64,000 nt of DNA from Chloroflexota bacterium (GTDB taxonomy: Bacteria > Chloroflexota > Limnocylindria > Limnocylindrales > CSP1-4), in NCBI GenBank assembly GCA_026004015.1, contig BPIH01000001.1, forward strand, positions 80,398 to 144,397, written 5' to 3'. This document shows, piece after piece, positions 1-64,000 of this stretch (within the stretch, counting starts at the first letter, position 1; every line of letters begins with the position of its first letter). A program made the translations under genes and the position numbers. The notes below the pieces were generated by a model, which had not been told where the DNA came from, did no database searches, and saw only the letters and a program-made list of their open reading frames with translations.

Positions 1-796
1 CTGTCCGATCCACCCGAACGGTCCCGTCGACTTCCTGGCTGGCCTCATCGACGATCAAGTCCAAAGACCCAGGCCGCTCGGCAGCCAGATAGATTCCGCC
101 CAGCCGATGGTCCACGGCAATGTCGATTGCCAAACTGCCGGCCTGAACATGGGCCGATGAGCGAACGCGGTCCGCATCGGGTCGATCACTGACAGCAAAC
201 AGGCCGTCGGGGATCGGGCGCCCGGCTCGGATGTTGAGCCTACCCGCAAGGGCGTCCGCGAGGAGGGCCGTTGATGTGCCGCCGGCGAACTCGAGGAGGA
301 TGTCACCATTCGGCCCGAAGGCGACGCCCGACAGACCGGCTCCCAGGCCGAACGCACCGGGTAAATCGTGTTCAGCTTGAACTTCGCCGGAGTCGCGCCC
401 TACGACGATCACCCGCTCGGCGGAGTAATCGAGGACGACGATCTGGGATCCCAGGATGTCGATGTCGCCGATCCCAACGGCTCGCCCGCGGAGGTCGATG
501 AGATGGGTGCGGACACCGGTCCGTGAGTAGCCGACGATCCGGTCGTAGACGGCATCGGCGATCCATATGGTTCCTTCGCTATCGACCGCCATCGCGGAGG
601 GACCCCAGGCTGGCTGCTCCTCCGCCGCGGCGTTCATGCCCACGCCGTCTTCGCCGATCGGGATCGACAGAAGCACCCCTGAGGCCTGAGCCGCAACCGC
701 GGACGGGCGAGGCGCCACTTCCAGCGAGGCGGCGAGGGTCATGACCAGGGCAAGTGCCGTAAGGCGGGCTGCCCAGGACGAAGCGGACAATCGCAT
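1..796 (-). CDS. secreted NHL/SMP-30-like beta-propeller protein, partial (C-terminus beyond window)
   Basis: Open minus frame from ATG at 796 (MRLSASSWAARLTALALVMTLAASLEVA... signal peptide; PSAMAVDSEGTIWIADAVYDRIVGYSRTG propeller-like repeat) running off the left edge; AGGAGG upstream. Missing from the ORF track because it has no stop in the window. Confidence 0.75.
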   Translation of the reverse strand, partial: MRLSASSWAARLTALALVMTLAASLEVAPRPSAVAAQASGVLLSIPIGEDGVGMNAAAEEQPAWGPSAMAVDSEGTIWIADAVYDRIVGYSRTGVRTHLIDLRGRAVGIGDIDILGSQIVVLDYSAERVIVVGRDSGEVQAEHDLPGAFGLGAGLSGVAFGPNGDILLEFAGGTSTALLADALAGRLNIRAGRPIPDGLFAVSDRPDADRVRSSAHVQAGSLAIDIAVDHRLGGIYLAAERPGSLDLIVDEASQEVDGTVRVDRT

Positions 797-903
797 GTCG
801 CGCCTCCTTTCCCCGCGAACGGTACTCCCACGCTCCGTCTACGGGGAGAGCCGAAGGTCACTCGTGCTAACTCGGGTTCATACCTCAAGCTGAACCTGTC
901 GCC

Positions 904-1151
904 TCAGGTTTGTGTGCCCCCGCAAGAGCGCCGTCCGGCGGCGAGGCGCCGCTCGACGATCCGGTGGAGGACGGCGAAGGCGGCTCGGCTGACGGTCTGG
1001 TCGGCCTCGTCGCGGCCGATGAGGCCGCGGAGCTCGTCCGACGAGACGACCTCGTCTGGAGCGAAGTGGCGGGCGGCGAAGGTCGACTTCCCCGGCCGGC
1101 CGGGCCGACGAGGAGGACGAGGGCCGGGTCGGGCAGCTCCAGGCGACGCAT
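904..1151 (-). pseudogene. N-terminal fragment of AAA/polynucleotide kinase-like ATPase (truncated and frameshifted)
   Basis: MRRLELPDPALVLLVGPAGRGKSTFAARHFAPDEVVSSDELRGLIGRDEADQTVSRAAFAVLHRIVERRLAAGR assembled across two frames, then ends after a few unrelated residues (RSCGGTQT*). Confidence 0.55.
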
Positions 1152-1198
1152 CCGGGACATCATGCCCGACCGGTGCGGCCGGGGGTGTCCCCAACGGG

Positions 1199-2120
1199 TC
1201 AAGCCGGCCGGGTCGGTGCTCCGTCCTCGAGGAGCGACCGGACCCGGAGTCCGAGGTGGCCGAGACGAGCCCCGCCGTCGCCGATCCAGCGGCCGACCGG
1301 CGCCGTCGCGGCCGCCTCGCGATCGACGAGCGGCAGGACGGCGAGGAGCATCGCCAGCGAGCCGTACCAGAGGGCCGGCAGGGCCAAGAGCGAGGCGACC
1401 GGGACCGTCCAGCGCCGGTCGGTCCGGGCGCCCCAGACGACGAGGACGACGGCCGCCGGGAGCCGGACGGCGAGCGGGATCGGGACGGCCGCCCAGGTGG
1501 TCGGCCGCCCGGCGTTCCGGACGAGGACCTCCATCCAGTCGAGCCAGGCCGCCGGCATCGCGACGGCCGAGGTGGCGACGACGAGGGCCGTGGCCAGGAG
1601 CGCGAGTCCGAGGGGGCGCCACTCGCGGCGGACGGCGAACCAGAGGAGGCCGACGCCCGGGGTCACCTTCGTCAGGAGGACGAAGGCCCACGCCGCCGGC
1701 CACCGGAAGCCGAGGACGATGGCGACCGCGAGCAAGAGCGAGATGTTGCCCCCGGCGATCTCCATCGCCGAGACGGCGAGCCCGACGAGGAACCAGCGCG
1801 GCCCGACGAGGAGCCAGACCGCAGGCGATGAGGATCGCCGTCCAGACCCCGACGAAGCTCGGCCAGGGGAGCCAGCGGATCGGGCCGAGGAGCTGGAGGA
1901 AGGCGGGCGAGTAGACGTAGGCGATCGGCTCGGTCCAGGTGGAGCGGGCGTAGGGGTCGGCGAGGCTCGGGAGCCAGTAGCACAGCGCCTCCTGGGCCGT
2001 CCCCCAGCCGCCCGACACGGGCCGGGCCAGGGCGACGACGACAACCCAGAGGGCGACGGCGGCGACGAGGCTCCGGCCGTCGAGGGGCGCGTCCTGGCGG
2101 TCAGTCGGTCGGTCGGTCAT
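1199..2120 (-). CDS. GT87/DUF2029-like multi-pass membrane mannosyltransferase, apparent frameshift near 1815
   Basis: N-term [39 protein letters not shown]...[17 protein letters not shown] in one frame, C-term [27 protein letters not shown] in another. Confidence 0.65.
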
Positions 2121-2303
2121 CGACGCGCATCATCCCCCGATGAGCCGCACCCCCGCCATCGGGCGATCGCCAGGTCGCGGATCTGGGAAGCGACGGACCA
2201 CGGACTGCGGCCGATGGGCCGGTCGAGGCCGGCCGTGGGACGCCGCGATGGGATCGCCCCGGGTTCGCCATCGTGAACCCCCCTCTGGGTGGTGGACCGG
2301 CGC

Positions 2304-3457
2304 TCAGCCGGGCAGGTCGCGTTCGGCGGGGCCGACGTAGCGGGCGTCGGGTCGGATGAGCCGGTTCGAGGCGGCCTGCTCGAGGACGTGGGCCGTCCAG
2401 CCGGCGTGCCGCGAGAGGGCGAAGGTGGCCGGGAAGAGGTCGGGAGTGAGGCCGACCCCCTGGAGGACCGGCGCGGCATAGTACTCGACGTTCGTCTTCA
2501 GCGGTCGCTCCGGGTGCCGCTCGGCGAGGATTCGGAGGGCGACGTCCTCGACCTTGATGGCGAGGTCGAGCCAGTCCGGCTTGTGCGGCATCGTCTCGGC
2601 GACCTCGCCGGAGGGCGGCCGCCCGCGGATCGTAGGCCCGGTAGACCCGATGGCCGAAGCCCATGAGCCGCTCGCCCCGGTCGAGGGCCGCCCGGATCCA
2701 GGCCTCGGCGTGCTCCGGGGAGCCGACCTGGCTGAGCTGGTCGACGACTTCCGAGGGCGCCCCGCCGTGGAGCGGGTCCCTTCATCGCCCCGATGGCACC
2801 GGCGACGGCCGAGGCGATGTCCGAGCGGGTCGAGGTGATGACCCGGGCGGCGAAGGTCGAGGCATTCAGGCCGTGCTCGGCCCCAACGATGAAGTAGGCG
2901 TCGAGGGCCCGGGCGGTCCCGGGGTCGGGGACCTCGCCGTTCAGCTGGTAGAGGAACCCGGTGACGAGGTCGAGCTCCGGGTTCGGATCGATCGGCTCGA
3001 GCCCCCGCCGCAGGCGGGCGAAGGCGGCGAGGGCCGAAGGAGAGAACTCGGTCAGGGCGCGGGCCTGCTCGACCGTCGGCGGCCAGTCCAGGCGCTGGGT
3101 CGCCCCCCAGGCGGAGACCGCCGTCCGGAGGGCGTCCATCGGTTTCGCGTCGCGTGGGCAGGCTCCGGAGGTCGCCATGACGGCCGGTGCCGGAATGGCG
3201 GCCGTCGTGAGGCGGGCCGCGGGGTCCCACTCGCCGGTCCAGAGGAGGTGGGCGACGGCCCCGTACGTGCCTCGCTCGACGAGGTCGCCGATCCGGTAGC
3301 CGCGGTAGAGGAGGCGACCATTCTGCCCGTCGACGTAGCCGAGGGCGGTCTCGGCGGCGATGATGCCCTCGAGGCCGGGCGAGTAGGGACGGTCGTCGCT
3401 CGGGATCGGGGCGGGGGTGGTCGAAGCGTCGCCGGCGCTCGGGACAGCGTTCGTCAT
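2304..3457 (-). CDS. gltA: citrate synthase, two apparent +1 frameshifts (about 2625 and 2775)
   Basis: [108 protein letters not shown]. Confidence 0.9.
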
Positions 3458-3494
3458 GCCACGATGGTAACCGGTTCGAAGGGGTTCGGTGGCA

Positions 3495-3765
3495 TCAGCG
3501 GCGGCCAGTCGCGGCGGCGATGACGAGGCGGACGATGACGGCCCCGACGAAGGCGACGAGGAGGGCGCCGAGGAAGCCCGACGGGTCCCCGAGCCGGAGC
3601 TCGCGGGCCAGCCAGCCGCCGACGATCCCGCCGAGGATCCCGACGAGGATGTTCGACAGGCAGCCACGGGCGCGAGCGGTCCTGGACGACCATCCCCGAG
3701 AGGGCGCCGGCGAGGAAGCCGACGACGATCCAGCCGACGGGATCGAGGGGGAGGAGTGAGGTCAT
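3495..3765 (-). CDS. GlsB/YeaQ/YmgE family small membrane protein, apparent frameshift near 3670
   Basis: GWIVVGFLAGALSGMVVQD then ARGCLSNILVGILGGIVGGWLARELRLGDPSGFLGALLVAFVGAVIVRLVIAAATGRR. Confidence 0.75.
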
Positions 3766-3853
3766 GACCGCATTGTCGCAGATCCGCCGGGGCGATTGAC
3801 CGGTGGGGCGTCCGCGGGGGAGCCGGTAGGCCAGCGCTGTCGGGCGGGTGGCC

Positions 3854-4603
3854 TCATCGTCGGCTTGCCGCCGCGGAGGCCGCCCGCGCCAGCTCCACCG
3901 CCCGCGCCGGAGACCCGCTCCAGGGACGGCCGTGGCCGGGGAGGATCGTGTCGGCAGGAACCGCCTCGAGGCGCGTCAGCGACGCGAGCGCCCGGCCGTG
4001 ATCGGTGTTCGCGCCCGGTGGCATGAGGCGCGGGCCTTCGGTCCCTCTGGCCGGATCGACGGTCACGAGGGCGTCGCCGGTGCAGAGGAGGCCGCGATCA
4101 GCGAAGTGGAAGGCGGCCGAGCCGGGCGTGTGACCGGGAACGTGGATCGCGCCGGGCTGGCCCGGCACGTCGATCGTCTCGCCGTCGCCGAAGGCACTCG
4201 CATCGACGATCTTCGGCAGGGACGTGACCCCGTGACGGAGAAAGTAGAGGAACATCCGGATGCCCGACCAGCCGGCGAGGAGGGCCATGGGGTTCGGCTG
4301 CGGGGGTGTCCGTCCCGTTCGGAGGAAGTCGAGATCCGCCTCGTGGATTCGGACGACGGCATGAGCTTCCCGTCGAGCCCGGTCGGCCATCCCGACGTGG
4401 TCGACGTGGGCGTGGGTGAGGAGGACGGCCCGGAGATCGCTGAGGTCACGGCCAAGGGCACGGATGGCGCCCACGAGGAGACCCCAGTGGGCGGCGATCC
4501 CGGCGTCGACGAGGGTCAGGCCGTCGTCGGCGGCGACCAGGTACGAATTCACGACGTTCTCGTGGATCCGGATGACGTCGGGTCCGAGGCGCTCCAGGGG
4601 CAT
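3854..4603 (-). CDS. MBL-fold metallo-hydrolase
   Basis: MPLERLGPDVIRIHENVVNSYLVAADDGLTLVDAG...LTHAHVDHVGMADRAR...VPGHTPGSAAFHF...LLCTGDAL...LPGHGRPW. Confidence 0.9.
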   Translation of the reverse strand: MPLERLGPDVIRIHENVVNSYLVAADDGLTLVDAGIAAHWGLLVGAIRALGRDLSDLRAVLLTHAHVDHVGMADRARREAHAVVRIHEADLDFLRTGRTPPQPNPMALLAGWSGIRMFLYFLRHGVTSLPKIVDASAFGDGETIDVPGQPGAIHVPGHTPGSAAFHFADRGLLCTGDALVTVDPARGTEGPRLMPPGANTDHGRALASLTRLEAVPADTILPGHGRPWSGSPARAVELARAASAAASRR

Positions 4604-4641
4604 CGTCTCCTCCCTTCGGTCGGCCCGGCGAGGGTCCGTCC

Positions 4642-5446
4642 TCAGCCGAGGCCCGGGATGGCGGCTGCGGCCGATCGGTCGAGGATCCAGGTCGCGCCGT
4701 CGCCGGCGGGCACGTTGGGCCGGCCAGCGGCGTTCGTCGCGGACCGGGCCGAAGATCTCGGCGAGGATCGGCGCCTTCGACGCCCCGTGGGCGACGACGA
4801 TCAGCTCGTCGGTCACGTCGAGGACGGCGGGGTTGAGGGTGACCCGGGGGACCTTCGGCTCGACGTGGGTCGGCGCGGGGACCGCGTACGCCACCGCGAC
4901 CGGCGCGACCGGCGCCCCCGGAAAGACCGAGAGGACGTGGCCGTCCGGTCCGACGCCGAGGAGGACGACGTCGAAGACCGGCCAGCCGGCCCGCCGCGGC
5001 AGCTCGCGCCAGACCTCGGCGGCGTAGCGGGCCGCGGCCCACGACGGGTCGTGCCCCTCGTCCAGGGCGCGGTCGGTGGGGACCGGGTGGACGTTCTCGG
5101 GCGGGAGCGGGATGGCGGGGAGGAGGACCTCGTCGAGGGGTCGGACGTTGCTGAGCGGGTCGCTCCGGCGGACGAACCGGTCGTCGCCCCACCAGACGTG
5201 GACGGCGGCCCAGGGCGGGGCCGCGTCGGGTGGCAGCGCGGCGAGGGCGCGGTAGATCCCGGCCGGCGTCGAGCCGCCCGTCGTCGCGACGTCGGCCCGG
5301 CCGCGGCGGGCGACCGCTTCCCGGAGGGCCGCGGCGATCCGCTCGGCCGCCGTCCGGGCCGCCGCGTCGGGGTCGGGCAGGACGAGGATCTCCGGCTCGT
5401 TCGCGGCGGCGGGGCGCCGGGTCACGACGCTGGACTCGGACGTCAT
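4642..5446 (-). CDS. pgl: 6-phosphogluconolactonase, apparent frameshift near 4710
   Basis: VATTGGSTPAGIYRAL, VHVWWGDDRFVRRSDPLSN, FDVVLLGVGPDGHVLSVFPGAP, RVTLNPAVLDVTDELIVVAHGASKAPIL. Confidence 0.9.
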
Positions 5447-5510
5447 CGTGCTCGCGTCTCCTCTGTTCGCTTCGATCCGTTCGCCGTGGCGTCGACGGCG
5501 GCGCGACGAC

Positions 5511-6745
5511 CTAGCCTTCGAGCAGCCGGCCCGCCGCTCGGAGCGCCTCGACGGCGATCCGATCCCGGCCGGGCGTCTCGATCGCCTCGGCGAGGAGGTC
5601 GACGTCGGTCCGCCGCGGACCGCGGAAGAGGCGGTCGAGGACCGGGATCCCGTCCTGCCAGGCCCGGACGTGGACCGCCTCGGCCTCGCCGGTGACCTCG
5701 ACCCGCAGCTCCGAGCCCCGCCGCTCGGCGAGGAGCTCGAGGCGGAGGGTCGTCCCGTCGGGCGCGATCAGACCAGATCGGTCGGACGACGACGTCGACC
5801 GGGATGACCGTCGCCGCGGAGTCGGGCCGCGTAGCCCGGCCCGATCGGGCGCGCCGGGCTCCGGCTCGCGGCCGTCGGCCCTCCGGGCCGGCTCCCGAGG
5901 GACCGCGGTCGAGCGGTCGGAGCGGGCGTCTCGACCCGGTCTCCCGAGCCGCGAGGCGAGCCAGGCGACATGGTAGACGGGCTTCACGACGTTCGTCGTC
6001 CCCGGCCGCCCGAGGCGATCGCGGGAGGCGTAGGACACGGCGATCCGCCGAAGGCTCCGGACGAAGGGCCGCAGGACCGGCAGGTCGAAGGCGGCGGCGA
6101 TCGCCTCCCGCCACCGCGACTGGCGGACGAAGGCGAAGTCGAAGATCGCCGGTCCATCCCGCTCGCCGAGCCGGGCGAGGGCGGCGAGTCGGTCGAGGCC
6201 GTCGCCGCTCCAGCCCGAGCCGTCGACGATGAGCCGGTCGGCGAGCGCGAGCGCCTCCTCGAAGGGCGGTGTTTCGAAGGGCGGGTTGCCCGGCCACCAG
6301 AGGGTGACCGGGAGGTCGTGGATGAGGAGCGGGGTCACGATGGCGCCGAGCCGGCGACCGGCCTCGCCGCCGGCCCGGAGGTAGATGAACTCGCTGCACA
6401 TCTCGGGGACGTCCTCGCGGGGCAGGACGCAGACGGCCTCGATCCGGGCGTCGAGCCAGGCCGGGCCGTCGGGGTCGAGGGCGCTCAGGACGATGGTCCG
6501 GGAGGGATGCCGGCCGGTCAGGGCGGCGATCGTCGCCGCGGCCCGTTCGCCGAGCTCCGGCCGCCGGGCGACGACGACGAGGTTCATGACGCTCGTCCGG
6601 GCGGCGACGTGGCGCTCCTCGACGCCGTCGACGGTCGTCGTCAGGACCGGTTCGGCCCAGATCCGGCGGAGCTCGCGCTCGATCTCCTCGATGGTCTTCG
6701 CGCGGGTCTGCCAGCGAAGGACCGGCTGGCCGGGCACCCGCTGGC
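5511..6745 (-). CDS. opcA: glucose-6-phosphate dehydrogenase assembly protein OpcA (start uncertain)
   Basis: [18 protein letters not shown]...[39 protein letters not shown]...[16 protein letters not shown]. Confidence 0.85.
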
Positions 6746-6789
6746 GGTCGTGCTCGTCGACGAGCCGACGCCGGTCGACGGACCGCTCG

Positions 6790-8516
<1,727 letters not shown>

Positions 8517-8529
8517 CCGCGGGGGTCGC

Positions 8530-9445
8530 CTACTGGCCCGGCTCGTCGCTCGCCGCCTTCACGGCGTGCCCGCCGAACTCGTTCCGGAGGGCGGCGAGGA
8601 CCTTCGCTCCGTACGAGTCCTCCTGCCGGGAGCGGAAGCGGGTCAGGAGGCTCAGGGTGATGACCGGGGCCGGGACGTCGTGGTCGATCGCCTCCTGGAC
8701 CGTCCAGCGACCCTCGCCCGAATCGGCGACCCAGCCCTTGATCGAGCGGAGGTCCTGATCATCGGCGAGGGCCCGCTCCAGGAGCTCGAGGAGCCACGAC
8801 CGGACGACCGAGCCGTGCTGCCAGAGGCCGGCGATGGCCCGAAGGTCGAGATCGTAGTCGCTCGCGTGCATGATCTCGAAGCCCTCGGCGTAGGCCTGCA
8901 TGAGCCCGTACTCGATCCCGTTGTGGACCATCTTCACGTAGTGGCCGGCACCCGGGGCCCCGACGTGGAGGTAGCCCTGCTCCGGGGCGAGGGAGCGGAA
9001 GATCGGCTCGAGGGGCCGGACGACGTCGGGTTCGCCGCCGACCATGAGGCAATAGCCGACCTGGAGCCCCCAGATCCCCCCCGACACGCCGGCGTCGACG
9101 TAGCCGATGCCGTGCTCCTTCAGGCGCGGCGTGGCGGCGGAGGTCGTCGTGGAAGTTCGTGTTCCCGCCGTCGATGATCGTGTCACCCGGCGCCAGGTGG
9201 GGGAGGAGCTCCTCGATCTGGGCCTCGGTCGGGTCGCCGGCTGGGACCATGATCCAGATTGCCCGCGGCGGTGTCAGCTTGGCCACGAGCTCCTCGATGG
9301 AGAAGGCTGCCTCGGCGCCCTCGGTCGCGATCTCGCGGGTCTTGTCCGGGGTCCGGTTGTAGGCAACGATCTGGTGGCCGTCGCGGAGGAGGCGGCGAAC
9401 CATGTTCGCGCCCATCCGGCCGAGTCCGATGAAGCCGATGCGCAT
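8530..9445 (-). CDS. gnd: 6-phosphogluconate dehydrogenase, short form (GndA/YqeC-like), frameshift near 9135
   Basis: [34 protein letters not shown]...[43 protein letters not shown]...[24 protein letters not shown]. Confidence 0.92.
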
Positions 9446-9604
9446 GTGGGCGGGTCTCCTTCCGTGGTCCGGTTCCGCGAGTTCGGCGGCGGCCTCGCCG
9501 GCGCCGGATGTGGCAGCCGGCGCCCGGGATCACCTCGGCTCGTAGTCTAGTCCGTTCGGATCGGCTCCCTTCATCGACCTCCGGTGCGCTCCTATCCTGC
9601 AGGA

Positions 9605-9844
9605 ATGCAGCGCATCACGATCAGCCTCCCCGACGGCGTGGCGGCAGCCCTCACCCGTGAGGCGCGACGCCGCCGGGTGTCGGTCTCGGAGCTCTGCCGA
9701 GCGATCATCGCCGAGCGCCTGGCCCCCGTCGATCGCGGTCGGCGGCTCCCGTTCGTCGCCCTCGGCCGCAGCGGGTTCACGTCGACCGCCCGGGATATCG
9801 AGGCGATCCTCGAGGCCGAGTGGGCCGGTGATCGCCGTCGTTGA
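9605..9844 (+). CDS. CopG/ribbon-helix-helix antitoxin
   Basis: MQRITISLPDGVAAALTREARRRRVSVSELCRAIIAERL, overlapping a PIN-domain ORF. Confidence 0.75.
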   Translation: MQRITISLPDGVAAALTREARRRRVSVSELCRAIIAERLAPVDRGRRLPFVALGRSGFTSTARDIEAILEAEWAGDRRR

Positions 9845-10238
9845 TTCGGGCCCGCTCTACGCGGCGGTCGATGCGTCCGACGAGGACCATGCCCGCTGCG
9901 TCGAGATCCTGGAGCGTCCCGATCTCGAGCTCGTCGTCCCGGCGCTCGTCGTGGCCGAGGTCACGTACCTCGTCGGCCGGCGTCTCGGCGCCGAGGTCGA
10001 GGCGGCGTTCCTCCGAGGGTTGCGGGTCGTCGAGATCGAGGTGCCGCTTCCGGAGGACTGGGCTCGCATCGCCGACTTGGTGGCCACGTACGCCGACGTT
10101 CCCCTCGGGGGCACCGACGCCTCGGTCGCCGTCCTCGCCGACCGGCTCGGCACCGACCTGATCGTGACGCTCGATCGGCGCCATTTCGGGGCCTTGCGGA
10201 CGGCCGCCGGTCGCCCGTATCGGATCCTGCCGGAATAG
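9828..10238 (+). CDS. PIN-domain (VapC-like) toxin, GTG start
   Basis: VIAVVDSGPLYAAVDASDEDHARCVEIL...VPALVVAEVTYLVGRRLG...PLGGTDASVAVLADRLGTDLIVTLDRRHF. Confidence 0.85.
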   Translation: MIAVVDSGPLYAAVDASDEDHARCVEILERPDLELVVPALVVAEVTYLVGRRLGAEVEAAFLRGLRVVEIEVPLPEDWARIADLVATYADVPLGGTDASVAVLADRLGTDLIVTLDRRHFGALRTAAGRPYRILPE

Positions 10239-10599
10239 GGAGCCCGCCGGCGCCCCCTGGTGGCGCGCACCGGCCCCGGGGTCATCGTGACTTCTCCTGG
10301 GCGCGGCCCTTTTGGGGTGCCGTCTGTGGCCGGCGCTCCGAAGGGTGTGTCCTCCGAACACCATACCGGCCGCACGCACCGCACCGGCAGCCCCGGTTCC
10401 CGCCGTTTGGTGTCCGCTCCGCATCGAAGCGGCCGAATGGGCTCATCCCCCGACCCCGGCGCCCCGGCTTCGGTGTTCCCTGCACACGGCGAACTGGGCC
10501 GCCCACCGCCGGACCGGCCCGGCTCGCGCAGGCGTTGGGATGTGTACGGTCTCCTGATATGGCTTGACCGACCTCGCGCCACGGGCCAGAATAGCCAGC

Positions 10600-10896
10600 A
10601 TGACGACCATGACGACGGTCACCGAGGCGAAGAACCGGCTCAGCAGCCTCCTCGATCGCGTCAAGGCGGGCGAGCGCATCATCATCACCGACCGAGGAGT
10701 CCCCGTCGCTCGTCTCGAGCCGATCGCGGCGGCGGCGGACCCCACCGGTCGCCTCGGACGCCTCGAGCGGGCCGGCATCCTGAGGCGAGGACTCCAACCG
10801 CCACCCCTCGATCTCATCGCCCAGCCCGGCCCCCGCGTGCTGCCGGGAACGAGCGTCGTCGAGGCGCTCCTCGAGGAACGGCGGCACGGTCGGTGA
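10600..10896 (+). CDS. Phd/YefM-family antitoxin
   Basis: MTTMTTVTEAKNRLSSLLDRVKAGERIIITDRGVPVARLEPIA. Confidence 0.85.
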   Translation: MTTMTTVTEAKNRLSSLLDRVKAGERIIITDRGVPVARLEPIAAAADPTGRLGRLERAGILRRGLQPPPLDLIAQPGPRVLPGTSVVEALLEERRHGR

Positions 10897-11330
10897 AGTT
10901 CTGGGACAGCTCGGCGGTCGTCCCGCTGCTCGTGGCGGAGCCGAGCACGGAAGCCGCGACCCGGCTCTATCGGGATGACCCGGCCATGGTGGTCTGGTGG
11001 GGAACGCCGCTCGAGTGTGCCTCCGCCCTTGCCCGTCGGGAGCGGGAAGGCTCCCTCGATCCCGGGGCCGTCACCGAGGCCCTTGGGCGCCTCGCGGCGG
11101 TGGAGTCGGCCTGGCACGAGGTCCTGCCGAGCGACCGTCTCCGCGCCCAGGCAGTCCGGCTCGTCCGCGTCCACCCGCTGCGGGCCGCCGACGCGCTCCA
11201 GCTGGCGGCCGCCCTGGCCGTGGCGGAGGGGAACCCCGAGCGGCTGCCCTTCGTCACCCTCGACGGCCAGCTGGCCCTGGCCGCCGAACGGGAGGGGTTC
11301 CCGGTGGCGCGCCCCGGCGAGGCCGGCTAG
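10893..11330 (+). CDS. PIN-domain toxin, GTG start overlapping the antitoxin stop
   Basis: VKFWDSSAVVPLLVAEPSTEAATRLY...GTPLECASALARREREG...LRAADALQLAAALA...FVTLDGQLALAAEREGF. Confidence 0.85.
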   Translation: MKFWDSSAVVPLLVAEPSTEAATRLYRDDPAMVVWWGTPLECASALARREREGSLDPGAVTEALGRLAAVESAWHEVLPSDRLRAQAVRLVRVHPLRAADALQLAAALAVAEGNPERLPFVTLDGQLALAAEREGFPVARPGEAG

Positions 11331-11395
11331 GAAGCGGCAACGGCTCGGGGCTGATTCCCGGCCCGTGTCTTCCCTGGGGCTCGACCTACCGCACC

Positions 11396-12220
11396 TCAGG
11401 GGCTGAACCAGCCGCCTCCGCCGCCTCCGCCGCCCCCTCCAAGGCCGCCGCTGCCTCCGCCGCCCCCTCCAAGGCCGCCGCTGCCGGTCGGCGAGATCCA
11501 CCACTCGACATCGTCCGGGGTAAAGGAACTTCCGTCGCTGAGCCAGCAAATGAGCCCGACCTCGTCGGAGTCGGGAGCCGTGACGACCACGACCCCGACG
11601 AACGAAACCCGGGGGGTCCCTCCTGGTGAGAGGTCGAAGGATTGCGAGAATCCGGAGACGTTGGGGTCTCCGCCCGGCAGTCCCGTTCCGACGACCGAGC
11701 AAACCCCCGGGGATGGGGGAACGAGCGCCTTCGCGACGACGAGGTACGTGCCGGAGGTCAGCGCCGGCCCCGGGTTGCCGGTCTTATGAACGAAGGTCAG
11801 CCCCGCGCCGGCGGGTCCCGTCGGCCCCTGCGGGCCGGGGGGCCCTGTCGGCCCAGGCGCCCCCTGCGGCCCTCGAGGCCCCTGTGGTCCGGGCGGCCCC
11901 TGGGGCCCCGTCGGCCCGGGCGGTCCCGTCGGCCCAGGCGCCCCCTGCGGCCCTCGAGGCCCCTGTGGTCCGGGCGGCCCCGTCGGCCCGGGCGGCCCCG
12001 TCGGCCCGGGCGGTCCCGCCGGCCCGGGAGGCCCTGTCGGTCCCGGTGGTCCGGAGACCGTCGGTCCCGGCGGCCCCGTCGGTCCCGGGGGTCCCACCGG
12101 TCCCTCGAGGATGCCGGTACTTGTGATGGCGATCACGAACACGAGGCTCACCGCAGTCGCCACGACGGTCGACGCGATCGTCATACTCAATTGCGGTGGC
12201 TGGGGCAGATTCATCGACAT
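11396..12220 (-). CDS. collagen-like (Gly-X-Y) membrane-anchored protein with C-terminal domain and Gly-rich tail
   Basis: [36 protein letters not shown] segment, [10 protein letters not shown]... repeats, C-term [23 protein letters not shown]...[25 protein letters not shown], tail [35 protein letters not shown] upstream. Confidence 0.85.
11810..12110 (-). repeat. in-gene tandem DNA repeats encoding the Gly-X-Y tract
   Basis: Near-identical blocks such as cgtcggcccaggcgccccctgcggccctcgaggcccctgtggtccgggcggccc occur twice. Confidence 0.85.
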
Positions 12221-12428
12221 CGACACTCCTCCCCGTCGCTGACGAAGAATCGGCCGCAATCGTAGCCGGTGGTTCCTGCCGGAACAACTCAATGAGGCCG
12301 CGCGTCGGCATCCCAACGCCCCATGCGGCTGTCGGACCCCGGTCGCTCCTGGGGTCCAACGGTCCGCCTCAGCCCGTCGACCCTGACCCGTGGCGGCCTA
12401 AGTCAGCACGGACAACGGGATGCTTCCA

Positions 12429-12471
12429 GGCACCGGCGGGGACGTCTCGGGGACGTCTCACCGCCGGTGCC
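12429..12471 (-). terminator. strong hairpin with 11-bp perfect stem, no clear U-tract
   Basis: GGCACCGGCGG (12429-12439) pairs with CCGCCGGTGCC (12461-12471); loop contains two copies of GGACGTCTC. Lies just downstream of the 12482 stop on the minus strand. Confidence 0.6.
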
Positions 12472-12481
12472 CTTGAGGAGG

Positions 12482-12799
12482 TCAGGGGACGTGGAAGCCC
12501 GGCGACCGAGACTGCGGGTTGCAGAACGAGGCCCCCGGCGCAAACCCGTGCTCGAAATGGAACCCGGGGCCCGGCCCACCGGGGATGACCGCCCCGTTCC
12601 CGGCGATCGCCGCCCCGACCTGGCCCGCCGGCGGCCAACCCGACAGCGCGCCGCCCGTCACGTAATCGCGGACGACGTGCTGGCCATGCACCTGAATGCC
12701 GAGGGCCGTCACGTCGCTGCACGTCGGCGTCGCGGCCGAAACCGGCCCGGCCACCGTCACCGCGGCGAGGATGCCGACGAGAAGAACGATCCGCCGCAT
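12482..12799 (-). CDS. small secreted protein of unknown function
   Basis: MRRIVLLVGILAAVTVAGPVSAATPTCSDVTALGIQVHGQHVVRDYVTGG...; ATG overlaps the upstream stop (ATGA). Confidence 0.7.
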   Translation of the reverse strand: MRRIVLLVGILAAVTVAGPVSAATPTCSDVTALGIQVHGQHVVRDYVTGGALSGWPPAGQVGAAIAGNGAVIPGGPGPGFHFEHGFAPGASFCNPQSRSPGFHVP

Positions 12800-13050
12800 C
12801 ACGCTACCTCCACGCTCAGTTCGTAGATCTCGGCCGGTGGGTGGCCGGCTCGCTCGTGGACCCGGCGGACGGCTTCCTTGCTCGGGCCCGTGGCGAGACA
12901 GAAGACCTTGCCCGCCTCCGGGTCGAGCCAGGCCCGCTCGAAGTGGACGCCCTCGTCCCGCTCGATCGCGAGATCGCGCGCGTGGGCCTCCTGGAGCTGG
13001 GTAGCCGTCACGCCGAAGAACCCCGAATGGACGTCCATGAACTTCGCCAT
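12799..13050 (-). CDS. DUF4242 / SCO4226-family (nickel-binding) protein
   Basis: MAKFMDVHSGFFGVTATQLQEAHARDLAIERDEGVHFERAWLDPEAGKVFCLATGPSKEAVRRVHERAGHPPAEIYELSVEVA; AGGAGG RBS. Confidence 0.85.
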   Translation of the reverse strand: MAKFMDVHSGFFGVTATQLQEAHARDLAIERDEGVHFERAWLDPEAGKVFCLATGPSKEAVRRVHERAGHPPAEIYELSVEVA

Positions 13051-13372
13051 CCGATCCTCCTTGCTCTGTGCCCCGATTGGCAGGGCAGACCGGGACCGAT
13101 CGTCGGCGGTCCGGCCGGCTCGGTCATCGGTCGAACGACGGATGGGCCCTCGAAGTCGGTGGCTGCCACACGATCACTGCGGGCTCACGAAGAGGCTCGT
13201 CAGGTCCACCAAGCCCTGAGTCCCGAACGGATGGGCAGGCGCGGACGCCGCGAACGAGGAGTGCTCATCGGATCAGCCGGGATCGGGCCGGCTCCCCGGC
13301 GTGTCGCCCCCGAGCGCGAGCGACCGCGCCAAGACCCTCGTCAAATCTGGGGTTTCTTCGTACACTCCGCCA

Positions 13373-16300
13373 ATGCCGACTCTCGGGCCTCTCGTCTGCC
13401 CGATCCTCGTCGGTCGTGACGGCCTCCTCCGGCTCGCCGACCGGCGGATCGAGGAGGCAGCCCGCGGGCGGGGCGGCCTCCTCCTCCTGGCCGGCGAGGC
13501 GGGCATCGGCAAAACGCGACTCCTCGCTGCCATCGAAGCGAAGGCCGGCGTGCGGGCTTCGCCCTACTGCGCGGGGCAACCTTCCCGCGCGACCTCGAAG
13601 TCCCCGCCGCCCCGTTCATCGACCTCGCCCGGAGCGATGCGGGCGCTCGGCTCGTGCCCGGACTCCTCGAGCGCCTCTTCGCGGCCCCGAGCGGCGGGGA
13701 CGCCCACCGCCGGCGGCGCCTTCTCGTCCTCGATGCCGCCGACATCCTCGCTCGAGCGGGCGGCGGCCGAGCGCTCCTCATTGCCCTCGAGGATCTCCAC
13801 TGGGCCGACGATCTCGCGCTCGAGATCGTCGCCGCCCTCGCCCGACGTCTCGCCGAGCTGCCGATCCTCGTCGTTGCCACCTACCGGAGCGACGAGCTCT
13901 ACCCGCGGATCCCGATGCGCGACTGGCGATCCCGTCTCCTCGCCCAGCGCCTCGCCGAGGAGGCACGCCTCCCCCGTCTCGACGTCTCGGCGGTGGCGAC
14001 GATGGCAGCCCTCCTGCTCGGGTCGGAGCTCCCCGTGGCCCAGGACGTGGTCATGGCCATCTACGCCCGGAGCGACGGCATCCCCCTCCACGTCGAGGAG
14101 CTCCTCGGCGTCGCCATCGGTTCCATCAGGGGACGGGCCGACGCGATCCGCGCCGCGGACGTGCCGGATACCCTCGCCGATGCGGTCCGGAGCCGGCTTG
14201 CCCGGCGGTCGGCCCGCGCCCAGCGGATCGCCCAGGCTGCGGCCGTCTACGGCCGCTCCTTCGACATCGACAGCCTCGCTGCCGTTGTCGCCTGGTCCGT
14301 CGACCCCGTGGCAACGGCCGTTGCAGAACTCGCCGACCACTTCATCGTCGTTCCGTCCGTCGAGCCGGGTCGGTTCGACTTTCGCCACGCCTTGATCCGG
14401 GACGCGATCCACGCCACCGTCGATGCTCCCACCCGGCGCCGCCTCCACTCGCGGGTCGCCGACGTGGCTGCTGCCGAGGGGCTCGACGAGGGGTTTTGCT
14501 CGATTCACTTCGAGGCCGCCGGCCGGCGGGACGAGGCGTACCGAGCGGCCCTCTCCGCCGCTCGACGCGCGATGACCCTCTGGTCGCGGCACGAGGCCTG
14601 TGAGCTCTACCAGCGCGCCCTCCGCAATCGGCCGCCCCACCTCTCCGAGCTCGAGCACGCGAGGTTGCTGGAGGAGCATGCGACGGCGGCCGCCTCGGCC
14701 GACGACAACGCAAGCGCTGCCGAGTCCCTCGTCGAGGCCCAGGAGCACTATCGTCGGGCCGGCCGACCCGTCGACGCGTGCCGCCTCCTCGCCCCTCTCG
14801 TTGCGGCGCGCCACCTCTTGGGCGACGGCCTCGAGGAGCGGGCGAGGCTCCTCCGGGGCGGCCTGGACGAGCTCGACGCCGTCGCCCGCGCGGCCGGGGT
14901 CGAGGGGCGGTCCGAGGGGTCGTGGGCGGACGACTCCATCGGCGACGCTGAGGCCGAAGGGCCGTCCGGCGCGCCCGAGGTCGACACCATCGACGCCCGC
15001 CTGGTCCGGGCTCGCCTCCTCTCCGGCCTCTGCGCGGCCTACATGCTCGACCGTCGCCTCGACGAGTCGATCGAGTACGGCGAGGCCGCCCTCCGTCTCG
15101 CCGTCGAGCTCGGCGACGAGGCAACCGAGCTCGACACCCTGGCGACCCTCGGCTCGGACCTCGTCTTCGCCGGCCGGATGGACGAGGGCTGGGCGATGTT
15201 CGAGGCGGCCGTCGGCCGAGCGCGCGCGGCGCAGCGCGAGACCGAGGCGGCCCGGACCTACCGGATGATCGGCTCGTGCGCCTCCGTCCTCGTCGAGTAC
15301 GAGCGCGCCGAGCGCTGGCTCCGCGAGGGGATCGACTACGCGGAGCGAGTCGAGCTCTGGAACCACCGCCACTACATGGCCGCCCACCTCGGTCACGTCC
15401 TCTGGGCCACGGGTCGGTGGGACGAGGGCGAACGGGTGGCCGCCCACGCCCTCGCCGACGGACGGGGCGGCATCACGACCCGGATCACCGCCCTCCACGT
15501 CCTCGGCTACGTCGCCCTCGGGCGTGGGGATCTGACCGCGGCCCGCCGGCACCTCGATCAGGCCCGGGAGCTCGGGGAGTCGATGCGCGAGCTCCAGCGG
15601 CTCTCTCCCGCGCTCTGGGGACTCGCCGAAGTCGATCTCCTCGCGGGTGACGTGAGCGCCGCGATTGACGGCTCGGAGCGTGGCTTCGCCGCCTCGGCGG
15701 TCGTGGCCGACGCGGCCTACCTCTTCCCCTTCCTCGTGACCGGAACTCGGGCTCGCCTCGCCGCCAGGGACGTCGCGGCTGCCGAGCGTTGGGTGGCCGA
15801 CGTCTCGGCCGCCCTCCGCCGACGGAGCATCCCGGGTACCCTGCCGGCGATCGACCACGCCGTCGGCCTCCTCGCGCTGGCCCGCGGCGCGACCGGGGCC
15901 GCCCGCTCGGCCCTCCGAGCTGCCCGGCACGGCTGGCTCGAACGGACGCGCGTCTGGGAGGGGACGTGGGCCAGCCTTGACCTCGCCCTCGTCGAAACCC
16001 GCTCGAACCGACTCGTCGAGGCCGACCGCCTCGTCGCCGAGGTCCTCGACCTGGCCCGGACCCTCGGGAGCGCTCCGTTGGTAGACCGCGCGGCCGCCCT
16101 CGAGCGCCGGATCCGGGCCCGACACCCGACTCCCGACCCGTGGGCCCCGCTCACGGCCCGGGAGTACGAGATCGCCCGCGCGGTCGCGGGGGGCCGGACG
16201 AACGCGGAGATCGCCGCCGAGCTCGGGCTCTCCCCGAAGACGGTCGCCGCGCACGTCGAGCACATCCTGAACAAGCTCGGCGCGAGTCGGCGGGCGGAGA

Positions 16301-16428
16301 TCGCCGCCTGGGCTACCGCTGCCGCGACCCGGGATGGGGCCGCCGCTCCCACCGGGCTAGGTCCGAACCAGGGCCGCGACGACCGAACCGCCGGTCGACC
16401 CTCCCGGACTGGTGAGGGCCCCGGCTGA
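13373..16428 (+). CDS. large ATPase LuxR-family transcriptional regulator (AAA + TPR-like + C-terminal LuxR HTH), frameshift near 13560
   Basis: LLLLAGEAGIGKTRLLAAIEAKAGV (Walker A) in one frame; RALLIALEDLHWADDLALEIV in the next; C-term LTAREYEIARAVAGGRTNAEIAAELGLSPKTVAAHVEHILNKLGASRRAEIAAW. Confidence 0.92.
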
Positions 16429-16593
16429 TCGGGGGCGGCCCAGGGTGGGACCTCGTCGCGGCGATACGAGCAGCGGGGTCACCGCAGTCCCCACCACGGC
16501 CCGAGTGCCGAAACCCTGAAGCCCCACCAAGGTACGGGCGACGGACGTATTCGCTGGGCGCCCCTTGGGGGAGGAGCTGACCCGGTCTTTTTT

Positions 16594-16823
16594 CGGTACT
16601 CGCGGGGAGAGTGAACCGCCGAAACGGGTTGCCGTTTTCCACGCCTGCCGCCCGGGGTCCGAGCGTGGCGAGGCGAGCCGGTCCGGATCGCTCGCCGTCC
16701 GATCTTCTCGGATCCTCGCCGGGCGAGTAGATCGGAACGGTCGTCGACCGGTTCACTCGTCCCAGGAGTAATCGAGAACTCCGGGTGGCTCCGGCGGGCG
16801 CGTCACGCTCCCCGCGAGTACCG
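16594..16823. repeat. 230-bp intergenic element bounded by a 16-bp perfect inverted repeat
   Basis: CGGTACTCGCGGGGAG (16594-16609) and its exact reverse complement CTCCCCGCGAGTACCG (16808-16823); a second inverted pair GAGTGAACCG (16609-16618) / CGGTTCACTC (16749-16758). Confidence 0.75.
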
Positions 16824-16878
16824 TGGACAACCGGCCCGCCGACGGCGACCCCGACGGCCGCTCGGCGGTGTGAGGAGC

Positions 16879-17361
16879 CTACGCGGGACCATCGGGACCG
16901 CTGCCGGTTTCGGCGGCTTCGATGGCGGCGATTTTCGCGAGCCGCCGCCGGTGCCGCTCCTCGCCGCTGAAGCGAGCCCGCAGGAAGGCGAGGGTGCACT
17001 CGAGGGCGAGCTCCGGGCCGACGACCCGGCCGCCGAGGACGAGGACGTTCAGGTCGTCGTGCTCGACCCCCTGCCGGGCCGAGTACGTGTCGTGGCAGAT
17101 GGCGGCCCGAATCCCCCGCATCTTGCTCGCCGCCACTGCCGCGCCGATCCCGCTCCCGCAGACGAGGATCCCCCGCTCGGCGCGACCCGAGCGGATCGCC
17201 TCACCGATCGCCTTCGCGTAGTCCGGGTAGTCGTCGCCGGGGTCCTCGCCGTGGCCGCCGAGATCGACGAGGTCGAGGCCGAGGTCGAGGGCGGCGAGCC
17301 TGGCGAGGAGCTCGTCCTTGAGGGCGGCGCCGGCGTGATCGGCGGCGAGGGCGACGCGCAT
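16879..17361 (-). CDS. rpiB: ribose 5-phosphate isomerase B
   Basis: [22 protein letters not shown]...[72 protein letters not shown]. Confidence 0.95.
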
Positions 17362-19464
17362 CAGTGGCTCGGTAGGTGGGCCTCGGCGGCCTCGGGCGGC
17401 ATCGGGACCCGGCCCCGGAGCCCGTCTCGGACGACCCGCCGCCCGATCTCGGCGATCCGCTCCGGTGTGAAGCCGAACTTGGCGAGGACCGTCGCCCCCG
17501 GCGCCGAGGCGCCGAAGCGGTCGATGGCGACGATGGCCCCCTGCTCGCCGACCCAGCGCTCCCAGCCGAGGGCGACGCCGGCCTCGACGCTCACCCGCGG
17601 GACGCCGGGCGGGAGGACGCCGTCGCGGTAGGCCGCGTCCTGGGCCTCGAAGCGCTCCCAGCAGGGGAGCGAGACGACCCGGGTCGGGATCCCGTCCGCC
17701 TCGAGGCGCTCGGCGGCCGCCATGGCGACGTGGAGCTCGGACCCCGTGGCGATGAGGACGAGGGCCGGCTTCCCGCCGTTCGCCTCGCTCGATGCCCGCC
17801 GGAGGACGTAGCCGCCGCGACGAACTCCCTCCCGGGCGAGCTCGGCCGTCCCGGGCAGGGTCGGCAGCTTCTGGCGCGAAAGGACGAGGGCGACCGGCCC
17901 GCGCGGGGCGTCGAGGTCCCCGTCGGCGGCGTTCCGTTCGAGGGCGAGGGCCCAGGCCGCGGCCGTCTCGTTGGCGTCGCCCGGGCGGACGACCCAGAGG
18001 TTCGGGATCGCCCGGAGGGCGGCGAGGTGCTCGACCGGCTGGTGGGTCGGCCCGTCCTCGCCGAGCCCGACCGAATCGTGGGTCCAGACGTAGACGACCG
18101 GGAGGCCGGCGAGGGCGGCGAGGCGGACCGAGCCGCGCATGTAGTCGCTGAAGGTGAGGAACGTCCCGACGAAGGGCCGGAGGCCGCCGTGGTAGGCGAT
18201 CCCGTTCGCGGCCGCCCCCATGGCGTGCTCGCGGACCCCGAAGCGGATGTTCCGGCCGGCCTCGTCGGCGGTGAGGACGCCGCCGTCGGGGATGTCGGTC
18301 AGGTTCGACTCGGAGAGGTCGGCCGAGCCGCCGATGAGCTCCGGGACGACGGGCGCCAGGGCGGCGATGGCGTGTTGGCTCGCCTGGCGGGTGGCGAAGT
18401 CCTCGCCAACGGCGTAGACGCGAAGGGCCTTCCCCCATCCTTCCGGGAGCCGGCCGGCGAAGCGGCGGCGGAACTCGGCGGCGAGGTCCGGGTAGTCGCG
18501 CTCGTAGCGGGCGAAGCGCTCCTCCCAGACCGAGACGAGCTGCTCGCCCCGCGGAATCGCCTCCCGGAAGTGGGCGAGGACGTCGTCGGGGACGTAGAAG
18601 TGTCGGTCCGGGTCCCAGCCGTAGGCCTGCTTCGTCAGCCGGACCTCCTCCTCGCCGAGGGGTGCGCCGTGGGCCTTGTGGGAGTCCTGCTTGTTCGGGC
18701 TGCCGTAGCCGATGTGGGTCCGGACGGCGATGAGGGAGGGGAGGTCGTCGGCCCGCGCCCGTTCGATCGCGGCGGCGATGGCCTCGACGTTCGTCCCGTC
18801 TTCGACCCGGTCGACCTGCCAGCGGTACGCCTCGAAGCGGGCCAGGACGTCCTCGCTCCAGGCCATCGAGGTCGGGCCGTCGAGCTGGATCTTGTTGTCG
18901 TCGTAGAGGACGATGAGCTTGCCGAGCCGGAGGTGGCCGGCCAGCGAGCAGGCCTCCGAGGCGACGCCCTCCTGGAGGTCGCCGTCGGAGGCGATGACGT
19001 ACGTCCAGTGGTCGACGATGTCGTGGCCGGGCCGGTTGAACTCGGCGGCGAGTCGCCGCTCGGCGATCGCCATCCCGACGGCGTTCGAGATCCCCTGACC
19101 CAAGGGCCCGGTCGTCGCCTCGACGCCCGGCGTCAAGCCGTACTCCGGGTGGCCCGGCGTCCGGCTCCCCCACTGACGAAAGGCCATGAGCTCCTCGAGC
19201 TCGAGGCCGTAGCCGGTCAGGTAGAGGAGCGAGTAGAGGAGCATCGAGGCGTGCCCGGCCGAGAGGACGAAGCGGTCGCGGTCGGGCCAGTCGGGGCGGG
19301 TCGGGCGCGTGGCGGAGGAACCGGGTCCAGAGGGCGTAGGCCATCGGGGCCGCCCCCATCGGCGAGCCCGGGTGGCCGGAGTTCGCCTTCTGGACCGCGT
19401 CGATGGAGAGGGTCCGGATCGTGTCGATGGCGAGGCGTTCGAGGGACGGCGCGGCGATCGTCAT
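17361..19464 (-). CDS. tkt: transketolase, apparent +1 frameshift near 19290
   Basis: [106 protein letters not shown]. Confidence 0.95.
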
Positions 19465-19579
19465 GCGGGCAGGCTCCAGGGTGTCAGGGGGTCGCGCCGA
19501 TTGTACGCCAGCCCGGTGGCCTCCCCGGGGGCGGGGCTGTTGGGGAGCCGCGTCGGACGGCCAACATTCCAGGTAGTCT

Positions 19580-19609
19580 TTGACAATCTTAGAGAGCTTT
19601 GGATAGATT
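19580..19609 (+). promoter_or_regulatory. sigma70-type promoter TTGACA-18-TAGATT, 7 nt from the start codon (predicted leaderless)
   Basis: TTGACA 19580-19585, TAGATT 19604-19609, ATG at 19617. Confidence 0.7.
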
Positions 19610-19616
19610 CGGACCC

Positions 19617-20468
19617 ATGCCAGGAAACCGTTCGGAGGCCGGATCGGGTTCGACCGCCGGGCCGAGCACCGCGACGAGACGAACACGCACCGCGCAGGCG
19701 ACCCGATCGCCGGGGAGCGAGGGCTCGGGTTGGGTCTCCCTCGGCGAGGCGAGTCGCCTCCTCGGGATCTCGCCGGGCACCCTCAGGCGCTGGGCCGACG
19801 CGGGTCGTCTGCCCGTCTTTACGACCCCGGGCGGACATCGCCGCTTTCCCCGCCAGGCCCTCCGCGCCCTGCTGCCGGCCTCGCGCCCCCGCCGCCCGTC
19901 CCTCGCTCGGCTCGGCGCCTCCCCTGAGCGGATCGCCCGAGCCTACCGACCACGACGGCATCCGCCGGCCGAAGCTGCCGGGCCCGATCCGATCCTCGGT
20001 CGACTCTCGGACGAGGACCGGACCCGCTTCCGGGAGCGGGGCCGGCGGCTGGTCGGACTTCTCCTCGAGCACCTCGACGCCCCGGATCGGGAGACGCGGG
20101 CCCTAACCCTCCAGGAGGCTCGACAGGTGGCGGCCGAGCACGGCCGCGTGCTGGCTGACCTCGGGCTGTCGCTGACCGACGCCGTCGCCGCCTTCCTCCG
20201 CTTCCGGACCCCCTTCCTCACCGAGCTCGCCGCCCTCGCCCGGCGGCGGAACCTCGACACGAGGGAGGCGACGGTGCTCCTGACCGACGCCGACCGAGCG
20301 ACGGACAGCCTCCTCGTGGCGATGATGACGGGCCACACCCTCGCCACCGGTCAGCGACTCGTGGAGACCGGTCGCCTCGGGCGGAGCCGAGCTCGGGGGA
20401 GCCACGCGGGGGATGGTCCCTCGCGCGGGATCGACGCCACCCGCCGGGTCGACTCGGCCGAAGGCTGA
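19617..20468 (+). CDS. MerR/BldC-type helix-turn-helix regulator with C-terminal helical domain
   Basis: [48 protein letters not shown]. Confidence 0.85.
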
Positions 20469-20477
20469 GCCGTCGAG

Positions 20478-21833
20478 ATGGCCGATCTCCGGCGTCCACG
20501 GTTCGACTCGCCCCTCGCCCCGGCCGCGGCATCGGTTACCGGCCTGGCCGCGTCTCGCTCGGTGCTCGGCAGGGAGGGTCGGAGCCGGCGGGACGGCTCG
20601 GACTGGCCGTGGGTCGTCGCCGCCAGGGCCGGTCGGGCGACGGCCGAGGAGCGGGCGCGCTTCCTCGGTCGGATTCAGGAGGGCGGTCTCGACCGGGGTC
20701 GGGTCGTCGTCGCCACCTGCCACCGGGTCGAGCTCTTCGGCATCGGCGAGCCGCCCGAGCCGGAGATCGCGGCCGGCTTTCCCTGGCGGGGGCTCGAGGT
20801 CGGCCGCGGCCCGGAGGCTGCCCGGCATGCGCTGCGGCTCGCCGTCGGCCTCGAGAGCGTCGTCCTCGGCGAGGAGCAGGTCCTCGGACAGGTTCGGGAG
20901 GCCCTTGCGGCGGCTCGACGGCGGGGGCCCCTCGACCCGCGCCTCGACCGCCTCTTTCAGATCGCCCTTCGGATCGGCCGGGCCGCCCGGGCCGACGGTC
21001 GACGGACGACGGACGGGCTCGCTCGCCGAGCCGTGGCGGCCCTCGCCCGCCGCCTCGGCTCCTCGGACGGACGCCTGAGTGGCCGTCGGATCCTCGTCGT
21101 CGGGACAGGGACGATGGGCCGACTCCTCGCCGTCGGCGTCCTGCGAGCCGGGGCGGAGCTCATCCTCGCCAGCCGCCATCCGGCCCGGGCTCGAGCCCTC
21201 CTCGAGGCCGTGGAGGCGAGGGGCGAGGCGCTCGACCTCGAGGGGGCCGCGGTGCGCTGGTCGGAGGGCCGCCTCGACGGGGTCCTCGTCGCGCTCGCCG
21301 GCCCGTGGACGGCGATCGCCCGGGAGACGGCAACCGACCGGGAGGTTGATCGGGGCGGCGGACCCGGACGGCTCGCGCCGGTGGTCGACCTCTCGGCCCC
21401 GAGCGCGCTCCCGGAGGGGCTTCAGAAGCGGCTTGGGCGAGGGTTCATCGGGATCGACGACCTGGCCGAGGAATCGGGCGACGCGACGCCGCCCGGAGCC
21501 GGGGATTCGGCGGGGCCAGCGGAACTGACGGCCGAGCGCGCCTTTCGGGATCGGGCGGAGGCCCTCGTCTCCGAGGGGCTGGCGGCCTACCGGAGCTGGC
21601 TCATGGCCCGGGCCGCCGGGGAGACGATTCGAGCCCTGCAGGACGAGGCCGAGGCGATCCGGCTGGCCGAGCTCGAGGCCCTCTTCCGGCGCCTTCCCGA
21701 CCTCGATCCCCGGGCCCGCGACCTGATCAACCTCCACTCCCGGCGGACCGTAGCCAGGCTCCTCCACCCCCTCGTCCGGGAGCTGCGGGGAGGCGACCCC
21801 GGCGACGGGGCGCGGAAGCCATCGGGCCGGTGA
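20478..21833 (+). CDS. hemA: glutamyl-tRNA reductase
   Basis: RVVVATCHRVELFGIGEP...ALRLAVGLESVVLGEEQVLGQVREAL...GRRILVVGTGTMGRLLAVGVLRAGAELILASRHPARARAL. Confidence 0.92.
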   Translation: MADLRRPRFDSPLAPAAASVTGLAASRSVLGREGRSRRDGSDWPWVVAARAGRATAEERARFLGRIQEGGLDRGRVVVATCHRVELFGIGEPPEPEIAAGFPWRGLEVGRGPEAARHALRLAVGLESVVLGEEQVLGQVREALAAARRRGPLDPRLDRLFQIALRIGRAARADGRRTTDGLARRAVAALARRLGSSDGRLSGRRILVVGTGTMGRLLAVGVLRAGAELILASRHPARARALLEAVEARGEALDLEGAAVRWSEGRLDGVLVALAGPWTAIARETATDREVDRGGGPGRLAPVVDLSAPSALPEGLQKRLGRGFIGIDDLAEESGDATPPGAGDSAGPAELTAERAFRDRAEALVSEGLAAYRSWLMARAAGETIRALQDEAEAIRLAELEALFRRLPDLDPRARDLINLHSRRTVARLLHPLVRELRGGDPGDGARKPSGR

Positions 21834-22909
21834 CGATGCCTTCGCCCAAGGCCGACCCGCGACGGCTCCGGGTCGGGACCCGCGGTTCGGCCCTCGCCCG
21901 ATGTCAGACGGCGCTCGTCGTCGAGCGGCTCGGCGCTCTCGGCTGGCAGACCGAGCTCGTGCCCATCGTGACGGCCGGCGATCGCCGACCGCCCGACACG
22001 GCCTGGGGCGAGGGGGCCTTCGTCGGCGCCCTCCGCGAGGCGCTCCTCGACGGCGCCATCGACCTCGCCGTCCACAGCGCCAAGGACGTCCCCCTCGACG
22101 GCCCGTCGGACCTCGCCATCGCCGCCTACCTCGATCGGCAGGATCCGCGGGACGCCCTCGTCCTCCGGGCCGAGGGGCGGGCGGGGGCCGCCGACCGAGG
22201 GGGGGTCGCCGACCAAGGGGAGGCTCCCCCGGCGGGTCTGCCGCGGGGAGCTCGGGTCGGGACCGACAGCCCGCGGCGGGCCGGCTTCCTCCGGGCGGCA
22301 CGCCCCGACCTGAGGATCGTCCCCCTCCACGGCAACGTCGACACTCGGCTCCGACGCCTCGACGCGGGCGAGGTCGACGCCCTCGTCCTCGCCGCCGTCG
22401 GCCTCGTCCGGCTCGGTCGGGCCGACCGGATCACGGCCTGGCTTCCCCTCGACCTCGTTCCGCCGGCGCCGGGTCAGGGGGCGCTCGCCGTCGAGGTGCG
22501 CGCTGGTGCCGGGGACCCGAGCCGGGCCGGCCGCACGGGCACGGCCGCCCGTTCGAGCACCGCCGCCCCCGTCGACGCCCTGGCTGCCCTCGACGAGCCG
22601 TCCGTTCGGCGCGCAGTCGAGGCCGAACGGCTCGTCCTCGCCCTCCTCGGTGGCGGCTGCCGGGCTCCCATCGGCGTCGCCGCTCGGATCGAAGCGGACG
22701 GCGGGGCCGGCCGTGGCGACGAAGCGGGCGTCATCGAGATCCTGGCCGGGGTCGTCGAGCCGGACGGTCGAGACCGCCGGGTCGTCGTCCGGCGGGGACC
22801 CGTCACCGACTGGGTGGCCGTCGCCGCCGAGGTCGCCGACCTCCTCCGGCCGGGGTCACGGCCGCCTCGCGCGGCCGCTGCCGTCCTCGAGACGAGGGGA
22901 GGCCGCTGA
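21830..22909 (+). CDS. hemC: hydroxymethylbilane synthase
   Basis: LRVGTRGSALARCQTALV...DGAIDLAVHSAKDVPLD...IVPLHGNVDTRLRRLDAGEVDALVLAAVGLVRLG...PAPGQGALAVEVR...LLGGGCRAPIGV. Confidence 0.95.
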   Translation: MTMPSPKADPRRLRVGTRGSALARCQTALVVERLGALGWQTELVPIVTAGDRRPPDTAWGEGAFVGALREALLDGAIDLAVHSAKDVPLDGPSDLAIAAYLDRQDPRDALVLRAEGRAGAADRGGVADQGEAPPAGLPRGARVGTDSPRRAGFLRAARPDLRIVPLHGNVDTRLRRLDAGEVDALVLAAVGLVRLGRADRITAWLPLDLVPPAPGQGALAVEVRAGAGDPSRAGRTGTAARSSTAAPVDALAALDEPSVRRAVEAERLVLALLGGGCRAPIGVAARIEADGGAGRGDEAGVIEILAGVVEPDGRDRRVVVRRGPVTDWVAVAAEVADLLRPGSRPPRAAAAVLETRGGR

Positions 22910-23772
22910 TGCCCCCCTCGCCGACCGTCCTCGTCACCGCCGACCCGTCGGCCCGGGGTCCCCTCGTTCGCGCCCTCCGCCGGTTCGGCGTCGGGGTCCG
23001 GTGCGTGCCTACGGTGACTCTTCTCCCTGTCCGGCCGAGGACGCCCGGGGGCGAAGCCCTCGACGCGGCCCTCCGGCTCGCTCCTCGAGCGGCGCGCCTC
23101 GTCGTCACGAGCCCCCGCGGTGCGCGGATCGTCCTCGGACGGCTCGCCGCCCTCGGCGTCGACCCGAGGCGTCTCCGGTGGGCGGCGGTCGGTCGGTCGA
23201 CGGCCCGGTCGCTCCGCGACGCCGGCGTCCTCGACGTCCTCGTGCCGGCGACCGCCGACGGGGCGTCCCTCGCCGAGGCCATCGCCGCTGCGGACGTGCT
23301 CCCAGGCGCGACGGTCGTCCTCGCCCGCGCGAGTGCCGCCGCCGGTGACCTGCCCGCCCGGCTCGCCGCCGCCGGGGCTCGGGTCGTCGAGGCCGTCGCC
23401 TACCGGACCGTCGAGGGCCCGAACCGCTCGCGGGCGACCCTCGGCCGGGCCCTCGCCGATCCCGGCCTCTCCGCCGTCGTCTTCGCTTCCGGTTCGGCTG
23501 TCCGTGGGCTCCGGAGCCTGGCGACGAGCCCCGACCTCGCCCGGGCGCGCGACCTTCCGGCGGTCGTCATCGGTCCCCGAACGGCCGCCGTCGCCCGAGC
23601 CGAAGGCTTCGCCCGGATCGTCGTTGCCGCCGAGCCGAGCCCGACCGCCCTCGCCCGAGCCGTCGTCGCCGTCGTCGGGGAGCGGTCGTCGGCCGACGGC
23701 GAGCCGGCGGCCGAAGCTCCTGTCCTCCCGGAGCCCCTCCTGGAGCCGCACTGGAGGCCCATCGCCCGATGA
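22909..23772 (+). CDS. hemD: uroporphyrinogen-III synthase
   Basis: RLVVTSPRGARIVLGRLAALGVDPRRLRWAAVGRSTARSLRDAG...VEAVAYRTVEG...AVVFASGSAVRGL...VVIGPRTAAVARAEGF. Confidence 0.88.
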   Translation: MPPSPTVLVTADPSARGPLVRALRRFGVGVRCVPTVTLLPVRPRTPGGEALDAALRLAPRAARLVVTSPRGARIVLGRLAALGVDPRRLRWAAVGRSTARSLRDAGVLDVLVPATADGASLAEAIAAADVLPGATVVLARASAAAGDLPARLAAAGARVVEAVAYRTVEGPNRSRATLGRALADPGLSAVVFASGSAVRGLRSLATSPDLARARDLPAVVIGPRTAAVARAEGFARIVVAAEPSPTALARAVVAVVGERSSADGEPAAEAPVLPEPLLEPHWRPIAR

Positions 23773-24812
23773 TCACCGATCTCGTCACCCGATCCGACCA
23801 CCCTGCCGCCCCAGACCCCACCCGGTCGGACCTCGCCGACCACCGCCACCGGCCCCGTCGGCTCCGCCGGAGCCCGGCCCTCCGCCGCCTCGCCCGGGAA
23901 ACCCGGCTCCACCCGGCCCAGCTCATCGCGCCGCTCTTCGTCCTGCCCGGCCGCGACCGCGAGGAGCCGATCGCCTCGGTCCCCGGCCACGCCCGGCTCA
24001 GCCCCGACCGCGCCCTTCGCCGGGCGACGGAGCTCGCCGAACTCGGCGTCGGGGGCGTCCTCCTCTTCGGCCTCCCGGCGGCCAAGGACCCCGAAGGTCG
24101 AGCGGCGGCCGATCCCGACGGCCCGGTGCCCGAGACCCTCCGCCGCCTCCGCGACGCGGGCCTCCCCCTCGTCAGCGTCGCCGACGTCTGCCTCTGCGAG
24201 TACACGACCCACGGCCATTGCGGGGTCGTCGTCGGCGGCGAGATCGCCAACGACCCGAGCCTCCCCCGGCTCGTCGAGGCGGCCGTCGCCTACGCCACGG
24301 CCGGAGCCGACGTCGTCGCCCCCTCGGCCATGCTCGACGGGCAGGTGGCCGCCATCCGGGCCGGGCTCGATGCGGCCGGCCATACGGGCACCGCCATCCT
24401 CGCCTACGCCTCGAAGCACGCCTCCGCCCTCTACGCCCCGTTCCGCGAGGCGGCCGATTCGGCGCCCGCCTTCGGGGACCGACGGAGCTACCAGCTCGAC
24501 CCGGCGAACGGGCGGGCCGCCCTCCGGGAGCTGGCCCTCGACGCGGCCGAGGGGGCCGACGCGCTCATGGTCAAACCGGCCCTCACCTCCCTCGACCTCC
24601 TCGCCCGGGCCCGGGAGCGGTTCGATCTCCCCCTCGCCGCGTACCACGTGTCCGGCGAGGTGGCGATGCTCGAGGCGGCGGCCGAGCGGGGCTGGCTTGA
24701 CCGGCGAGCCGTCGGGCTCGAGCAGCTGACGGCCATCGTCCGGGCCGGCGCCGACTGGATCGTCACGTACCTTGCCGCCGATGCAGCCCGCTGGCTCGCC
24801 GAGGAGCGCTAG
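23769..24812 (+). CDS. hemB: delta-aminolevulinic acid dehydratase (Cys-type metal site)
   Basis: SVADVCLCEYTTHGHCGVV, DVVAPSAMLDGQVAAIR, SYQLDPANGRAALRE, ADALMVKPALTSLDLL, YHVSGEVAML. Confidence 0.97.
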   Translation: MITDLVTRSDHPAAPDPTRSDLADHRHRPRRLRRSPALRRLARETRLHPAQLIAPLFVLPGRDREEPIASVPGHARLSPDRALRRATELAELGVGGVLLFGLPAAKDPEGRAAADPDGPVPETLRRLRDAGLPLVSVADVCLCEYTTHGHCGVVVGGEIANDPSLPRLVEAAVAYATAGADVVAPSAMLDGQVAAIRAGLDAAGHTGTAILAYASKHASALYAPFREAADSAPAFGDRRSYQLDPANGRAALRELALDAAEGADALMVKPALTSLDLLARARERFDLPLAAYHVSGEVAMLEAAAERGWLDRRAVGLEQLTAIVRAGADWIVTYLAADAARWLAEER

Positions 24813-24891
24813 CCGTGATCCTCGACCCGAGGCTCAGTCACCCTCGCCGCCCGGGCTCGCGACCAGGGCTCCCACCGGAGGTTCTCGAGAC

Positions 24892-25656
24892 ATGAGCGTC
24901 ACCTTCGTCCACGCCCTCGCCCTCGGCCTCGATCCGGCCTGGCGCCGCCGCCCGAGCGCGGAGCGCGCCGCCGACGGCCGGGCCTTCGCCGCCGCCCTCG
25001 ACGCCGTGCCGGAGGTCCGGACGGTGCCGTATTCGATGATCGGCCTCCAGGCCGGCATCGACCTCCTCCTCTGGCGAACCGGCCCCGCCCTCGACCGCCT
25101 CGAGGAGGCGGCGGCCGCCCTCCTCCGCTCGCCCCTCGGCGGCTGGCTCGTGGTTCGGGAGTCGTTCCTCGGTCGGACCGGTTCGTCCCAGTACGTCAGC
25201 CGGCCGAGCAGCCAGGAGCAGGCGATCCTCGAGGGCGAACGGCTCCGCTACCTCGTCGCCTACCCGTTCACGAAGAGCACCGACTGGTACCTCATGTCGC
25301 GCGAGGCCCGCCAGGGGGTGATGAACGAGCACATCCGGGTGGGGCGGGCGTTTCCCCAGGTTCGCCAGCTCCTCGCCTACAGCTTCGGCCTCGACGACCC
25401 GGACTTCCTCGTCGCCTACGAAACCGACGACCTCGTCGCCTTCGGCGACCTCGTCCACGCCCTGCGGGCGACGGAGGCCCGCCGCTCGACGGTTCGGGAC
25501 ACGCCGATCCTCGCCGCCGTCCAGCGGCCCATGGAGGAGATCCTCGCCCTCCTCGGGGCGGCCCCCGAGGCGCGTGCCGCCGAGCCGTCGGCCCCGCGGG
25601 CGCGGACCGTCGCCGCTCGCTCCGCGGCCGACGTCGAAGTCGGGGTGGCCCGATGA
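24892..25656 (+). CDS. hemQ: coproheme decarboxylase (HemQ/ChdC), chlorite dismutase-like
   Basis: LRYLVAYPFTKSTDWYLMSREARQGVMNEHIRVGRAFPQVRQLLAYSFGLDDPDFLVAYETDDLVAFGDLVHALRATEAR. Confidence 0.92.
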   Translation: MSVTFVHALALGLDPAWRRRPSAERAADGRAFAAALDAVPEVRTVPYSMIGLQAGIDLLLWRTGPALDRLEEAAAALLRSPLGGWLVVRESFLGRTGSSQYVSRPSSQEQAILEGERLRYLVAYPFTKSTDWYLMSREARQGVMNEHIRVGRAFPQVRQLLAYSFGLDDPDFLVAYETDDLVAFGDLVHALRATEARRSTVRDTPILAAVQRPMEEILALLGAAPEARAAEPSAPRARTVAARSAADVEVGVAR

Positions 25657-26993
25657 CCCCGACGGTAGCCCGGCGGCGGGAGACCGTGATCGGGGATCCG
25701 ACGGTGGACGGCCAGTCGGTGTCGGCCGCCTGGCGGGAGCGCGCGCTCGCCCGCTTCCCGGGCGGGGTGAACAGCCCGGTCCGTGCCTACCGGGCCGTGG
25801 ACGGCGAGCCGCTGATCATCGTCCGGGGCGAGGGCCCCCTCGTCTGGGACGCCGACGGGACCGAGTACGTCGACTACGTCGGCGCCTTCGGGCCCCTCAT
25901 CTGTGGCCACGCCCACCCGGCGGTCGTGGTGGCCGTCGAGGCGGCGGCCCGCGACGGCGGTCCCTTCGGGGCGACGACGCCCCGCGAGGTCGAGCTCGCC
26001 GAGCGGATCGCGGCCGCCATGCCGGTCATCGAGCGGCTCCGCTTCGTCTCCTCGGGAACGGAGGCGACGATGAGCGTCCTCCGGCTCGCCCGGGCGGCGA
26101 CCGGCCGCGACCTCGTCCTGAAGTTCGAGGGCGGCTACCACGGCCACGTCGACGGGCTCCTCGTCGAGGCCGGCTCCGGCCTGGCGACCCTCGGCCTCCC
26201 GGCCAGCGCCGGCGTCACCGTCGCCCAGGCCGTCGAGACCATCGTCGTCCCCTACAACGACCTGGCGGCCGTGGAGCGGGCCTTCGACGACCATCGGGGA
26301 CGGATCGCGGCCGTCATCGTCGAGCCCGTGGCGGCGAACGTCGGCGTCATCCCCCCGGCCCCGGGTTTCCTCGAGGGGCTGCGGCGGGTGACCCGGGCCG
26401 ACGGCGCCCTCCTCGTCTTCGACGAGGTCATCACCGGCTTCCGGATCGCCCGGGGCGGAGCCGTCGAGCGGTTCGGGGTCGAACCGGACCTCGTCACCCT
26501 CGGTAAGGTCATCGGCGGCGGGCTACCGATCGGGGCCTACGGCGGGCGGGCCGAGCTCCTCGATCTCGTCGCCCCGGTCGGCCCGGTCTACCAGGCGGGG
26601 ACCCTCGCCGGCCACCCGCTCGCCATGGCGGCCGGGATCGCGACCCTCGACCTCCTCATGCCGGCCGCGTACCGGGAGCTCGAACGGACGGCGGCGGCCC
26701 TGGAAGCCGGTCTCCGGGCGGCGGCGGCGGAGGCGGGGGTCGGGGTCGCCGTCAACCGGGTCGGCTCGCTGCTGACGGTCTTCTTCCGGGCTCGGCCACC
26801 GGCCGATGCGACCGGGGCGAAGGCGAGCGACACGGCCGCCTTCGCCCGCTTCCACCGGGCGATGCGGGCGGCGGGGATCCTCGTCCCACCGTCGCAGTTC
26901 GAGGCCTGGTTCGTCTCCCTCGCCCACACCGACACGGAGATCGCCCGGACCGTGGCCGCCGCCCGGGAGGCGTTGCGCGCATGTCGGGGCTGA
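25653..26993 (+). CDS. hemL: glutamate-1-semialdehyde 2,1-aminomutase
   Basis: RFPGGVNSPVRAYRAVDGEPLIIVRGEG...RLRFVSSGTEATMSVLRLARAATGRDLVLKFEGGYHGHVDGLLVEAGSG...LVTLGKVIGGGLPIGAYGGRAELL. Confidence 0.97.
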   Translation: MTPTVARRRETVIGDPTVDGQSVSAAWRERALARFPGGVNSPVRAYRAVDGEPLIIVRGEGPLVWDADGTEYVDYVGAFGPLICGHAHPAVVVAVEAAARDGGPFGATTPREVELAERIAAAMPVIERLRFVSSGTEATMSVLRLARAATGRDLVLKFEGGYHGHVDGLLVEAGSGLATLGLPASAGVTVAQAVETIVVPYNDLAAVERAFDDHRGRIAAVIVEPVAANVGVIPPAPGFLEGLRRVTRADGALLVFDEVITGFRIARGGAVERFGVEPDLVTLGKVIGGGLPIGAYGGRAELLDLVAPVGPVYQAGTLAGHPLAMAAGIATLDLLMPAAYRELERTAAALEAGLRAAAAEAGVGVAVNRVGSLLTVFFRARPPADATGAKASDTAAFARFHRAMRAAGILVPPSQFEAWFVSLAHTDTEIARTVAAAREALRACRG

Positions 26994-28096
26994 GCGGGGC
27001 GACGGCGCTGCCCGGGCAGAGCCCGATTGGGTCCGCGGCCGCTCGCTACCTCCGGGCCTGTCGGCGCCTGCCCGTCGACACGACCCCGGTCTGGTTCATG
27101 CGCCAGGCCGGGCGGGCGCTGCCCGAGTATCGAGCCATGCGGCACCGGGTCTCCCTCGAGGCCGCCATCGCCGATCCGGCCCTGGCGGCCGAGATCACCC
27201 TCCTGCCGGTGACCCGCCTCGGCGTCGACGCCGCCATCGTCTTCGCCGACATCACGACCCCCCTCCCCGGGCTCGGGATCCGAGTCCAGCTCGTCGACGG
27301 GGTCGGCCCCGTCGTCGAGGCCCCCGTCCGATCGGCCGCCGACCTCGATCGCCTGGCCCCGGCCATCGATCCCGGCGCCTTCGAGCCGACGGCGGCCGCC
27401 GTTCGCCTCGTCCGCGACGCGAGCCCGGTCCCGGTCATCGGCTTCGCCGGGGCGCCCTTCACCCTCGCCTGCTACCTCGTCGAGGGTGCCGGAGCGCGGA
27501 CCGAGTTCCCGAACCTGCGCCGGCTCATGCGCCGGGAGCCGGCGACGGTCGAGCGACTCCTCGATCGCCTCGCCGACCTGGCGGTCGGTGCCCTGCGGGC
27601 GCAGGTGGAGGCGGGAGCGGCGGCAGTCCAGCTCTTCGATTCCTGGGTCGGCGGCCTCTCGCCGGCCGATTACCGGCGCTTCGTCCGACCGCCGATGCGG
27701 CGTCTTCTCGACGGCCTCGGCGATCTCGGGGTGCCGGTCACGGTCTTCGGGATCGGGACGGCCGGGCTCCTCGGCGAGATCGCGGCGACCGGCGGCGACG
27801 TCATCGGTCTCGACTGGCGGGTCGACCTGGGCGACGGCTGGCAGCGAGTCGGCGAGGGCAGAGCCGTCCAGGGCAACCTCGACCCGTGGCTCCTCCTCGG
27901 GCCGTGGCCCGAGATCGAGGCCGCGACCCGGGCGATCCTCGCCGCGGCAGGGGGTCGGCCCGGACACATCTTCAACCTCGGGCACGGCGTCCACCCGGAG
28001 ACCGACCCCGACGTCCTCCGCCGGCTCGTCGACCTCGTCCACGAGGCGGGAAGCCGCGGCGCCGAGCCCCCGAACCGCACTCCAAAGCGCACGTGA
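26981..28096 (+). CDS. hemE: uroporphyrinogen decarboxylase
   Basis: TPVWFMRQAGRALPEYRAMR, AAIVFADITTPLPGLG, IGFAGAPFTLACYLVEG, VIGLDWRVDLGDGW, VQGNLDPWLLLG, HIFNLGHGVHPETDPD. Confidence 0.97.
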   Translation: MSGLSGATALPGQSPIGSAAARYLRACRRLPVDTTPVWFMRQAGRALPEYRAMRHRVSLEAAIADPALAAEITLLPVTRLGVDAAIVFADITTPLPGLGIRVQLVDGVGPVVEAPVRSAADLDRLAPAIDPGAFEPTAAAVRLVRDASPVPVIGFAGAPFTLACYLVEGAGARTEFPNLRRLMRREPATVERLLDRLADLAVGALRAQVEAGAAAVQLFDSWVGGLSPADYRRFVRPPMRRLLDGLGDLGVPVTVFGIGTAGLLGEIAATGGDVIGLDWRVDLGDGWQRVGEGRAVQGNLDPWLLLGPWPEIEAATRAILAAAGGRPGHIFNLGHGVHPETDPDVLRRLVDLVHEAGSRGAEPPNRTPKRT

Positions 28097-28107
28097 GAGG
28101 TACGCCG

Positions 28108-29217
28108 ATGTCCGATCTCGCCCCGACGAGCCCGACCGCCTCCCCGGCCCTGCTGCCGTACCGCCACGGCTGCCCGGCCGACGCCGATCCCTTCGCCCCG
28201 CGGCTGCCCGGCTCGGACCCGGCCGACGACGGTGGCCACGGGGTCGACGGCGGGGTCGGCATCCTCCTCATGGCCTACGGCGGCCCGGCCTCCCTCGACG
28301 AGGTCCCGGCCTATTACACCGACATCCGCGGCGGGCGACCGCCGAGCCAGGAGCTCCTCGACGAGCTCCTCGAGCGCTACGAGGCCATCGGCGGTCGGTC
28401 GCCCCTGGCCGAGGTCACCGAGCGGCAGCGACGGGCCCTCGAGGGCGAGCTGGCGCGGCGCGGGCTCCCGGTACCCGTCCATGTCGGCTACAAGCACAGC
28501 CCACCCTTCGTCGCCGAGACCGTCGGCCGGATGGCGGATGAGGGGGTTCGCCGGATCCTCGCCCTCGCCCTCGCCCCGCACTTCTCGACGATGACCGCCT
28601 GCTCCTACTGCCAGCGCGTCGACGCGGCACGCCGGACGCTCCAGGAGCGGGACGGTGGGCCGGCCGTCCGCTACGCCATGGTCGCCGACTGGCACGCCGA
28701 GCCGGCCTTCATCGAGGCCCTGGCCGACGTCACCCGGACCGCCCTCGCCACCCTTTCCGGCGATGGCCGGCCGTGGGTCGTCTTCTCGGCCCACAGCCTG
28801 CCCGAGCGGATCGTCGGGCTCGGCGACCCGTACCCGGATCTCCTCCGGGAGACCGCTCGCCTCGTCGCCGAGACCCTCGGGCTCTCGGGCTGGAGCTTCG
28901 CCTTCCAGAGCGCGGCCCGGACCGGGGACGCCTGGCTCGGACCGGATCTCTCGACCGAGCTCGAGCGGCTGGCGGCGGCGGGCGTCCGGTCGGTCGTCGT
29001 CTCCTCGGTCGGCTTCGTGGCGAGCAACCTGGAGCTCCTCTACGACATCGACATCGAGGCACGGGCGCGGGCCGCCGAGCTCGGCATGCGCCTCGTCCGG
29101 GCGGCCGCCCTCGACGATCATCCGCGCCTCGTCGCCGCCCTCGCCGACATCGTCGAACGGGCGCTGCGGCGTGGCCGGCGGTCGTCGACCGCCCGGGCGT
29201 CCAGCGGGGCGGCCTGA
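28108..29217 (+). CDS. hemH: ferrochelatase (coproporphyrin ferrochelatase CpfC by context)
   Basis: GILLMAYGGPASLDEVPAYYTDIRGGRPPS, VGYKHSPPFVAETVGRMADEGVRRILALALAPHFSTMT, VVFSAHSLPERIV, FAFQSAARTGDAWLGPDL. Confidence 0.95.
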   Translation: MSDLAPTSPTASPALLPYRHGCPADADPFAPRLPGSDPADDGGHGVDGGVGILLMAYGGPASLDEVPAYYTDIRGGRPPSQELLDELLERYEAIGGRSPLAEVTERQRRALEGELARRGLPVPVHVGYKHSPPFVAETVGRMADEGVRRILALALAPHFSTMTACSYCQRVDAARRTLQERDGGPAVRYAMVADWHAEPAFIEALADVTRTALATLSGDGRPWVVFSAHSLPERIVGLGDPYPDLLRETARLVAETLGLSGWSFAFQSAARTGDAWLGPDLSTELERLAAAGVRSVVVSSVGFVASNLELLYDIDIEARARAAELGMRLVRAAALDDHPRLVAALADIVERALRRGRRSSTARASSGAA

Positions 29218-29227
29218 GGGCGAGGTC

Positions 29228-30168
29228 ATGGCGACCGTCGATCCCGCTGCCCGAGGAGGTGTCGCGCGCCGGGCGCGTCGAGCTCCGGCCCTTCTCCCCG
29301 CCCCGCGCTTCGAGGAGCGGCCGATCCTCGTCTACTGGGAGGTCACCCGAGCCTGTGCCCTCGCTGCCGCCACTGTCGGGCCGAAGCGATCCCGGAGCCG
29401 ACGCCCGGCGAGCTCGACACGGTCGAGGGGCGGCGCCTCCTGGAGATGATCGCCAGCTTCGGTCGGCCGCTCCCGCGGGTCGTCCTGACCGGGGGCGACC
29501 CCATCGAGCGAGCCGACCTCTTCGAGCTCATGGCCACAGCCCGGGAGCTCGGCCTGGCCGTCTCGTTGACGCCGAGCGTGACGCCGAACCTGCGGGCGCC
29601 GGTGGTGACGCGGCTCGCCGCCGCCGGCATCGACTCCATCGCGCTCAGCCTGGACGGCTCGACGGCTGCCCGCCACGACGCCATTCGCGGGATCCCGGGG
29701 ACCTTCGCGGCGACCCTCGAGGCGGCTCGCTCGGTGCGCTCGGCGGGTCTCGGGCTCCAGATCAACACCCTCGTCGCCGAGGAGACCGTCGACGATCTGC
29801 CGGCCATCGCCCGGCTCGTGGCCGGCCTCGACATCATCCGTTGGAGCCTCTTCTTCCTCGTTCCCGTCGGCCGGGGACGGCTGCTCCAGGGGCTCGACTC
29901 GGCTCGGGCTGAGCGGGTCCTCCGCTGGCTCGTCGACCTGTCTCGGATGGCACCCTTCGCCGTCACGGCGACGGAGGCGATGCACGTCCGGCGAATCGCC
30001 GTCCAGAGGCTGCGGCCGGCGGGTTGGACGGACGAGGCGATCGCCCGGACCGACCTCGGCCGGGGTTTCCGAATCAACGATGGGCGGGGCGTCGGATCCC
30101 CTCTGTCCGTACGAGCCGCCGGCCCGGCGCCGCCGGCGTCACGCGGCCTGAGCCGACCGGTCGCGTGA
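29228..30168 (+). CDS. radical SAM protein (haem-locus associated), frameshift near 29371; no SPASM-like C-terminus
   Basis: ILVYWEVTRACALA then CRHCRAEAIPEPTPGELDTVEGRRLLEMIASFGRPLPRVVLTGGDPIERADLFELM (CxxxCxxC once a 1-nt deletion is corrected). Confidence 0.85.
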
Positions 30169-31648
30169 TCGACTCCTCCGTGGGCGGGCAGCCTACCGAG
30201 CGCTCCGCTACCGAGCGCGTCGCCGAGCGCTCCGGCCATGGCCCGGCCGGTGGTCGCCCGCCGGCCCCCGGGTCGGAGCCGATCGTCGCCATCGTCGGGG
30301 CAGGAATCGCCGGCCTCGTCGTCGCCCACCGCCTCGCCGCCATGGGCGTCCCGACTGCCATCGTCGACGCCGCGCCGCGCCCCGGCGGGCGGATCACCAC
30401 CCGGCGGCAGGACGGCCTCGTGCTCGAAGCCGGTCCCGACGGCTTCCTCGCCGGCCCGGCGGTGCTGGCCCTCTGCCGGGAGCTCGGCCTCGAGGGGGAG
30501 CTCGTCGAGCCGCTCCCGCCGGCGGCGACGAGCATCCTCTGGCGAGGGCGCCTCCACCCGCTGCCACCCGGGACGGCGGCCGGTGTCCCGGTCGCCCTCC
30601 GCGGCTTCTGGCCGACGGCGCTTCTGCGGCCCTGGGAGAAGGCCCGGGTCCTCCTCGATCTCGTCCTTCCGGGGGAAGGCGATGCCCTGGCCCTCGACGA
30701 CCCCCTCGGCCCGGCCCTCCGTCGTCGTCTCGGGAGGGCGGTCGTGGAGCGCCTCGTCGAGCCCCTCCTCGGCGGGCTCCACGGTGGCGGTCTCGACGAC
30801 CTCAGCGGCGGGGCCGTCGCGCCCTGGTTGGTGGACGTGCTCCGCCGGGGGAGCCTCGTCCGCGGCCTGCGCCGGCGTCACGGCGCTGCACCGATGCGGC
30901 TGCTGTCGCTGCACGGCGGGATGGAGCGGCTCGTCGAGGAGCTGGCCCGCGGCCTCGAGGGGCGAGCGAAGTGGCACCTTGGCCGTGGTGCCGAGGGAGT
31001 GGCACGGGGGCCGGAGGGCTGGCGGATCGTCCTCGAGGACGGCAGCTCGCTGGAGGCTGCCGGTCTCGTCCTCGCCTGCCCGGCCCCGGCCGCCGGACGG
31101 CTCGTCGAGGGGGTCGATGGCGAGCTCGCCCGTCTCCTCGGGACGATCGCCTACGGGTCGCTCGCCGTCGTCAACCTGGCCTACCGGGAGGCCGACCTCG
31201 GCCGAGCCCCGGAGGGCCACGGCTTCCTCGTCCCTCGGGCGGAGCCCGGTCGGCTTCGAGGCGTGAGCTGGGCGTCCCGGAAGTGGCCGGGGCGGGCGCC
31301 CCCGGCGTCGTCCTGGCGCGGGCGTTCCTCGACCTCGAGCCCGGATCGGAACCCGCGAGCGAGGCCATCGCCGAGGAGGCCGTCGCGGGCCTCGAGCCGA
31401 TCCTCGCACCGCGGCGGCTGCCCTTCGTGGTCGAGGTTCACCGCTTCGCCCGCTCGATGCCCCGCTACACCGTCGGTCACCTCGGACGGGTGGCGGCCAT
31501 CGAGGCCCGGTGGCGCCGGCTGCCGGGGCTCTTCCTCGTCGGCTCGGCCTATCGCGGCGCCGGCATCGGGGAGCTCGTGGCGGCCGCCGAGGCGGTCGCT
31601 CGGGAGGCCGGGGCGGCTCTGGGCGCCGGAATCCGCGCCGCGACCTAG
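30165..31648 (+). CDS. hemY: HemY/CgoX protoporphyrinogen/coproporphyrinogen III oxidase, GTG start, frameshift near 31300
   Basis: VAIVGAGIAGLVVAHRLAAMGVPTAIVDAAPRPGGRITTRRQDGLVLEAGPDGFL; GVSWASRKWPGRAP; C-term LFLVGSAYRGAGIGELVAAAEAVAREA. Confidence 0.92.
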
Positions 31649-31654
31649 GCTCGG

Positions 31655-31737
31655 GCTCGGCTCGAGCTCGGCTCGAACTGCGCTCGAACTCGGCTCGACG
31701 TCGGCTCGAGCTCGGCTCGAACCGCGCTCGAACTCGG
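31655..31737. repeat. imperfect tandem repeat of CTCGGCTCGAR-type units
   Basis: GGCTCGAGCTCGGCTCGAACTGCGCTCGAACTCGG and GGCTCGAGCTCGGCTCGAACCGCGCTCGAACTCGG occur back to back between hemY and the PfkB gene. Confidence 0.8.
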
Positions 31738-31775
31738 GGGTGTCCGGCCGGCGGGACTCGTCTATCCTGTCGGGC

Positions 31776-32766
31776 GTGCCGACGCTCCGCCCACCGGGCC
31801 CGCTCCGTCGCTCCAGCCGGCGTCCCGCGCGGGCCGCCCCGCCGCGGATCCTCGTCATCGGCGATCTCGTCCTCGACGCCGTGCTCGTGCCGTCCCGGCC
31901 CCTCGAGCGCGGCACCGACGTCCCCGGTCGGGTCGCCCTCCGCCAGGGTGGTTCGGCGGCGAACACGGCCCGCTGGCTCGCCCGGCTCGGCGCTCGGACG
32001 ACCCTCGTGGCGGCCGTCGGGCGGGATCGGATCGGGCGGGCCCTCGTCGAGACGATCCGGGCCGAAGGCGTCACGCCCCGGGTGGCCCGGATCGCCGGAC
32101 ATCGGAGCGGGCGGATCGGGGTCCTCGTGACGCCCGACGGCGAGCGGTCCTTCGTCGCCGATCGGGGCGCGGCCGATCAGCTCGCGCCGTCCCATCTCCG
32201 GCCCGCCTGGTTCCGGGGCATCGACCTCCTCCACCTGCCGGCCTACTCGCTCCTCGGTGAGCCCCTCGGTCTGGCAGGGCGGGCGGCCATCGAGGCGGCT
32301 CGGGCCGAGAACGCCCTCGTCAGCCTCGACCTGGCCTCCATCGCCCCGCTTCTCGCCCGCGGTCGGCGGGCGGCCCGGGCCCTCGTGGCCTGGGTGCGGG
32401 CCGACATCCTCTTCGCCACCGAAGCCGAGAGCGAAGCCCTCCTCGGTCGCTACGCCGTCGACGATCTGCTCGAGTTCGCGCCGCTGGCCATCGTCAAGCG
32501 GGGGGCCGAAGGGCGCGACGGTCCTCCTTCGAAGCTCCGCGGCCGGCTCGGAGCGCTTGAAGTTCGAGGTCGCCACCCGGCCGGTGACGACGGAGGACTC
32601 GACGGGCGCCGGCGACGCCTTCGATGCCGGCTTCCTCGTCGCCTGGCTGGCTGCTCGGGCGGCCGGGCGGCCGGTGGTCTCGTCGCTCCGGAGGGCGGCC
32701 GTGGCCGGGCACCGGACGGCGATCCGGCACCTGACGTCGGCCCGGCCCGAGCTCGTCCTCGGCTGA
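31776..32766 (+). CDS. PfkB-family kinase, possibly pseudouridine kinase, GTG start, frameshift near 32510
   Basis: RILVIGDLVLDAVLVPSRPLERGTDVPGRVALRQGGSAANTARWLARLGARTTLVAAVGRD; C-term VTTEDSTGAGDAFDAGFLVAWLAARAAG. Confidence 0.88.
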
Positions 32767-32785
32767 GCGTGGTTTCGAGCTGATC

Positions 32786-33932
32786 GTGGCCTCACCGTTG
32801 GCCGCCCCTTCCCTCGAGGGGGCCGGGATCTCGGCCCGCCTCCGGCTCGCCGAGGAGGTCGCGGGGGCTCTCGCCGCCGGCCGGCCGGTCGTCGCCCTCG
32901 AGTCGACGCTCATCAGCCACGGCCTCCCGTTCCCGGTCAACCTCGAGGTCGCGGCGGGCGCCGAGGAGGCGGTGCGGGGCGCCGGTGCGACGCCGGCGAC
33001 GGTCGCCATCCGGGACGGCCAGATCCTCGTCGGCCTCGGGCGGGACGACCTCGTCGCTCTCGCCTCCTCGCCACCGGGCAGCGTTCGCAAGGCGTCTCGT
33101 TCCTCCCTCGCAGGGGCCCTCGCCCGAAAGGGCTGGGCGGCGACGACGGTCTCGGCGACGATGATCGTGGCTCGGGCGGCGGGAATCGCGGTCTTCGCGA
33201 CCGGGGGGATCGGCGGGGTCCATCGGGGGGCCTTCGGTGGGGTCCTCGGCGGTTCCTCGGGGGCGGCCGCGGAGGCGTCTCCCGAGGCGGCCGGTCCCGG
33301 ACCCGTGTCCGACGTTCGTACCGACCTCGCCGCTCCGGCATCCACGACCCGACCCGCCGCCGGCCGGCCGCCGAGCCTCGACGTCTCGGTCGACCTCGAG
33401 GAGCTGGCGCGGACACCGGTGGCCGTCGTCTGCGCCGGCCCGAAGGCGATCCTCGACGTCGCCGGGACCGTCGAGTGGCTCGAGGGCCGCGGGGTGCCGG
33501 TGCTCGTCATCGGCCAGCGGGAGGTCCCGGGCTTCTGGTGCCGGACGAGCGGCGTCTCCCGCGCCGGACACCGCCGCCGACGTGGCCGAGGCGGCGAAGG
33601 TCGTGGCGACCCACCTCGAGCTCGGCCTCGGCAGCGGAATTCTCGTCTGCGTGCCGGTGCCCGAGTCGGCCGCCCTGCCCGACGACCTCGGTCGGGCCGC
33701 CGTCGAGCGGGCCGTGGCCGAAGCCGAGGCGGCGGGGATCGGCGGCGCGGCGCTGACTCCGTGGCTGCTGGGCCGGATTGCCGAGCTGACCGACGGCGCC
33801 TCGCTTCGGGCGAACGCGGCCCTCATCGTCGAGAACGCCCGGGTGGCGGGCGAGCTGGCGCGCCGGGTGGCGGGCGAGCTCACCGGCCGGGTGACGGGCT
33901 CGCCCGTCCGCCGGGTTCCTGGAGGAGGCTGA
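32786..33932 (+). CDS. psuG: pseudouridine-5'-phosphate glycosidase with a low-complexity insertion, frameshift near 33550
   Basis: VALESTLISHGLPFPVNLEVA, PATVAIRDGQILVGL, ARKGWAATTVSATMIVARAAGIAVFATGGIGGVHRGA, LDVSVDLEELARTPVAVVCAGPKAILDVAGTVEWLEGRGVPVLV. Confidence 0.93.
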
Positions 33933-33956
33933 GCACACCGAAGCCGGACGTGTGCG

Positions 33957-34271
33957 CGCGACGCCTCCACCGAACGGAACGCCCGCGCCGGCCGACCTCC
34001 GGGCCTGGGTGACGCCCACAGCGAGCAGAACGCGGCCCGCGGCGCGGACCCCGCCACTCGTGACACCCACAGCGAACGGAACGCCCGCGCCGGCCGACCT
34101 CCGGGCCGGGGTGACACCCATAGCGAACAGAACCCATCGATGGCCCGTTGACGGCGCCGACGTGACGCCCACCCCGAACAGAAGGTGTGGAGCCAGCTCG
34201 GATGCGATCTTCCTGTTCGCTCAGGGTGGCACTCCGGGCGACGACCGTCACCGGACCGGCGTTCTGTTCGG
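33957..34271. repeat. 51-bp-period array: five forward and two inverted copies of GTGACRCCCAYAGCGAACRGAAC
   Basis: CGAACRG cores start at 33971, 34022, 34073, 34124, 34175 (each exactly +51); inverted CTGTTCG cores at 34213 and 34264 (+51). Arms are symmetric about position 34197. Confidence 0.9.
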
Positions 34272-34418
34272 TCAAGGTAGCGGGCAGACCGACGCGGCGG
34301 TGGAACAGAGGTCTCGGCCGGTCCGGGCGCTGCGGGTGTAGACTGCCGCTCCGGTTCCAGCCAGGGTGTCCCGTGGCGGCAGGCCGCACCCGACACCCGA
34401 CCCACATCCGAGGTTCCA

Positions 34419-35531
34419 GTGACCCTCGCCGAGCTGCCGGCGGCGATCGAGGCGCGAGGCATCCGGCGCATCTACGCCGCACGCCCGACGCCCGTCGTCG
34501 CCCTCGACGGCATCGATCTCGACGTGCCGGCCGGAGAGTTCTTCGGCCTCCTCGGCCCGAACGGCGCCGGCAAGACGACCCTCATCAAGATCCTGACCAC
34601 CCTCCTCGGCCCGAGCGAGGGCTGGGCCCGCGTCTTCGGCTTCGACGTCGTCCGCCAGGCGAAGCAGATCCGACGGATCATGAACATGGTCGCCGGCGGC
34701 GAGCAGTCCGGCTACGGGATCCTGACCGTCCGTGAGCAGCTCTGGATGTTCAGCCAGTTCTACGGCCTCCCCGGCCGCGACGGCTGGCGCCGCGTCGACG
34801 AACTCATCGAGCTCGTCGGCCTCGAGGAGCAGCGGAACCAGCGGGTGAGCACCCTCTCCACCGGCCAGCGCCAGAAGCTGAACGTCGCTCGGGGCCTCCT
34901 CAACGACCCCTGGATCCTCTTCCTCGACGAGCCGACCCTCGGCCTCGACGTCTCGGCGGCCCGCGCCCTCCGGGCCCTCGTCGTCGAGTGGCAGCGGGCC
35001 GTTCCGGGCCGCACGATCCTCCTGACGACCCACTACATGGCCGAAGCCGACGAGCTCTGCGACCGGATCGCCATCGTCGATCGCGGCCGGATCCTCGCCA
35101 TCGGGAGCCCGGCCGAGCTTCGGCGGCTCGTCCGACGGGAGTCGATCTTCCGCCTCGAAGTCGATCACCTCGACGGCGGCCCGGCCGTCCTCGCGGGCCT
35201 GCCCGGTGTCGTCACCGCCACGGCCGCTGCCCGGGACGACGGCACCGCGATGCCCGGTGCTGACGCCGACCAGCGAGTCGCCGTCAACCTCGTCCTCGCC
35301 GACGACGCGGCCCTGGCCGGTGTCGTCGGCGCCCTCGGACAGCTCGGCTCGCGGATCCTCGCCCTCCGCAAGGCCGAGCCGACCCTCGAGGACGTCTTCG
35401 TCGAGCTCGTCGGGCGCGGCTTCGACGAGGAGGCCGTCGACCACCCGCCCGACGAGGTCGAACCCGCCCCGGCCGTCCCCCCGAGCGCCCACGGCCCGGG
35501 GGCGCCGGAGGCCCGCGAGGTCGCCCGGTGA
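34419..35531 (+). CDS. ABC transporter ATP-binding protein (exporter type), GTG start
   Basis: FFGLLGPNGAGKTTLIKILTTLLGPSEG; VSTLSTGQRQKLNVARGLLNDPWILFLDEPTLGLD; TILLTTHYMAEADELCDRIAIVDRGRI. Confidence 0.97.
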   Translation: MTLAELPAAIEARGIRRIYAARPTPVVALDGIDLDVPAGEFFGLLGPNGAGKTTLIKILTTLLGPSEGWARVFGFDVVRQAKQIRRIMNMVAGGEQSGYGILTVREQLWMFSQFYGLPGRDGWRRVDELIELVGLEEQRNQRVSTLSTGQRQKLNVARGLLNDPWILFLDEPTLGLDVSAARALRALVVEWQRAVPGRTILLTTHYMAEADELCDRIAIVDRGRILAIGSPAELRRLVRRESIFRLEVDHLDGGPAVLAGLPGVVTATAAARDDGTAMPGADADQRVAVNLVLADDAALAGVVGALGQLGSRILALRKAEPTLEDVFVELVGRGFDEEAVDHPPDEVEPAPAVPPSAHGPGAPEAREVAR

Positions 35532-36448
35532 GCGCCGGGAGCCCGCCCCTCCGGTTCGGCGTCGGCGACGGCCGGAGCGCCTGGGTCGGGCGACCCACCG
35601 TCGGACCCCGGCAGGCGGCGGCCTGGAGTCGACACCAGGAGATCCTGACCGAACTCCGAGCCATCCGCGGCCGTGCCTACCCGCGGGTCCGGGCCCTCTT
35701 CCGGGAGAAGAGCTGGCTCCTCTTCGAGATCCTCCTGCCGTTCCTGTCGACCTCGGCCTTCGTCTTCGTCTACCGCGCCCTCGCCGCCCCACCCGAGTAC
35801 ATCGGCTTCGTCGTCCTCGGCGGGGCGATGACCGCCTTCTGGCTCAACGTCATCTGGATGATGGCCGCCCAGCTCCACTGGGAGAAGGACCAGGGCAACC
35901 TCGAGCTCTACTTCGCAGCCCCCATCGATCTCATGAGCGTTCTCTTCGGGATGGCCGTCGGCGGCCTCGTCATGAGCGGCTCCCGGGCCGCCGTTGTCCT
36001 GGCCGTGGCGACGACCGTCTACGGGGTGACCTTCGACGTCGGCTCCTGGCTCCTCCTCGGGCTCGTCTTCGGGCTCACCCTGGCCGCCCTCTACGGGCTC
36101 GGCATGGTCCTGGCCAGCCTCTTTCTCATGTGGGGTCGCGAGGCCTGGCACCTGACCCAGCTCCTGACCGAGCCGATCTACTTCGTCTCGGGCCTCAACT
36201 TCCCCGTCGGTCGCCTCGGCCTCCTCGGCGCCCTCGCCATCTCGACGATCCCCCTCGCCGTCGGCCTCGACGCCATGCGCCAGCTCTCCTTCCGCGGCGC
36301 GCCGTCCTTCGGGACGCCGCCGCCGGAGGTCGAGGCCGCCATCCTCGTCGCCATGGCCGTCGGCTTCCTCGCTGTGGCCCGGATCGCCATCCGGGTCCTC
36401 GAAGGGCTCGCCCGACGGGAAGGGCGCCTGACGCTTCGCTGGCGATGA
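35528..36448 (+). CDS. ABC-2 type transporter permease
   Basis: Multi-TM: LLFEILLPFLSTSAFVFVYRALAAPPEYIGFVVLGGAMTAFWLNVIWMMAAQLHWEKDQGNLELYFAAPIDLMSVLFGM. Confidence 0.9.
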   Translation: MSAGSPPLRFGVGDGRSAWVGRPTVGPRQAAAWSRHQEILTELRAIRGRAYPRVRALFREKSWLLFEILLPFLSTSAFVFVYRALAAPPEYIGFVVLGGAMTAFWLNVIWMMAAQLHWEKDQGNLELYFAAPIDLMSVLFGMAVGGLVMSGSRAAVVLAVATTVYGVTFDVGSWLLLGLVFGLTLAALYGLGMVLASLFLMWGREAWHLTQLLTEPIYFVSGLNFPVGRLGLLGALAISTIPLAVGLDAMRQLSFRGAPSFGTPPPEVEAAILVAMAVGFLAVARIAIRVLEGLARREGRLTLRWR

Positions 36449-37398
36449 GCACGCTCTCGGGATCTCGATGGGGCGCCGCGGGCCCCTCGACCCTCGATCC
36501 GGAGCGGGTCCGCGGCGGTGGCCTCGGCGACGCCCTCCGGGCCTACCTGGCCGCCGTTCGCCTCGGCTGGGCGACGGAGGCGAACTGGACGGATCCCTTC
36601 CTCTTCTTCATCTACTCCGTCGCCAAACCCGTCAGTGCGGCCCTCATCCTCGTCGTCATGGTCGAGATCGTCGGCGGCGAGGCGGGTCGCGCCTTCCGGG
36701 GGTACGTCGTCACCGGGAGCGCCCTCTGGTCCTTCGTCATCGCCGGGATTTCGGGCCTCGCGTGGTCGGTCCTCGACGACCGGGAGCGCTACCGGATGCT
36801 CCGCTACCTCTACGTCAGCCCGGCGAGCTTCGCCCTCCTCCTCGTCGGACGAGGCACGGCCCGGCTGACCGTCGGGGCGATGGGGGCGCTCATCACCCTC
36901 GCCGTCGGGGTCGTCGTCCTCGGGCTTCCCCTCGACCCGGGGCGCGTCGACTGGCCGCTCCTGGGCGTCGCCATGGTCGGCGGGCTCGTCGCCATCGTCG
37001 TCATCGGGATCCTCATGGCCGCCGTCTGCCTCCAGACCCGGCAGGACTCGTGGTCGTATCCGGAGGCCGTGGCCGGCTCCCTCTTCCTCGTCAGCGGTGC
37101 CGTCTTCCCGCTCGCCGTTCTGCCGCAGGCGGTCCAGCTCGTGGGTCTGGCGACCCCCCTCACCTGGTGGCTGGCCGGCGTTCGGCTTGCCCTCTTCCCC
37201 GATGGCCCGAGCGTCGTCGGGGGCGAAGGGAGCGCCTGGGCCCTGCTCAGCGGCTCGACGGCGCCGACGTCGGTCGACATCGCCCTCGCCTTGCTCACCA
37301 CGGGGGCGCTGGCTACACTCGCCGCAGCGGCCGTCTTTCGGTGGAGCGAGCATCGGGCCAGGGAGCGCGGGCTCATCGACCAGACGAGCGGCTCGTGA
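36445..37398 (+). CDS. ABC-2 type transporter permease
   Basis: Multi-TM: WTDPFLFFIYSVAKPVSAALILVVMVEIVGGEAGRAFRGYVVTGSALWSFVIAGISGLAWSVLDDRERYRMLRYLYVSPASF; ATGA overlap with the preceding gene. Confidence 0.9.
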   Translation: MSTLSGSRWGAAGPSTLDPERVRGGGLGDALRAYLAAVRLGWATEANWTDPFLFFIYSVAKPVSAALILVVMVEIVGGEAGRAFRGYVVTGSALWSFVIAGISGLAWSVLDDRERYRMLRYLYVSPASFALLLVGRGTARLTVGAMGALITLAVGVVVLGLPLDPGRVDWPLLGVAMVGGLVAIVVIGILMAAVCLQTRQDSWSYPEAVAGSLFLVSGAVFPLAVLPQAVQLVGLATPLTWWLAGVRLALFPDGPSVVGGEGSAWALLSGSTAPTSVDIALALLTTGALATLAAAAVFRWSEHRARERGLIDQTSGS

Positions 37399-37573
37399 TC
37401 GGAGGCTCGGCGGTCGGCTACGACCACGGCCGAGCAGCCGGATGGGATGCGCGGATGCCAGACGGGCACCCGACACCCCGTGCTCCTCGTCCTCGCGGCG
37501 GGCCGAGGCGAGGGGGATGACCGGACGGTGCCCGAGCCACGGCCCGGGCACCCGGACCGACGAGGGAGGCCAG

Positions 37574-38101
37574 ATGCGGATCTACGAGGGGAGTCCCCGC
37601 CAGGACTTCGAGGAGGTCTTCCGATCCATCGGCGCCTTCCTGGATCAACGCGGGATGCGGGAGATCCTCCTTCTCGAGGCGCCCGACGGCTTCGTCGTTC
37701 AGGGGCTCGTCATCGCCGGGGGCGGGAGCACCTGGTCCGAGTCGATGGGTCAGCTGGTGAAGGAGACGCTCACCTTTCTCGACGACGACATCGCCCGCTT
37801 CATGGAGGAGGCGATCGCCCGCCGGGGCCGACCGACGCCGCCGAGCGACCCGGTCCCGACCGGCTTCTACGAGCAGGCCCTCCGGGTCATCGGTCGCTAC
37901 ATCGACGAGCAGCGCCCCAGGGACGTCTTCTTCTTCGAGCAGGATGGCGCCTTCGTCCTCCGGCTCCTCACGGCGGGCCAGGCGGGCGCGCGCCACGTCC
38001 TCGTCGAGTTCACCCGCCAGGACATCGAAGCCATGATCGCCAGCGGCCCGAGCCTCCGGCTCCAGGACGCCGGCGGAGGGGCGGCTGCCCCGACCCACTG
38101 A
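37574..38101 (+). CDS. conserved hypothetical protein
   Basis: MRIYEGSPRQDFEEVFRSIGAFLDQRGMREILLLEAPDGFVVQGLVI...; GGAGG upstream. Confidence 0.75.
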   Translation: MRIYEGSPRQDFEEVFRSIGAFLDQRGMREILLLEAPDGFVVQGLVIAGGGSTWSESMGQLVKETLTFLDDDIARFMEEAIARRGRPTPPSDPVPTGFYEQALRVIGRYIDEQRPRDVFFFEQDGAFVLRLLTAGQAGARHVLVEFTRQDIEAMIASGPSLRLQDAGGGAAAPTH

Positions 38102-38121
38102 GCAGAACGGAGGTGTTGCCG

Positions 38122-38280
38122 ATGAAGGCGCTCAAAACCCTCGCCATCGTCCTCGGCGTGACGCTCGCCCTGCTCATCGTCGTCCCACTCCTCGTGCTGG
38201 CCGGACTCTTCGTCTGGCTGAAGCTGACCGAGGAGTCGGACGAGGAAGCCCTCGAGCTCGAGCAGGAGGGCGGCGCCTGA
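38122..38280 (+). CDS. 52-aa single-pass membrane protein
   Basis: MKALKTLAIVLGVTLALLIVVPLLVLAGLFVWLKLTEESDEEALELEQEGGA, preceded by GGAGGTG. Confidence 0.7.
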   Translation: MKALKTLAIVLGVTLALLIVVPLLVLAGLFVWLKLTEESDEEALELEQEGGA

Positions 38281-38348
38281 GACCGTCCCTTCGACCCAGC
38301 GCCGACGGGGCCGCCGACCACCGGCGGCCTCTCCGTGTCGGGCCCGGG

Positions 38349-41053
<2,705 letters not shown>

Positions 41054-41114
41054 TAGAATGGGCGGCGCGGTCCCTGCCCGGACCGGCCCGTCACCTCGCA
41101 CCCGGAGTGAACCC

Positions 41115-41786
41115 ATGAAGATCTTCCTCGACACGGCCGACATCGACGAGATCCGGACCGCCGCCCGCTGGGGCGTCCTCGACGGCGTGACGACGAACCC
41201 GACCCTCTATGCCCGAGTCGGCGGCGCCTCGTACGAGGCGATCCTCCAGGAGATCTGCCGGATCACGAGCGGTCCCGTTTCGGCCGAGGTCGTCTCCGAC
41301 GACGTCGACGGGATGCTCGAGGAGGCCCGCCACTACGCCGCCCTCGCCCCGAACATCGTCGTCAAGATCCCGATGAGCGAGACCGGCCTGGAGGCGATCA
41401 GCCGCTGCAAGGCCGAGGGGATCAAGACGAACTGCACGCTCATCTTCACGGCGAACCAGGGTCTCCTGGCGGCGAAAGCCGGGGCTTCGCTTCTGTCGCC
41501 CTTCGTCGGTCGCCTCGACGACATCAACGAGGAGGGGATGATCGTCGTCCGCGAGCTCGCCGAGATCGTCGCCATCCACGAGCTCGAGGCGGAGGTCCTG
41601 GCCGCCTCCATCCGTCACCCGCGCCACGTGACGGAGGCCGCCCTGGCCGGGGCCCACATCGCGACGGTGCCCTTCAAGGTCCTCCAGCAGATGGTCCGTC
41701 ACCCGCTCACCGACAAGGGGATCGTCCAGTTCAAGAAGGACTGGGAGGCGGCTCGGGCGGCGCTGGCGGCGAAGCAGGGCGACTGA
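41115..41786 (+). CDS. fsa: fructose-6-phosphate aldolase / small transaldolase
   Basis: MKIFLDTADIDEIRTAARWGVLDGVTTNPTLYARVG...NIVVKIPMSETGLEAISRCKAEGIKTNCTLIFTANQGLLAAKAGASLLSPFVGRLDDI. Confidence 0.95.
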   Translation: MKIFLDTADIDEIRTAARWGVLDGVTTNPTLYARVGGASYEAILQEICRITSGPVSAEVVSDDVDGMLEEARHYAALAPNIVVKIPMSETGLEAISRCKAEGIKTNCTLIFTANQGLLAAKAGASLLSPFVGRLDDINEEGMIVVRELAEIVAIHELEAEVLAASIRHPRHVTEAALAGAHIATVPFKVLQQMVRHPLTDKGIVQFKKDWEAARAALAAKQGD

Positions 41787-41914
41787 TCGCGGATCGATCG
41801 GCAGAGCGAGCGTCGCCATCGACCGGGACGCGTCCCGGCCTGTCTCGGCCCGTCTCGGCGTGCTGACCGCCGTCGCGAGCGCTCTCGACGGCGCGCCTCG
41901 TCTCGAGGTGGATC

Positions 41915-42895
41915 GTGGGCTCCGATCAGGACTCCCGTTCCACCGCTGAGCCACGGGCGATCCCGCGGGCCCGCGGGCCGTCGACCCGCGCCCGACGCGA
42001 CGACCCCTTCGCCCTCGTCGCCCCCGAGCTCCTCATCGTCGGCGGCGCTCTCTCGGTCCAGGTCAGCGCGGGTCTCGCCGCGCAGCTCATCGCCGTCCAC
42101 GGCTCCCTGGCCGTCGTGGCGATGCGGACCCTCTTCTCGGCGGCCATCCTCCTCGCCCTCCGCCGAGGGCTGCCGCTGCCGCCCCCCGGCCTGGCCGATC
42201 GCCGGCGGGCGATCCTCGGGGCGGTCGGGCTCGGCCTTTCGCTGGCGGCGATGAACACCGCCTTCTACACCGCTCTCGGCCGGATCCCGCTCGGGGTCGC
42301 GGTGACCATCGAATTCACCGGCCCTCTCGCCGTCGCCGTCCTCGGTCGACGGCGAGCCCTGGATCTCGCCTGGGTCGTCCTCGCGGCGGCGGGGATCTGG
42401 ATCCTGGCCGGCGGTCGGGTCGTCGCCGGAGACGCCCTCGGCGTCGTGGCCGCCTTCGTGGCAGGTGCCTGCTGGGCGGCCTACATCCTCGTCGGCGGCC
42501 AGGTGGCGCGAGCCTGGCCGGGCGGTGACGCCCTGACGGCCGCCCTCCTCGTGTCGTCGGCGCTGGTCGGGCCGCTCGCGGTGGCCGTCGGTGGCTTCGT
42601 CGATGCCGTCGCTCGGCCCGACGTCGCCCTGGCCGGGGTGGTCGTCGCCGTCTTCGCCAGCGTCGTGCCGTATCGCCTCGAGATCGCGGCCCTGGGCCGG
42701 ATGGCGGCCTCGACCTTCGGGGTCCTCATGAGCCTCGAGCCGGCCGTGGCCGCCGCCGTCGGCTTCGTGATCCTCGGCCAGGTCCTGAGTGGGGCGGAGG
42801 TGGCGGCGATCGCGGCCGTCGCCGCAGCGTGCGCCGGGGCGAGCTGGTCGGCCCGGCGGGCCGGGGTGGCGCCCGGGGAGCTGGAAGCGGCGTAG
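41915..42895 (+). CDS. EamA/RhtA-type transporter
   Basis: AMRTLFSAAILLAL...AAMNTAFYTALGRIPLGVAVTIEFTGPLAVAVLG...VVPYRLEIAALGRMAASTFGVLMSLEPAVAAAVGFVILGQ. Confidence 0.9.
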   Translation: MGSDQDSRSTAEPRAIPRARGPSTRARRDDPFALVAPELLIVGGALSVQVSAGLAAQLIAVHGSLAVVAMRTLFSAAILLALRRGLPLPPPGLADRRRAILGAVGLGLSLAAMNTAFYTALGRIPLGVAVTIEFTGPLAVAVLGRRRALDLAWVVLAAAGIWILAGGRVVAGDALGVVAAFVAGACWAAYILVGGQVARAWPGGDALTAALLVSSALVGPLAVAVGGFVDAVARPDVALAGVVVAVFASVVPYRLEIAALGRMAASTFGVLMSLEPAVAAAVGFVILGQVLSGAEVAAIAAVAAACAGASWSARRAGVAPGELEAA

Positions 42896-42902
42896 CTGCG
42901 AT

Positions 42903-42931
42903 TTGACGAACCCGAGCCGGGCGACTATCCT
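42903..42931 (+). promoter_or_regulatory. sigma70-type promoter TTGACG-17-TATCCT upstream of rho
   Basis: TTGACG 42903-42908, TATCCT 42926-42931, rho ATG at 43020. Confidence 0.6.
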
Positions 42932-43019
42932 CCACGCACCCCCACCCGGCCTGCGCCCTTTCGACGATTCCGCGCAAGCCCTCCACCGTGGGTCCCGCCA
43001 CGCAGGTGATTCCAGCCCG

Positions 43020-44408
43020 ATGCCCGGAAACGGCCCCGAACCGCGCGACCAGCGCTCCCGACGCCGGCCCCGCCGCCGCCAGTCCACCTCCCGCCTTCCG
43101 ACGACCGACTACGACGAGCTCCTCGAGGCCGAGGCGGCTCGCGACCGGAACGACCTGGCCGCCGACGAGCTCCGGGCGATGAGCGTGTCCGAGCTTCGCT
43201 CCGTCAGCCGCGAGCTCGACATCGAGCCGGTGCCGAGCGAGCGGAAGGAGGATCTCGTCGATCAGATCCTCCAGCGCCAGACCGAGCGGGCCGGACTCGC
43301 CTACGCGACCGGGATCCTCGACATCGTCGAGGAGGGCTTCGGTTTCCTCCGCCGCCACGGTCTCCTGCCCAGCCCCGACGACGTCTACGTCAGCTCGTCC
43401 CAGATTCGCCGCTACGGGCTCCGGATCGGCGACCGGATCAGCGGTGCCGTCCGAGCGCCGCGGGAAGGCGAGAAGTACTGGGGCCTCGTCCGGGTCGATT
43501 CCGTCAACGGCGTCGACGTCGAAACCGCCCGCCGCCGGCCGCACTTCAACGACCTGACGCCGGTCCATCCGAACGAGCTCATCAACCTCGAGTCGGACCC
43601 GAAGAACCTGAGCCAGCGGCTCGTCAACCTCGTCAACCCCATCGGGAAGGGCCAGCGGGCCCTCATCGTCAGCCCGCCGAAGGCCGGCAAGACGATGCTC
43701 CTCAAGAACATCGCCAACGGCATCACGGCGAACTACCCGGACATCCTCCTCATGGTCGCCCTCATCGGCGAGCGGCCCGAAGAGGTCACCGACATGCGCC
43801 GCTCGGTGAAGGGCGAGGTCATCGCCTCGACCTTCGACGAACCGACCGAGAATCACACCCATGTCGCCGAGATGGCCCTCGAGATCGCCAAGCGCCAGGT
43901 CGAGACGGGCCGCGACGTCGTCATCCTCCTCGACTCGATCACCCGCCTCGCCCGGGCCTACAACCTCGCCCTGCCGCCATCCGGCCGCACCCTCTCGGGC
44001 GGCATCGATCCGGTCGCCCTCTATCCCCCGAAGCGCTTTTTCGGGGCGGCCCGCAAGATCGAAGAGGGCGGCTCGCTCACGATCATCGCCACCTGCCTCA
44101 TCGATACCGGGTCGCGGATGGACGACGTCATCTACGAGGAGTTCAAGGGCACCGGCAACAGCGAGCTCATCCTCGACCGGAAGCTCGCCGAGAAGCGGAT
44201 CTTCCCGGCCATCGACGTCCTCCGATCCGGCACCCGGCGCGAGGAGCTCCTCCTCGACGAGCCGACCCTCCGGATGGTGTGGACGATGCGCCGGATGCTC
44301 TCGGCCGTCGGAACGAACGAGGGGATCGAGCTCCTCCTCAACCGGATGGCGAAGACGCAGTCGAACGCCGAGTTCCTGGCCAGCCTGACGAAGAGCCTCG
44401 AGACGTAA
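43020..44408 (+). CDS. rho: transcription termination factor Rho
   Basis: YATGILDIVEEGFGFLRR...GKGQRALIVSPPKAGKTMLLKNIANGITANYPDILLMVALIGERPEEVTDMRRSVKGEVIASTFDEP...VVILLDSITRLARAYN. Confidence 0.98.
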   Translation: MPGNGPEPRDQRSRRRPRRRQSTSRLPTTDYDELLEAEAARDRNDLAADELRAMSVSELRSVSRELDIEPVPSERKEDLVDQILQRQTERAGLAYATGILDIVEEGFGFLRRHGLLPSPDDVYVSSSQIRRYGLRIGDRISGAVRAPREGEKYWGLVRVDSVNGVDVETARRRPHFNDLTPVHPNELINLESDPKNLSQRLVNLVNPIGKGQRALIVSPPKAGKTMLLKNIANGITANYPDILLMVALIGERPEEVTDMRRSVKGEVIASTFDEPTENHTHVAEMALEIAKRQVETGRDVVILLDSITRLARAYNLALPPSGRTLSGGIDPVALYPPKRFFGAARKIEEGGSLTIIATCLIDTGSRMDDVIYEEFKGTGNSELILDRKLAEKRIFPAIDVLRSGTRREELLLDEPTLRMVWTMRRMLSAVGTNEGIELLLNRMAKTQSNAEFLASLTKSLET

Positions 44409-44452
44409 TCCGGCCGGTTGCCGGCGCCGCCGCCGGCGCGAAGGCAGCCGCG

Positions 44453-44484
44453 CCTGGCCTGGTTCCAGGCCGCCGCAGGCCAGG
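44453..44484 (+). terminator. hairpin downstream of rho
   Basis: CCTGGCCTG (44453-44461) pairs with CAGGCCAGG (44476-44484); no U-tract. Confidence 0.4.
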
Positions 44485-45099
44485 GAGGACGGGCCGCGGC
44501 GAAGCGGCCGGGTTGCACGATCGGGCGCCGGTCTGCTAGGGTTGCGGCGATCGTTGCGGCCCGAGTCCCCGCGGGCGACTGCCAACAGGTACGAGACCGG
44601 GTCGGTCCGCCGCCGACACCCCAGCGGCCGGGCCGCCCACGGACGAGGAGACCGTATTGCCGAACGCGTCGGTCGGCATCGACCGCCTCCGCGCCCTCCT
44701 TCGGCGTGCCCGATCCGGCCCGTCGACTAGCGTGTCACCCGGCGCCGCCCCGGCGAGCCCCGCCCGGAGCTCCGCCTCGAGCACCGCCGTGTCGCCCAGC
44801 GCCGCTCGGTTCCATCGCCGCGCCGTTCGCTGGGTCGTCGGCGTCCGGCAGCGGTTCTCGACGCCCTCGCTCGAACCGCGAGTGCCCGTCGCCGTCGTCC
44901 ACCTCGCCCGCCAGGCCGACGTCGAGGCCCGGATCGAGATCGGAACTCCTGCCGCCCGCGTTGCGCGGACCCTCCCGCGAACATCGGACGCTCGAACCGC
45001 AGACAATCGCCCGCCCGACGATCGGCCCGGACCGAGCGATCGCCCTGCCGGGGCGCTCGCCGTCGTCACCCGCTTCGGCCATCGTCCCGGGACCCGACG

Positions 45100-46547
45100 A
45101 CATCGTCCCGGGGCCCGACGACGTGCGGCCCTCGCCGTCGTCACCGACCGCCGCGCCCCTCGCACCGGCCGGGCTGGCGCCGCGCTCCGCCCGCCGAGCG
45201 CCAGCGGCTCGGCCATCCACCGCCCGGACACGCCTCCGCCGATCCATCGTCTCCCCGACGGCGGGGCTGAGCCGTGCCCTCGCCGCCCTGGAACGCACCG
45301 GGCGCGGCCTCCTGCGGACGGCCCGGCGAGGCGTCGAGCATGAGCGGGCCGCGGCCGCCACGGTCGCCGCCATCCTCGTCTTGGCCTCCTTCGCTTCGGC
45401 CCTGCCGGCCTTCGGCGGTCCCCCGACGGGTGACGTCGGCGGGCCCGGGTCGACGCCGCGGCTCGTCGTCGGCGGCGGCGTCCTCGGCCCTCCCGCGAGC
45501 GATGTCGCGGGCGGCAGCGAGATCAGCGGTCCCGACGGCTGGGCGGACGAACCCTTCGACGAGTTCGGGAGCGTGGGCGGCGACGGTCCGGCGGTCGGCG
45601 ACGGCCCGCCCGAGGATGGCGACCCGACGGGAGGCGGAACCGACCCCCTGGCGAGGCTCGCCGATCCCGAGGCGTCGGCCGGGACGGAGGTGCCAGCCGG
45701 TCCCTTCCTCGCCGACGGCACGCTCCTCAAGCCCGTCGCCGTCGACACCCAGGTTCCCGACGCTCGGGACCGGATCGTCCTCTATCGCGTCCAGAGCGGG
45801 GACACCCTGACCGGGATCGCGCGCCGCTTCGGGATCTCGATGATGACCCTCTGGTGGGCGAACGATCTGAGCTCGAAGGACGAGCTCCACGTCGGCCAGA
45901 TCCTTCGCATCCCGCCCGTCGACGGCCTCGTCGTGACGGTGAAGGACGGGGATACCCTCGACGCCATCGCTGCGGAGACGGGGGTCGCCAAGGAGACCAT
46001 CGCCGCCTTCAACGGCCTCACCGACGACGGCCTGGTCGTCGGCCAGGTCCTCATCGTCCCCGGGGCGCGGGGCGAGGCGATCCCGACGCCGAAACCGACG
46101 CCGCGCCCGGTGGTGCGCACGGTCACCCGTTCGACGACGCGCTCGGTCAGTGAGCCGAGCCGCTACTCGGGCGGGGCGCTCCTCTGGCCGGTGGCCGGTG
46201 GCTACCTGAGCCAGTACTACCACTACGGCCACTACGGGATCGACATCGCCGCCGACTACGGGACCCGCGTGCGGGCGGCCGCCGCCGGGACCGTCGTCTT
46301 CGCCGGCTGGAAGAGCAACGGCGGCGGCTACCAGGTCTGGATCTCCCATGGCTCGGGGCTCTACACCGGCTACTACCACATGTCGGCGGTGTCGGTCGGC
46401 CGCGGCCAGTCGGTGGCCCGGGGCCAGACCGTCGGACGGATCGGGACCTCCGGCTGGGCCACCGGTCCCCACCTCCACTTCGAGGTCTGGCTCGGCTACC
46501 CATGGGAGGCGGGGAGCAGACGGGTCAACCCGCTCCGGTATCTCTGA
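45100..46547 (+). CDS. LysM-domain (x2) M23 family peptidase; start uncertain
   Basis: YRVQSGDTLTGIARRFGISMMTLWWANDLSSKDELHVGQILRIPP; VTVKDGDTLDAIAAETGVAKETIAAFNGL; HYGIDIAADYGTRVRAAAAGTVVFAGWKSNGGGYQVWISHGSGLYTGYYHMS...GWATGPHLHFEVW. Confidence 0.93.
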
Positions 46548-46744
46548 CGGCCGGGGCAGCGGGGACCGCCGCGAAGCGGGAACGGCCGCGACGCCGAGAA
46601 CGGCCGCGCGTCGGGAGGCGAACGGGACGGGGCCCGGCCTCGCCGGCGTCGGAATCGAGGCGCTGGGGCACTGTCGGCTCGGCGCTCAAAGCAGCCACGG
46701 GCCTCGAAGCGGCGGCGAGGCCCGGGCGTGCGACAATCGGAGCA

Positions 46745-48178
46745 ATGTTCCTCGATGAGGTGACCATCTTCGTCAAGGCCGGCTCCGGCGGCGACGGGGC
46801 GGCGACGTTCCGCCGCGAGGCCTTCGTCCCGCGGGGCGGACCCGATGGCGGCGACGGTGGTCGCGGTGGCTCGGTCTACCTCGAAGTCGACCCCGGACTG
46901 ACGACGCTCCGCGACTTCCAGTACCGGCACCACTTCCGGGCCGAGTCCGGCGGTCGGGGCGAGCGCCAGCGCCGTCACGGCAAGGCCGGCCAGGATCTCG
47001 TCCTCCGGGTGCCACCCGGGACGGCGGTCTACGACGCCGCGACCGGAGCCCTGCTCGCCGACCTCGTGGCGACGGGTCAGCGGGTGATGGTCGCCCGCGG
47101 GGGTCGGGGCGGCCTCGGCAACGTTCACTTCGCCACGGCCACCCACCAGGCGCCACGGCACGCCCAGAAGGGCGAGCCCGGCGAAGAGCGGACCCTCCGC
47201 CTCGAGCTCCGCCTCATCGCCGACGTCGGCCTCGTCGGTCTGCCGAACGCGGGCAAGTCGACCCTCCTCGCTGCCCTCACCGCCGCCCGGCCGAAGATCG
47301 CCCCGTATCCGTTCACGACCCTCGAGCCGAACCTCGGCGTCCTCGACCTCGGCGAGGACGATCCGCGGCGGCCGACGATCGCCGACGTCCCGGGCCTCAT
47401 CGAGGGAGCGAGCAGCGGGGCCGGCCTCGGGCACGCCTTCCTCCGCCACGTCGAGCGGACCCGCCTCCTCGTCCACGTCGTCGACGGTGCGGCTCGGGAC
47501 CCGGAGTGGGACTACGGCGTCATCCGGAGCGAGCTCGAGGCCTACGACCCCGAGCTCCTGCGCCGACCGATCCTCGTCGCCTTCAACAAGATCGATCTGC
47601 CCGACGCCGCTCGGGCCTGGCCGGCGTTCGAGGCCGCCCGGGAGCGGGAGGGCGTGCCCGTCGTCGCCATCTCCGCAGCCGTCGGGACCGGCCTCGAGGA
47701 GCTCCGGCGCCGGCTGGCCGACCTCCTGCCGCCGGCTGAGGTCCTCGCCGGGCCGCCCGAGCCGGCCGGCGTCGTCGTCCATCGCCTCGAGGCCGTCGGC
47801 GATGCCTTCGCCGTCGAGCGAGAGCCCGACGGCGCCTTCCGGGTTCGAGGTCGACGGATCGAGCGCCTGACGGCGATGACCGACTTCGAGAACGAGGAGT
47901 CCGCCGCCCGCTTCCAGCGCGATCTCGAGCGGCTCGGCATCGACGCCGAGCTCCGCCGACGCGGCATCGAACCCGGCGATGTCGTCCGCATCGGCCGCCT
48001 CGAGCTCGTCTGGGAGCCCGATGTCGGACCCGAGGCGGCGCTCGCGACGACGAGGCATCGACGGGCCGCCGGCGGGCCGACGGGGTCGAGCGGCGACGGG
48101 GCGGCGTCGGACGCCGGGACGGCAGGGGGCCGGATCCGGCACAGCCGTCGGCCCGCTCCGGGGGGCAGCGGCCGGTGA
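46745..48178 (+). CDS. obgE: GTPase ObgE/CgtA
   Basis: MFLDEVTIFVKAGSGGDGAATFRREAFVPRGGPDGGDGGRGGSVYLEVD...GLVGLPNAGKSTLLAALTAARPKIAPYPFTTLEPNLGV. Confidence 0.98.
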   Translation: MFLDEVTIFVKAGSGGDGAATFRREAFVPRGGPDGGDGGRGGSVYLEVDPGLTTLRDFQYRHHFRAESGGRGERQRRHGKAGQDLVLRVPPGTAVYDAATGALLADLVATGQRVMVARGGRGGLGNVHFATATHQAPRHAQKGEPGEERTLRLELRLIADVGLVGLPNAGKSTLLAALTAARPKIAPYPFTTLEPNLGVLDLGEDDPRRPTIADVPGLIEGASSGAGLGHAFLRHVERTRLLVHVVDGAARDPEWDYGVIRSELEAYDPELLRRPILVAFNKIDLPDAARAWPAFEAAREREGVPVVAISAAVGTGLEELRRRLADLLPPAEVLAGPPEPAGVVVHRLEAVGDAFAVEREPDGAFRVRGRRIERLTAMTDFENEESAARFQRDLERLGIDAELRRRGIEPGDVVRIGRLELVWEPDVGPEAALATTRHRRAAGGPTGSSGDGAASDAGTAGGRIRHSRRPAPGGSGR

Positions 48179-48954
48179 CCCGTCGGCTCGGCATCTTCGG
48201 CGGCACCTTCGATCCGATCCACTACGGCCACCTCGCCATCGCCGAGGAGGCCCGGGAGGCCTTCGCCCTCGAGCGAGTCCTCTTCGTGCCGGCGGGCGCC
48301 CCGCCGCACAAGCAGGACCGACCGACGAGTCCGGCCGTCCATCGGGCGGCCATGGTCGCGGCAGCCATCGCCGACAACCCGGCCTTCGAGCTCTCGCGCA
48401 TCGAGCTCGATCGACCGGGTCCCTCGTACACGGTCGACACGGTCCGGAGCCTCCGGGCCTCGGTGGCCGCCGACGACGGGGTCGAGCTCTGGTTCGTCCT
48501 TTCCGTCGAGGCGCTTCGTGAGCTGCCGACCTGGCACGAGCCGCTGGCCCTCGTCGGCCTCTGCCGCTTCGCCGTCGCTCCTCGACCAGGCGTGGCGCGG
48601 CCGTCGCGGCGCTGGCTCGTCGAGGCCCTCGGCACGGCCGAGCCCTTCGTCTTTCTCGACGGGCCCCACGTCGGCATTTCGGCCTCCGAGATCCGGGCGC
48701 GGGTGGCCGCGGGCCGGAGCATCCGCTACCTCGTGCCCCCGCCTGTGGCGGCGTACGTCGCGACCCACGGGCTGTACGCTGGACCGGAGTGGCGGAACGC
48801 CGCGGCGGTCGGCGGTCCCCGTCGGCGTCGACTCGCCGGTTCGGTGGTCGGCCGGCCGGGGGTCGATGTCGGCGAGCCGATCGACCGCGGACGGTCGCTG
48901 CCGGGAGGCCGGTCGGCCGGGAGCGGCTCGCTCGGCACCGGGGCACGGGGATAG
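48175..48954 (+). CDS. nadD: nicotinate-nucleotide adenylyltransferase, GTG start
   Basis: RLGIFGGTFDPIHYGHLAIAEEAREAFALERVLFVPAGAPPHKQ...GISASEIRARVAAGRSIRYLVPPPVAAYVATHGLY. Confidence 0.95.
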   Translation: MTRRLGIFGGTFDPIHYGHLAIAEEAREAFALERVLFVPAGAPPHKQDRPTSPAVHRAAMVAAAIADNPAFELSRIELDRPGPSYTVDTVRSLRASVAADDGVELWFVLSVEALRELPTWHEPLALVGLCRFAVAPRPGVARPSRRWLVEALGTAEPFVFLDGPHVGISASEIRARVAAGRSIRYLVPPPVAAYVATHGLYAGPEWRNAAAVGGPRRRRLAGSVVGRPGVDVGEPIDRGRSLPGGRSAGSGSLGTGARG

Positions 48955-48965
48955 CGGATACGGGC

Positions 48966-49550
48966 GTGATCGACGAGGGGACCGACGACGTGATCGACGA
49001 CAGCGAGGCCGGGGCGATGGGGCCGTCGGCGCAGGAGGACGGAGTGCGGGACGACGAGCGAGGAGCGGCCGGGCAGGACCGAGAGCCGCGAGCGCCGGGG
49101 ACGGAGGTGCCCGGGACGGGAGTGGACGAGTCGGGCCGACAGGCACCCGAGCTTCCCCGCCCTGACGGTCTTCCCGGCCGGCTCGAGCCCGCCCCGGCCG
49201 GCGCTCGACTGCCCCTCGAGATGGCGCGGCGGATCGTCGAGCTGGCCGAGGACAAGAAGGCGGCCGACATCGTCCTCCTCGAGCTCGGTTCCCTCACGAC
49301 CCTCGCCGACTACTTCGTCATCTGCTCCGGCGGTTCCGAGCGTCAGCTCGACGCCATCGCCGACGCCATCGTCGAAGGCCTCGCCGCCGAGGGGACGGAG
49401 CCGATCGGACGGGAGGGGACCGCCGCCTCGCACTGGATCCTCCTCGACTACGGTGCGGTCGTCGTCCACGTCCTGGCGCCGCCCGAGCGGGACTACTACC
49501 AGCTCGAGCGCCACTGGTCCCGGGCGCGGACGATCCTTCGGGTCCAGTAG
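48966..49550 (+). CDS. rsfS: ribosome silencing factor RsfS with acidic N-terminal extension, GTG start (uncertain)
   Basis: RIVELAEDKKAADIVLLELGSLTTLADYFVICSGGSERQLDAIADAIVEGL...ASHWILLDYGAVVVHVLAPPERDYYQLERHW. Confidence 0.92.
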   Translation: MIDEGTDDVIDDSEAGAMGPSAQEDGVRDDERGAAGQDREPRAPGTEVPGTGVDESGRQAPELPRPDGLPGRLEPAPAGARLPLEMARRIVELAEDKKAADIVLLELGSLTTLADYFVICSGGSERQLDAIADAIVEGLAAEGTEPIGREGTAASHWILLDYGAVVVHVLAPPERDYYQLERHWSRARTILRVQ

Positions 49551-49818
49551 GGGGTCCAGCACGGAGCCCCGGAAGGGGGTCCGGCGGCCGGGTCGTTCCG
49601 GAGCGCGGAGCCGTCCGGGCCTCGGCGACGACGCTCCGGACCGGGCGACGGAGGGGTCGCCTCGAGCGGCGCCTCCCGCAATCGACGCACCGGGCCTGGC
49701 GCCGAGTACCCTTCGGCGCTCGGTACCGACGGGTCATGGGCGCGGCCTCCCCGGCTGCCTAGGATGCGGCCAGATCGAGCGTCACCGACGCTCACCAGCG
49801 AGGCCCACGACAACCGAG

Positions 49819-50073
49819 ATGCCCAGCCCGAACGAGCGCTGTCCGCGCTGCTTCCGCCGCCTCATCGTCAGCCGCTTCGACACGACCTTCCGGCTGCCGG
49901 ATCGGACGGAGCGGCTCTGCTTCGGGATCCCGGGCGGGCTCTGCGAGGCCTGCTCGCAGCTCTACATCGAGCCCGAGCTCCTCGAGCTCCTCGACCTCGG
50001 CGAGGCGCGGTGCGTCTTCGCCATCGAGAGCGATCTCGTCCTCCAGGAGGAGGCCTGGTCGAGCGCCGAGTAG
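49819..50073 (+). CDS. small YgiT-like zinc-finger protein
   Basis: MPSPNERCPRCFRRLIVSRFDTTFRLPDRTERLCFGIPGGLCEACSQLYIEPELLELL (CxxC...CxxC). Confidence 0.7.
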   Translation: MPSPNERCPRCFRRLIVSRFDTTFRLPDRTERLCFGIPGGLCEACSQLYIEPELLELLDLGEARCVFAIESDLVLQEEAWSSAE

Positions 50074-50205
50074 CGCCACGACCCTCCCTTCGGTCGACCC
50101 ACCGCCGGTCGAACCCGCCCTCGCCCGGCAGATCGGTCCGCCCGCCGTCGCCGTCGCCCGCCGCCGGTCGTCCGTCGGGGTCGACCGCCGCCCTCACCGG
50201 GCGAT

Positions 50206-51319
50206 CTATGCCCCGAACTCACCCACCGCCGAACCCCGTGATCCGGCACTGACGCCACGCCCCGTCGTCGACCCGCCGCGCGGGGCGACGGCGTCGAGGA
50301 GCCAGAGGGCGACGGCCAGTCGCCGCTGTCGTTCCGTCGCCGGCGGGACGTTCTTGAAGCGGAGGTCGAGGGCGAGGAGGGCCTCGAGGGCCGCCTCGAG
50401 CTCGCCGAGGCTCCAGCGGGCGGCCTGCTCGGCGAGGCGCTGGGCTCGGTAGGGCTTCAGCTTCAGCTGTCGGACGAGGCCGGCGGCCGTCGCTCCGGCA
50501 TCGAGGGCGGCCTTCACCTCGACGAGCTCTCGGAGCCGTCGGTGGAGCTGGGCGATGAGGAGCGGCGGCGGCGTCTCCTCGACGAGCCGATCGAGGAGGA
50601 CGAGGGCGCCGGGCCGCGTCGCCGAGCCGCGAACCCGTCGCTCGGCGACGGCGTCGAGGGCCGCCCAGGTCGAGGTCGGGATCGCCTCGGCGACGAGGGC
50701 GCGGACGTCCTCGACCCGGACCGGCTCCGAGCCGCGGTAGTGACCGAGCTTGTCGAGTTCGAGGCTCGCCAGGCGGGCCATGCCGCGCCGATCGACGTCG
50801 CCCTCCTTGACGAAGGCGCCGACCCGGGCCGCCAGCTCGGTCGCCGCGGCCGGCTCGAGGCGGATGCCGCGCTCCCGGGCCCGCTCGAGGAGCCAGCTCG
50901 TCATCGCTCCCGCGGTCCGCGCCCGGAGCTCCTTCGTCTCGCCGCCCCGGGCGGCGACCGCCGTCCGGAGGGCCTCGAGGACCGCCGACGGCCGGCTCCC
51001 GGGTGCTCCGGAGGTCGAGGATGGCGAGGGCGTTGCCGGGGGCGACGCTGTCGAGGAGCCGATCGATGCGGCTGGCGCGGCGGGCGGGCGAGCGGTCGGC
51101 GACGAGCTGCCCGGCCTCGCGGACGATGGCGATGGTGCCGCCGTCGAAGAGGGCCGCCGAGCCGAGGCGGGCGGCGACCTCGTCGAGGGCCTGCTCCGCT
51201 CCCGAGACTCGCCACCGTTCGAGGGGCGGGCCGCTCCCGGCGACCCGTCGGGCCAGCGCCGCGGCCGCCTCCTCGAGGGCGTACTCGTCGTCGCCGCTGT
51301 AGAAGCCGATCGGCACCAT
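50206..51319 (-). CDS. holA: DNA polymerase III delta subunit, frameshift near 50990
   Basis: MVPIGFYSGDDEYALEEAAAALARRV...LFDGGTIAIVREAGQLV...NALAILDL; C-term half WLLERARERGIRLEPAAATELAARVGAFVKEGDVDRRGMARLASLELDKLGHY. Confidence 0.8.
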
Positions 51320-51758
51320 CGACAGGCCGCCTGGCGCCTCGCCCGCCTCGTTCCGGCGGCCGGCCACTCGAGCCGCCGACCGCGCCCCGTCGGAGCCGGT
51401 CACGGCGTCACCTCGGCGAGCCATCCGTCGGGGCGGTCCGCGCGGCGGGCTGGCCGTCGGGCCGAGCGTCGGTCGGGCGGAGTGGCCGCGCCCGTAACGG
51501 GCACGGGCCGTCGGACGAAGGCGATCCGGACCGGGCCGGGCCCGGCTCCCGCAGGCCGCGACCGGCGCACCCGACGCGTGGCGAGGGGCTCGGGCCGCCG
51601 CTCGGGGCGCCACCCGCCGGCGGTGGTCGTCGATCGTCGGATCGGCCGGCCCGCGGAAGTCCATCGAGGCGATCGTACCCGATCCCGGCCGTGATCCCGG
51701 CCCCGGGCCAGGGAGAGGGGAGGTGCCGCTTCGAGCCGGAGCGGCGCGTGGGCGAGTC

Positions 51759-54251
51759 CTACGGACGCCGATGGGGAGGGGCCGGGCACGCCGCCGGGGG
51801 AGGGCGCCGGCACGAGCGGAGCGCCGATCGGTGGCGCCGCCGAGCGCCGGTCTCTCGTCGGAGCGGCTGCCTCGGACCTCGATCCAGGTCGCCGACGGTG
51901 CGCACCCCGGCCGCCGAGTGGACCTCCATGGCGCCGGGGCGGAAGACGATCTCGACGCTGCCGTCCTCGTCGGTTCGGAGAACCGCGGCGCCCGCGGCAC
52001 GGAGCCGCTCGAGGGTCTCCGGCGCCGGGTGGCCGTACGGATTGTCGGCCCCGACCGAGATGACGGCGAGACTCGGGCGGGTCGCTTCGAGGAGCCCGGC
52101 CGTCGTCGCCGTCCGGCTCCCGTGGTGGGGGACCTTCAGGAGGTCGAGCCGGGGCAGGCCCCGAGCGACGAGCTCCGGATCGACCCCCTCCTCGATGTCC
52201 CCGCTCAGGAGGAAGCGGTGCCCGACGGCCGTTCCGAGGAGGACGAGGGAGGCGTCGTTGACCTCGCTTCCCGAGTCGGGGGCGATCGCCGGCACCGTGC
52301 CGGCCACGGGCCAGAGGACGTCGAGGGTCACGCCGTCGACGGCGAGGCGGTCGCCGGCGGCCGCGACGACGGCCCGGCGGTCACCGACGAGGAGCTCGGC
52401 CAGGGTCGTCGCCGCGGGTCCCGTCCCCGCCATCCCGTTCGTCAGGATGGCGCCGACCCGGTAGCGGGTCAGGAGGGTCGGCAAGCCGGCGACGTGGTCT
52501 TCGTGGGGGTGGCTCACCACGACGACGTCGAGCCGGCGGTCCCAGGGCGGGAGCCGGGCGTCGAGGAGACGGAGGAGGCGACCCGGATCCGGCCCGCCGT
52601 CGACGAGGAGCCGGCCGCCGCGGCCGCCCTCGACGAGGATGGCGTCTCCCTGCCCGACGTCGAAGACGACGACGATCGGATCGCCGCCCGGTCGATAGGC
52701 GGCGGCGAGGAGAACGGCGAGGACCGGAACGACGAGGATCGCGGCCGGCTTGCGCCAACGGCCGCGACCCGCACCCGGCGTGCGACCCGGTCGGGCTCGT
52801 CCGCCACCGCCGCCAGCGGCCTGACGGAGCGCCGCCTCGGACCCGCGTCGCCCTCGAGCGAGGCCGACGACGGCCAGCGCCGCAGCCCCCGCGACGACGG
52901 CTCCGGTGGGCTCGGGAACGGCCAGGCTCGCGAAGGGCAGCCCGGCGGCGAGGTCCGCGGTCGTGACGATGACCCGGAGGACGAGCCAGGCCGGCATGGC
53001 GGCCACCGTCGCGGCGAGGGGTCCGACGGCGCCGACGAAGGGAGCGACGACGCCGGACAGGAGCCCGCCGACGAGGGCGATGCCGGCCAGGCCCATGGCG
53101 ATGGGGACGAGGGGAACGACCACGAGGTTCGCCAGCGGGGCGACGAGGGAGACTCCGGCCGAAGGCGGCGACGACGATCGGCAGGGTGGCGAGCTGGGCC
53201 GCCAGCGACACCCCGACGACCTCGGTCAGCCAGGCCGGCAACCGTCGGCCCGTGAGGACGGCGAGGCCCTCCGCGAAGGGCGTGCCCCAGCGGATGAGCC
53301 CGGCCGTGGCCGCGACCGAGAGTTGGAAGCCCGGCTCGGTCGCCCAGGCGGGGTCGATGACGAGAAGGCCGCAGACGGCCGCGGCGAGGGCCGCCGAGGC
53401 CCGGGTCGACCGCCCCGAGAGGCCGACGAGGAGGACGACGAGGGCCATCGTCGCCGCCCGAGACGACCGAGGCCGACGGTCCCACGAAGGCGACGTAGGC
53501 GACGACGGCGGCGATCGTCAGCCAGGCCCGGCGGGACTCGTCCCGCTCGGCGGGCCAGGGTGGCGACCGCGGCACCGACGATGGCGATGTTCCAGCCCGA
53601 GATGGCGACGATGTGGCTGAGCCCGGCCGTCGCGAAATCGGCGGCGACGCCCCGATCGACCCGCTCCCGGAGACCGACGAGGATCCCGGCCGCCAGACCG
53701 GCTTCGGGCTCGGGGATCGTGCGGGCGAGGGCATCGGCGGCGGCCGTCCGGGCGGTGGCGAGGAGCGCCGCAGGCGACTCCCGTCGTCCCATGCGCTCGG
53801 ACGTCTGGGCGGTCGCCGAGCCGGCCAGGCCACTCCGGCGGAGGTAGTCGCCGTAGGCGGTCGGCGGCGGCAGCTCGAGCCGACCGTCGAAGCGGATGAC
53901 GTCGGCCGGTCCGAGCCGCGGCTCGGGCGGGAGGTCGAGGAGGACGGCCGGGCCGTCGGGCTCGAGAGAGACGACGACCCGCTGGCGGCCGTCCCGCGAC
54001 GAGCCGACGGCCTCGACGACGCCGACCCACGGTCCGTCGCCTGTCGGCAGCGGTGGAGTCGGGGCCTCGGCCCCGAGGGCCGTCCGCCCGAGGGCGAGCC
54101 CCACGCCGAGGAAGACGAGCCCGACCCGCCCGAGATCCCTGGCCCCCGGCCGGGCGACGAGGCAGAGAAGCCCTCCCCCGAGCCAGCCGACGGCGACGAG
54201 CAGGGCGGCCGGCCTTCGCCCCGGCGCCGAGCGACTCGACCGCGACGGCAC
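51759..54251 (-). CDS. comEC: ComEC/Rec2 competence DNA-uptake channel, at least three apparent frameshifts between about 53165 and 53550
   Basis: ADFATAGLSHIVAISGWNIAIVGAAV; GFQLSVAATAGLIRWG; C-term MBL VVFDVGQGDAILVEGGRGGRLLVDGG...VVVSHPHEDHVAGLPTLL...LLKVPHHGSRTA. Confidence 0.92.
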
Positions 54252-54306
54252 CGCCGAAGAGACCGACGAGCGAGCCAGCCGAGACGGGGCACCGTCGACC
54301 CGAGGC

Positions 54307-55026
54307 TCAACGGACCGTGACGAGGGCCCGGATCTTCTCGAAGGTCGCCGGCCCGACGAGCTTCCGGGTCCGGAGGTCGTCGACCGACCGGAACGGGGCC
54401 TCCTGGCGGGCGGCGACGATCTTGCCCGCGGTCACCGGTCCGATCCCCGGCAGCGCCTCGAGTTCGGCCGTCGTCGCCCGGTTGAGGTCGAGGAGGTCGG
54501 TCGTCGCCAGGGCATCGCCGTCGGTCGGCAGCCCGGGACTCGTGGGCGGGTCGTCCCGGGCGGGCACCCGGACCTGGTCGCCGTCGGCGAGGCGGGCCGC
54601 CAGGTTCAGCTCCCGGGCGACGCGCTCGGTGTCGACCCGGGGTCCGAATCCGCCGGCGGCCGCGATGGCATCGGCGACCCGGCTCCCGGGCGGCAGCCGG
54701 ACGATGCCCGGTCGGCGGACGGCACCGCCGACGTCGACGACGATGTCGTCGGCCCCAGGGTCTGGATCGGCGCTCGCCGAGGCCGTGTCCCCGCTCGCCG
54801 CCGTCGTGGCGACCCGAACGGCCGGTTCGCTCGAGCCGGCGAGAACGAAGGCGCCGCCGGCGAGGACAACCGCCAGGGCGACAGCGAGGGCGAGGAGCCA
54901 GCGGTCGCGCTGGTTCGTCGGTGGTCCGTTCTCCGACCAGAGGCTCGGTGTCTGCCCTCGGTTCGATGCCGTCGCCGATGCCCCCTCGAGGACGCGCCAG
55001 GGCGGGGGCTGCTCGCGCCCGGTCAT
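54307..55026 (-). CDS. comEA: ComEA-like SLBB/helix-hairpin-helix DNA-binding protein
   Basis: MTGREQPPPWRVLEG...LLALAVALAVVLAGGAFVLA...VVDVGGAVRRPGIVRLPPGSRVADAIAAAGGF...LDLNRATTAELEALPGIGPVTAGKIVAARQE. Confidence 0.93.
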   Translation of the reverse strand: MTGREQPPPWRVLEGASATASNRGQTPSLWSENGPPTNQRDRWLLALAVALAVVLAGGAFVLAGSSEPAVRVATTAASGDTASASADPDPGADDIVVDVGGAVRRPGIVRLPPGSRVADAIAAAGGFGPRVDTERVARELNLAARLADGDQVRVPARDDPPTSPGLPTDGDALATTDLLDLNRATTAELEALPGIGPVTAGKIVAARQEAPFRSVDDLRTRKLVGPATFEKIRALVTVR

Positions 55027-55221
55027 GTCGGTACCCTCCCGGCGGGTTCGAGGCCCCGGCGGGAGGGCCGATGGTCGAGCAGCGTGAGAGACGTCCGACC
55101 GCGGCGGGGGCACGACCGCTGCGGGCGGACGTCACGGCGCCAACGCTACTCGGGCCCGCTTAGCAACGACTTATCTGCAGCCGACGCCCGATCAGCGTCG
55201 GGTCCCTCGGGCCGGCCTCGC

Positions 55222-55647
55222 TCAGAGGCGCTCCCAGTCGACCCAGCGGTCGCCATCCCAGTAGCGGTGCCAGATCCGGCCGTCCCGGCCCGGGGCGAAG
55301 ACGTCGATCCGGTCGGCACCCCAGGCCGAGGCGGCGGGTTGGCCGTCCGGGTCGAGGTCGCCGCCGAGGCTCTCCCAAGGGTGCCAGGTCGCCCTGTCCC
55401 AGTACCGGTTCCAGAGCTGGCCGTCGGGGAAGATGGCGAAGACCTCGAGCTCGCCCGGCGCCCAGGCGGTGACCGCCGGGCCGGAGGCGAGGGACCCCCC
55501 GAGGGACTCGGCCGGCGACCACTGTCCACCGTCGCCGACGCGATGCCAGAGGGACCCGTCGGCATCGACCCAGAAGAGATCGATCCGGCCCTCCGCCGGC
55601 GAGACTGCTGCCACTCGCGTCACCCTACCGCCCTCCATCGCTCCCAT
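55222..55647 (-). CDS. small PLL/fucolectin-like beta-propeller repeat protein
   Basis: Repeats: RIDLFWVDADGSLWHRVGDGGQWSPAESLGG / ELEVFAIFPDGQLWNRYWDRATWHPWESLGG / RIDVFAPGRDGRIWHRYWDGDRWVDWERL. Confidence 0.75.
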   Translation of the reverse strand: MGAMEGGRVTRVAAVSPAEGRIDLFWVDADGSLWHRVGDGGQWSPAESLGGSLASGPAVTAWAPGELEVFAIFPDGQLWNRYWDRATWHPWESLGGDLDPDGQPAASAWGADRIDVFAPGRDGRIWHRYWDGDRWVDWERL

Positions 55648-55840
55648 GCCGTTCGTTGCCCTTCGGCGGCCGCCGCGACCGTCGATCCGCGGCCCTGCCG
55701 GCCGGGGGCTCCGGCATCGTCTCTCGATCGCCGCGTCGAGATCGCCACCGCGCCACCCGCGTCGCGAAGCGCTCGGCTTCGGCGGTCCGAAGTCGTTCGG
55801 CGATGGTCAGCCGGACGAGCCGGTCCTGATCCCACATCAT
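55625..55840 (-). CDS. small basic hypothetical protein, start overlapping the upstream stop
   Basis: MMWDQDRLVRLTIAERLRTAEAERFATRVARWRSRRGDRETM... Confidence 0.4.
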   Translation of the reverse strand: MMWDQDRLVRLTIAERLRTAEAERFATRVARWRSRRGDRETMPEPPAGRAADRRSRRPPKGNERHGSDGGR

Positions 55841-56007
55841 CGGTCATCCATCCATCGCCGGCCGGTCCTACCGATCGGCTGTCGTCGCTCGCTTGTGTCG
55901 AGCGGTCGGACATCCGGACTCCAGTCGAACAGGCCGAGCTCGACGAGGGCGACGAGTGCCCCCAGCGCGGCCACGACGATGACGAACCCCACGACCCCTT
56001 CGCCCAT
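55837..56007 (-). CDS. 56-aa membrane-anchored hypothetical protein
   Basis: MGEGVVGFVIVVAALGALVALVELGLFDWSPDVRPLDTSERRQPIGRTGRRWMDDR* read directly on the minus strand; absent from the ORF track. Confidence 0.5.
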   Translation of the reverse strand: MGEGVVGFVIVVAALGALVALVELGLFDWSPDVRPLDTSERRQPIGRTGRRWMDDR

Positions 56008-56021
56008 GACGCTGCCTCCGA

Positions 56022-56101
56022 GTAACTGGTTCAGCCGTTCTACCGGTTACCGACATCGTAACCGCTTGCGGATAACCTGTCAAGGGGTGTATTGTGGTTA
56101 C
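56022..56101. promoter_or_regulatory. cluster of GTAACYG half-sites around a divergent promoter
   Basis: GTAACTG 56022, CGGTTAC 56044-56050, GTAACCG 56058, TGGTTAC 56095-56101; -10-like TATTGT 56090-56095 is 6 nt from the CGNR ATG. Confidence 0.55.
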
Positions 56102-56797
56102 ATGCAGCTCCGGCTCCTCGGAGGCCAGCGGCGCCCCGCCCTCCAGGACACGATCGACTTCATCAACACCCTCGAGCACTCGCGTCGAGGCGACATCGAG
56201 CACCTGCCGACGCTCGCGGCGGCGCTCGACTGGCTCGACGGGCGCGGGCTCGTCGCCGCGGACGTCGCGGCGGGCCTCGCCGGAGCCGTCGGGCAGGGCG
56301 TCACCGAGGGCGTCGCCGGAGCCGCGACCGACCCCGCCGACGCGGCCGCGCCGGATGCCGAAGGGACCGTTCTCGCCGCCCTCCGAAGAGCTCGAGCCGC
56401 CTTCCGGGCCGTCGTCGACGCCATCGTCGAGCGGCGACCGCCGGACGAGGCGGCCCTCGCCGAGGTGAACCGGCTCCTTGCCGGTCAGCCGGCTCCCGTC
56501 CTCGTCGCTGTCCCGGACGGGGTCGTCGTCGCCGAGCGGCCGGCTCCCAATCCCTTCGATGCCGCCCTCGCTCGCCTCGCCGAGCCGATCGTCGAGCTCG
56601 TCGAGTCTGGAGAGCGCGAGCGACTCCGGACCTGCGCCAATCCGTCGTGCCGGTGGGTCTTCTTCGACGAATCGCGGCCCGGCCGCCGCCGCTGGTGCGA
56701 GATGGCGACCTGCGGGAACCGGGCGAAGGCCGCTCGCCACCGGGCCCGACGGGCGTCACGGTCCAAAGGCGCCGACCCGGTGGTCGGAGGGGTCTGA
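56102..56797 (+). CDS. CGNR zinc-finger domain regulator
   Basis: LQDTIDFINTLEHSR...DWLDGRGL...RTCANPSCRWVFFDESRPGRRRWCEMATCGNRAKAARHRAR. Confidence 0.95.
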   Translation: MQLRLLGGQRRPALQDTIDFINTLEHSRRGDIEHLPTLAAALDWLDGRGLVAADVAAGLAGAVGQGVTEGVAGAATDPADAAAPDAEGTVLAALRRARAAFRAVVDAIVERRPPDEAALAEVNRLLAGQPAPVLVAVPDGVVVAERPAPNPFDAALARLAEPIVELVESGERERLRTCANPSCRWVFFDESRPGRRRWCEMATCGNRAKAARHRARRASRSKGADPVVGGV

Positions 56798-56907
56798 GGG
56801 CAGTCCGGGCGCTGGCTCCGGACGACTCCGGACGACTCCTGGCGCCCGCTCCGGGGAGCGACTGCGGCGGGCGGCTCCGGGTGTCAGCCCGGGCGACGGC
56901 CCCGGCC

Positions 56908-56970
56908 CGGTCCCAGGGCTCGCGCCCCCGGCCCCAGGGCTCCCGACCCAGGCCCCAGGGCCCCGACCCC
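56908..56970. repeat. three 21-bp tandem repeats
   Basis: CGGTCCCAGGGCTCGCGCCCC / CGGCCCCAGGGCTCCCGACCC / AGGCCCCAGGGCCCCGACCCC. Confidence 0.8.
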
Positions 56971-56972
56971 GA

Positions 56973-57913
56973 TCAGCGCTCGCCCTCGAGCCTCGGCTTG
57001 ACCTCGGTCACGAGCCGGACCATCGACTCCTCGTCGTAGGGCGCCGGGAAGCCGGCGATGAAGTGCCGGTAGCCGATCTCCAGGTACGGCGCGAGCATCT
57101 CGGCCACGTCCTCCGGCGTCCCGACCGGCTGATCCTCCCAGAGCCGGCCCGGCCGTTGTGCTCGAAGATCGCCCGGAAGACCCGCTCCGCCTCGGCTCGA
57201 CTGTCCCGGATGACGACGGCCCCGATCCCGGTCGTCCGCTCGATCTCCCGGTGGTCGCGGCCGACCGCCTCGCAGTGCTGCCGGAGGATCGCCTCCTTGC
57301 GCCGAACGCTCTCGATGCCGCCCCCGACGTTGTTCATGTCGGCCCAGCGGGCGACGAGCTTGAGGGTCACCCGCTCGCCGCCACCGCCGATGAGGAGCGG
57401 CAGATGGGCCTGGATCGGCGGCGGCAGGTTCCGGGTCGCCCGGCTCGTGTAGCGCGGTCCCGTCGCCGTCGGCTCGGTCCCGTCGAGCATGCCGCGCATG
57501 ATCGGGAGGGCCTCGCCGAGCCAGCGGAGCCGCTCCGGAGGGCCGGACCCGAACTCGATCCCGAAGGCGACGTGCTCCTCCTCGAACCAGGCGGCGCCGA
57601 TGCCGAGGATGGCCCGACCTCCGGAGAGGTGGTCGAGGGTCGTCGCCATCTTCGCCACGAGGGCCGGGTTGCGGAACGTGTTCGCCCCGACCATGAGGCC
57701 GATCCGGACCCGCTCCGTGGCCGCCGCCCAGCCGGCGAGGACGAGCCAGCCCTCGAGGATCGGGCCGCGCGAATCGCCGACGATCGGGTAGAGGTGGTCC
57801 CACGTCCAGAGGGTGTCGTAGCCGAGCCGATCGGCCCGGATGCCGGCCTCGCGGAGGCTCGGCCAGTCGGTGTACTGGTTCCAGCAGAGGGCGCCGAACT
57901 TGATCGTGTCCAT
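56973..57913 (-). CDS. LLM-class F420-dependent oxidoreductase, frameshift near 57150
   Basis: [44 protein letters not shown]...[47 protein letters not shown]. Confidence 0.92.
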
Positions 57914-58139
57914 GGCCTTGAGGATAGCCGTCGGGGACCGACCGGCGGCCGCCAGGCGGACCCCTCTGAAGGGGCCAGCCGGCCGTCGACAACGGGCCAT
58001 CTCCCCCTCATCGATCGGACGGGCCGGGGGGCTCCAATGGGGGCGGCCCCGGCATCGCCGGGGTCGCGTGGGCCCCGAGCGGTCGAATCCCGCCACCGCA
58101 CCGCCCCAGCGGCTCGACCGAGCGACGAGGAATCCTGCG

Positions 58140-60899
58140 ATGATCAGCCCGACGATGACGATCCTGCCCCGGCGCGCCGAGGACCGCGCCTCCGACGTCT
58201 ACCGCCTCGGCCGCCATCCCCTCGACCCGATCTTCCGACCCCGCTCGGTCGCCGTCGTCGGGGCGACCGAGAAGGAGGGGAGCGTCGGCCGGACCGTCCT
58301 CTGGAACCTCATCTCGAGCCCCTTCGGCGGCACCGTCTTCCCCGTCAACCCGAAGCGCTCGAGCGTCCTCGGCGTCAAGGCCTATCCGAACCTCGCCGCC
58401 GTCCCCGACCCCATCGACCTCGCCGTCATCGTCACCCCGGCCGAGACGGCACCGGGACTCATGGAGGAGTGTGCCGCCGCCGGCGTCCGGGGCGTGATCA
58501 TCATCTCGGCCGGCTTCAAGGAGAGTCGGCCCGGCCGGGGCGGCCCTCGAAGCCCAGGTCCTCGAGATCGCCCGCCGGGCCCGGATCCGGGTCGTCGGCC
58601 CGAACTGCCTCGGGGTCATGAACCCGATCTCGGGCTTGAACGCGACCTTCGCCGCCGGGATGGCGAAGGCGGGCTCGGTCGGCTTCGTCAGCCAGTCGGG
58701 CGCCCTCCTGACCGCCGTCCTCGACTGGAGCGCCCGCGAGGGCGTCGGCTTCAGCTCCGTCGTCTCCCTCGGCTCGATGCTCGACGTCGGCTGGGGCGAC
58801 GTCATCTACTACCTCGGCGACGACCCGCACACCGAGAGCATCGTCATCTACATGGAGACCATCGGCGACGCCCGCTCCTTCCTGTCGGCCGCCCGGGAGG
58901 TCGCCCTCACGAAGCCGATCATCGTCATCAAGCCCGGCCGGACGGCCGAGGCCGCCCGCGCCGCCGCCTCCCACACCGGCTCCCTCACCGGCTCGGACGA
59001 GGTCCTCGCCGCCGCCTTCCGCCGGGTCGGTGTCCTGCGCGTCGACCGGATCAGCGATCTCTTCGGGATGGCCGAGGTCCTCGCCAAGCAACCCCGCCCG
59101 GCCGGTCCGCGCCTGACGATCGTGACGAACGCCGGCGGACCCGGGGTCATCGCCACCGACGCCCTCGTCGCCGGCGGCGGTCGGCTCGCCGAGCTCGCCC
59201 CGGAGACGATGGCCGCCCTCGACGCCGTCCTCCCGCCGACCTGGAGCCACAACAACCCGATCGACATCATCGGCGACGCGCCGCCCGAGCGGTACGCGAA
59301 GGCCCTCGAGATCGCCGCCCGCGATCCCGGGCTCCGACGGCCTCCTCGTCATCCTCACGCCCCAGGCGATGACCGACCCGACCCGGACGGCCGAGGCGCT
59401 GACGGCCTACGCCCGGATCGACGGCAAGCCCGTCCTCGCCTCCTGGATGGGCGGCGCCGAGGTGGAGGCCGGGGCGACCATCCTCCGGCGGGCCGGGATC
59501 CCGACCTTCGACTACCCGGACACGGCGGTCGAGATGTTCAACTACCTCTGGCGCTCGGCCCAGGATCTCCGAGCCCTCTACGAGACGCCGTCCTTGCCGG
59601 CCGACGACGAGCGGGTCGTCGACCGGGCCCGGGCGGCAGCGGTCATCGAGGCGGCCCGGGCGGAGGGGCGGACGCTCCTGACCGAAGTCGAATCGAAGGC
59701 GGTCCTCTCGGCCTACGGGATCCCGATCACCGAGACGCGGGTCGCCCGGACCGAGGAGGAGGCGGTGGCCGCGGCCGAGGCGATCGGCTACCCGGTCGTC
59801 GTCAAGCTCTACAGCCACACGATCACCCACAAGACCGACGTCGGCGGGCGTCGTCCTCAACCTCCACGACGCCGCCGCCGTCCGGGCTGCCTACCGGCAG
59901 ATCGAGGCGGCGGTGACCGAGCGCCGGGGCCGGGAGCACTTCGAGGGGGTGACGGTCCAGCCGATGATCAACTACACCGGCTACGAGCTCATCCTCGGCT
60001 CGTCCATCGACGACCAGTTCGGGCCGGTCCTCCTCTTCGGGATGGGCGGCCAGCTCGTCGAGCTCTTCCGGGATCGCAGCCTCGGCCTGCCGCCGCTCAA
60101 CACGACCCTCGCCCGGCGGATGATCGAGCGGACGACGATCTCCAAGGCCTTCGCCGGGATCCGGGGCCGGCGGCCGATCGATCAGGCGGCCCTCGAGGAG
60201 CTCCTCGTCCGCTTCAGCCTCCTCGTCGTCGAGCAGCGCTGGATCCGGGAGATCGACATCAACCCGCTCCTCGCCTCACCCGAGCGGCTGATCGCTCTCG
60301 ACGCCCGGATCGTCCTTCACGATCCGGGTGTGACCGAGGCGGAGCTGCCGCGCCTGGCGATCCGACCGTATCCGCGACAGTACGTCGGGACGTGGACGGC
60401 CGCCGACGGGACCGAGCTCGTCCTCCGCCCGATCCGGCCCGAGGACGAGCCGGCCATGGTCCGCTTCCACCAGGCCCTCTCGGAGGAGACGGTCTACGCC
60501 CGCTACTTCGCCCACCTCGGGCTGACGGAGCGGATCGCCCACGACCGGCTCGTCCGGATCTGCTTCAACGATTACGACCGCGAGATCGCCCTCGTCGCCG
60601 AACGCCGCGACCCGGCGACGGGTGAGTCGGAGATCGTGGCCGTCGGGCGGCTGTCCAAGGCGCATGCGGTGCCCGCCGCCGAGTTCGCGATCCTCGTCGC
60701 CGACCGCTGGCAGCGGCGGGGGATCGGGACCGAGTTGTTGCGGCGGCTGGTCGAGATCGCCCGGGCCGAGGGGCTGGAACGGATCTGTGCCGAGATGCTC
60801 AGCGACAACGTCGGGATGCGGCGGATCGCCGAGCGGGTCGGCTTCCGGATCGAGGAGCGGCCGGGCGACGGGACACTCCGCGCGGAGCTCCTTCTCTGA
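58140..60899 (+). CDS. ADP-forming acyl-CoA synthetase-like protein fused to C-terminal GNAT acetyltransferase, frameshifts near 58535, 59335, 59845
   Basis: [77 protein letters not shown]-term [31 protein letters not shown]...[22 protein letters not shown]. Confidence 0.92.
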
Positions 60900-60980
60900 T
60901 CGAGGTGTCCCAGACCTCGCCGACGCCCCGAGCCCTGGTACGCCGGGCGGATCGGGGGTCCCTCCGCTACGTCGCGCCGT

Positions 60981-61353
60981 GTCGCCCTGGCCGAACAACA
61001 CGCTCTTGCCTGAGCCCCCGGAGCCGTCCGCGTCGCCCAGAGCGAACACCTCGCGGTTCGCACTCGCCCGTGCGCTTGCCGTGTCGCTGTCAGCGAACAT
61101 CACGTGGCTCCGCGCACCCTGGCCGCCGCCCACGTCGCCCACAGCGAACACTACGCGGGTCCTTCACCGGGCGAGGCGCGTACTGTTCGGCCATAGCGAC
61201 GCGCGGGGCGGCCACCGGGCCGTCGGGCCCGTACTGTTCGGCCATAGCGACGCGCCGTGCAACCGGGAGCGCCGGATCCCCGAGATGTTCGGTCTGAGCG
61301 ACGCGGCGAGCGGTCGGCGAGCCCGGATAGCGGTTCCGGTCGGCCCGAGCGAC
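60981..61353. repeat. 51-bp-period mirror array: four forward and four inverted copies of GTCGC-N6-CGAACA
   Basis: Forward copies start at 60981, 61032, 61083, 61134; inverted copies (TGTTCG-N6-GCGAC) at 61184, 61235, 61286, 61337 (last degenerate). All four pairs are symmetric about 61167. Confidence 0.93.
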
Positions 61354-61494
61354 GTTCGTGCCACCCTCCCGCCCATCGACCGCGTTCGTTCGCCCGCCGA
61401 TGGCTCGGGGCGACGGTGCCGCCGATCGGGCGTCCTGGTCGCCAGGCCGGCGCCTCGGCCAACTTCCCCTGGTCGGGACGACGGGCGCGCCGGC

Positions 61495-64000
61495 CTACCC
61501 CCGGACGACGACGTTGACGAGCCGCCCGTTGGCGGCGTGGATGATCCGCTCCGGTTGGCGGCCGCCGAGCAGCGCCGCGATCTTCGGGCGGGCGAGGACG
61601 AGCGCCTCGAGCTCCTCTCGGGAGATCCCGACCGGCACCTCGATCCGGTCCCGGAGCTTGCCGTTCACCTGGATCGGCACCTCCCGCGTCTCCTCCGCCG
61701 CGGCCGCCTCGTCGACGGCCGGCCAGCGCTCGGTGTGGATCGAGCGCCAGGCTTCGCCGCGCTCGGCGAGCCGCCGGCTCCAGAGCTCCTCGGTGATGTG
61801 CGGCGCCGATGGTGCAAGCATGAGGAGGAGGAGGTCGATCGCCTCGTTCCAGGCGGGACCTCCGGCGACGACCGTTCCCCGGTACCGGAAGAGCGTGTTC
61901 GTCAGCTCCATGAGCTTGGCGACCATCGTGTTGAAGCGGAACGCCTCGTAATCCGCCGTCACCTCGCGAAGCGTCCGGTGGGCGGCCCGGCGGAGCGTCG
62001 CCGACGCCTTCGCCTCGTCCTCGCCCCCCGGCAGTCGGCCGGCCTCCGGATCGCCGGGCTCCGTCCCGCCCGGATCGAGGACGAGGGTCCAGACCCGGCG
62101 GAGGAACCGATGGACGCCCTCGATCCCGGTCGGGCTCCAGGGGCCGCCCTGGTCCCACGGCCCCATGAACATGAGGAAGAGCCGGACCGTGTCGGCGCCG
62201 TAGCGGGCCACGTAGTCGTCGGGGTCCTCGACGTTGCCGCGGCTCTTGCTCATCCGCTCGCCGTCGGCGCCGAGGATCTGGCCCTGGTTGAAGAGCCGCT
62301 TGAAGGGCTCCCGCTCGCCGACGAGCCCCAGATCGGCGAGGGCCTTCGTGAAGAAGCGGGCGTAGAGGAGGTGCATGACGGCGTGCTCGGCGCCGCCCGT
62401 GTACTGGTCGACGGGGCACCAGCGGTCGACGAGGGCCCGATCGAGGGGACCGTCGCCCTTCTTCGGCGACAGGTAGCGGTACCAGTACCAGGACGAATCG
62501 ATGAAGGTGTCCATCGTGTCCGTCTCGCGGCGAGCCGGGCCACCGCAGCGCGGGCAGTCGACGTTCAGGAAGGCCGGGTCCCGCTTCAGCGGGTTGTCGC
62601 CGCGGCCCCGGTAGTCGACCTGCTCGGGGAGGAGGACCGGGAGATCCTCGTCGGGGACCGGCACGATGCCGTCGCGCTCGCAGTAGATGATCGGGATCGG
62701 CGTTCCCCAGTAGCGCTGGCGGCTGATGAGCCAGTCCCGGAGCCGGTACGTCACGGCCGGCCGGGCCCGGCCCGTCTCGCCGAGCCAGGCGACGATCGCC
62801 CGACCCCCGTCGTCGGCCGGCTGGCCGCTGAAGGGCCCCGAGTTCACGAGCCGCTCATCGCCGCCGTGGGCGACGAAGGCCTCGGTCAGTGGCGCATCCT
62901 CGGTCCCGGGCGCGGCCACGACCCGCCGGATCGGCAGCCCGTACCGAACGGCGAAGGCGAAGTCGCGCTCGTCGTGGGCCGGGACGCCCATGATCGCCCC
63001 GGTCCCGTAGCCCAGGAGGACGTAGTCGGCGATGAAGATCGGGATCCGCTCGCCGGTGGCCGGGTTGACGGCGTCGGCCCCGATCGGAACGCCGGTCTTC
63101 TCCCGCTCCGTCGATAGCCGCTCGATCTCCGTCTCGGCCCGGGCTCGGGCGACGTAGGCCTCGACCTCGGTCCGCCGATCAGGGGCAGTGATCTCGGCGA
63201 CGAGGGGATGCTCCGGGGCGAGGACCATGAAGGTCGCCCCGAAGAGGGTGTCCGGGCGGGTCGTGAAGACGCGAATTGGGGCGCCGCCCGGGTGGTGGTC
63301 GCTGGGCGCCGTCTCGAAGACGATCTCGGCCCCCTCGGAGCGGCCGATCCAGTTCGCCTGCATGACTCGGATCGGCTCCGGCCAGTCGATGCCCGAGAAG
63401 TCGAGGAGCTCGTCGGCGTACTTCGTGATCCGCAGGAACCACTGCTCGAGGTCGCGCTTCTCGACCCGAGCGCCGCAGCGCCAGCAGCGTCGCTCGGCCC
63501 CCTCGACCTGCTCTCGGGCGAGGGTCCCGTCGTTCGGGCACCAGTCGACGGCGGCCATGGCCCGGTAAGCGAGACCGGCTTCGTAGAAGCGGAGGAAGAA
63601 CCACTGGTTCCAGCGGTAGTACTCGGGATCGCAGGTTACGACCTCGTGCTCCCAGTCGAAGGTCGCCCCCATGCTCCGGAGCTGGCGCCGCATGTTCTCG
63701 ATGTTCCGCATCGTCCAGGTTGCCGGATGGATCCCGGAGCGGATGGCGGCGTTCTCGGCCGGCAGTCCGAAGGCGTCGAAGCCGATCGGGAAGAAGACGT
63801 TGTAGCCGTGCATCCGCCGGAAGCGGGCGAGGGCGTCGGTCGGGGTCTTGATGTACCAGTGCCCGATGTGAAGGTCGCCTGACGGGTACGGGTACATCGT
63901 CAGGAGGTAGTACTTCGGCCGGCTCGTGTCGGCGAGGTCGGTCCGGTAGAGGCCGAGCTCGGCCCAGCGAGCCTGCCAGCGCGGCTCGATCTCGGCCGGG
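61495..64000 (-). CDS. leuS: leucyl-tRNA synthetase, partial (N-terminus beyond window)
   Basis: MYPYPSGDLHIGHWYIKTPTDALARFRRMHGYNVFFPIGFDAFGLPAENAAI...LFMMFMG-type catalytic region...MSKSRGNVEDPDDYV; frame continues open past 63897 to the edge. Confidence 0.97.
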   Translation of the reverse strand, partial: PAEIEPRWQARWAELGLYRTDLADTSRPKYYLLTMYPYPSGDLHIGHWYIKTPTDALARFRRMHGYNVFFPIGFDAFGLPAENAAIRSGIHPATWTMRNIENMRRQLRSMGATFDWEHEVVTCDPEYYRWNQWFFLRFYEAGLAYRAMAAVDWCPNDGTLAREQVEGAERRCWRCGARVEKRDLEQWFLRITKYADELLDFSGIDWPEPIRVMQANWIGRSEGAEIVFETAPSDHHPGGAPIRVFTTRPDTLFGATFMVLAPEHPLVAEITAPDRRTEVEAYVARARAETEIERLSTEREKTGVPIGADAVNPATGERIPIFIADYVLLGYGTGAIMGVPAHDERDFAFAVRYGLPIRRVVAAPGTEDAPLTEAFVAHGGDERLVNSGPFSGQPADDGGRAIVAWLGETGRARPAVTYRLRDWLISRQRYWGTPIPIIYCERDGIVPVPDEDLPVLLPEQVDYRGRGDNPLKRDPAFLNVDCPRCGGPARRETDTMDTFIDSSWYWYRYLSPKKGDGPLDRALVDRWCPVDQYTGGAEHAVMHLLYARFFTKALADLGLVGEREPFKRLFNQGQILGADGERMSKSRGNVEDPDDYVARYGADTVRLFLMFMGPWDQGGPWSPTGIEGVHRFLRRVWTLVLDPGGTEPGDPEAGRLPGGEDEAKASATLRRAAHRTLREVTADYEAFRFNTMVAKLMELTNTLFRYRGTVVAGGPAWNEAIDLLLLMLAPSAPHITEELWSRRLAERGEAWRSIHTERWPAVDEAAAAEETREVPIQVNGKLRDRIEVPVGISREELEALVLARPKIAALLGGRQPERIIHAANGRLVNVVVRG

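Follow-up and report, generated by a model that had tools for sequence, protein, structure and literature searches.

Mirrored arrays at a 51-bp pitch in a Chloroflexota genome: candidate lattices for a self-assembling DNA-binding protein

The DNA analysed here, referred to as the window, is a stretch of 64,000 nucleotides from a Chloroflexota bacterium. Towards its end, two convergent genes, one for an acyl-CoA synthetase-type protein and the other leuS, enclose an array of short repeats, array B (Table 1). The name leuS comes from the preliminary description of this DNA and from the sequence of the gene, and syntenic relatives were found via tblastn. Eight copies of GTCGC-N6-CGAACA had been described between these genes, four forward and four inverted. 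The forward copies are exact on the + strand at 60981, 61032, 61083 and 61134, as are three inverted ones on the - strand at 61184, 61235 and 61286; the eighth, at 61337, has 2 mismatches (GTCGCTCGGGCCGACCG), so that the tally is seven exact copies and one degenerate copy. The rest of the described geometry holds: each arm advances in exact 51-bp steps, all four mirror pairs share the centre 61167, and 33 bp separate CGAACA from TGTTCG at the dyad. With at most one mismatch allowed and spacing ignored, the pattern has 10 matches in the window; shuffles average 2.4, and none of 100 reached 10. By eye, the inner spacer of array B has nothing in common with the inner spacers of the other arrays. 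A 15-nt pair at 60920/61402 (centre 61168) was considered as outer terminal inverted repeats of B and rejected, being within the shuffle range and without counterpart in other arrays.

Is this array a singular object? The available assembly (1.37 Mb in 9 contigs, ~55% complete) says otherwise. Exact GTCGC-N6-CGAACA has 25 matches in the whole assembly, against 0 for a reversed-pattern control, and the majority of them fall in further 51-bp arrays. A sequence-only profile from 38 units, run over the whole assembly and with array limits refined later, gives at least 11 arrays of the mirrored 51-bp architecture, spread over five contigs at about one per 125 kb. The preliminary description had named copies at random spacing and orientation elsewhere in the genome as the outcome that would speak against it; the opposite is seen, since the other copies also face outward and follow one another at 51-bp steps. 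Array A (33955-34286), absent from that description, lies in the window as well, upstream of a gene for an ABC transporter. When the window and most of the remainder of its contig (C1) were scanned for chains, only A and B appeared, arrays C and D being in the parts left out, and the scan of 400 kb of relatives and of shuffled controls gave no arrays. At 11822-12104 the window also holds a GC-rich tandem repeat (GGCCCC-type, periods of 9, 18, 36 and 81 bp), possibly a Gly/Pro-rich coding repeat.

Table 1. Arrays A to K and the genes beside array B. Plain coordinates are those of the window; coordinates with a contig prefix refer to the assembly.
Feature	Coordinates	Strand	Remarks
Left neighbour of array B	59913..60899	+	ATP-grasp and GNAT acetyltransferase part of an acyl-CoA synthetase-type protein; Pfam ATP-grasp_5, Acetyltransf_3, Acetyltransf_1
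Array B, left arm	60976..61155	-	Four 27-mer units starting at 60976, 61027, 61078, 61129; outward-reading
Array B, centre	61156..61178		23-bp inner spacer, dyad at 61167
Array B, right arm	61179..61358	+	Four 27-mer units starting at 61179, 61230, 61281, 61332; last degenerate; outward-reading
Right neighbour of array B, convergent	61495..63999	-	leuS, leucyl-tRNA synthetase; ORF call, extends past window end
Array A (second in window), left arm	33955..34185	-	Five units at 33955, 34006, 34057, 34108, 34159; variant ending YGTCRC
Array A, right arm	34209..34286	+	Two units at 34209, 34260; dyad step 50 bp
Array C	C1:286647-288425		Profile search
Array D	C1:392282-392548		Profile search
Array E	C3:18760-18991		Profile search
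Array F	C3:47668-47951		Profile search
Array G	C3:138721-138951		Profile search
Array H	C3:176275-176505		Profile search
Array I	C5:86966-87195		Profile search
Array J	C6:61822-62152		Profile search
Array K	C7:64940-65372		Profile search

With regard to the repeated word itself, the 17 bp first ascribed to it fall short: the conserved word is about 24 bp long, CGWNNTGTTCG-N7-YGWCRC, and carries ~21.5 bits over about 24 columns (within columns 1-25, weighted by array), whereas the columns outside it mostly hold 0.0-0.2 bit and a few up to 0.4. The middle of the motif, previously written as N6, is degenerate rather than free, and the core forms a degenerate pseudo-palindrome, TTCG-SYSNSRS-YGWC.

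The geometry is kept closely. Forty of the 47 within-arm steps are exactly 51 bp, the other seven are 52 or 53 bp, and none falls at a half-turn offset. At the dyad, nine of 11 arrays have a step of 50 bp, K has 49 bp and D 86 bp. Polarity is the same in 11/11 arrays: left arm on the - strand, right arm on the + strand, with a single flip and the units facing outward. Two arrays show irregularities. One unit of array I contains an extra base within the motif, and aligning it by its second half gives steps of 51 bp on both sides. The right arm of array C is interrupted by a Mutator/IS256-type transposase gene (Transposase_mut; L040:3895-5300) flanked by an 8-bp duplication, CGGCCGCG, and with the insertion left out the step across measures 51 bp. 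When each site is referred to the centre of its pseudo-palindrome (position 14.5-15 of the 27-mer), the 50-bp dyad step becomes equal to a pitch of 51-52 bp, and the flip does not disturb the regularity of the lattice. With a central reference point, then, the coordinates suggest that all sites of an array form one evenly spaced row of ~51 bp whose polarity flips at the midpoint.

What lies between the units is of a different nature. Spacer identity between arrays is 0.34-0.38, as compared with 0.33 in shuffles: the spacers are unconstrained, in keeping with the preliminary observation that motif and spacing are conserved and the sequence between them is not. Arrays B, C, I and J have GCGACGCG in common, and their spacers reach 0.383 against a null of 0.332. 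Among the units, identity is 0.74-0.78 within an arm, 0.66 between opposite arms and 0.59 between different arrays; adjacent units are near-identical in C and K, and adjacent spacers in C, J and K. Since units within an arm are the most alike and near-identical neighbours occur in C, J and K, local tandem duplication is what lengthens the arms. Consecutive spacers fall below an identity of 0.42 in six pairs; in four of these six both steps are 51 bp, and in the other two one step is 52 bp. Steps kept despite spacer identity near the shuffled level indicate that motif and pitch persist when the spacers have lost their sequence. Mirror partners resemble each other no more than other pairs drawn from opposite arms (0.66 in both cases; permutation p 0.11), and they show no covariation.

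The surroundings of the arrays are less telling. By our own ORF calls, all are intergenic, the flanking genes being convergent at four of 11, co-directional at six and divergent at one; a comparison set of 170 intergenic regions taken from the same genome comprises 30 convergent, 98 co-directional and 42 divergent, and the arrays are without clear bias against it. The convergent setting of array B is thus no defining context, being found at only four of the 11. The neighbouring genes are unrelated in function and inconsistent in orientation, so that context gives no hint of the role of the arrays. A gene with a Ku domain (end-joining) adjoins array K (L123:1646-2686).

How widely are these arrays distributed? 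One species of the genus was sampled, and "lineage-specific" is therefore used here to mean species-level at least and genus-level at most. In the genomes sampled from the family, class and phylum of this bacterium, pair patterns gave no array, just isolated hits judged to be chance; family-wide searches with a loose pattern and with the profile likewise gave isolated hits alone, the profile having 1-3 weak hits per genome. A class-wide dyad search pointed to one other genome (G142), where a single sequence with 2 mismatches occurs at two places, and this was taken as chance. Among 85,488 species genomes, the strict direct-pair pattern has eight scattered single matches in unrelated proteobacteria, which are attributed to chance because their profile scores are at most 26, whereas no true array scores below 51. 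Viral contigs, phages and plasmids gave no match to an array, and three relatives, covered over 100-180 kb each, showed no 51-bp family in a de novo repeat-lag scan. A comparison of orthologous acs-leuS gaps had been proposed in the preliminary description; two syntenic relatives are array-free at this junction. In G063 (genus g19) it measures 38 bp, and no clean insertion point or target duplication could be delineated; in G061 it contains an unrelated small ORF.

Interspersed repeats of bacteria typically either form hairpins or consist of simple tandem units. A poor fit to CRISPR arrays, simple REP/BIME elements, iterons and terminators had already been pointed out, and we agree. With CRISPR arrays they share a short repeat, a constant period and non-conserved spacers, but their repeats are degenerate (0.74-0.78 within arms, 0.59 between arrays), the orientation flips at the midpoint and many arrays are dispersed over the genome. 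The mycobacterial MIRU are intergenic tandem units in which the whole unit is repeated head to tail; the length is similar, but the present arrays keep the motif and the pitch alone, and they are mirrored. At Tn7- and Mu-type ends, asymmetric transposase sites of ~20 bp are repeated in one orientation per end and inverted between ends. The arrays have the same layout, with sites in one direction within an arm and inverted between arms, but they lack element boundaries, terminal repeats and cargo, and many dispersed copies exist.

A further parallel is with REP/BIME elements, which are extragenic, dispersed, clustered and regularly spaced, occur in both orientations with unrelated spacers, and bind IHF and gyrase as BIMEs, for which a chromosome-organising role has been suggested (PMC2817692). 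All of this except the binding partners can be said of the arrays, extragenic and dispersed according to our own ORF caller. REPs, however, are imperfect palindromes with complementary changes that alternate in a BIME, are usually present in more than 100 copies and are associated with RAYT transposases (PMC2817692). The array units are asymmetric and hairpin-free, and inspection of them showed no covariation between the paired positions of the pseudo-palindrome; in place of alternation, 11/11 arrays have one outward flip, and the pitch is fixed at 51 bp. Another set of short intergenic repeats with a sporadic taxonomic distribution and a suspected binder is that of the TAACTGA heptamers of Beggiatoaceae and cyanobacteria, which lie mostly just upstream of start codons; these are direct repeats and not mirrored, unlike the arrays (PMC4679880).

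Several explanations can be weighed against this evidence. Could the arrays act as RNA? Transcripts from either side would carry tandem GTSRC...CGAACA for an RNA-binding protein, or the arrays would be bidirectional terminators of the Rho type. The mirror symmetry does show the same orientation to transcription from both sides, 10 of the 11 arrays have the 3' end of one or more genes beside them, and in most cases whole arrays outfold shuffles on both strands. This excess, however, comes solely from arm-to-arm complementarity: single arms fold about like shuffles, and the mean z is -0.08 for the spacers and 0.06 for control intergenic DNA. Mirror partners show no covariation, and on our ORF calls the genes flanking one array diverge. 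There is no intrinsic terminator (GC stem followed by a T run) at 60800-61600, around array B, and an Rfam scan of ten arrays (B to K) gave no match above the gathering score. An RNA hairpin or a tandem structured RNA is rejected in view of the folding of arms and spacers and the absent mirror covariation, and an RNA-level element in general appears unlikely. As for coding, 51 equals 3 x 17, and several arms can be read through in the outward frame, as if divergent small proteins were built of 17-residue repeats, [VM]LF[AG]x[GS][DV][AT]. The steps of 52 or 53 bp (7/47 intervals) disrupt this frame, several arms contain in-frame stops, third codon positions are conserved as much as first and second ones, and the dyad has no space for starts, which makes this the least credible of the explanations. 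In short, shuffle-like folding of the arms, no mirror covariation and frame-breaking steps disfavour both the RNA-hairpin and the coding interpretations; no RNA or coding signal was found.

The main rival, though a doubtful one, is a lineage-specific repeat, selfish or passively amplified (MITE-like or REP-like): a mirrored element spread by a transposase acting in trans, with the motifs as its multiple binding sites and with later local expansion. The narrow distribution favours it, as do the dispersed and intergenic location within one lineage, the two array-free acs-leuS gaps, the sequence variants among arrays together with the slight spacer excess in B, C, I and J, and the resemblance of mirrored, outward sites to a pair of transposon ends. 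Copies of one element should nevertheless look alike, and here spacers and centres differ between most arrays and arm lengths are variable; no terminal inverted repeat or common boundary extends beyond the units, flank-to-flank alignments never scoring above the best shuffled control. No Y1 transposase (RAYT) was found in the available ~55% of the genome, although the control genomes did match; a search for the Mu-type transposase family gave no match, but its controls did not match, so that it carries no weight. A different possibility is that the arrays are partition, replication-termination or other chromosome-handling sites (centromere-like or Ter-like), a specialised version of a protein lattice in which polarity would matter for a moving machine. 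Opposed rows of polar motifs are reminiscent of fork-trap and partition sites in general, but at least 11 sites dispersed over five contigs, about one per 125 kb, make such a role improbable.

The explanation that accounts best for the data, with a probability of roughly 0.5, is that the arrays are lineage-specific DNA lattices for a putative sequence-specific, self-assembling protein. A near-random spacer sequence, while a 24-bp word, its spacing to nearly the single base pair and its direction from the midpoint are kept at no fewer than 11 places, is a strong signature of a geometry-dependent DNA assembly, and the flip at the midpoint of 51-bp arrays at so many places suggests a protein that would assemble in regular order along the DNA. 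Among the earlier suggestions, a phased binding platform for an oligomeric protein is thus the best supported, with protein binding, cooperativity and a chromosome-organising or insulating role being what we infer. The motif would be the binding site. Its two conserved blocks, one around TTCG and the other around YGWC some 11 bp away, have the layout expected of a protein that binds DNA as a dimer or through two domains and touches successive major grooves. Protein copies placed every 51 bp, near five helical turns, could contact one another on one face of the DNA, the two polar rows would join at the dyad into a single symmetric nucleoprotein complex, and the arms would be extended via local tandem duplication. 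The likeliest role would be chromosome organisation, or local silencing or insulation between genes. A bolder version, less likely than not, is that these dyad-symmetric ~51-bp lattices, with their putative protein in two opposed polar rows, would be a new class of chromosomal element that organises or insulates the chromosome. Apart from the mixed gene context, two points weigh against the lattice. At 10.5 bp per turn, 51 bp correspond to 4.86 turns, so that exact facing of the sites would need slight overwinding or flexibility; and a core system for organising the chromosome would not usually be confined to a single species-level genome, though about half of this genome is missing. In practice, the arrays offer a directly usable bait for finding the putative binding partner.

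A few other repeats were encountered in the same family. G046 has a dispersed palindrome, TGTTCGCTCTATCCGAACA (L080:2536-2743 and L124-L129), at 12 places in one species and in 0/11 congeners. Its first half, TGTTCGCT, resembles the array motif, and one pair is 51 bp apart, without regular pitch or mirror; judged from sequence likeness, it is a possible cousin of the motif. The same genome carries a ~37-nt repeat with steps of 70-76 bp and the look of a CRISPR array (L185:8590-9304). In G088, a different intergenic repeat, TGCGTGGGGCCGCACC, recurs with steps close to 19 and 38 bp (L177:6980-7096), which suggests that other species of the family carry intergenic repeats of their own.
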